DNA of 32,941 nucleotides from a filamentous cyanobacterium CCP3 (lineage in GTDB: Bacteria; Cyanobacteriota; Cyanobacteriia; Phormidesmidales; Phormidesmidaceae). Positions 1-32,941 of the stretch are shown here, one piece after another. Position 1 is the stretch's first letter; each line of letters opens with the position of its first letter. The DNA lies in the NCBI GenBank assembly GCA_003022385.1, contig PYGV01000024.1, forward strand, positions 1 through 32,941. Reading direction: 5' to 3'. The translations under genes and the position numbers were made by a program. Below the pieces are notes generated by a model. That model saw only the letters and a program-made list of their open reading frames with translations. It searched no databases and was not told where the DNA came from.

Positions 1-54
1 AAGCCCTTCAAGTGGAATTACACCGGTAAACCCTTAGTCTCGTGAATGATTGAC

Positions 55-3000
55 TTATTTCTGCCTCAGAGTACTAGTCCACAAAAAGATACTACCAGCA
101 GCATCTAATGCTGCAATTTTTTCACTGTTACCGGATAGCTCAAAAGCAATAATCTCCTCTTCTTCAAACTTAACCAGATCTGGCTTTTGACTGTCAGATT
201 TAGACAGTGCCCATAGCTTAGCTAGCCCATCGTTGGATACAACAATATCAGAGCCAGCTGAGGCTGTAGAAACATGGGAAAATGCCGAACCACTGTTTAT
301 TGAAAAGATTGGCACCTGAATATCTAGTCCTTCCCTTTCAGGGTTTCTCAACTTAATCGATCCATTGACGCAGGAAAAAACAACTAAGTTTTTCTGAGGC
401 AAGAATTTAGGGTTGATGGGTCGACCGCTGCTGCCATAGCACGAACCATCCTCATCTCTTTCAAAATCATAGTTAGCGAAACGACCTTCATGCTGAATAT
501 AAGTAGCATCTTGGCCCGAGAGAATTTCCTCCATCGATATCGTTTGCTCGTAGGGTCTGATTGTGTCGCCATCAATTTCCCATGCTTTAGGTGATGGATT
601 ATCGATGTCGGTTAGAAGCAGTGTTTTTTCGGCTGCGTCAAACTTGAGATCTATCTCATAGTCAAGTGCTCTATTTGCTCCGATGTTGCTCAGGCCGTGT
701 TCTTCATCTAAGACAAATTTACTTAGCCTGTTAGACCAGACCTTTACATTGGTTTCGTCAATAGTAGCAATGTAGGTGCCTTGGGGCGAAAGTGAGGCCC
801 AATTTAGCGACGGCAACCGCATTGTTTCACGGTTTCCATAGAAAGCCTGCTGCAAAGTAAGCGTAGCTTGAGACACCAGTTTTTTGTCTTCCCCTACCCT
901 GCTGTTAGTTTGGATAATACGAGCGGCTTCTAGAGCTTCTAGTAAAGCATCGAGATGTTGACTGTTTTGAAAATTATCCCTAGAGTTGGAGAGCAAGATT
1001 TGTGCATTTCTTTTTTCTGTTTCAATGCGCCTATCTTCGGCCTGCTGTTGTGCAATGACGGCCTGCCGCCGCTGCTCCTCAACAAAAATACCAACCGCTA
1101 TAGACACCGCAAATAGCCCGAGCACCGTTGCCCACCGGAGGCCTACGTTAAAGCGTTTTCTGCCCAAGCTGCGCTGAACGAACTCAGCCTCGGTTGCATT
1201 AAACCAGTGGGGTTCTCGCTGTCTGATTTGCTTGAGCAGGGGCAACCGTGCATCGGCATGCCAGAGAAACGGTACCTTTTGCTCTCGTTTCCAGTCATTG
1301 GCAGCAGGGGTGAGGCGGCGCTGCAGCAGCAGCTTTTCTCGCTCATCTAGGGCATCGCCTTGACCCTGAGCTTTCCAAGGCAACCAGCCTTTGCGGGTGG
1401 AACTATCTATCGCGTCTGCATGGTTGTCTACTTCTAGCCACTGCAGCAGTCGGGGCCAACCCTCCACCAGGGCATCGTGGGCGGGTTCCACGTAGGGCTG
1501 TTCGTCGGCAGTGGTGTCGCCCACCAGCAGGCGGGCCTCTTTAAACCGAGTCAGCACCTGCTGCACTCTAGCCCGTTCGGGTTCAGCGTACTCCAGCTCA
1601 CTGAGCAACACCTGACGTCGGGTGTTGCCCGTGCCGCTGGTAGCCACCAGGCGCAGCATCATATGGCGAATGGTGTCGGCAAACGCCGGGTCGGCATCGA
1701 CTAGGGCGTGGTACTCCTCTTCGGCTCGGTTGACCAGAGCCTGTTTGATGCCGCCCAGTTCTTCGTAATCCGCTTCTGTAATCGCTCGATTGGTGCGTGT
1801 GGCAGCGTTGCGTAAATACTTTAAAAACAGCTCCCGCAGGGTGAATGAGAGCAGCGGTAGCGCTCCCGGCATTTCGCTGACTTCATCGATCAGGCGATCG
1901 ACCAGGCTGGGCGGTTCAAAGTACATCACCTTGGCCGAGGCCGGGGCCTCGATTGCCGCCCGCAATTCCTCCCGATTCATGGGGCGAATGGTGAAGCGAT
2001 CGCAGGCCCAGTGCTCTTCCAAGGGCGAGTTGCGAAACTGAGGTTCGAAGTCTGACCGCAGGGTAAGAATGACGTGGAACTGCTCGTCCTGGCGATCGAG
2101 CAGCTGATCCAAAATCTCTAAACATTGCTGCCGCTGTGTTCCATCACGACAGAGGGAAAACAGCTCTTCGGCCTGATCGACCACTAACAAAAGCTGCCGA
2201 TCGGGGTTTACCTGTCGCCACTGTTCCAGGTTGCTGTTGAGGTAATTGGCCCAAGTATTAGGATTTAGATCAGCTAACGTTGCAGCTAAATCCGGCCCAG
2301 GCAGGGTTTGCAGAATGGCTTTTAGCGGGGCCACCCCAGGGCGCATAATCGGCAGCACCTGCCAGATAGGTTGACCATCAGGGTTGAGGTCTTGCTTGAG
2401 GGCGGGCACCAGGCCCGCTTTGACCAGGCTCGACTTACCCGTGCCCGAGGCCCCCAGCACAATCGTCAAAGGGTGGGTTTCAGCAAATGCTTGCAGGTCT
2501 TGAATGAGCTGTTTGCGGCCAAAAAATAGGTGCTGGTGCTGCTCTTCAAAGGCCTCTAGCCCTCGGTAGGGGTTCGCCGCTTCGTTGAGCTTGGGGGCAC
2601 TGGGCAAATCGAGTTCGCGGCCCGGCACCATAAAAACAAATTCTCCCTTGCCGTGGTTTTTGAGCGGCCACAGTCCTGGGGTTTGGCGCACGGCATGGGT
2701 AGTGGTATCGGGCTCAACGGCATCCCTCAGGTACTGGTACAACTCGGTGGCGGTGATCACGCCGTCCCCGGCGGGTTTGCCCTCGCGGGGTGGGGGGCTG
2801 GCATCGGCCAGGCTGTTGGCCTGCAGCGCCTTGATCAGGGCTTCAGCAAAGGGGGAGTGCCGCCCAACAGTGCCGCGATGGTCTTTAATCGACAGAGCAT
2901 CCATCGCCTCTTGATCGTCGGCGGAGGAGGTGATTACCTGCCAGGCGGGGTCAGCGAGAAAGCGGGCAAAGCGCTCTTTATGAATGACTTGAGGAATCGG

Positions 3001-3450
3001 TGACAGACGGCGAGTAGCCGACCAGCGAAAGGCCCCCGCAAAGCAGCAGTCAAAAATGCCTAAAAAATGGCGGCAAGTCAGACCCGTGAGGGCATCGTGC
3101 ACCAGGGTCATGGGCAGATAGGTGGCGCTATCGCCCAGTTTGGCATCCTGGGGAATCAGGTAGCCCTCGGGGCCATCGTCCCCATTGAAGGCCAAACCGT
3201 GCCCAGCAAAGTAAAACAGCACGCGATCGTCGGGTTGTACCAGGGCGGGGAGTTTGTCGGTGAGGAGCGATCGCAGGGTAGCCAAACTCACCTGCTGGTC
3301 GCGCAGCAGCACCACCTGGTAGCCGTGGTCAGCCTTCAGCACATGGGCTAGCTGGGTGGCATCATTGACGGCGGTTTTGAGCGCCGGAATCCCGTTTTGG
3401 TATTGATTAACACCAATAATGATCGCAATACTGCGCTTAAACTGTGCCAT
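55..3450 (-). CDS. Caspase-like (orthocaspase) STAND-NTPase membrane protein with degenerate WD40 tail
   Basis: 1131 residues. An N-terminal C14 caspase-like domain (about 5-275) has the catalytic His in YFAGHG (H84) and Cys in DCCFAG (C136). A STAND-type NTPase module (nSTAND1-like) starts at NPYRGLEAF (about 293). It has Walker A GASGTGKS (333-340), Walker B LLLVVDQAEE (420-429) and the downstream EPAHDALVEGW motif. One membrane segment lies at about 772-790, followed by a charged coiled-coil stretch. The last 250 residues hold only about four weak WD40-like strands (for example NVKVWS and IFLW). The family is thought to couple signal sensing by the C-terminus to NTP-driven protease activation, in cell death or antiviral roles; here that is inference. 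It is transcribed divergently from a longer paralogue. The sensor-coding end (about 55-1000) is visibly more AT-rich than the rest and lacks HIP1 sites. Start ATG at 3450 begins directly before the conserved domain. Confidence 0.9.
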   Translation of the reverse strand: MAQFKRSIAIIIGVNQYQNGIPALKTAVNDATQLAHVLKADHGYQVVLLRDQQVSLATLRSLLTDKLPALVQPDDRVLFYFAGHGLAFNGDDGPEGYLIPQDAKLGDSATYLPMTLVHDALTGLTCRHFLGIFDCCFAGAFRWSATRRLSPIPQVIHKERFARFLADPAWQVITSSADDQEAMDALSIKDHRGTVGRHSPFAEALIKALQANSLADASPPPREGKPAGDGVITATELYQYLRDAVEPDTTTHAVRQTPGLWPLKNHGKGEFVFMVPGRELDLPSAPKLNEAANPYRGLEAFEEQHQHLFFGRKQLIQDLQAFAETHPLTIVLGASGTGKSSLVKAGLVPALKQDLNPDGQPIWQVLPIMRPGVAPLKAILQTLPGPDLAATLADLNPNTWANYLNSNLEQWRQVNPDRQLLLVVDQAEELFSLCRDGTQRQQCLEILDQLLDRQDEQFHVILTLRSDFEPQFRNSPLEEHWACDRFTIRPMNREELRAAIEAPASAKVMYFEPPSLVDRLIDEVSEMPGALPLLSFTLRELFLKYLRNAATRTNRAITEADYEELGGIKQALVNRAEEEYHALVDADPAFADTIRHMMLRLVATSGTGNTRRQVLLSELEYAEPERARVQQVLTRFKEARLLVGDTTADEQPYVEPAHDALVEGWPRLLQWLEVDNHADAIDSSTRKGWLPWKAQGQGDALDEREKLLLQRRLTPAANDWKREQKVPFLWHADARLPLLKQIRQREPHWFNATEAEFVQRSLGRKRFNVGLRWATVLGLFAVSIAVGIFVEEQRRQAVIAQQQAEDRRIETEKRNAQILLSNSRDNFQNSQHLDALLEALEAARIIQTNSRVGEDKKLVSQATLTLQQAFYGNRETMRLPSLNWASLSPQGTYIATIDETNVKVWSNRLSKFVLDEEHGLSNIGANRALDYEIDLKFDAAEKTLLLTDIDNPSPKAWEIDGDTIRPYEQTISMEEILSGQDATYIQHEGRFANYDFERDEDGSCYGSSGRPINPKFLPQKNLVVFSCVNGSIKLRNPEREGLDIQVPIFSINSGSAFSHVSTASAGSDIVVSNDGLAKLWALSKSDSQKPDLVKFEEEEIIAFELSGNSEKIAALDAAGSIFLWTSTLRQK

Positions 3451-3612
3451 AACTAGCTGTCAAACCGAGATGCACTTATGCAGAAAAGCGAGATCTAAAG
3501 GTGCGAGATGTTTTGCCTGAGTTGTTAACTATGGTCAAAACTACAGCAACAGTACAATACCTTTTTAACCGTGCCTAATCAGGTTCAATAACTTTTACTC
3601 AAGTCGCCATCA
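3451..3612. promoter_or_regulatory. Shared intergenic region of the divergent caspase genes
   Basis: These 162 bp separate two divergent start codons, so both promoters must lie here or inside the genes. For the plus-strand gene, TACAAT at 3553-3558 is a plausible -10 box; the best -35 candidate, TGGTCA at 3532-3537, is only 15 bp away, so the promoter is weak or activator-dependent. No convincing -10/-35 pair was found for the minus-strand gene. The TTGACA on that strand (3463-3458) lies too close to the ATG to serve. No strong Shine-Dalgarno precedes either ATG. Confidence 0.35.
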
Positions 3613-6600
3613 ATGGATAACGGCAGCAAAAGCAAGGCCTGGAATGCCAATCGAACTAGCTTCGAACGCAACCTAGCCATTGTCATTGGCATTGACCAGT
3701 ACCAGCACGACAGCATCGCCAACCTGAGCACTGCCGTTAGCGATGCCAGCGAGATCGCAGCTCTGCTCAAGCATTACGACTACACTCCCTATCACCTGTG
3801 CGATCGCAAAGCCACCCTGCAAAACCTCAAAACCCTCTTTCAGGACGTGCTGCCTAACCAGCTCAAGCCCGGCGAGGGCGATCGCCTGCTGGTGTACTTT
3901 GCTGGGCACGGTCTGCCTCGCTCTAACGACAGTGGGCCAGAGGGCTACCTGGTGCCCCACGATGCCGACCCCACCCAGCCCGACTCATTTTTGGCCATGG
4001 GTGAGCTGTACCAGGCCCTGGCCCAGCTTGAGTGCCACCACCTGCTGGTGATTTTAGACTGCTGTTTTGCAGGCACCTTTCAGTGGGCGGGCAGCCGCAA
4101 GGCCGTGCCCGTGCTTGAAACCATTCAGCGAGAGCATTACTACCACTTCATTCGCCATCCGGCCTGGCAGGTGCTTACCTCCTCTGCCCACGATCAAGAG
4201 GCTCTAGACGTAGCTCGCCTAAAAGAGAACAATCGTCAGTCGGTGGCGGGGCTAAATCAGCCCCATTCGCCCTTTGCCCTGGCCCTTTTAGAGGGTCTAA
4301 AACCTGGCGAAAATGCCCAGCCCAGCAAAGCCGATCTGTACCCCGACGGGGTGATCACAGCCCACGAGTTGTTTGTCTATTTGCAGACGCGGGTTAAGCA
4401 ACTGTCCGGTGACGAGCAGGCTCCCGGCATTTACCCCATGCGGCGCGACTTCGACAAGGGCGAGTTCATTTTTACCTCCCCCAACTTCAGCCCCCAATCG
4501 TTGGCCAAGGCCCTGGCACTGAGCGCAGACAACAACCCCTACCGGGGCCTGAATTCCTTTGATGAACGCCACGCCAAGTCTTTTTTTGGTCGGCAAGCGC
4601 TGATCGATGAGTTGGCAGATCGCCTTGCCCAGCCCGATCAGGCGCTGACCGTGGTGCTGGGGGTATCGGGCTCGGGCAAATCGAGCCTGGTCAAGGCCGG
4701 GTTACTGCCCCGCCTGCGCCAGCAAGAGCCACAAACCGGGGCCGGTCAGCCTCAAACCTGGCGCATCCTCGACCCGATGCGTCCGGGGGAGTTTCCGTTG
4801 GGGGCACTGGCTCAGGCGCTGTTACCCCTGTTGAGCGCTGATCCTCTCTCCAGGGATGACCTGGAAACGGTGAGTCGGCAGCTTCAGCAAGACCCCCAAT
4901 ACCTCAGCCGCGCGATCGCCGCCTGGAGCCAGCAGCAGCCAGGGGCGAGACTTGTCATGGTGATCGATCAGTTTGAGGAAGTGTTGACAACTGGACGAGG
5001 CGTTGGCGACACCTCTCCGATGGAGCACCATACAGCCGCCCAGCCTGCGATTGCTGAGGCCACCCATGGGCAGCGGTTTTTAGAGGCGCTTGGCATTGCG
5101 ATCGCCGATCACCCCCAAACCCTGCGCCTGGTACTCACCCTGCGCTCTGACTTCGAGCCTCGCTTTTTGCGATCGCCCCTAGAACCCCACTGGCAGACCG
5201 CCCGGTTTCCGGTGCGGGCCATGACCTCCGACGAACTGCGCCAAGCCATTGAAAACCCGGCCCTCAAGCAGGCGATCTATTTTGAAGAACTCAAAGACGC
5301 CGCAGGCAACCCTACCGGCAACTTGGTCAGCCAGCTGGTCGATGAAGTAGGCCAGATGCCCGGTGCCCTGCCGCTGCTGTCGTTTGTGCTGAGCGAACTG
5401 TACCTGCGCCTCTACCAGCGCTGGCAGCGCGATCGCAGCACCGATCGCACCCTACGCTTTGCCGACTACTACGCCCTCGGCGGGGTCACTGGCGCACTCA
5501 CCTACCGTGCCAACGAAGAGTACAACGCCCTCGATGCATCGCAGCAGAAGACCCTGCGTCGCGTCATGCTGCGGATGATCGCTATCGGCGAAGGGGGCAT
5601 TGCCCGCCGCCAGGTGCCCCAATCGGAGTTGGTGTATGCAGACCCAGCAGAAAACGAGCGGGTGCAAACGGTGCTCGAGCGGTACTCCACAGCGCGACTC
5701 ATCGTTGAGGGCTCAAACTCCCAGGGCGAACCCTACGTTGAACCAGCCCACGACGCTTTGGTACAGGGCTGGGATCGGCTATTGGTGTGGAAAAACGAAG
5801 AAGAAGAAAACACCCTCTTACAGCGCAGGCTCACCCCAGCCGCGACGGAATGGAAAACAGTTCAGAGCAAGGCACAGCCATCCAGGTCACCTATCCAGGT
5901 AGATATTCTGATCAATGGGCTAGATAGCAGGTTGTATCGGGTTGAAAATTTGCTGCAGCAGTCTGTTGCCAGGGTGCTGCGATTGGGGATGCGATCGCAA
6001 CAGCAGCCCCGTTCAGCAGACCAACCAACCCAGTTTCTCTGGAGCAGCAACCCTTATTTAGATGTCTTAAACGAGAAGCTTCGCTCTAACTGGCATTGGC
6101 TAAACCGGGTCGAAACTGAGTTTGTGCAACAAAGCGTTTTGCAAAAACGCCGTAATTTAAGCTGGCGGTGGCGCATTACCCTGGGCGTTATTTTAGGGCT
6201 CAGCGGCCTGACAATTGCCGCCCTAATCGGCCAGCGCAATGCCCAAATCGGCCAGATTCAGGCCTCCATAGAATCCGCTGATGCCAACTTTCGCGGTGGG
6301 CAATCTTTTGAAGCATTGCTCGATGGTTTGAGCGCTGCCAACACTCTGGAGCGTCCCCTGTTGCAGGTGTGGCCACCCAATCCTCAATTGAAGAAACAGC
6401 TCCACGGAACCCTGCAAAAAGCGACCTTTTCCGTACGGGAAAGCAATCGCTTAACCAGCCAGACGCAAGGTACCACCCGCAGCAGACTGAGTCCCGATGG
6501 ACAGCTTGTTGCCAAAGCCGATGCCCTTGGCAACCTTTCTCTCTGGGACTGGAATGGACGGCAACAAGAGCCAGCCCCGTGGCCCACCGAACAAACATCC

Positions 6601-8304
6601 GTGATGAATGTGGCCTTTAGCCCCGATGGTAAAACGATCGGCACGGCCGGGTCAGACAGCAGCGTGCGCCTGTGGAATTTGCAGGGACAAGCAACCGGAC
6701 CAGAACGCCTAAGCGGCCACTCAGATATGGTCAAGGGCATTAGCTTTAGCGCCGATGGACAGTGGATAGCCACCTCAGGCGTTGACACAACCGTTCGCCT
6801 GTGGACGGCCCAGGGCGAGCCAGTGTGGCCTACCCCAACTGATCGAGCGACCGAGATCAAAGGCAAAGGACACTGCAAGGATGTTTGGAGCGTGGTGTTT
6901 AGCCCCGATAGCAAAACTCTGGCCAGCGCCTCCGACGACGGCACCTGGCGGCTTTGGGATTTAACGGGCCGTCAATTGGCAATAGTTTCTATCAGTGCAG
7001 ACGGGCAAGGGCAAGTTTCAACTGGTTCAGACCCATGTCAAGATCTGTTTGCTGATTCGCTAAATGAGCTGCACACTATTCGCTTTAGCCCCGACGGTAA
7101 CAGGGTGGCTACAGCGGGTAGAAATGGCATGATCTACCTGTGGTCAGTACAGGAAGAACGCCTGTTGGCCACCCTGCAAGGGCACCGGGGCCGCATCTGG
7201 CAGGTAGAGTTTAGCGACGATGGTAAACAACTCGCCAGCGCTTCGGCTGACGGCACTGTGAGGCTTTGGCCGCTAGACCTGCTATCAGAGCAACCTCCTG
7301 AGAAGCCTGGGGCTCTTGAAACCAACCTCATTTTGCAGGGGCACCGAGGCCCTGTTCGCCACGTGAACTTTAGCCCCGATGGGCAACACCTAATCAGCAG
7401 CGGCGACGATGGTACAGTTCGTTTTTGGACTTTAAGAGGGCAGCCGTTAGAACCTCTCGACGCCACGCCAAGCACTGGCCTGAATGCATCTTCAAATAAC
7501 GCTCAGCAAGCCATAACGATCAATCAACAAAACGGCATCTTCTATCTAACCAGTGAGCAGGGACAGCCCATTGCAACGTTTGACAGTAACTCAGCCGTAG
7601 AACAGCGGTGGAATGCCCTAACTCTAAGCCGCGATCGCCAGCAGTTAGCCGGGGCCAGCGCAGATGGCGTCTATTTGTGGAACATAGAAAACGGTCGCAT
7701 TACCCAAGTCTCTTCTTCTCCTTTTCGGCAGCATGTAGGGCCAGTGCTCGATGTTGCCTTTAGCAACGATGGACGCTACCTGGTCAGCTCAGGCGAGGAT
7801 GGCACGATCCGCATTCGAGATTTAAACAACGCAAGTGATAGCCAAAGAAACCTCCTGCCGGTTTACGATGCTCAGGTAACATCTATCGACTTTAGCCCCA
7901 ACGGTAGATTTTTGGTCAGTGGCGACGATCGCGGCAACGTACAGCTATGGGACTGGCAGAACCGTCGGGAGTTTGCCGATTGGCAGGCCCATGCCAACTC
8001 AGGGATTGAAACAGTCGAATTTAGCCAAGATAGTACGTCGCTCATCACTACTGCTGAAAACGGCAGTCGCGAAGAATGGCCGTTAGAGAATTTTGATCAG
8101 CTGCATGCCAGAGGCTGTCAACTGGTCGGCAATTATCTAAATTCTCGCCAGCCACGGCAAAGCCTAAATAGCAGCCAACCGTTGCTGGGTCAAACCATAA
8201 GTCAATGGCTGAAAGGCTTGAATCTTCTTGCGATCGCATCACCATTTAGCGACGCAGACAGCAGCGCTTACGATCGCGATCGATCGGTGTGCGAAAATCG
8301 CTGA
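3613..8304 (+). CDS. Caspase-like (orthocaspase) STAND-NTPase membrane protein with WD40 propellers
   Basis: 1563 residues. The caspase-like domain (about 18-285) has catalytic His in YFAGHG (H99) and Cys in DCCFAG (C151). The STAND NTPase module starts at NPYRGLNSF (about 308), with Walker A GVSGSGKS (350-357), Walker B VMVIDQFEE (448-456) and EPAHDALVQGW. A single membrane helix lies at about 855-875. From about 955 to 1520 there are 11-12 WD40 repeats, many with the FSPDG...ASADGTVRLW pattern, enough for two small propellers; one repeat near 1300 is degenerate. The predicted topology puts protease plus NTPase on one side of the membrane and the WD40 region on the other, unless the helix is peripheral. 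The role is probably sensing and regulated proteolysis (programmed cell death, stress or phage defence), inferred from the family. HIP1 sites are frequent, so the gene looks resident. It is the divergent paralogue of the gene at 55-3450. Confidence 0.92.
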   Translation: MDNGSKSKAWNANRTSFERNLAIVIGIDQYQHDSIANLSTAVSDASEIAALLKHYDYTPYHLCDRKATLQNLKTLFQDVLPNQLKPGEGDRLLVYFAGHGLPRSNDSGPEGYLVPHDADPTQPDSFLAMGELYQALAQLECHHLLVILDCCFAGTFQWAGSRKAVPVLETIQREHYYHFIRHPAWQVLTSSAHDQEALDVARLKENNRQSVAGLNQPHSPFALALLEGLKPGENAQPSKADLYPDGVITAHELFVYLQTRVKQLSGDEQAPGIYPMRRDFDKGEFIFTSPNFSPQSLAKALALSADNNPYRGLNSFDERHAKSFFGRQALIDELADRLAQPDQALTVVLGVSGSGKSSLVKAGLLPRLRQQEPQTGAGQPQTWRILDPMRPGEFPLGALAQALLPLLSADPLSRDDLETVSRQLQQDPQYLSRAIAAWSQQQPGARLVMVIDQFEEVLTTGRGVGDTSPMEHHTAAQPAIAEATHGQRFLEALGIAIADHPQTLRLVLTLRSDFEPRFLRSPLEPHWQTARFPVRAMTSDELRQAIENPALKQAIYFEELKDAAGNPTGNLVSQLVDEVGQMPGALPLLSFVLSELYLRLYQRWQRDRSTDRTLRFADYYALGGVTGALTYRANEEYNALDASQQKTLRRVMLRMIAIGEGGIARRQVPQSELVYADPAENERVQTVLERYSTARLIVEGSNSQGEPYVEPAHDALVQGWDRLLVWKNEEEENTLLQRRLTPAATEWKTVQSKAQPSRSPIQVDILINGLDSRLYRVENLLQQSVARVLRLGMRSQQQPRSADQPTQFLWSSNPYLDVLNEKLRSNWHWLNRVETEFVQQSVLQKRRNLSWRWRITLGVILGLSGLTIAALIGQRNAQIGQIQASIESADANFRGGQSFEALLDGLSAANTLERPLLQVWPPNPQLKKQLHGTLQKATFSVRESNRLTSQTQGTTRSRLSPDGQLVAKADALGNLSLWDWNGRQQEPAPWPTEQTSVMNVAFSPDGKTIGTAGSDSSVRLWNLQGQATGPERLSGHSDMVKGISFSADGQWIATSGVDTTVRLWTAQGEPVWPTPTDRATEIKGKGHCKDVWSVVFSPDSKTLASASDDGTWRLWDLTGRQLAIVSISADGQGQVSTGSDPCQDLFADSLNELHTIRFSPDGNRVATAGRNGMIYLWSVQEERLLATLQGHRGRIWQVEFSDDGKQLASASADGTVRLWPLDLLSEQPPEKPGALETNLILQGHRGPVRHVNFSPDGQHLISSGDDGTVRFWTLRGQPLEPLDATPSTGLNASSNNAQQAITINQQNGIFYLTSEQGQPIATFDSNSAVEQRWNALTLSRDRQQLAGASADGVYLWNIENGRITQVSSSPFRQHVGPVLDVAFSNDGRYLVSSGEDGTIRIRDLNNASDSQRNLLPVYDAQVTSIDFSPNGRFLVSGDDRGNVQLWDWQNRREFADWQAHANSGIETVEFSQDSTSLITTAENGSREEWPLENFDQLHARGCQLVGNYLNSRQPRQSLNSSQPLLGQTISQWLKGLNLLAIASPFSDADSSAYDRDRSVCENR

Positions 8305-8366
8305 GAAACGCAATTGACGATCTAGCTGAGCCACGCCAGCAAGCCATGGTCGGTGAAACCGCCATC

Positions 8367-8391
8367 CCCGGTTCAAATCTGGGTGTCGGCT
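8367..8391 (+). other. tRNA T-arm/3' acceptor-like sequence (possible attachment-site remnant)
   Basis: A 5-bp stem (8367-8371 with 8379-8383) encloses a 7-base TTCAAAT loop, exactly like a tRNA T-arm. It is followed by 7 bases that could be a 3' acceptor strand (TGTCGGC). No matching 5' acceptor (GCCGACA), D-arm or anticodon arm could be folded upstream, so this is not a functional tRNA. Integrases often target tRNA 3' ends, and this sits at the edge of the accessory block, but the match may be chance. Confidence 0.2.
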
Positions 8392-8420
8392 TTATATCAG
8401 GTCCGCTTAAATGGTCCTAT

Positions 8421-8500
8421 CTTGTCATTCCCACGGAAGTGGGGATCCATTGTGGATAAGGTACTCCAGAGTGGATTCCCGCCTGCGCGGGAATGACAAG
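8421..8500. repeat. 80-bp MITE/REP-like element with terminal inverted repeats
   Basis: Perfect 12-bp terminal inverted repeats CTTGTCATTCCC (8421-8432) and GGGAATGACAAG (8489-8500). Each end also forms a small hairpin (CCCAC/GTGGG near 8431-8444 and CCCGC/GCGGG near 8478-8491). The motif resembles the GTCATTCCCGCG-type dispersed repeats seen in many bacteria. It has no coding capacity and lies upstream of a gene remnant at the start of the HIP1-free block. Confidence 0.75.
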
Positions 8501-8526
8501 CAAATCGCTTTCTATTGGCTAATTAA

Positions 8527-8703
8527 TCGGACTTCATATTACACAGCACCCCCTTATCGGGAGAGCTGGTTAGCCGCTTTGGTGGCCGCTGGTTTCTGGG
8601 CCGACTGGCGAAGGTTAAGGAAATTTCACTAACCGATGAATTTCAAGACCTGCCAGGCTACTTTAGAGAAGCCTGCGCTGCGCTGGATGCCCCCTCTGGC
8701 TGA
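8527..8703 (+). pseudogene. Possible 3' remnant of an unidentified gene
   Basis: An open frame of 58 codons without a start runs from just after a stop at 8524 to TGA at 8701-8703. It ends 3 bp before the ATG of the HNH gene, the spacing expected of an operon partner. The peptide is protein-like (LGRLAKVKEISL, then FQDLPGYFREAC), but I do not recognise the family. It may be the C-terminus of a lost upstream partner, truncated where the repeat at 8421-8500 now lies. It could also be chance. Confidence 0.3.
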
Positions 8704-8706
8704 ACA

Positions 8707-9359
8707 ATGCCGAAAGACCTGCAATACTACGCTAAAAAGTTTGCGACGCTGAACGTCAACAAGCACCGAGAGCGGGGGGCGGCACCGCATAAGCCTGTGC
8801 TGTTGATTGCGGTGATGGAGCTGATCGAGCAGGGCAAGCTGCGGCTCAATCAGGTGCCGCTGTTGCCGGAGCTGATTTCGACGTTTTTGAAGTACTGGCG
8901 CAATCTGGTGAAAACCGACCACCGCTCGGATATTTCGCTGCCGTTTGTGCATTTGACGGGCCGCTCGAATGAGATTGAGCAGCTATCATTAATCGATGAG
9001 TTTAAGGCGGTGAAAACTCAGCTTTTGCAGGAGGGTGGGGCGACCTACAGGGTCGAAGACCTGAAGGATGAGGAAAATATTGTCGTCAGAAATGGGGCGT
9101 TTCGCAAGATTGTGGTGTCGCTCTATGACCAGCGCTGTGTAAGAACCACCACTGGGCGTTTGACCACGGCTGGTTTGGGGTGGATGACGATTACCGAATT
9201 GTGATTCCGCAGGAGCGGTTTATGGAGGAGGCTGCGGTGGAGAGTCGGGAGATGGTGGCGTTTAGGGGAGAGGCGATTGGACTGCCGGGGGAGCGGGAGT
9301 TTTGGCCGAGTTTGGAGGGGTTGAGATGGCATAGGGAAAGGTGGGGGATTACCCTTTAA
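8707..9359 (+). pseudogene. HNH restriction-type endonuclease, broken by internal deletion and frameshift
   Basis: The first 144 codons encode the N-terminus of an HNH endonuclease of the type that begins KHRERGAAPHKPVLL, up to the first zinc or core Cys in LYDQRC. The frame then shifts. The C-terminal part continues in another frame from about 9132 as ALCKNHHWAFDHG and runs to a stop at 9357-9359. Between RC and ALC the whole central HNH core (the His-Asn motif) is missing. The junction bases GCGCTGTG read as R-C in one frame and A-L-C in the other, which suggests deletion between short direct repeats. The 165-residue product that is still open lacks the active site. The gene would have been cotranscribed with the OLD-type gene 57 bp downstream. 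Confidence 0.85.
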
Positions 9360-9416
9360 TCTGAGACAGATAATATTATCAAGGGCACTTACAGTTTGTT
9401 TGCCGCGAAAAATCAA

Positions 9417-10979
9417 ATGCTGAACTTGCAAAATTTAGATAAAGTCATAAAAAAACTGGACGAGGCAAATCCCATGGACTTCAAAAATCCTGGGGATAGC
9501 TTCAAGTTCTTCACTTGCAAAATACACATACAAGAGTTTCGCAATATCAGAGATCTCACCCTGACATTTGAGCATCCAGCAACAATTCTATCAGGTAGCA
9601 ATAAAATTGGAAAGACTAGCATCCTCCTTTTAATAGCTTGCAGCCATTACGACTTTTATAGGTATGATTCAACAAAGCCTGAAACAGTATTAAAAAGGCA
9701 TTCCTGGGGAGATGTTATGCCTTTCACCAAACAAGAAAATGCCATTCGAGATTATGAGTATCATTTGTTTTGGCGTGTTGGCAAAGATTTTAGAGATGGC
9801 AAGGCTAGAAGGTTGCATACAAGCAAATCTTGGAGCGGTGTGGGTAAAGCGACACAAGATAGAAAGAAAGCAAAAATCAGAGATAGACATGTGAGGCTAG
9901 TTGACTTAGAACGAATATTGCCGGCCCGCAATTTCTCTAATAGTTTGATGAGAAAGATTGCTAAAGCAGAACAGGTTAGACTGTCAGAGGATATAGAAAA
10001 AGCTTTTTCTTACATATTTTGCCTAGCAAATCAACCTGAAATCTACAGAATTGGCTCACACGTTAATAAGTTTGCCTATTTAATACACAGTGGCATTTCA
10101 ACGTATTCAAGTTATAATGCGGCTACAGGTGAAGAGTCCATCTTGAATATACTAGTAGACATATTTGAAACGCCTTGCAATTCCCTTATTCTGATTGATG
10201 AACTCGAGGTAGGTTTTCATCCTGATATTCAAAGGAGGCTAGCGGACATCATCAAATATGTTTCCTGGAATCACAAAAAACAATTTATAGTAACGACCCA
10301 CTCTCCAACCCTGTTGTCATCGTTTGCGCCAAGCTCAAGAAGGTTTTTGGAAAAGCAGGAAGACGGAACTACAAAGGAAAAAAGAAAAATATCTGTCAAT
10401 GCTGCTTTCTCAAAAATGGATTCTAATGCTTATCCTTTGCTAAATTTATTCTGTGAAGACAAAGAGGCATTTTTTGTCATTAAGAATCTCCTTATTTTAA
10501 TGAATGAGAGATTCTTGCAATTTGACAAACTGGTCAATGTGATTAGATCAGGCCCAGCAGATAGAGTGAGAAACGATTACCTGACTCACAAGAGGAATTA
10601 TGAACAGTATAGAATAAAGATTGGCTATGCTTGCGTTTTTGATGGAGACTATCACGAAGACGAGAATTATTCTTGTCTAGTAAATAGCAATAGTGATTTT
10701 GCCTTTTTCTTGTACCCCTATGATAAATTTGAAAAAATTCTTGTGCAAACTTTCTTGCATGAAAAGCCTAACGAGCGCTTGGAAACTTCACTCCAGTATA
10801 CAAACCATCATGGCCTGTTTCAGGTAATGTGTGATATTGGATTGACTGCGACGCCTGACCAAGCACTAAATAGGTGTTGGGATATGTTTGTTAAAACAGA
10901 AGATTTTGGCACTTTAAAGGATCGTTTTTGTGACTTTATTATAAAAACGACGAAATATTTTTCTGATGTTAGCGACTAG
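9417..10979 (+). CDS. OLD-family ATPase-Toprim endonuclease
   Basis: 520 residues from ATG 9417. The N-terminal ABC-type ATPase has Walker A GSNKIGKT (60-67), a signature-like ATGEES near 237-242, Walker B LILIDELE (257-264) and an H-loop TTHSPT (293-298). The C-terminal half has Toprim-type acidic residues, CEDKE (about 346-350) and FDGD (D409/D411). This order is that of overcoming-lysogenisation-defect nucleases, including the GajA-like class; these act in phage defence by cutting DNA. No GajB-like helicase follows. The upstream neighbour is a broken HNH gene. Start is uncertain: TTG 9396 is possible, and ATG 9474 has a better ribosome site (GAGG 8 bases upstream). The gene is visibly AT-rich and has no HIP1 octamer, which suggests recent transfer. 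Confidence 0.8.
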   Translation: MLNLQNLDKVIKKLDEANPMDFKNPGDSFKFFTCKIHIQEFRNIRDLTLTFEHPATILSGSNKIGKTSILLLIACSHYDFYRYDSTKPETVLKRHSWGDVMPFTKQENAIRDYEYHLFWRVGKDFRDGKARRLHTSKSWSGVGKATQDRKKAKIRDRHVRLVDLERILPARNFSNSLMRKIAKAEQVRLSEDIEKAFSYIFCLANQPEIYRIGSHVNKFAYLIHSGISTYSSYNAATGEESILNILVDIFETPCNSLILIDELEVGFHPDIQRRLADIIKYVSWNHKKQFIVTTHSPTLLSSFAPSSRRFLEKQEDGTTKEKRKISVNAAFSKMDSNAYPLLNLFCEDKEAFFVIKNLLILMNERFLQFDKLVNVIRSGPADRVRNDYLTHKRNYEQYRIKIGYACVFDGDYHEDENYSCLVNSNSDFAFFLYPYDKFEKILVQTFLHEKPNERLETSLQYTNHHGLFQVMCDIGLTATPDQALNRCWDMFVKTEDFGTLKDRFCDFIIKTTKYFSDVSD

Positions 10980-10986
10980 CAAGTAA

Positions 10987-11069
10987 GTAGGGTGAGCACT
11001 GCCAGTCCTACAACTGCCCACGTCACACTTCCCAAAATGCGTTTACCTAAAGTCAGTAGGGTGGCAGTG
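10987..11069. repeat. Two copies of a dispersed GTAGGGTGG/GCACTGCC short repeat
   Basis: GTAGGGTGAGCACTGCC occurs at 10987-11003, and a shorter related copy, GTAGGGTGGCAGTG, at 11056-11069. A third, inverted copy lies at 24581-24598. No gene is visible in 10980-11115, which otherwise shows no clear terminator. Confidence 0.5.
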
Positions 11070-11115
11070 TCCACCGCCCCATCAGGCGCTACAAAACAAC
11101 CCGTTGTTGCCATTT

Positions 11116-11272
11116 TTAATTAGAAGCTGACCAATCCTCATAAGCTGCAAAATCTCTGGGCAGCAGGATGTCAACGGTTTCAAACATGCCGAGGATCAGT
11201 AGATCCTTATCACCTGTGACAATGCAGGCTACATTACCCGCGATCCAAATTGGTATCCAATACCAGCTTCAT
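11116..11272 (-). pseudogene. PIN-domain toxin remnant (central part deleted)
   Basis: The ATG at 11272 overlaps the antitoxin stop (ATGA), the usual toxin position, and the frame starts MKLVLDTN, a PIN N-terminus with its first catalytic Asp. After about ten codons the frame stops. In another frame the sequence continues as WIAGNVACIVTGDKDLLIL, the PIN C-terminus, and ends ASN-stop at 11116. Around 100 residues normally lie between these two parts, including the central acidic residues. The junction sits at GGATCGCGG, a HIP1-like sequence that both flanks would be expected to carry. The toxin must be inactive. An intact relative is at 17404-17820. Confidence 0.8.
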
Positions 11273-11481
11273 AACACCATCTCAAAGATGTCATCGTCAG
11301 TATAGTTAGCCTGTGCCTTTTGCAAAAGCTGCTCCCGCAGCGACCTGAACTGATGCACAAAGACAAACTCTTGCAAAGCCCTCTGCACCAGCCCCTCCGG
11401 TGATAGCCCCTCGGTCTCTGTCAGGCGATCTACAGCAGCTCGAAGTTCTGGCGTAAGAGGAATCGTAAGCGTATCTTCCAC
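11269..11481 (-). CDS. Orphaned ribbon-helix-helix type antitoxin
   Basis: 70 residues. The N-terminal segment LTIPLTPELRAAVDRL and the following GLSPEGLVQRAL helix fit a CopG/Arc-like ribbon-helix-helix DNA-binding fold. The C-terminus (YTDDDIFEMVL) is the acidic toxin-binding tail typical of antitoxins paired with PIN toxins in cyanobacteria. The stop overlaps the start of the toxin gene. Since that toxin has lost its core, this gene may persist only as an autoregulator, as an anti-toxin against related systems, or by chance. The assignment rests on context plus sequence pattern. Confidence 0.75.
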   Translation of the reverse strand: MEDTLTIPLTPELRAAVDRLTETEGLSPEGLVQRALQEFVFVHQFRSLREQLLQKAQANYTDDDIFEMVL

Positions 11482-11544
11482 GGCTTAACCCCCGCTACAA
11501 CTACTCCCAAGATAACAGCCGCTGTCGGTTGTCCCTATGGTGGG

Positions 11545-11772
11545 TTAGATTTCGTCCCCTACATAGAGTTTTACGAAAGCTTCGGCGGCTGCGGGGTTCA
11601 TAGATTTAAGCGCTCTGACAATCTCAACCACTGTTTCAGCCGAGGGATCTCGCTTCTCGTTGGCCCAACGGTAGACATTGTTGCGTTCGACATCCAGCAC
11701 GGCGGCGAGGCTGTACTGGCTGATGTTGTAAGTCTCAAGCACTTGCTTGAGGGCGGCTCCTGCTTTTCCCAT
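11545..11772 (-). CDS. Small XRE-family (Cro/CI-type HTH) regulator
   Basis: 75 residues, almost all one helix-turn-helix domain: LKQVLETYNISQYSLAAVLD, then NNVYRWANEKRDPSAETV, is the classic XRE layout, with recognition helix at about 30-40. The ATG at 11772 is preceded by AGGGG close to the start. It is divergent from a small unknown gene, with 111 bp between the two ATGs; that gap holds a strong promoter and a palindrome that could be this regulator's operator. Related XRE proteins control toxin-antitoxin or phage-like modules. The target here is unknown. Confidence 0.8.
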   Translation of the reverse strand: MGKAGAALKQVLETYNISQYSLAAVLDVERNNVYRWANEKRDPSAETVVEIVRALKSMNPAAAEAFVKLYVGDEI

Positions 11773-11818
11773 GCCCCTATCTTTTCAGAGGATCATATTC
11801 TCTCCAGCATCTAAAGGG

Positions 11819-11846
11819 TTGACGTAGTCAAAACTGACGCTATAAT
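11819..11846 (+). promoter_or_regulatory. Sigma70-type promoter with overlapping palindrome
   Basis: TTGACG (11819-11824), 16-bp spacer, then a perfect TATAAT (11841-11846). The start codon it serves is at 11884, with AGGAG at 11873-11877. The -35 box lies in the perfect inverted repeat TTGAC-GTA-GTCAA (11819-11831). TGACG recurs at 11835 and 11861. A regulator bound to the palindrome would block the -35; the divergent XRE gene is the obvious candidate. Confidence 0.7.
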
Positions 11847-11883
11847 CTTGGCATCCATTTTGACGCCAAAGCAGGAGATTTCC

Positions 11884-12216
11884 ATGTCATCTGACCCCAC
11901 CGCTCGCTACAGTGCCCGCATCCTCAACCCCGAATCCGCTGGCCCAGTCCACCTCGAACTCACCCTCAAGCTCCACAGCTACCCCCACCCCGATCGTCAA
12001 AGACCGGCCCTTAGGGGCCAACGCGAACCCGTCAAAATCCTCGTCATTGGCAGCAAGCGCTCGGTTAGCTCCATCGTCGTTGCCCTGCACCAGCTCGGCT
12101 TTGCCGAAATCTTCGAGTGGACAGACTTTCTCAGCGCCCCCAATGCCGACAGGCCGTTGCAGTTTGCGCCTGATGAGGTGATGAAAGCCCTGGTGAAGTA
12201 TTTGCCAAGGGAGTAG
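11884..12216 (+). CDS. Small conserved-looking protein of unknown function
   Basis: 110 residues. The start ATG 11884 is chosen because AGGAG lies 6 bases upstream and a consensus promoter lies 37 bp further up; the in-frame TTG at 11848 would lie inside the transcription start region. The sequence has a beta-rich first half (VHLELTLKLHSY) and then KILVIGSKRSVSSIVVALHQLGF, an alternating strand-helix pattern. There is no signal peptide or membrane segment. I do not recognise the family. It is expressed divergently from an XRE regulator and may be its partner or target. Confidence 0.7.
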   Translation: MSSDPTARYSARILNPESAGPVHLELTLKLHSYPHPDRQRPALRGQREPVKILVIGSKRSVSSIVVALHQLGFAEIFEWTDFLSAPNADRPLQFAPDEVMKALVKYLPRE

Positions 12217-12256
12217 AGCCGTGGGGTGAATGAGGCGATGGGGGTATTTCTCATCT

Positions 12257-12462
12257 TTATCGCTTCTTTTTTTTGCCCTTCTTGCGGCTAGATTTAGCCC
12301 CATCGCCAAAACCAGACTTGTTCGGCAATTTTTGGGAGTCTGACTGGGCCACAATATCTTTGAAGGCGGGAGGCTTGTCGAACCAAAAAGCCTCTCGCTT
12401 AATGGGTAGCCCAGCTCAGCAGCACTGCCAGTCTTGGGAGCTAGTACCTTTGGCCTCGCCAT
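12257..12462 (-). pseudogene. Possible frameshifted small basic-tailed protein gene
   Basis: ATG at 12462 opens MARPKVLAPKTGSAAE. A shift near 12410 to another frame continues as GLPIKREAFWFDKPPAF and ends in the basic tail SSRKKGKKKKR-stop at 12257. Neither frame alone looks like a gene, while the joined 69 or so residues do. A single missing base around 12410 would explain it. The A-run coding the Lys tail is itself prone to slippage. The family is not recognised. It could instead be two unrelated open stretches. Confidence 0.35.
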
Positions 12463-12578
12463 AGCTTAGAAGACTATCTAGTGGAGCGCTGTAGGTTTGG
12501 TTGAGCATTCTAGGTGCGGAAATAGCGACACTGGGCGGTGACTATTTTAGGTTACCTTTAGGATCGCGAATCAAATAA

Positions 12579-12630
12579 TGTGGGATAGCCGTCCCGGCTG
12601 TCCACGGTCAGGCAAGATGCCTGACCCACA
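12579..12630. repeat. Nested palindromic repeat (two hairpins inside an outer stem)
   Basis: Outer arms TGTGGG (12579-12584) and CCCACA (12625-12630) enclose a hairpin GATAGCCG/CGGCTGTC (about 12584-12600, one mismatch) and a perfect 9-bp hairpin GGTCAGGCA-AGA-TGCCTGACC (12606-12626). Such GGCAAGATGCC-type elements are widely dispersed in cyanobacterial genomes. No gene is visible between 12463 and 12721. Confidence 0.75.
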
Positions 12631-12721
12631 AGAATTGCACCTTAAAAAATCCACGTTCCCTAGCCACCCGTGATCGAGCGAGCGATCACCAGGCGTAAAG
12701 TGATTAGGCACAACCTTGGCC

Positions 12722-13549
12722 CTAGTGCTCCATCAGGCGAGCGGTGCCCGACACCCGAATGGAACTGCCGGGGGTGGGCGAAATTTCGGCCCGCAGGCGC
12801 GATCGCATGCCCATATCTTCGCCCTGTACAATCTCGATCGCGCCGCCGTGGGGCCAGCCCAGATCGCGCAGGTACCCGGCCAGTGCCGCCGTGGCTGCCC
12901 CGGTCGCCGGGTCTTCGTACACGCCGCCTGAGGCGAACGGGTTGCGGGTATGAAACTGCTGCGGTGTCTCGGCGTAGACCCAGCAAATGGTGACCAACCC
13001 GGCGCGGTTCATCAGGTCGCGACCGGCGGCCAGGTCGTAGCGCATGGCACTGAGGGCGGCGCGGGTCTTGAGCCCCAGCACCAGGTGGTCGGCACCGCCG
13101 TGGGCCAAAGCAGGCGGCAGCTTGGGGTCAAGTTCGGCCTCGCTGTAGCCAAACAGGTCGAGCACCTCGGCCACCAGCGGCGGCGGAGCGGCGGCACTGC
13201 GGGTAGGCGGCGACTGCAGCGCGGCAGACAAAGGGCTGCGGTGCCCCTCAACGGTAATGTCGGCGGCGTTGAGGCGCAGGGCAAAAACGCCATCGCTCTG
13301 CTGGAGGGCCAGCGCTGCTCCCAGGGCGATCGTGGCGTGGCCGCAGAAGGGCACCTCAGACTCGGGCGAAAAGTAGCGCACCCGCCAGCCAGAGCCCACC
13401 GGGGCTGCAAAGGCCGTTTCTGAAAAGCCGACCGCTGCCGCAATTTGCCGCATCTCGGCTGCGCTGGGATGGGTTTCTGCGATGAGCACGCCCGCCGGGT
13501 TGCCGCCGGTATCGCCATCCGAGAACGCCGCGATTTTGAGAATGTCCAT
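12722..13549 (-). CDS. PhzF-family isomerase/epimerase-like protein
   Basis: 275 residues. The two-lobed diaminopimelate-epimerase-like fold is indicated by FSDGDTGGNPAGV near the N-terminus, the catalytic Glu in GFSETAF (E44), EVPFCGHAT in lobe one and GGVYEDPATGAAT in lobe two. PhzF enzymes isomerise small acids such as dihydrohydroxyanthranilate, but most family members have unknown substrates, and no phenazine genes are nearby. Start ATG 13549 is preferred over an in-frame TTG at 13564 because GGAG precedes it at about 8 bases. It follows the RMD1-family gene on the same strand. Confidence 0.9.
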   Translation of the reverse strand: MDILKIAAFSDGDTGGNPAGVLIAETHPSAAEMRQIAAAVGFSETAFAAPVGSGWRVRYFSPESEVPFCGHATIALGAALALQQSDGVFALRLNAADITVEGHRSPLSAALQSPPTRSAAAPPPLVAEVLDLFGYSEAELDPKLPPALAHGGADHLVLGLKTRAALSAMRYDLAAGRDLMNRAGLVTICWVYAETPQQFHTRNPFASGGVYEDPATGAATAALAGYLRDLGWPHGGAIEIVQGEDMGMRSRLRAEISPTPGSSIRVSGTARLMEH

Positions 13550-13571
13550 GACCTGCTCCGTCAATGTCCTA

Positions 13572-14426
13572 CTATCGCGTCACAATTTCGTAGATGACCA
13601 GCCCAATCTCAATCACAATCAAAATCGTGATGTACCACTCGACCCGATGGCTGCTGTTGCGCTGCAAGAGGTTGAGTGAGGTCTCTACCGTTTTTGAGAT
13701 CAGCTCTAGCTTTTGCTCTAGAATAACCAACCGCTCCCTCAGCTCGTACTCGTCTTCAAGCCGCAGATACAGGCGATCGAGGCTGGGGTCATCCCACACC
13801 GGGTCGGGCTTTTCGCCCACTTCAACAATGCCAAACATCTTTTGCTGAATTAGCAGGGTGCCGCCAATGTAGTTGAGCAGGTCTTCTTCTTTGGGCGATC
13901 GCATATTCTTGCCCTGAATGCCGATCGTAAACGGCTTGAGCGATTGAAAGATGTCGGCAATTTCGACCTCGTAATAGTTTAAAACAACGCTTTTGCCCAG
14001 CGCTTCAGCCACGATCTGCAATCGCTCAGCGCTGTAGTTTTCTAGCCAGAGCACATCGCCCTCTAAACGCTCTTTGGCCTGGGGTCGAAAGGCGATCGCC
14101 AGCTCTTCTGAAATGGTTGACTCGATGGGCTCAATAATGTGAGGCCGCAGCATGTCCAGCAGGGCATTTTCCTCATCGGTGCTGAGATCAAAGGTGATGA
14201 TGACGCCGTAGCGCAGCAGTACAGCACAGCCCGTGGCCCCCGCTCGAATAATGAGTGGATTTGTGGCCAGTAGCTCGCTTCGATCTAGGGTTTTGAGCGA
14301 CAGGCGCTCCCCCACAATGCTGGCTCTAGCCGGGATGGTTTCTTTGTTGGCCCAGTCTAGATGAGCGATCGGCATTAGGGTTTGGGCGCTGGTGGGTTTA
14401 GTGAAACGGTTGTCGGTAGAACTCAT
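13572..14426 (-). CDS. RMD1/DUF155 family protein
   Basis: 284 residues. The pattern SLKTLDRSELLATNPLIIRA, then CAVLLRYGVIITFDL, and the helix VLNYYEVEIADIF match the RMD1/YagE (DUF155) family, known in yeast (Rmd1) and human mitochondria (RMND1). A C-terminal membrane helix (WYITILIVIEIGLVIYEIV, near 262-280) is characteristic. The molecular function is unsettled; the eukaryotic members support mitochondrial translation or membrane anchoring. Start ATG 14426 gives the usual short N-terminus; upstream in-frame sequence is low-complexity and repeat-derived. The stop is 23 bp before the PhzF start, so cotranscription is likely. Confidence 0.8.
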   Translation of the reverse strand: MSSTDNRFTKPTSAQTLMPIAHLDWANKETIPARASIVGERLSLKTLDRSELLATNPLIIRAGATGCAVLLRYGVIITFDLSTDEENALLDMLRPHIIEPIESTISEELAIAFRPQAKERLEGDVLWLENYSAERLQIVAEALGKSVVLNYYEVEIADIFQSLKPFTIGIQGKNMRSPKEEDLLNYIGGTLLIQQKMFGIVEVGEKPDPVWDDPSLDRLYLRLEDEYELRERLVILEQKLELISKTVETSLNLLQRNSSHRVEWYITILIVIEIGLVIYEIVTR

Positions 14427-14537
14427 GAAAATGCTGGTTTCTATAGAGCAAATTAGCGGCACTGGGAGGGTCAGAGCGAGTGGCGATGGTGTTCTCAATT
14501 GAGGGATACCGCATCCTGCCTGTATGCCCCCGATTTG

Positions 14538-14563
14538 TAGGGGCATTGCAGTGCAATGTCCTA
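14538..14563. repeat. Short palindrome TAGGGGCATTGCA/TGCAATGTCCTA
   Basis: A near-perfect 26-bp palindrome (one interior mismatch), TAGGGGCATTGCA followed by GTGCAATGTCCTA. A decayed relative (GGAGGCATTGAGATGCAC) occurs near 14761-14777. This is of the type dispersed in cyanobacterial intergenic regions. Region 14427-14854 holds no gene that I can see, only repeats. Confidence 0.6.
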
Positions 14564-14624
14564 TCTCCCCTTACTAGGGCTACTCAGTACACACAACGTT
14601 CTCAATAGCCGGAATGCTCACTTC

Positions 14625-14697
14625 GATCCCCCTAAATCCCCCTTAAAAAGGGGGACTTTGACTCCAGGCCACCCTTGTTAAGGGGGTAGGGGGGATC
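14625..14697. repeat. GATCCCCC inverted-repeat element
   Basis: The 73-bp element starts GATCCCCCTAAATCCCCCTT and ends AAGGGGGTAGGGGGGATC, so its ends are inverted copies with small mismatches. An internal hairpin CCCCCTT/AAGGGGG also forms near 14637-14654. It is C-rich on one strand and G-rich on the other. Similar elements are common in filamentous cyanobacteria. Confidence 0.75.
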
Positions 14698-14854
14698 AGA
14701 TTCGGGCAACCCCTCTAGCTATGGACTTAGGTGTATCAAGTAGCCTTACTAGGGGGCAGAGGAGGCATTGAGATGCACTTCACCCCAGTGAACCCCGCTA
14801 CATAACTTAAATTGTGCCTGATCAGCGCCTCGGCGTCTTTTGACCGCCCTAAAA

Positions 14855-15619
14855 TCACCCCGGCAGCGTCGTGGTGAGGGTCTGGTGAGTCGTGAGTTCT
14901 AGCGGTGCGCTCTGCAATCGCTGACTCATACGCAGCTGCTGATAGAGGGGTCGCCAGTGCCAGAGCACGTTGGCCAAGGCTTCCCAGAGGGTGAGCCAGC
15001 CAAATACGGTCACGCCCTGACCGAGCAGCAGCAGGCCAATGCCTGTGCTGGTTGTGGCCTGGCGAGCGTCTAAAAAAACCGACAGCCCCAGCGCCCCGGC
15101 CCCCAGCAGCCCCAGCAGTACGGCATCGACGACCAGTTTTTGCAACTCTTGGCGGCGCACCTCTTCTAGATAGAAAAAGTAGCGCTGAATGGCCGTCTGC
15201 ATGATGTCAGCAGAGCCGCGAGAGCCGAGCGCGTCGTCAAAGTCGGCCATCAGGTTGATGTTCAGCAGCAGAGATTCGTCGCCCAGTTCGGATAGACGGG
15301 CAAACAGGTAGTCAATAAAGTCTTTGTTGAGATTGAGCACGGGTGCATTTTGGTCATCGGATTCGTCGCCAAAGTTCTTCGGAAACCCTTCAAAGGGCAT
15401 GAGCAGCGCTGTCGGTGAGCTGAGCTGCAGGCGCACGACAACATGACCATCGGGGGATCGCGTGTAGCTGTCGGCGAGCTGCTTTTCTCTTACCGTGCGG
15501 CGGCGGGGCGGAAATAGTCGAAAAACTCGTTTCACAGGCGCATCAACAGAGGAGGCCAATGTATAGCTTAAGAGATGGCCACGATTGTGGCCAAACAGCA
15601 GGGCTGCCACCAGAAACAT
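14855..15619 (-). CDS. Predicted membrane protein of unknown function
   Basis: 254 residues from ATG 15619 (an in-frame TTG at 15658 is less likely). The N-terminus MFLVAALLFGHN may be a short hydrophobic lead. The middle is soluble and acidic (DESDDQNAPVLNLNKDFIDY). Two hydrophobic segments follow near 170-190 (LVVDAVLLGLLGAGALGLSV) and 200-220 (GIGLLLLGQGVTVFGWLTLW), then a cytoplasmic-looking tail with paired Arg and Gln. I do not recognise the family. It is divergent from the GH1 gene, whose start is 109 bp away. Confidence 0.7.
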   Translation of the reverse strand: MFLVAALLFGHNRGHLLSYTLASSVDAPVKRVFRLFPPRRRTVREKQLADSYTRSPDGHVVVRLQLSSPTALLMPFEGFPKNFGDESDDQNAPVLNLNKDFIDYLFARLSELGDESLLLNINLMADFDDALGSRGSADIMQTAIQRYFFYLEEVRRQELQKLVVDAVLLGLLGAGALGLSVFLDARQATTSTGIGLLLLGQGVTVFGWLTLWEALANVLWHWRPLYQQLRMSQRLQSAPLELTTHQTLTTTLPG

Positions 15620-15728
15620 TCTCAAGTACCACCCAGGGTCTATTCCCCGGCACCACAATACGGCTCAGGCGTTGCAAAGCCGCCCTCCGTTGAGTACCGT
15701 GGCAGACGAAGACATGTAGGACGAGGCT

Positions 15729-17093
15729 ATGGTCTACGCATTTCCGGCGGGGTTTCAGTGGGGGGTTGCCGCCTCGTCATACCAGATCGAGGGCGCTGCC
15801 GACTCGCGCGGGATGAGCGTGTGGGATGTGTTTAGCCAGACCCCAGGCCGGGTGCTGAATGGGGATACTGGGGCGATCGCCTGCGACCACCTCAACCGCT
15901 ACCGCGACGACGTTGCCCTGATGGCAGAGCTGGGCGTGCGCCACTACCGCTTCAGCCTCTCCTGGCCCCGCATTCTTCCCGAAGGGCGCGGTGCGGTGAA
16001 TGAAGCCGGGCTGGCCTTCTACAGCGAGCTGGTCGATACCCTACTGGAGTTTGGCATTACCCCCCACGTCACCCTGTTTCACTGGGATAGCCCTCAAGCG
16101 CTCGAAGACGAGTATGGGTCCTGGCGCAGCCGCCAGATGGCGCAGGATTTTGCCGACTACGCCGCGATCGCGGTGCAGCACCTGGGCGATCGCGTCACCC
16201 ACTGGATCACCCTGAACGAAATCTTCTGCTTTACCCACCTGGGCTACGGCGTCGGCCATATCCCCGAAATGGCCCCCGGTACCGTGGTCAAAACCGCCAA
16301 AGAGGTCTGGCAAACCTCTCACCATGCTCTGCTGGCCCACGGTCTGGGCTGTCAGGCCATTCGGGCGGCCTCGCCCCAGCCCTGTCAGGTCTCGCTGGTA
16401 GATAACTACCTCGCCACCGTTCCGCTGACAGATACGCACGAAGACATCGCTGCGGCCCAGGCCGCCTTCCCCCTGGCGGGCACCAACGGCGGCATTATTT
16501 ATCCGGCGCTGACTGGCGCATACAGTCCTGACCTGCTGGCGGATCTGGGTGAGCATGCCCCCGACATGCAGACCGGCGATCTGGAGACCATTCACCAGCC
16601 TTTGGACTCGTTGGGCTTTAACGTCTACACCGGCCTCTACGTGCGCGCTGCCGACAATGAACGAGGCTTCGAGACTCTTGCCTTTCCCCAGGGCTATCCG
16701 CGCCTGCACATGCCCTGGCTGCACGTGGTGCCCGACAGCCTCTACTGGGGCGTGCGCCACATCAGCGACACGCTGCAACGCCCAGAACTGCGGGTATTTA
16801 TCAGTGAAAATGGCTGCGCGGCCCAGGATGAGTTGACCTCTAGCGGCGAAGTATTGGATCTAGATCGCATTCAGTACCTGCAACAGTATCTGCGATCGGC
16901 CCACCGCGCTGTGCAGGAGGGCTACCCGCTGATGGGCTACTTCCTCTGGAGCTTTTTAGATAATTTTGAATGGGCCTATGGACGCGATCGCCGCTTTGGC
17001 ATTACCTACATTGACTTTGTCACCCAGCAGCGCATTCCCAAAGCCAGCTACTACTGGTACGCCCGTTGTGTGGAAGAGAATCGGGTGGTGTAG
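15729..17093 (+). CDS. bglA: Family GH1 beta-glucosidase
   Basis: 454 residues, typical GH1 length and layout: FPAGFQWGVAASSYQIEGA at the start, RFSLSWPRILP, acid/base Glu in TLNEI (E164), nucleophile Glu in ISENGCA (E360), and WSFLDNFEWAYG near the end, which supplies aglycone and sugar contacts. It hydrolyses beta-glucosides such as cellobiose, probably in the cytoplasm as no signal peptide is present. The usual TLNEP carries Ile in place of Pro here. It sits upstream of a toxin-antitoxin pair and 3.6 kb from a GH10 xylanase on the same strand, with accessory genes between. Confidence 0.95.
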   Translation: MVYAFPAGFQWGVAASSYQIEGAADSRGMSVWDVFSQTPGRVLNGDTGAIACDHLNRYRDDVALMAELGVRHYRFSLSWPRILPEGRGAVNEAGLAFYSELVDTLLEFGITPHVTLFHWDSPQALEDEYGSWRSRQMAQDFADYAAIAVQHLGDRVTHWITLNEIFCFTHLGYGVGHIPEMAPGTVVKTAKEVWQTSHHALLAHGLGCQAIRAASPQPCQVSLVDNYLATVPLTDTHEDIAAAQAAFPLAGTNGGIIYPALTGAYSPDLLADLGEHAPDMQTGDLETIHQPLDSLGFNVYTGLYVRAADNERGFETLAFPQGYPRLHMPWLHVVPDSLYWGVRHISDTLQRPELRVFISENGCAAQDELTSSGEVLDLDRIQYLQQYLRSAHRAVQEGYPLMGYFLWSFLDNFEWAYGRDRRFGITYIDFVTQQRIPKASYYWYARCVEENRVV

Positions 17094-17167
17094 CCTGAGA
17101 GGAAAAGGTACGATTGTCTGTTTTGTGATATCGCTAAAATGTTGGTACAGCAATTGGAAGCGACCCC

Positions 17168-17407
17168 ATGGCAGTGATAAATACTAAACTGATTGACTCA
17201 CTGGCCCAGGTTATTTTGGCGTTGAGTGCCGAAGAGCAGCTTCTGCTGGGTCGTAAGCTCAGCGAGACTCAACAGTCTAGTCAATTTGAATTAGAGAAGT
17301 TTTTCGAAACCTTAGACACACTGCCGCCTGACCCCGAACAGCCTTCGCTAGAGGCTATCAGTAACGTCGTTAAAGAAGTCCGCCATGATCTCTGGTCAGC
17401 AGAGTGA
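17168..17407 (+). CDS. Antitoxin of PIN toxin pair
   Basis: 79 residues. The segment LAQVILALSAEEQLLLGRKL is a helical pattern seen in small cyanobacterial antitoxins, and the C-terminal tail is acidic. The identification as antitoxin rests mainly on position: its TGA overlaps the GTG of a PIN toxin (GTGA). It starts 75 bp after the glucosidase gene; read-through from there is possible, but a separate promoter was not identified. Confidence 0.8.
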   Translation: MAVINTKLIDSLAQVILALSAEEQLLLGRKLSETQQSSQFELEKFFETLDTLPPDPEQPSLEAISNVVKEVRHDLWSAE

Positions 17408-17820
17408 AGGTCGTTATCGATGTCAATGTTTGGGTGTCGGGTCTACTCTGGGGCGGCGCACCTGGGCAAGTCTTGACTATGGCATACGCTCAGCAAATCA
17501 CAAGCTGCGTTTCTGGCGAGCTATTGCTGGAGCTAAAAATCACCTTAGAGCGCGAGAAATTTCGTGATCGCCTCCAACTCCGCAATCTTACGCCAGCCAA
17601 AGCAGTAGCGATCGCCAAAGCGGTTTCCGAAACCGTTGAACTTACCGCAGTTAGCATTCCTGAATTACGAGATCCAGCAGATCTGAAAATTGCGGCAACT
17701 GCGATCGCCTCTGGGGCAACCTACCTGGTCACTGGTGATCAGGATCTTCTTGTACTCAGGACGTTCCAAAACATTTTTATCGTAACGCCCAACCAATTCC
17801 TTATGGAACAGCCTGAGTAA
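17404..17820 (+). CDS. PIN-domain ribonuclease toxin (VapC-like)
   Basis: 138 residues, start GTG 17404. The PIN metal-binding acids are all visible: D6 in VIDVNVW, E39/E43 in SGELLLEL, D93 in DPADLKIAATA and D112/D114 in VTGDQDLLVL. This class of toxin cuts RNA, often tRNA, when the antitoxin is lost. The gene is intact, in contrast to the remnant at 11116-11272, to which its ends are clearly related (VTGDQDLL against VTGDKDLL). It may stabilise the accessory genes that follow. Confidence 0.92.
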   Translation: MKVVIDVNVWVSGLLWGGAPGQVLTMAYAQQITSCVSGELLLELKITLEREKFRDRLQLRNLTPAKAVAIAKAVSETVELTAVSIPELRDPADLKIAATAIASGATYLVTGDQDLLVLRTFQNIFIVTPNQFLMEQPE

Positions 17821-17888
17821 GGCAATGTTTCCCGATCGCACTAGGGCAATCTGAAAGCATTAACAGCCACGATTGCTTTAGGTTCCCC

Positions 17889-18548
17889 ATGCGCGAGTTC
17901 TACGATATTGTCCAAGCCGTAACGGATGAGCAGCGCCACGTATTGGGCGAACTTATCGGCTCTGGGTTTGGTAGCCAGCCAGCTACACTCTGCGATCACA
18001 TCAAATATTTACGGGCTGGCACCATTGGGCAACTGTTCTGGCAGTCGTCGTGGAAGCAGGTGGTTACGGATGTGGCTGACCACGTGGGGATTGACTGGTT
18101 AGCGCTGCTGACCGGGCGACGGTGGCAAGAACTGCCTACCCAAGAGATTGAAGCAGCAGTGGTAGCCAAGCTGTTTCACGACATATTTGACCAGCTTTCG
18201 CCCGAGCAGCAGCAAAAGGTCGTTATGGAGATGCGGCGGGAAAGCGATGACCCTCGCTTAGAATCATTGCTGCTGGGGGGTGGCGCAATGGCGGCGGCCA
18301 AGATGAGTGGGTTTGGCGTCTATTTGATGGCCAGCACAGTGTTGGGTGGGCTAACTAATGCGCTAGGCCTGACGCTGCCGTTTGCAGTGTATATGGGAAT
18401 GAGTCAGGCGATCGCCCTGGTATTAGGCCCAGTCGGGTGGGCGGCCTTAGCAGGCGGAGTCATTTGGACACTGAACCAACCTAATTGGGAGAGGTTAGCA
18501 TTGGGAGTAGTTTATGTGTCACTCCTACGCAATACAGGGGAAGCTTGA
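17889..18548 (+). CDS. YaaW-like protein with hydrophobic glycine-rich C-terminus
   Basis: 219 residues. A helical soluble N-terminal half (to about 125), with EAAVVAKLFHDIFDQLSPEQ and an acidic run, is followed by a hydrophobic Gly/Ala-rich region at about 130-200 (MSGFGVYLMASTVLGGLTNA, VLGPVGWAALAGGVIWTL). Layout and the final VYVSLLRN resemble the YaaW/DUF3944 family of unknown function. The hydrophobic part looks like membrane-inserting hairpins. It lies 63 bp upstream of a serine hydrolase on the same strand, so the two probably form one transcript. Family assignment is by pattern only. Confidence 0.55.
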   Translation: MREFYDIVQAVTDEQRHVLGELIGSGFGSQPATLCDHIKYLRAGTIGQLFWQSSWKQVVTDVADHVGIDWLALLTGRRWQELPTQEIEAAVVAKLFHDIFDQLSPEQQQKVVMEMRRESDDPRLESLLLGGGAMAAAKMSGFGVYLMASTVLGGLTNALGLTLPFAVYMGMSQAIALVLGPVGWAALAGGVIWTLNQPNWERLALGVVYVSLLRNTGEA

Positions 18549-18611
18549 CTTTACTCTTGAAAATCAAAATCACACCTTAAAGCATAGTTTTTAGCCAAAA
18601 AATATTTAATT

Positions 18612-19769
18612 ATGCTGGTTTTCTTTATTCATGGCGTTGCGACTAGAGATATAAAGTACTCAAGCTCCCTCATTGAAGGCATCAAGAAAGAATTCAATCA
18701 AATAGATCAAAAGCTGCCATATTTCTACACCAGCTTTTGGGGTCACGTCCTAAACGACTTTAACAAGATTTGGAATCACATTGACGAAGATCTAAAATCT
18801 CTTGAAAAACGTAATCCTAGCGTTAATGCCAGAGAAGCATTTCGATATAGACAATTTAGAGAAGGTCTAATCTCAGAATTTGCGGGCGACATGTTCACCT
18901 ACATGAATGAGAAGAAAGGTCGCGAAGTTAGGCAGCTTATTGCAGATCAACTTCTCAAGTTTGTGGAGAACCATCCAGAAGAAGAGATTCACATTGTTGC
19001 TCACTCGCTAGGAACTGTTATCCTGTGGGATATCCTCTTCTCTGACAAGTTTGAGGATGAAGATCCAGCGTATGTGATTCGAAGCATCCTTTCGAAACAG
19101 GAAGGAGGCAAACCTGGACAGGTATCGCTTTCTAGTATTACAACAATGGGTTCTCCGATTTTGTTTTTTAATGCCATGCTAGGCATTGATGCCAAAGATA
19201 TTGAACAAAAGATTCGAGACTATGCTTCTGGAAATATTAAGTGGCTTAATGTAGTTCATGCTTCTGATATAATCGCATATCCATTAAGCACAAGCTTAAA
19301 TCTAAGTGATAAAAGTAGTCTAATTTTTCGCGATCAGTTTGTATGTAAAGACGCAAATTTATTAGAAACCGCAGCTCGTAAGATCAATCAACAAGAAGTT
19401 GCTCTTGTCGCAAGTACGGTTGATGCCCATAATAGCTATTGGAAGTTGCCTGAAGTTTCACAATCTGTTTCCAGCCAAATTTCTAGTCAAGTCAAATTTT
19501 CCAGCAGGATAGCTTGCCTCTTACAGAAAGTGCCTGGGATGTCGCAAATCGGCATCAAGCTTCATTCAAGTAATGATGTGATTGATACCATTAGATTCAA
19601 AGATCGAAGCGGGAGGCTGAAGTACTTCAAAAATTTTGCTGGCGTTTATCATGTTTATGTTTATAGCGCTTCATCAGGATGCATTTTTGCTGGCTTCGTA
19701 AATTGGGCTTCTACAGATGCCTTGCTTGAAGAAATAGAATACATAAGATGGGAGTTTGGGGAGTCTTAA
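18612..19769 (+). CDS. Alpha/beta-hydrolase (lipase-like serine hydrolase)
   Basis: 385 residues. An N-terminal strand MLVFFIHGVA gives the oxyanion-type HG (7-8). The nucleophile elbow is VAHSLGT (S132). D219 in HASDIIAYPL and H273 in DAHNSYW complete a plausible triad in the right order. The C-terminal 110 residues (after about 275) are not part of the hydrolase core and could bind a partner or ligand. No signal peptide is seen. The substrate is unknown; lipid or acyl ester is a family guess. The gene is AT-rich and has no HIP1 octamer, unlike its neighbours, so recent acquisition is likely. It follows a YaaW-like membrane protein gene. Confidence 0.8.
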   Translation: MLVFFIHGVATRDIKYSSSLIEGIKKEFNQIDQKLPYFYTSFWGHVLNDFNKIWNHIDEDLKSLEKRNPSVNAREAFRYRQFREGLISEFAGDMFTYMNEKKGREVRQLIADQLLKFVENHPEEEIHIVAHSLGTVILWDILFSDKFEDEDPAYVIRSILSKQEGGKPGQVSLSSITTMGSPILFFNAMLGIDAKDIEQKIRDYASGNIKWLNVVHASDIIAYPLSTSLNLSDKSSLIFRDQFVCKDANLLETAARKINQQEVALVASTVDAHNSYWKLPEVSQSVSSQISSQVKFSSRIACLLQKVPGMSQIGIKLHSSNDVIDTIRFKDRSGRLKYFKNFAGVYHVYVYSASSGCIFAGFVNWASTDALLEEIEYIRWEFGES

Positions 19770-20068
19770 TGTTTTTCGGATTGATTTCAAATCTGTACAA
19801 GACAACTAAACTAGCAAAGAAAACATCTCACGCATGGTTTTCTTGTCATGTTGAGTATATTTATATGTAAACGTCTGATTATTGCCCAAAACTAGAAGTA
19901 TCTACTGTCTGATGCAAGCGCCACGCCAGGTATCTCTACAGTCAGTCGGGCCAGACCAAATCTGACTCTTCCCAGGAATTTATGCTGCCGGGCACTGAGG
20001 TGTTGTTATGCAAAGAAGGCGATCGCCAACAAGCGCTTAAAATAAAAGCATCCTAGTGGGCAAAAGCG
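19770..20068. other. Intergenic region without identifiable gene
   Basis: 299 bp between the hydrolase and the PD-(D/E)XK gene. The first half is AT-rich like the hydrolase; composition changes near 19910, and a HIP1 site follows near 20025. A frame of about 47 codons ending at 20053 is open but lacks family features. No clear terminator or promoter was found. Confidence 0.4.
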
Positions 20069-20695
20069 ATGTCGGTTGCGATTACAGAGGCGATTACACC
20101 CCTGGCGGAGGCAGAGCAACGGTTTCAACTAACCCGCACAGAAGACGAAACCTTCTTTTGGGAGTGGGGCACGGATCTGCCCAGCCTCAGCGAACGTGAA
20201 AAGGCGGGACTAGCGGATCTCCGGCGGCGTTATCTCTACCAACGCTCACAAGGCCACCTGCTCGAAAGCACGGTTTTATTGCTCTTTGCCTCTCCCCTGC
20301 TCACCCTAGCCGGGTTCTACGATCCACCCTTCAGAGTAAAGGCAGAAGAACCTGTCCAACTCATGCTGCAAGACCCTGAGGAGGTTTTGCAGGGGCGTCT
20401 GGATGTACTGGTGCTCAAAGATCAGTTTTGGGTCGTGGTACTGGAGTCAAAAAAGACCGCTATTTCTGTTTGGTCTGCCCTGCCTCAAACCCTGGCCTAC
20501 TTGATGGCGACTCCCAACCCTGAAAAAACCCGCTTTGCGCTCATGACCAGTGGGGATGACTCGGTTTTTGTGAAGCTAGACGCCAGCGCTGGCGGACAGT
20601 ACAACGTTTCGAGGGTGTTTGCCGCGGTGACCTCCAACAACGAACTCTACGCCATTCTGCAAATTTTGAAGCAATTGAGTCAGGTCATTCAGTAG
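20069..20695 (+). CDS. PD-(D/E)XK nuclease-like protein (type I restriction subunit R-like)
   Basis: 208 residues. A helix with E66 (HLLESTVLLL), D112 in GRLDVLVL, ESK at 126-128 on the next strand (VVVLESKK) and Q140 (ALPQTLAYLM) form a complete PD-(D/E)XK nuclease core, as in the N-terminal nuclease domain of HsdR and in many stand-alone cyanobacterial proteins annotated as restriction subunit R. There is no helicase or methylase partner nearby, so a role in restriction is uncertain. Its stop is one base before the start of the xylanase gene, so the two may share a transcript despite unrelated functions. Confidence 0.8.
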   Translation: MSVAITEAITPLAEAEQRFQLTRTEDETFFWEWGTDLPSLSEREKAGLADLRRRYLYQRSQGHLLESTVLLLFASPLLTLAGFYDPPFRVKAEEPVQLMLQDPEEVLQGRLDVLVLKDQFWVVVLESKKTAISVWSALPQTLAYLMATPNPEKTRFALMTSGDDSVFVKLDASAGGQYNVSRVFAAVTSNNELYAILQILKQLSQVIQ

Positions 20696-20696
20696 C

Positions 20697-22259
20697 ATGA
20701 AGCGTCGCCCTTTTCTGCGCTACACCGCAACCACGGCCCTTGCCGCTTCGGGCTTAGGTCCTGCCAGTCAGCTTCTCGCCAGCCCGCCGCCGCTTACCCT
20801 GCACGCCTACTTGCCCAACGGCGATCCGCTGCCCGAGTTTGAACTGAATCGCCTCTACTTTCTCGACCTCAACGACGAGCCCATCCCCCACCCCGATCGC
20901 ACGGTAGCAGACGGCACTCTCGTCTCCCAACCGCCCACCATTCCCTTTGCCATTGCCCTGCAGCTGCCTGTCGAGGGCTTTGGCGACGTCACCCTCTACG
21001 CCGACAATCGGGGGCGTGGGTTCACGCCGAGCGATTTTCCCCTGGTGGTGAATGGGGCCTTTGCGCGCGATCGTATTCATCGCGTCACCACCGCCTGCGA
21101 TCGCTGGCAGCGTCAGGGCTACGGCATTCCTCAGCGGGTGCGCGATCGCCTCGGTCGTGCCCAGGTCTATCTCACTCAGGCTGAGCAGGCCACCGACCTG
21201 CCAACCCAGATCGCCCTGTGGAATAGCTCCCTCGTCGAAAGTCTGTGGGCTGGAGAAGCCGCCGCCCTCAGCCGCGCGGGTCAGCGCATTGCTCGCACCC
21301 CGCCGCGTAAGGGGTTCAAGCTGGGCTGCAACGCCTTTGGTCATCCAGGGCTGGGGGCCGACTACGACCGCTATTTTGAGGCTTTGTTCACCACCGCCAC
21401 CGTCCCCTTCTACTGGCAGCCCTTTGAACCCCAGCGGGGCCAGCCCAACTACACCGAAGTCGATACTCAGGTAGCCTGGTTGCAGCAAGCGGGCATTGTC
21501 CCCAAGGGCCACCCGCTCACCTGGTTCCATGAGGTCAGCGTGCCCGACTGGGTCAAGCCGCTGCCCTATGAGGAAGTCAAAGCCGAATTGCAGCAGCGCA
21601 TTTTGGAAATTACGCGACGCTATGGCGATCGCATCCCCACCTACGATGTGATCAACGAGGCCCACATTGTCCCTTGGGGCAACGAGTTGGGCTACGACCA
21701 AGACCAGTTTCTCGATCTCACCCGGATGTCCTGTGATGCCGCCAAGGAAGGCTACCCCGCTGTGCAGCGCGTGGTCAATAGCTGCTGCCTCTGGGCGCGC
21801 AATGTGGCGATCTATGGGCCACCCCAGCAAAGCCCGCTCAGCTATCTCAAAGCCTGCCTCGCTGCTGATATTGACTTCGAGATAATCGGCCTGCAGCTCT
21901 ACTACCCCGACCAGGACATGTTCGAAATCGATCGCCTGCTCGATCGCTTCACCGCCCTGGGCAAGCCCATTCACATTACCGAAATGAGCTGTTCATCGGA
22001 CATCGGCATTGACGAAAACTCGCAGCTGGGCGATGCTCAAGGCCTCTGGCACGCGCCGTGGAGCGAGGCGGTACAGGCCGACTGGGTCGAGCAAATTTAC
22101 ACCCTGGCCTACAGCAAACCCGCGATCGAAACCGTGGGCTGGTGGGATCTGTCAGATCAGGCTGTGTTTTGGCCCTTTGGTGGCCTGCTCAACAGCGACA
22201 ACCAGCCCAAAGCCGCCTACTACCGTCTTCAGGGATTGAGAAAAGCCTGGGGTATCTAG
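20697..22259 (+). CDS. Tat-exported family GH10 endo-1,4-beta-xylanase
   Basis: 520 residues. The N-terminus RRPFLRYTATTALAASGL is a twin-arginine signal, with likely cleavage near residue 28. Residues 30-200 form a beta-rich then helical N-terminal region outside the catalytic barrel. The GH10 barrel runs from about 205, with acid/base Glu in DVINEAH (E321), nucleophile Glu in IHITEMS (E429) and the WWDLSD motif near the end. It should cleave xylan or related beta-1,4 chains outside the cytoplasm. Its start follows the upstream stop by one base, and it converges with the GST gene with one base between stops. Confidence 0.93.
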   Translation: MKRRPFLRYTATTALAASGLGPASQLLASPPPLTLHAYLPNGDPLPEFELNRLYFLDLNDEPIPHPDRTVADGTLVSQPPTIPFAIALQLPVEGFGDVTLYADNRGRGFTPSDFPLVVNGAFARDRIHRVTTACDRWQRQGYGIPQRVRDRLGRAQVYLTQAEQATDLPTQIALWNSSLVESLWAGEAAALSRAGQRIARTPPRKGFKLGCNAFGHPGLGADYDRYFEALFTTATVPFYWQPFEPQRGQPNYTEVDTQVAWLQQAGIVPKGHPLTWFHEVSVPDWVKPLPYEEVKAELQQRILEITRRYGDRIPTYDVINEAHIVPWGNELGYDQDQFLDLTRMSCDAAKEGYPAVQRVVNSCCLWARNVAIYGPPQQSPLSYLKACLAADIDFEIIGLQLYYPDQDMFEIDRLLDRFTALGKPIHITEMSCSSDIGIDENSQLGDAQGLWHAPWSEAVQADWVEQIYTLAYSKPAIETVGWWDLSDQAVFWPFGGLLNSDNQPKAAYYRLQGLRKAWGI

Positions 22260-22260
22260 C

Positions 22261-23250
22261 CTATCGGGCGCTGCCAGCGGTGAGGCTGAAGCGCTTGGCG
22301 CGATCGCTGGGCTCATCAAAATCAATGATCGGCCCCTTGGGCACAATCTGGTGGGGGTTCACGCCGGGGTGGCTCATGTAGTAGTGGCGCTTGATGTGGT
22401 CCATGTTGCAGGTGTTCTTAAAGGCGGGCTGCTGATACAGATCGCGCAGGTAGCCCCACAGGTTGGGGTAGTCCACAATGCGGCGCAGGTTGCACTTGAA
22501 GTGCACGTAGTAGACCGCATCGAACCGAAAGAGGGTGGTGAACATGCAGATGTCGGCCTCGGTGATGCGATCGCCGCACAGATAGCGCTGTTTGCCCAAT
22601 ACCTCCTCCCAGTGGTCGAGGGCGTCGAACAGCTCGGTTACCGCTTCTTCGTAAGCGCCCTGCTTGGTGGCAAACCCGGCCCGGTACACGCCATTGTTAA
22701 TCGGCTGATAGATGGCGTCAATGGCCTCGTCTACTTTGGCCTGGAGCTTTTCGGGGTAGAGGTCAACGTCGGTGGTGGCAATGCCGTTCCACTCGGTGTC
22801 AAGCATGCGAATGATTTCGCTCGACTCGTTATTGACAATAGTTTCGCTCTGCTTGTCCCACAGAATGGGCACCGTCACCCGACCCGAGATATCGGGCTTG
22901 GCTTTGGTGTAGATCTCGCGCAAATACTTCGCCCCATTCACCGTGTCCGGAATTGCGCCAGGGTAGTCGCTAAAGAACCAGCCCTCGTCGCCCATGTAGG
23001 GGTCAACAATGGATAGAGAAATGGCCTCGGTAAGCCCCTTCAGCTCGCGCATAATCAGCGTGCGGTTGGCCCAGGGGCAGGCTAGCGAAACGTACAGGTG
23101 GTAGCGTCCCGCCTCTGGCTTAAAGTCGCTGCTGCCGTCGGCCTTGGTCCAGTGGTGAAAGTCGGTTTCGGGCCGCACAAAGCGCCCTTGCTCATCTTCC
23201 TGGTCGCGCTTCTGCTGCCACTGGCCATTGACGAGTAAACCCAGTCCCAT
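22261..23250 (-). CDS. Glutathionyl-hydroquinone reductase (Xi-class GST, YqjG-like)
   Basis: 329 residues. The catalytic Cys is in SLACPWANRT (C58), the motif of Xi-class glutathione transferases. WTKADGSSDF before it and the C-terminal helical domain with GDRITEADICMFTTLFRFD are family hallmarks. The enzyme reduces glutathionyl-hydroquinones with glutathione, in quinone detoxification in the cytoplasm. Start ATG 23250 is set by the strong site AAAGGAG 5 bases upstream. No operon partner. Confidence 0.93.
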   Translation of the reverse strand: MGLGLLVNGQWQQKRDQEDEQGRFVRPETDFHHWTKADGSSDFKPEAGRYHLYVSLACPWANRTLIMRELKGLTEAISLSIVDPYMGDEGWFFSDYPGAIPDTVNGAKYLREIYTKAKPDISGRVTVPILWDKQSETIVNNESSEIIRMLDTEWNGIATTDVDLYPEKLQAKVDEAIDAIYQPINNGVYRAGFATKQGAYEEAVTELFDALDHWEEVLGKQRYLCGDRITEADICMFTTLFRFDAVYYVHFKCNLRRIVDYPNLWGYLRDLYQQPAFKNTCNMDHIKRHYYMSHPGVNPHQIVPKGPIIDFDEPSDRAKRFSLTAGSAR

Positions 23251-23427
23251 GGGGTCTCCTTTATTTTTCTTCACATAATTAGTTTTAGCTTATCGCTTCG
23301 GCCCAAAAGCGTCCTCTGGCCTGGGAAAGAATCCTCTCGCTAAGAGCCCCATAACCCGGTTGCGGCTCGGACGGGCCGCTAGGGCAGGGATGACCGATGT
23401 AGTGATTTGCTGCGTATTGTGCGATCG

Positions 23428-23727
23428 CTACTTGCCAAACAGCCGCGTTGCGCCTTCTACTAAAATCTCGGCTTTGTCCAGCAAACTACCAAAAATAACG
23501 ACTGTGGCGGCAGCGATGATGACGGTGCGTGAAATGGCCAGATTGTCTTTCGACAGCTGCAAGAAACGCTCTTCCCATTTGTCGGTGCGCTCATCCAATC
23601 GCTGAATATCGGTGTCGAGTTTTTGCTCAAGCCGATCAAGGCGCTCAAGCACCTCGCTTTGAAAGTCTCTAGGTTCTGGCGTTGCGGTCATGGCAGGCTG
23701 CGCCCCAAGGGGTATTGTCTCAACCAT
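23428..23727 (-). CDS. Small coiled-coil membrane-anchored protein
   Basis: About 99 residues from ATG 23727 (ATG 23691 is an alternative giving 87). A strongly heptad-like helix (VLERLDRLEQKLDTDIQRLD) is followed by one hydrophobic segment (TVIIAAATVVIFGSLLD) and a short tail. This layout is shared by many small cyanobacterial proteins and by XhlA-like haemolysin-associated proteins; function is unknown. It is on the same strand as the GNAT gene 83 bp upstream. Confidence 0.65.
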   Translation of the reverse strand: MVETIPLGAQPAMTATPEPRDFQSEVLERLDRLEQKLDTDIQRLDERTDKWEERFLQLSKDNLAISRTVIIAAATVVIFGSLLDKAEILVEGATRLFGK

Positions 23728-23809
23728 AGCGGCGATCGCTATCGAGCAAGTACCACGCCATGAGCAGCCACAATCCTGATGTTTAGTATTGATAGATTGG
23801 ATTGCTACA

Positions 23810-24265
23810 CTAAAGCCTTTTCTCCATAAAGGAGCTGTTGGGGTCGTGGGTGTAGTCGCCAAAGGGGCCTCGGTACTCAAAACCGTAGCGCTCATACAGG
23901 GCGCGGGCTGGGGCAAAGGCGGGAAATGCACCCGTTTCTAAATACAGGTGGGTGTAGCCGCGCTGCCGAGCCACATCAATAATATGTTCCAGAATTCTTG
24001 AGGCAATGCCCCGGCGGCGGTGACGGGCAGGCGTCCGCATCGACTTGATTTCGCCGCTGGCGGAGTCGAGTTCCTTCAGGGCACCGCAGCCCAGCAGGTC
24101 GTCACCATCCCAAGCCGTCCAGAAGGTGATGTTGGGTGCCCTCAGCCGCTCCAAATCCAGCGCGTGAACGCTGCCGGGGGGCGTAATTTCATACATGTTC
24201 TCCAGGTGCTCGCGCAGCAGGGCAATGATTGGCTCACCCGTCAAATCATCTTCGCGGATTTCCAC
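23810..24265 (-). CDS. GNAT-family N-acetyltransferase
   Basis: 151 residues. The acetyl-CoA loop is in RHRRRGIASRILEHII, preceded by the strand EIKSMRT; the C-terminal YERYGFEYRGPFGDY is usual for the family. It transfers acetyl to an amine of unknown identity. GTG at 24265 is taken as start because GGAGG lies 8 bases upstream. Confidence 0.9.
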   Translation of the reverse strand: MEIREDDLTGEPIIALLREHLENMYEITPPGSVHALDLERLRAPNITFWTAWDGDDLLGCGALKELDSASGEIKSMRTPARHRRRGIASRILEHIIDVARQRGYTHLYLETGAFPAFAPARALYERYGFEYRGPFGDYTHDPNSSFMEKRL

Positions 24266-24421
24266 AGCGATCGCCTCCAGCTATGCAATCAGACATTAGC
24301 TCGTATCCACCCGCCCGCCATATTGCCTTGCCGAACTATGAAACCCAATCTGAACCACCCACTAGTCCATTGGCAGCGCAAAGGTTTAAACCAATGATCA
24401 ACCCATCCTTTCCGTGAGGTC

Positions 24422-24476
24422 AAGGACGGCGGAACGTCCTTGTTGACGGGGGTCTGGGGCCAGCAAAATGGCCCCA
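24422..24476. terminator. Two strong hairpins in tandem
   Basis: AAGGACG (24422-24428) pairs with CGTCCTT (24435-24441), and TGGGGCC (24455-24461) pairs with GGCCCCA (24470-24476). Neither is followed by a clear T-run on either strand, so rho-independent termination is unproven; they may be repeat elements. They lie in a 347-bp stretch without genes (24266-24612). That stretch also holds GGGCAGTGCCCACCCTAC (24581-24598), an inverted copy of the repeat at 10987. Confidence 0.45.
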
Positions 24477-24612
24477 GCGACAAATTTGGCTATGGACCGC
24501 AATTGTGCGCCGCCATCACCTACAGCCAACATCAAATCTCCTAAGCCAAGGCAATCTTTCCAAACGGCATTTCTAGTGATGGGCAGTGCCCACCCTACTC
24601 GTCAACTACTAC

Positions 24613-25197
24613 TCACGAACTACCCCATATCTCTTGTTCCGAAAAACCCAGCTCTTGAAAATCGCGTTCTCTCAATGCTGCCTCATCGGCACAAAAAAAC
24701 TCATCCAGCTGAGGCGGTTCAACCGAGCTGCCCGCCAGCATGGCGTGGGCCTGACCGCGATGGTGAATCTGGTGCTGAAACAGGTGCGCCAGCAGCCGCG
24801 ACATCTGCTCGTTCTGAATACCGTGGGACCGAGGAATGCTGACAGGCTGCTTTAGCGACCCATCGGTCAAGGTGCGACAAACGGCAATTAGCCGTTGATC
24901 CACCTGGTGCTGCTCCCGCTGCAACTCCGCACAGGTCTCGAAGGGCTCCTCAGGCTCAAAAAACGTCCAAGCTTGAGGATGGGGCGGCGGCTGGCTAATG
25001 CTGCGCTCCAGTGCGTCGACGTAGTACCAGTCAACGGTGAGCAAATGGTTTAGAGTCGCTTTGATCGAGGGGAAAAAACTCGTTCTGGTGGCCACAAAAT
25101 CGGCCTGGCTCAGCTGGCAGCAGGCTTTGAGCAAACGGTGGTTGGCCCAGGCGTTGTTGTAGGCCATGGTCAACAGATGATGGGTGAGCGAAGCCAT
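24613..25197 (-). CDS. DinB-family protein (putative metal-dependent hydrolase or transferase)
   Basis: 194 residues from ATG 25197, just after a GGAGG; upstream in-frame sequence is not protein-like. A four-helix bundle is indicated: YNNAWANHRLL, then ATLNHLLTVDWYYVDAL with the first metal His, and LLAHLFQHQIHHRGQAHAML with the second and third. DinB proteins bind Zn, Ni or Fe and include thiol transferases; the substrate is unknown. It is on the same strand as the oxygenase gene 49 bp upstream, so a shared transcript is likely. Confidence 0.88.
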   Translation of the reverse strand: MASLTHHLLTMAYNNAWANHRLLKACCQLSQADFVATRTSFFPSIKATLNHLLTVDWYYVDALERSISQPPPHPQAWTFFEPEEPFETCAELQREQHQVDQRLIAVCRTLTDGSLKQPVSIPRSHGIQNEQMSRLLAHLFQHQIHHRGQAHAMLAGSSVEPPQLDEFFCADEAALRERDFQELGFSEQEIWGSS

Positions 25198-25246
25198 AGC
25201 CCTCCAGTCCTCGGTGGCGAAACCTGCCCTCAATTGTGACGCGCCG

Positions 25247-25957
25247 CTAGGGCATTGCTCCAAACCGCTGCCACTGAGTGGGGGGCGGCATCAGAAATTC
25301 GTAGGCTCCCGCCGCCTGGCCCGGCGCAGCGGCGAGCACAATATCAAATGAGAGCGACAGGCGCAGGTCGTCGGTATGGTTGGGCGTCACCCCATGGCGC
25401 TGCTTAGCCGGAAAGACAATCAGGCGGCCCTCGGTGGGCAAATACAGAGCCTGATCCTGGTTCAGGTAGTTCCACTCGGCGATGATGTCGGTATTTTTGC
25501 TGCCCAGACCGGGGCTGACCTCGTTGGGGCGGGCGTCGTCAAAAAAGGTGAGGCAGCCCGCCGCATCGGTGCCCGACTCCGGCACGGCAACATAGTACAC
25601 GGCGCTGACGTGGGCGGTGTTGTGGCAGTGGGCACCGACCTCCTGCTGGGGGCGCGACACCACCGGCCAGGCCCGTTGAATGTAGAGATCGACCTGGCTC
25701 AGGTCTAGTCCCAGTTCTTTGAGGTAGGTCACCACGTGGGTTTCGACCTGGGCCACCACCCAGCTAAAGCGGGGGTCGGTGTGTACTTTTTCAACGCCGT
25801 GCAAGTCGCCCGTCCAGGCCATCTCAGGGAAGTTGCGGGGCTCGCTACCGCTGGCCTCTAACTCTAGAATGGCCTCGGCCAGGGCCGCTTTGTGCTGGGG
25901 GGCATCAGGCAGGTCGGCGTAGTAAACAGCGAGGGGAAACCAGGTATCGAGGGGCAT
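25247..25957 (-). CDS. 2-oxoglutarate/Fe(II)-dependent oxygenase (phage/cyanobacterial type)
   Basis: 236 residues. The iron site is likely from the AHCHNTAH region (H110/H112) and H188 in FPAKQRHGV, with the 2-oxoglutarate Arg at R199 in DDLRLSLSFD. The HVSAVYYVAVP strand matches the TIGR02466-type putative oxygenases common in cyanobacteria and their phages. The substrate is unknown. It precedes the DinB gene. Confidence 0.85.
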   Translation of the reverse strand: MPLDTWFPLAVYYADLPDAPQHKAALAEAILELEASGSEPRNFPEMAWTGDLHGVEKVHTDPRFSWVVAQVETHVVTYLKELGLDLSQVDLYIQRAWPVVSRPQQEVGAHCHNTAHVSAVYYVAVPESGTDAAGCLTFFDDARPNEVSPGLGSKNTDIIAEWNYLNQDQALYLPTEGRLIVFPAKQRHGVTPNHTDDLRLSLSFDIVLAAAPGQAAGAYEFLMPPPTQWQRFGAMP

Positions 25958-26089
25958 AGCGGGAGCGGCGACCGGGGTTAAAAATCGGGGTTGGCGAGGA
26001 TGGGTGCTAGGCCGTACTGTGAAGTACTGGTATGACTTGACGATCGGCCCAGGACTGAACTCAGCTTAGCAGGGTAGATGAGGCCAGCG

Positions 26090-26779
26090 ATGGAGTGGAT
26101 AACGACTCGACCGATTGCCCATCGGGGCCTGCACCAGGGTGCGACGGTGCCGGAGAATTCGCTAGCGGCCTTTGAGGCCGCGATCGCTGCCCAGCACCCG
26201 ATCGAGCTAGACGTGCAGCTGCTCGCCGACGGTCACCTGGTGGTCTTTCACGATCGCGATCTGAAGCGGCTGACGGGCCACAAAGGCCGCATCGCCGAGC
26301 AAACCCTCGGCAGCCTGGCGCAGTTTTACCTGTTTGGCACCGACCAGACCATTCCTTCCCTGGCTCAAACCCTGGCCTGCATAGGGGGTCGGGTACCGCT
26401 GCTGATTGAAATCAAAAACGAGAAGAAAGTTGGCCCCCCCGAGCAGGCGCTGGTCAAAACCCTGGCGGGCTACCGGGGCGAGTTGGCGGTGCAGTCGTTC
26501 AACCCGCGATCGCTGCAGTGGTTCAGGCGCTACGCCCCTGAAATTCGGCGTGGGCAGCTGGCCAGCAAGCCGCAGAAGTTTTTGCGCAGCAACCTGCTGC
26601 TCACCTGGGCCAGTGCGCCGCACTTCATTGCCTACAACGTCAAAGCGCTGCCCACGCTGCCCACCACCCTGGCCCGCCACTACTTCAACCGCCCCCTGCT
26701 GGCCTGGACGGTGCGCAGCCAGACCGACCTGGAGCGGGCCACCCAGCACGCCGACAACTACATCTTTGACTCGTTCTAG
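26090..26779 (+). CDS. Glycerophosphodiester phosphodiesterase
   Basis: 229 residues. The family core is intact: AHRG (H11-R12), PENS (E22), E39 and D41 in IELDVQL, H54 in FHDRD, and IEIKNEKK later. It cleaves glycerophosphodiesters to glycerol-3-phosphate and an alcohol; the length fits a compact cytoplasmic UgpQ-like enzyme with no signal peptide. ATG 26090 has GAGG 6 bases upstream; ATG 26078 in frame is an alternative start. Confidence 0.92.
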   Translation: MEWITTRPIAHRGLHQGATVPENSLAAFEAAIAAQHPIELDVQLLADGHLVVFHDRDLKRLTGHKGRIAEQTLGSLAQFYLFGTDQTIPSLAQTLACIGGRVPLLIEIKNEKKVGPPEQALVKTLAGYRGELAVQSFNPRSLQWFRRYAPEIRRGQLASKPQKFLRSNLLLTWASAPHFIAYNVKALPTLPTTLARHYFNRPLLAWTVRSQTDLERATQHADNYIFDSF

Positions 26780-26892
26780 CAGCGAGTGACAAAACAGCCC
26801 GCTACTCAGTAAACATTAAGTTGTTCCTCAGGCGTTCCCAGGGACGATTGGGTAAGGTATCGAAACGCTTAACCGCTCACTGGTGTTGCGAT

Positions 26893-27744
26893 ATGCCCCT
26901 CTTGATTGAAGGTCTCTGGACTGTGGCCAAATTGCAGGCGCGGCTGGCGCGATGGTTAAGCTCCAGTTTTGGCCGTGCTGCTGGCCCTTTGCCCAAATCT
27001 TGGCCAAACGCCAGCGCTACCACTACCCCCAGGGCTGACCCAACCTTGCCGCACCCAGCTATTTCGATCGTGATCCCCGCGCTCAATGAGGCGAGCAGTT
27101 TGCCTTTGGCGCTAGAGACCCTCCAGTCTGCCGCCAACGTAGAGGTCATCGTTGTCGATGGCGGTAGCGCCGACGGTACGGCTGAGGTAGCCAGGGCGAT
27201 GGGGGCCAGGGTGGTAGAGTCGGTGCGGGGGCGATCGCACCAGCAAAACCAGGGGGCCAGATCCGCTCAAGGCCCAATTTTGCTCTTCCTCCACGCCGAC
27301 ACCCGCCTGCCCGAAGGGTTCGACCAGGCCATTCGCCAGACCCTGGCCCATCCGGGCGTGGTAGCTGGGGCCTTTTGCCTCGGCATCAGTGGCCAGGGGA
27401 GGGGGTTGCGCTGGGTGGAATGGGGGGTAAATGTGCGATCGCGCCTGCTGCAAATGCCCTACGGCGACCAGGCCATTTTCATCAAGGCAGAGGTCTTTGA
27501 CCAGCTCGGCGGTTTCCCCGACCTGCCCATGATGGAAGACTTTGAGCTGGTGCGGCGGCTGAAACGGCTGGGGAAGGTGGCGATCGCCCCAAGTGCCGTG
27601 GTGACGAGCGATCGCCGCTGGCGCAGTCTGGGCATTTTGCGCACCACCCTGGCCAATCAGATGATGATCGCTGGCTACCTACTCGGCGTCGATCCCCATC
27701 GGCTGGCGCGGTGGTATCGGCACCTTGGCAAGCCTCGGCGGTAG
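26893..27744 (+). CDS. Family 2 glycosyltransferase (TIGR04283 type)
   Basis: 283 residues from ATG 26893 (an in-frame TTG at 26821 is possible but adds unusual sequence). The GT-A core starts near residue 55: ISIVIPALNEASSL, then VDGGSADGT, the metal-binding HADTRLP and MPYGDQAIF, and the catalytic MEDFELVRRLKRLG. These are hallmarks of the TIGR04283 transferases, often found near pigment or carotenoid genes. The acceptor is unknown. The first 50 residues are a variable basic leader. It converges with the flavoprotein gene across a large palindrome. Confidence 0.88.
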   Translation: MPLLIEGLWTVAKLQARLARWLSSSFGRAAGPLPKSWPNASATTTPRADPTLPHPAISIVIPALNEASSLPLALETLQSAANVEVIVVDGGSADGTAEVARAMGARVVESVRGRSHQQNQGARSAQGPILLFLHADTRLPEGFDQAIRQTLAHPGVVAGAFCLGISGQGRGLRWVEWGVNVRSRLLQMPYGDQAIFIKAEVFDQLGGFPDLPMMEDFELVRRLKRLGKVAIAPSAVVTSDRRWRSLGILRTTLANQMMIAGYLLGVDPHRLARWYRHLGKPRR

Positions 27745-27745
27745 C

Positions 27746-27961
27746 GATTTTGGATTTTAGATTTTGGATTGGGGGTTGTGGCTAGAGCATGGGTGATTAA
27801 TGTGGTGCTGACCTGGTTGACAGACAAAAGTTCTGCTGTAGGTTGGTGTTGAGCAAAGCGAAACCCAACACCAGTAGCGGTTTTGTTGGGTTACGCTAAC
27901 GCTAACCCAACCTACAGCAGCATAAAGGTTTCAAGGGTTTTGTCATCCAAAATCCAAAATC
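27746..27961. repeat. Nested inverted-repeat element between convergent genes
   Basis: A 14-bp perfect inverted repeat CTGCTGTAGGTTGG (27833-27846)/CCAACCTACAGCAG (27907-27920) encloses two hairpins: GGTGTTG/CAACACC (27845-27872) and GTTGGGTTA/TAACCCAAC (27885-27911). Outside lie inverted GATTTTGGATTTTAGAT-type arms (27746-27769 and 27945-27961). The GTAGGTTGGGTT-type core is a frequent cyanobacterial repeat. By position it could terminate both flanking genes. Confidence 0.8.
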
Positions 27962-27965
27962 TCCT

Positions 27966-29081
27966 CTATCCCGACAGCAGCCCGCCGCTCAGGCGCTTCA
28001 TGACGCGACCAGCGATGTCGGCATAGCGCACTTCTCCGGCCAAAATTTGCCCCAGCCGTTGGGTCGCCGTCGGTCGCTTGATCCCCACCCGGTAGCCGAT
28101 CCCTGGCACCCGAAAGAACAGTCCGGCAATGCGCTTGGCCCAGGGCATGTCTTCGCCCCAGGTGCTGTGCATGGTGGCGGTGTAGGTGGCCAGCGCTTGG
28201 GGATCACCCGCCAGGGCGGCGTGGATGGCCTCGGCAGCCCGCACGCCGCTGATCATGCCGGGGCGAATGCCTTCGGCGCTGAGCGGATCGACGATGGCGG
28301 CGGCTTCCCCCACCAGCACCGCTCGATGGGTGTGCAGGGGGTGGTTGCCGTCCCACAGCTTCAGCGGGTGGCTGTAGACGGTGCCCGTCTCGGGGCTGAC
28401 CCCAAAGGACTGGCTATATTTTTCTAGGGGTTTGCGGTAGTCGGCTGGGGCCTGGCCCAAAAACGTCGCCACCCCAATCGAGTAACCGTCTGCCTTCGGG
28501 AAGTTCCAGGCGCAGCCCTGCTTGACCAGGCCAAACTCAAAGTTGATGGCGCAGTCATCCCCCACCGGGGCATTCACTTCGAGAATGCTGGCGGTACGCA
28601 GCGTCAAATCGGGAAAGCCCAGCCACTTTGCCATCGGCCCGGTCGCGCCGTCGGCGGCTACCAGATAGGCCGCTTCCAGAGTGCCGTCGGTGGTAGAGAC
28701 TTGCCAGTAGTCGCCCTGGTTGGCGATCGCCATCACCGCCGTACCATCCTTTAGCTGTGCTCCCTGGTTTTGCGCCTGCTGCACGAGAAATTGGTCAAAC
28801 ACCTCGCGCTTCACCATCCAGATTGGGGCGGTAGCGAGTTCGGCCTCAACGGGGTCGCCCAGCTTGTAGGTGTAGCGCACGCGGCGCAGGGAGCGATCGA
28901 TCGCCGGAGCAAAATCAAACTCAAAATACTCAGCCACACTGGGCGAGACCGCACCGCTACAGGGCTTGTAGCGCGGCAAAGACTCTTTTTCTACTATCAG
29001 TACCGAGTGCCCCTGCTTAGCGAGGTGGTAGGCAGCCGATGCTCCGGCGGGGCCAGCCCCCACCACAATGACGTCGTACAT
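27966..29081 (-). CDS. Geranylgeranyl reductase-family FAD oxidoreductase
   Basis: 371 residues. An FAD-binding Rossmann start VIVVGAGPAGASAAYHLA, the following VEKESLPRYKPCSGAVSP, and the second FAD motif VLVGEAAAIVDPLSAEGI place it in the geranylgeranyl reductase/ChlP superfamily. It is shorter than and clearly distinct from typical ChlP; cyanobacteria usually carry such paralogues with unproven isoprenoid-reducing roles. No pigment genes adjoin it. ATG 29081 starts directly at the Rossmann strand. Confidence 0.9.
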   Translation of the reverse strand: MYDVIVVGAGPAGASAAYHLAKQGHSVLIVEKESLPRYKPCSGAVSPSVAEYFEFDFAPAIDRSLRRVRYTYKLGDPVEAELATAPIWMVKREVFDQFLVQQAQNQGAQLKDGTAVMAIANQGDYWQVSTTDGTLEAAYLVAADGATGPMAKWLGFPDLTLRTASILEVNAPVGDDCAINFEFGLVKQGCAWNFPKADGYSIGVATFLGQAPADYRKPLEKYSQSFGVSPETGTVYSHPLKLWDGNHPLHTHRAVLVGEAAAIVDPLSAEGIRPGMISGVRAAEAIHAALAGDPQALATYTATMHSTWGEDMPWAKRIAGLFFRVPGIGYRVGIKRPTATQRLGQILAGEVRYADIAGRVMKRLSGGLLSG

Positions 29082-29303
29082 GGTAGATCACAGCGTTTTT
29101 GTGCCCTTATCGTATCGCTTCCGTGATTCGCTTCAATGGTTAGCAAATGGCAGAATCTATCTTTGGTTGCCCCCCCTGGGCATTGCAGTCTAGGGATACT
29201 CAGGGTTAAGTAAACAGATTGGGTTACGGCCTTGAAGAACTCAAAAAGGCTAACAAACAAGTAACTCAGCTCTGTTCGAGACAATTTTATTGGCTCAGGT
29301 ACT

Positions 29304-30179
29304 ATGCAACGCAACACTTCAAGGGTGGCTATGGGCGTACTGGGGGCGATCGCCCTCGGTGTGCTGACCGGCTGTGGTAGCGAAAGCCCCACCGCCACCG
29401 CCCCCGAAACTACTCCCGATACCACTGAGACCGCCAGTGCCGAGGGCGAAACCGGCACCCTGTTGATTCGCGCCAACGGCGAAGACTTTGTGCGCCAGGG
29501 GTTTACCACCAAAGACGGTTGGGAGATTACCTTTGACAACCTCTACGTATCGCTAGCCGACATTACCGCCGCTCAAACCGACCATCCCTTTGACCCCGAA
29601 GCGGGTACTGAACTTCAAGCCAAGGCCGAAGTCAAGGTCGAAGAAACTCAGGTAGTTGACCTGGCCGAGGGCGATGACTCAGCCGAGCCGATTATGGTGA
29701 GCGAGGTTGAGGCGCCAGCCGGACGCTTTAACGCGCTGGCCTGGCGCATGGTGCCCGCCCCATCAGGGCCGTCCGAGGGCTACTCGATCTGGATGCAGGG
29801 CACCGCCACCAAAGCGGGTGAAACCGTGCCCTTCACCGTCAAGGTGAATGAAGAGCTGGCCTTTACCTGCGGCGACTTTATCGGCGACGAGCGCAAGGGC
29901 ATTTTGACCGCTGGCGACCAGGCCGATGTAGAGGCCACCTTCCACTTTGACCACCTGTTTGGCGATGGCGAGGCCCCCGCCGACGACAGCATCAATACTG
30001 GCGCCCTGGGCTTTGAGCCCCTGGCCGCCCTGGCCGAAAATGGTGAGGTCGATGTCGACAGTGCGGCGCTAGAGGCCGGACTCTCTGAGGCAGACTACCA
30101 GACCTTTCTCTCGATCTTGCCGAGCCTGGGCCACGTGGGTGAAGGCCACTGCGAAGAAGTGACGTTGACATCCTCATGA
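29304..30179 (+). CDS. Lipoprotein of the nickel/cobalt import operon (DUF4382-like)
   Basis: 291 residues. A bacterial lipoprotein signal ends in the lipobox LTGC (Cys24), followed by an Ala/Thr/Glu-rich linker to about 50. The mature domain is beta-rich (TLLIRANGEDF, WEITFDNLYVSLADI, RFNALAWRMV). Possible metal ligands include C-x-D (TCGD), FHFDHLF and GEGHCEE. It is the first gene of a run of five that overlap or nearly touch, so it is probably an extracytoplasmic metal-binding accessory for the importer; this is inferred from position. Its stop overlaps the next ATG by 4 bp. Confidence 0.75.
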   Translation: MQRNTSRVAMGVLGAIALGVLTGCGSESPTATAPETTPDTTETASAEGETGTLLIRANGEDFVRQGFTTKDGWEITFDNLYVSLADITAAQTDHPFDPEAGTELQAKAEVKVEETQVVDLAEGDDSAEPIMVSEVEAPAGRFNALAWRMVPAPSGPSEGYSIWMQGTATKAGETVPFTVKVNEELAFTCGDFIGDERKGILTAGDQADVEATFHFDHLFGDGEAPADDSINTGALGFEPLAALAENGEVDVDSAALEAGLSEADYQTFLSILPSLGHVGEGHCEEVTLTSS

Positions 30180-30673
30180 GACTGAGACTCAGGTTTACCT
30201 GGTTACTGGCGCTGGCCCTGACCAGCGGCGCTGCACCTGCGCTGGCCCATGGGGTAACGGTAGAACACCGTAAGGTCAGCAGCGTTGAGCTAGAAGCCCG
30301 GTTTGAGACCGGCGAGCCGATGGCCAACGCCCAGGTGCTGGTCTACGCCCCCGGCAACCCCACCGACGTCTGGCAGGAGGGCACCACCAACGATCAGGGA
30401 CGCTTTAGCTTTACGCCCGACAGTTCCCAGCCCGGCAGCTGGGAGGTAATGGTGCGCCAGGCGGGTCATGGCGTGCTGACCACCATTCCGGTGGCAGATT
30501 CTACCGCTGAGGGCGACCCAGCTTCTACCCCAGCGACAGAGGCGGAGGCCGGGTCCAATTCTTTAATCTCTCCTAGTACTACCCTGTCTCCAGTGCAGCG
30601 GGGCATTACTATTGGCTCTGTAATCTGGGGCTTTATTGGCACCGCTTTATTTTTTGCTAGAGGCAAGCGCTAG
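30176..30673 (+). CDS. Accessory membrane subunit of nickel/cobalt ECF importer (NikL/CbiL-like)
   Basis: 165 residues. A signal peptide ends at APALA-HG, giving a mature N-terminal His, which in related subunits may bind metal. Residues 35-110 form an immunoglobulin-like or carboxypeptidase-regulatory-like beta domain (PMANAQVLVYAPG, DQGRFSFTPD). A linker and one C-terminal membrane helix (GITIGSVIWGFIGTALFF) follow. Proteins of this shape stand in for CbiN in nickel-type ECF transporters. It overlaps the upstream stop (ATGA) and the downstream GTG (by one base). Confidence 0.75.
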   Translation: MRLRLRFTWLLALALTSGAAPALAHGVTVEHRKVSSVELEARFETGEPMANAQVLVYAPGNPTDVWQEGTTNDQGRFSFTPDSSQPGSWEVMVRQAGHGVLTTIPVADSTAEGDPASTPATEAEAGSNSLISPSTTLSPVQRGITIGSVIWGFIGTALFFARGKR

Positions 30674-31317
30674 TGCACATCCCCGACGGAATTTTACCGG
30701 CCCAAGTTTGCGCGGCGGGGTATGCCGTAACCGGGGTAGCCACCTGGTACTCGCTGCGGCAGATCAACCGCAGGCCTGACCCAGCGGCTGAAGTTCCCAA
30801 GGCCTCATTGCTCACGGCGGCGTTTTTTGTGGCGTCGTCGATTTATATTCCAGTACCGCCCGCCAGCGTGCACCTGATTTTGAACGGGCTGTTGGGGGTG
30901 GTGCTGGGGTATTTTGCTTTTCCGGCGATTTTGATTGGCCTCTTTTTTCAGGCGCTGGTCATCGGCCACGGCGGGCTCACCACCCTGGGGGTCAATGCCA
31001 CCATGATGGGGGTACCGGCGCTCCTGGCCTACCACATTTTTCAAACCCGCAACATCTTGGGCAAAATGCTGCCCGAACCTACCCGTACGGGCGTGTTTGC
31101 GTTTCTGGGCGGGTCGCTAGGGCTGGGCATAGCGGCGCTGATCTTTCTGGCGCTGATTGTGTTTAATATTCCCGCCGAGCTGAATGCCGGGGCCGAACAG
31201 GCGGCGGTGCTAACGCTGTCGGTGGGTCACATTCCGCTGGCCATTGTAGAAGGGGTGTTCACGGCCATGCTGGTGTTGTTTTTGCGCCGGGTCAAGCCCG
31301 AGCTGCTGGAGGGCTAG
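30673..31317 (+). CDS. cbiM: Cobalt/nickel ECF transporter S component CbiM
   Basis: 214 residues, start GTG 30673. The N-terminus MHIPDGILP is the family signature; the terminal Met and His2 bind the metal ion. Several membrane helices follow, with HLILNGLLGVVLGYFAFPAI, QALVIGHGGLTTLGVNA and the conserved VGHIPLAIVEG. It is the substrate-binding unit for Ni2+ or Co2+; sequence alone does not settle which. Confidence 0.95.
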   Translation: MHIPDGILPAQVCAAGYAVTGVATWYSLRQINRRPDPAAEVPKASLLTAAFFVASSIYIPVPPASVHLILNGLLGVVLGYFAFPAILIGLFFQALVIGHGGLTTLGVNATMMGVPALLAYHIFQTRNILGKMLPEPTRTGVFAFLGGSLGLGIAALIFLALIVFNIPAELNAGAEQAAVLTLSVGHIPLAIVEGVFTAMLVLFLRRVKPELLEG

Positions 31318-31323
31318 GTCACG

Positions 31324-32118
31324 ATGGGAGTTGCCAGCGCCAATACCTATATTCACCGCGAGTCAGTGATTCACGACTGGTCACCCCGACTCAAGCTGAT
31401 TAGTCTGGGGCTGCTGATGTTTGCCTTTGCTACGGTACAGCAGCTAGCCCTGGTGCCTTGGATGCTGGGGCTGGCGGCGCTGCTCTACGGGCTGTCGCGG
31501 CTGCCAGTATCGTTTTTGCGGCAGCGGCTGAGCTATCCGGGCCTGTTTATTTTGGCGGTGGTGCTGCTGCTGCCCCTGACGGTGGGGGAAACGGTAGTGG
31601 CTCAGTGGGGTTGGCTCGCCCTGCGCGAAGAAGGGCTGCGGGCCACTGGGCTGATTGTGGGGCGGTTTTTGTCGATTTTGACCCTGGGCTTTATTTTGCT
31701 GGGCACAACCCCGTTTTTGACGCTGCTGGGGGCGATGCGATCGCTCGGCCTGCCCACCCTGCTTGCCGATATGACCCTGCTGTCGTACCGCTACCTGTTT
31801 GAGATTGCCGCCATGCTGGCCACCATGCAGCAGGCCATGCGGCTGCGGGGCTTTGGCCACAGCCATCAGCGCTGGCTGCGGGTCAACCGCCACACCATGC
31901 AGCAGCTCGCCATGCTGACCGGAAATTTGCTGATTCGCAGCTACGAGCAGTCGGAGCGAGTGTACAAAGCCATGCGGCTGCGGGGCTACGGGCAGAGCCG
32001 CCAGGTCGCCCCAACGCCCACGATCACCAGCCCCTTGTCGCTTCACAACTGGGCCCTGACCGGGGCCGTACTGGTGGCAGCGGCGGGGTTAGTCCTTGCA
32101 GAGATGAGATTGGCATGA
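31324..32118 (+). CDS. cbiQ: ECF transporter transmembrane component CbiQ
   Basis: 264 residues with about five to six membrane helices. Two AMRLRG motifs (in QQAMRLRGFG and YKAMRLRGYG, near 173-222) are the coupling helices that sit in the grooves of the ATPase pair. It begins 6 bp after cbiM and its TGA overlaps the start of cbiO (ATGA), which indicates translational coupling. Confidence 0.94.
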   Translation: MGVASANTYIHRESVIHDWSPRLKLISLGLLMFAFATVQQLALVPWMLGLAALLYGLSRLPVSFLRQRLSYPGLFILAVVLLLPLTVGETVVAQWGWLALREEGLRATGLIVGRFLSILTLGFILLGTTPFLTLLGAMRSLGLPTLLADMTLLSYRYLFEIAAMLATMQQAMRLRGFGHSHQRWLRVNRHTMQQLAMLTGNLLIRSYEQSERVYKAMRLRGYGQSRQVAPTPTITSPLSLHNWALTGAVLVAAAGLVLAEMRLA

Positions 32119-32915
32119 TGATGGAATCTGTTTCGACCGGCCTCAACCCGGTAGCCGTTGCCCAGGGGTGGCAGAGTACAGCGATCGCTGCCAGCGCCCT
32201 CTCCTTTGGCTACCCCGACCAGCCCGAAGTGCTGCGCGAGGTTACCCTAACCGTCCAAGAGGGCGATCGCGTCGGCATTATCGGCCACAACGGCTGCGGC
32301 AAAACCACCCTGTTCATGCTGCTCTGCGGCGTGCTCACCCCCGTTTCAGGCGACATACACCTCTTTGGCGAACCCCTCACCCCCGGTCAGTTTCGCCCCG
32401 AAGTTGCCCTCCTCTTTCAAGACCCCGACGACCAGCTGTTCTCGGCCTCGGTGCGCGACGACATCGCCTTTGGCCCCCAAAACATGGGCTTTGACCCCGC
32501 CGAAGTCGATGCCCGCGTCACCCAGGCCGCCGACATGGCCGGCATTGCCCACCTGCTCGATCGCACACCCCACCACCTCTCCGGCGGCGAAAAACAAATG
32601 GTCGCGATCGCAGGCCTCCTCGCCATGACCCCCCAGATTATTCTCTACGACGAACCCACCGCCAGCCTCGACCTCCGCACCCGCCGCCGCCTGATCCGCT
32701 TTCTGCAAAACTCCACCGAAACCATCCTGATCTCCTCCCACGATCTGGAATTTGTCCTAGAAGTCTGCGATCGCGTCATCCTGATCGACGAAGGCCACAT
32801 CATCGCCGACGGCTGCCCCCGCGCAATTATGGGCAACCAAGCGTTAATGGAAGCCCACGGCCTGGAGAAGCCCCATTCGCTGATTCCCCATGTCGAGCGG
32901 CATCATGGGGAGTAG
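32115..32915 (+). CDS. cbiO: ECF transporter ATPase CbiO
   Basis: 266 residues, full length inside the window. Walker A GHNGCGKTT, Q-loop LLFQDPDDQLF, signature LSGGEKQ, Walker B IILYDEPT and H-loop SSHD are all intact. It powers nickel/cobalt uptake with CbiQ and CbiM. Met at 32115, 32118 or 32121 could start it; the conserved domain only begins near residue 25. A 26-base tail remains to the window edge without a terminator. Confidence 0.95.
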   Translation: MMMESVSTGLNPVAVAQGWQSTAIAASALSFGYPDQPEVLREVTLTVQEGDRVGIIGHNGCGKTTLFMLLCGVLTPVSGDIHLFGEPLTPGQFRPEVALLFQDPDDQLFSASVRDDIAFGPQNMGFDPAEVDARVTQAADMAGIAHLLDRTPHHLSGGEKQMVAIAGLLAMTPQIILYDEPTASLDLRTRRRLIRFLQNSTETILISSHDLEFVLEVCDRVILIDEGHIIADGCPRAIMGNQALMEAHGLEKPHSLIPHVERHHGE

Positions 32916-32941
32916 GCGAGTGGGAGGGTAGATAGGTGGAT

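Follow-up and report, generated by a model that had tools for sequence, protein, structure and literature searches.

Caspases joined to WD40 repeats are well described in cyanobacteria. The WD40 metacaspases, or orthocaspases, combine a caspase with 7-15 WD40 repeats and sometimes a NACHT domain (PMC2853523, PMC7475262), and the two genes studied here, A and B, likewise combine caspase and WD40. Adjacent WD40-metacaspases were noted in Anabaena and Nostoc in 2010 (PMC2853523), and a cytosolic p20, a transmembrane segment and an outer WD40 part were proposed for six orthocaspases in 2020 (PMC7475262). According to the same sources, some alpha metacaspases lie between two WD40 or GUN4 metacaspases, an arrangement similar to the module presented here. 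Metacaspase-NACHT-WD40 proteins were described in 2012, together with one metacaspase that bears lipase and amidase domains (PMC3501461); in 2021, nSTAND1 was named (PMC8195603), and WD40, AAA_16 and Peripla_BP_6 were counted among orthocaspase domains (PMC8283722). Unlike the orthocaspases as described in these sources (PMC2853523, PMC7475262), the present module has a lipase-bearing partner caspase and, in one case, a fusion. No description of a caspase-lipase adjoining a caspase-nSTAND1-WD40 receptor was found in the literature among the matches listed, which cover parts of the sources.

The window, i.e., the whole stretch of DNA analysed, is contig C321, with 32,941 bases, from a draft genome of 5.8 Mb and 519 contigs; C253 is another contig of this genome. 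In the VMAP and MoxR-vWA ternary systems, a caspase also has a neighbouring alpha/beta-hydrolase, with which it is argued to cooperate (Kaur 2020, PMC7159879), yet in the present case the hydrolase accompanies a caspase that adjoins a caspase-nSTAND1-WD40 receptor. No Pfam match to MoxR ATPase, vWA or VMAP was obtained among the 18 window and 8 C253 proteins scanned. The two-gene EACC1-caspase system (System 4 in Kaur 2020, PMC7159879) resembles A and B in its N-terminal caspase, its variable C-terminal modules, STAND included, and its membrane association, but A and B score 69.4 and 71.2 bits against an NCBIfam cut-off of 140, i.e., half of it. Given the 162 bp between the divergent genes are too short for an EACC1-like gene upstream of either, membership in this system was rejected on both the score and the absence of an EACC1 gene 5' of the caspase gene. 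As for AVAST (Avs), PADLOC presented no Avs match for A or B at E 0.001, and only its caspase and HEAT-ARM_XIII models matched.

In Canu (CanABC; Tuck 2025, PMC12799240), a caspase with an Ig-like fold activates, with CanB, a pro-effector, which provides a precedent for a caspase activating an effector. The structural model of a partner caspase described below matches MALT1 caspase-Ig structures and is in this respect similar, although the effector is here lipase-like instead of a nuclease, the receptor is STAND-WD40, and the activation is putative. None of the 26 proteins of the window and C253 that were scanned with Pfam matched the gated MBL nuclease of Canu. The Apaf-1 apoptosome is a STAND NTPase with two propellers that drives caspases. 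The sensor of B matches its fold; unlike in Apaf-1, the caspase is within the receptor itself, and a membrane helix stands between switch and sensor.

Domain architecture of genes A and B

As described in the initial annotation, the window has two large divergent open reading frames: gene A, on the minus strand (55-3450, 1131 aa), and gene B, on the plus strand (3613-8304, 1563 aa), separated by an intergenic region of 162 bp (3451-3612). From open reading frame analysis, Pfam and helix prediction, A consists of caspase, nSTAND1, membrane helix and a partial propeller cut by an insertion element, and B of caspase, nSTAND1, membrane helix and WD40 propellers. The proteins are 38% identical over 1021 aligned columns.

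The caspase domain of A (C14, residues 6-246, 2713-3435, minus) scores 62.1 bits in Pfam and has its His in AGHG and its Cys in DCCFAG, as located by Pfam and alignment. That of B (residues 22-261, 3676-4395, plus) scores 63 bits with the PADLOC caspase model and 71 bits in NCBIfam; C14 is not among the Pfam matches listed for B, which are the best 25 of 49. The caspase His and Asp-Cys-Cys and the Walker A and B residues are invariant in an alignment of 15 sequences that includes A and B, and a motif search found AGHG, DCCFxG and Walker A in 83 of 87 relatives. Hence, the dyad and Walker motifs are kept in both genes, and both caspases are predicted to be active C14 peptidases with an intact His-Cys dyad.

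With 332 bits for A (residues 294-697, 1360-2571, minus) and 324.6 bits for B (residues 309-752, 4537-5868, plus) against a gathering score of 27.1 in Pfam, both proteins are nSTAND1 STAND NTPases. One hydrophobic helix follows nSTAND1 in each, in agreement with the membrane segment claimed earlier: residues 773-791 in A (1078-1134, minus), with five K/R on the N side and two on the C side, and residues 855-873 in B (6175-6231, plus), with five and one.

The sensor of B is a beta-propeller of approximately 13-14 blades (residues ~955-1491, 6475-8085, plus), identified from motifs and an AlphaFold model. It scores 246.7 bits for WD40 in Pfam and presents 12 FSPDG-like blade motifs; counted by eye, the family consensus has 14 blade motifs and the model has strands for ~13-14 blades, values close to the 11-12 repeats initially proposed. 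The model (pLDDT 75.9, pTM 0.51) matches, among many propellers, the highly repetitive propeller 2ymu and Apaf-1/apoptosome chains. The first part of the A sensor (residues 792-1125, 76-1077, minus) is in the window and, in Pfam, this part of A had no WD40 match at E 0.001; the other 535 residues, attributed to C253 (L142:76-1683), score 35.6 bits for WD40, with a cut-off of 27. On its predicted domains, an N-terminal caspase and a C-terminal WD40 region, B fits the cyanobacterial WD40 orthocaspases, as does A by way of the putative half on C253.

Interruption of gene A and its putative continuation on contig C253

At window positions 1-77, one finds the end of a multicopy insertion element, followed at 74-77 by its CTAG target. 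These bases are identical (77/77) to the edges of contigs C74, C290 and C374, and the sequences diverge directly after. The reading frame of A enters the element, so its last six codons and stop are element sequence. Contig C253 starts with 77 different bases, common to C47, C216, C449 and C479. Starting at the target and reading inward, both types of edge agree for 15 bases (CTAG and an 11-base inverted repeat) and then differ. Such edges are typical of a multicopy insertion element that duplicates a 4-base target; the element is known here from its edges, and we take it to be IS5-like.

When the same genome was searched with the sensor end of G050_A, the nearest relative, the lost half of A was found at C253:175-1680 (37% identical, E 5.7e-49). 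The frame in question covers C253:76-1683 with 535 codons, its best blastp match is G050_A (31% over 529 aa), followed by G019_A, and its coding phase at CTAG equals that of A. The 1125 codons of A before the target and the 535 after it add up to slightly more than B and less than the uncut G050_A and G019_A, which have 1753 and 1793 aa. The C-terminal end of an A-type sensor also has a much shorter match at C281:7973-8233, minus (87 aa, 37%, E 4.8e-13), which counts against the uniqueness of the A tail. The sensor half on C253 is very probably the continuation of A through one element; the case is strong, yet the link is inferred, given the C253-type edge recurs on four other contigs and none of the contigs crosses the element or the junction.

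The initial annotation contrasted the repeats of B with a short degenerate tail in A and suggested a two-component module (for example, sensor plus amplifier, or receptors for different triggers). Given the element cut A within its sensor, the short tail is not confirmed as a property of A, and the inequality is very probably an artefact of element insertion at a contig end; unequal sensors as a design were rejected on the element edge at window 1-77 and the in-phase half on C253. An insertion-split gene that poses as an unequal sensor at a contig edge is a trap for reading short tails in draft genomes. The cut A keeps, by its predicted domains, caspase, switch and helix, but it is probably non-functional as a sensor in this genome, with B left in charge. 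In genome G050, a second A-lineage receptor (L040 12015-13820) is also broken, in that case by an IS110-type transposase gene.

Past the A remainder, C253 encodes, convergent with A, an LCAT-like hydrolase/lipase of 480 aa (1698-3140; Pfam LCAT 55.8 bits, cut-off 21) and a second caspase of 719 aa (3356-5515). Relatives of both adjoin receptors in genomes G281 and G027, with identities of 69% and 49% for the caspase and 69% and 62% for the LCAT-like protein, respectively; the order in G027 is caspase, LCAT-like protein, B-lineage receptor. In Nodosilinea nodulosa, a caspase of the C253 type (68%) is in the same stretch as the receptor. The window locus very probably continues on C253 with the second caspase and LCAT-like lipase, and the probable order in window orientation is caspase, lipase, reversed and split A, and B. 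A caspase-hydrolase in one open reading frame was not found in the contigs of the window genome, which has the split form only.

Contig C253 (L142) also encodes, on the minus strand, an eCIS_core protein of 639 aa (8981-10900) and a contractile injection system (CIS) tape-measure protein of 414 aa (11699-12943), open at the contig end. A CIS cluster is thus near the caspase-lipase-receptor locus.

Receptor lineages and partner caspases in other genomes

A first contig scan with A alone as query confirmed no relative. In the scan of named genomes, the best 80 of 505 confirmed candidates yielded 76 loci, a sample that leans to close relatives. All 76 contain a receptor, and in 49 of them the fetched stretch also includes a second caspase: 31 with caspase, middle domain and hydrolase in one open reading frame, 9 with caspase and middle domain only, and 9 of the 719-aa type. 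The partner caspase is upstream of the receptor in 46 of the 49 and on the same strand in 46. No partner was found in the fetched stretch of the other 27 loci, of which 13 have at least 4 kb upstream, several begin near a contig edge, and at least one (L162) has broken caspase-hydrolase pieces. When only loci with at least 4 kb upstream are considered, 45 of 58 have the partner. Hence, the caspase-nSTAND1-WD40 receptor is most commonly accompanied by another caspase, which often has a lipase-like part, and not by a second receptor. The window locus is a local form of this recurrent module, a caspase, often hydrolase-fused, beside such a receptor; as a two-caspase lipase module, its genome appears to fit by having partner caspase and hydrolase near the receptor, with a putative linkage through the split A.

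Both the GHG and the D-C/S-C motif are present in 45 of 50 partner caspases, the Cys motif as searched being absent in four and the His motif in one. Among 33 hydrolase segments, GYELGG replaces the serine motif in two, and two have no recognisable motif. Peptidoglycan-active relatives (VanY / PG-binding, lysozyme, LGFP) were found in about 12 loci, or 14 with weak matches, a count that covers overlapping sets of 40 and 76 stretches.

In a set of 96 related genomes, the window genome included, 11 have the receptor (E 1e-60), 12 have the caspase-hydrolase (E 1e-200) and 7 have both, against approximately 1.4 expected (Fisher p 1.8e-5, from a hand-made table that ignores kinship); a binomial figure, which depends on a chosen background rate, is given no weight. 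In G015, G033, G038 and G049, the fetched stretch has caspase-hydrolase-type genes and no receptor. In a class-wide draw, a receptor of the A/B kind (E 1e-80) was found in 30 of 388 genomes, again with the window genome included.

Partner and receptor are joined in WP_104910174.1, a single annotated CDS of 3057 aa on plasmid pNLP1, typed as conjugative, of a lichen Nostoc (L125 6108-15281, i.e., NZ_CP026693.1 109107-118280). The order is caspase, middle domain, hydrolase, caspase, nSTAND1, helix and a periplasmic-binding-protein domain, the latter in place of the WD40 sensor. Both dyads and an AHSMGG motif are present; the searched Walker A pattern was not found, though nSTAND1 matches. Genes related to transposition were observed elsewhere: TniQ, ATP-binding and DDE-transposase genes lie at least ~5 kb from two caspase genes on plasmid pNsp_b of Nostoc sp. 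ATCC 53789 (L234 1-3175), and a Mu-type transposase (L040 4289-6097) lies ~1 kb from the G050 cluster. Tn7-like carriage of caspase modules is possible.

Trees were built on the caspase-nSTAND1 core. With 28 sequences, A groups with G019_A and G050_A (support 100/100), and B with G027, G019_C and G050_C (96/91). The latter group was recovered at 88 in a 95-row tree that carried a long-branch warning, while a 17-row tree placed B apart from the C lineage; given two very long branches in the 17-row tree, we relied on the 28-row tree. A recent duplication of A into B was discarded, as the two are in separate lineages.

A-lineage genes were found in three genomes (the window genome, G019 and G050), and the locus also has a B/C-lineage gene in all three. 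One caspase-hydrolase lies between the A and C-lineage genes in G019 and G050, all on one strand; G027 has a B-lineage receptor and no A in the stretch. Two full receptors occur in 10 of the 76 named loci, with both on one strand in nine. One full receptor was counted in the other 66, a criterion that undercounts where the second is partial or beyond the stretch (G050/L157). As a check, the initial annotation proposed to look for conserved co-occurrence of the pair in divergent orientation. These data suggest the A/B pairing is to some extent real, since each of the three genomes with an A-lineage gene has a B/C-lineage gene at that locus, but orientations differ, and a pair conserved in divergent orientation was rejected. 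Unrelated insertions kept adjacent in no other genome, the outcome named as contrary to the proposal, are not what G019 and G050 present, although three related genomes are few, and they may reflect one shared ancestral event.

Within the A lineage, cores are 71-72% identical and sensors, where alignable, 27-38%, which indicates sensors change much faster. In A (window 55-1100), G050_A, G019_A and G050_C, GC3 is ~0.6 at first and drops to 0.3-0.45 at the membrane helix or shortly past it, and a foreign origin of these four sensor halves is possible. Such a fall is no family rule: among 64 named receptors, GC3 falls by more than 0.1 at the sensor boundary in 5 and rises by more than 0.1 in 11.

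Proposed pathway and alternative explanations

A membrane helix is present in 84 of 91 receptors, and 81 of these 84 have more K/R on its N side; the seven with no clear helix include two that are cut short. This charge distribution, together with the periplasmic-binding domain of the fusion, points to a sensor outside the cytoplasm. The model of a partner caspase-hydrolase, of modest confidence (pLDDT 70.3, pTM 0.38), has matches to metacaspases and MALT1 caspase-Ig structures, and weaker ones to lipases; the sequence match of this protein to lipases is weak as well (E 0.0015 at best).

From the sequence data, we consider it fairly likely that A and B serve as two receptors in a suicide (conflict) module that is anchored in the membrane and based on caspases, with a full cascade, which is proposed on the basis of topology, sensor fold and partner matches. 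By sequence, the caspase and nSTAND1 are on the positively charged side of the single helix, with the propellers on the other. A ligand beyond the membrane would bind the propeller, the STAND domains would assemble, and this assembly would activate the receptor caspase. The latter would then cleave or release the partner caspase and/or the lipase, although no cleavage site was identified. Finally, the lipase, plus a cell-wall enzyme in some genomes, would break the envelope and cause cell death. A and B would be alternative receptors that respond to different triggers and share one executioner.

In more general terms, one may tentatively propose an outward-facing caspase pathway of two tiers, in which interchangeable STAND receptors with propeller or periplasmic-binding sensors would be the initiator caspases, and the caspase-lipase, sometimes with a peptidoglycan enzyme, the lytic executioner, shared by receptors of several lineages. 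If this is right, cyanobacterial programmed cell death, long debated from caspase homologues, gains a testable genetic unit (receptor caspase, partner caspase and lipase), in parallel to the apoptosome and executioner caspases. The A/B pair itself is real, its unequal sensors very probably are not, and the more telling partner is very probably the neighbouring caspase and lipase.

The two-component module initially suggested, taken as a fixed device in which a short-tailed A would be the amplifier or transducer of the full sensor B, agrees with the presence of both lineages at one locus in all three A-carrying genomes found. We nevertheless regard it as very improbable: the short tail comes from the element insertion, the uncut A relatives have 1753 and 1793 aa, G027 does without an A in its stretch, and a single full receptor was counted at 66 of the 76 named loci, even if this criterion undercounts. 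The two receptors could also be independent defence genes gathered in one hotspot with no common pathway, as two-receptor loci mix lineages (in at least 6 of 10, sequences of other genomes come between the two copies in the tree) and transposition-related genes are near some loci. This would not account for the single caspase-hydrolase flanked on one strand by the A and C-lineage genes of G019 and G050, nor for a receptor-partner linkage that is frequent, almost always in one order and fused once, and we see it as a minority possibility.

A third reading accepts lysis, but as part of the cell's own programme (development, stress or release of contractile injection systems) instead of antiphage defence. 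On C253, the A tail ends ~7-11 kb away from the eCIS_core and tape-measure genes, thylakoid CIS of Anabaena fire only upon lysis or ghost-cell formation (PMC8894136), and LypABC, which is CARD-NLR-like, is required for lysis by gene-transfer agents (PMC13236601). However, divergence is far greater in sensors than in cores, in line with an arms race, and blastp found no match to the two CIS proteins of C253 in the other loci examined, so the CIS neighbourhood may be incidental and was discarded as a conserved feature. Regulated lysis of this kind seems improbable, and the suicide module with alternative receptors is the reading we retain.

Two further observations concern the window. A low-GC region at 8707-10979, on the plus strand, contains a 165-aa open reading frame with no Pfam match, which presumably resembles the front of an HNH-type protein, followed by a 527-aa AAA_15/PtuA-like ATPase. 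At 17889-18548, also on the plus strand, a 219-aa protein with no Pfam match presents PADLOC JukA matches of 44.9 and 36.2 bits.
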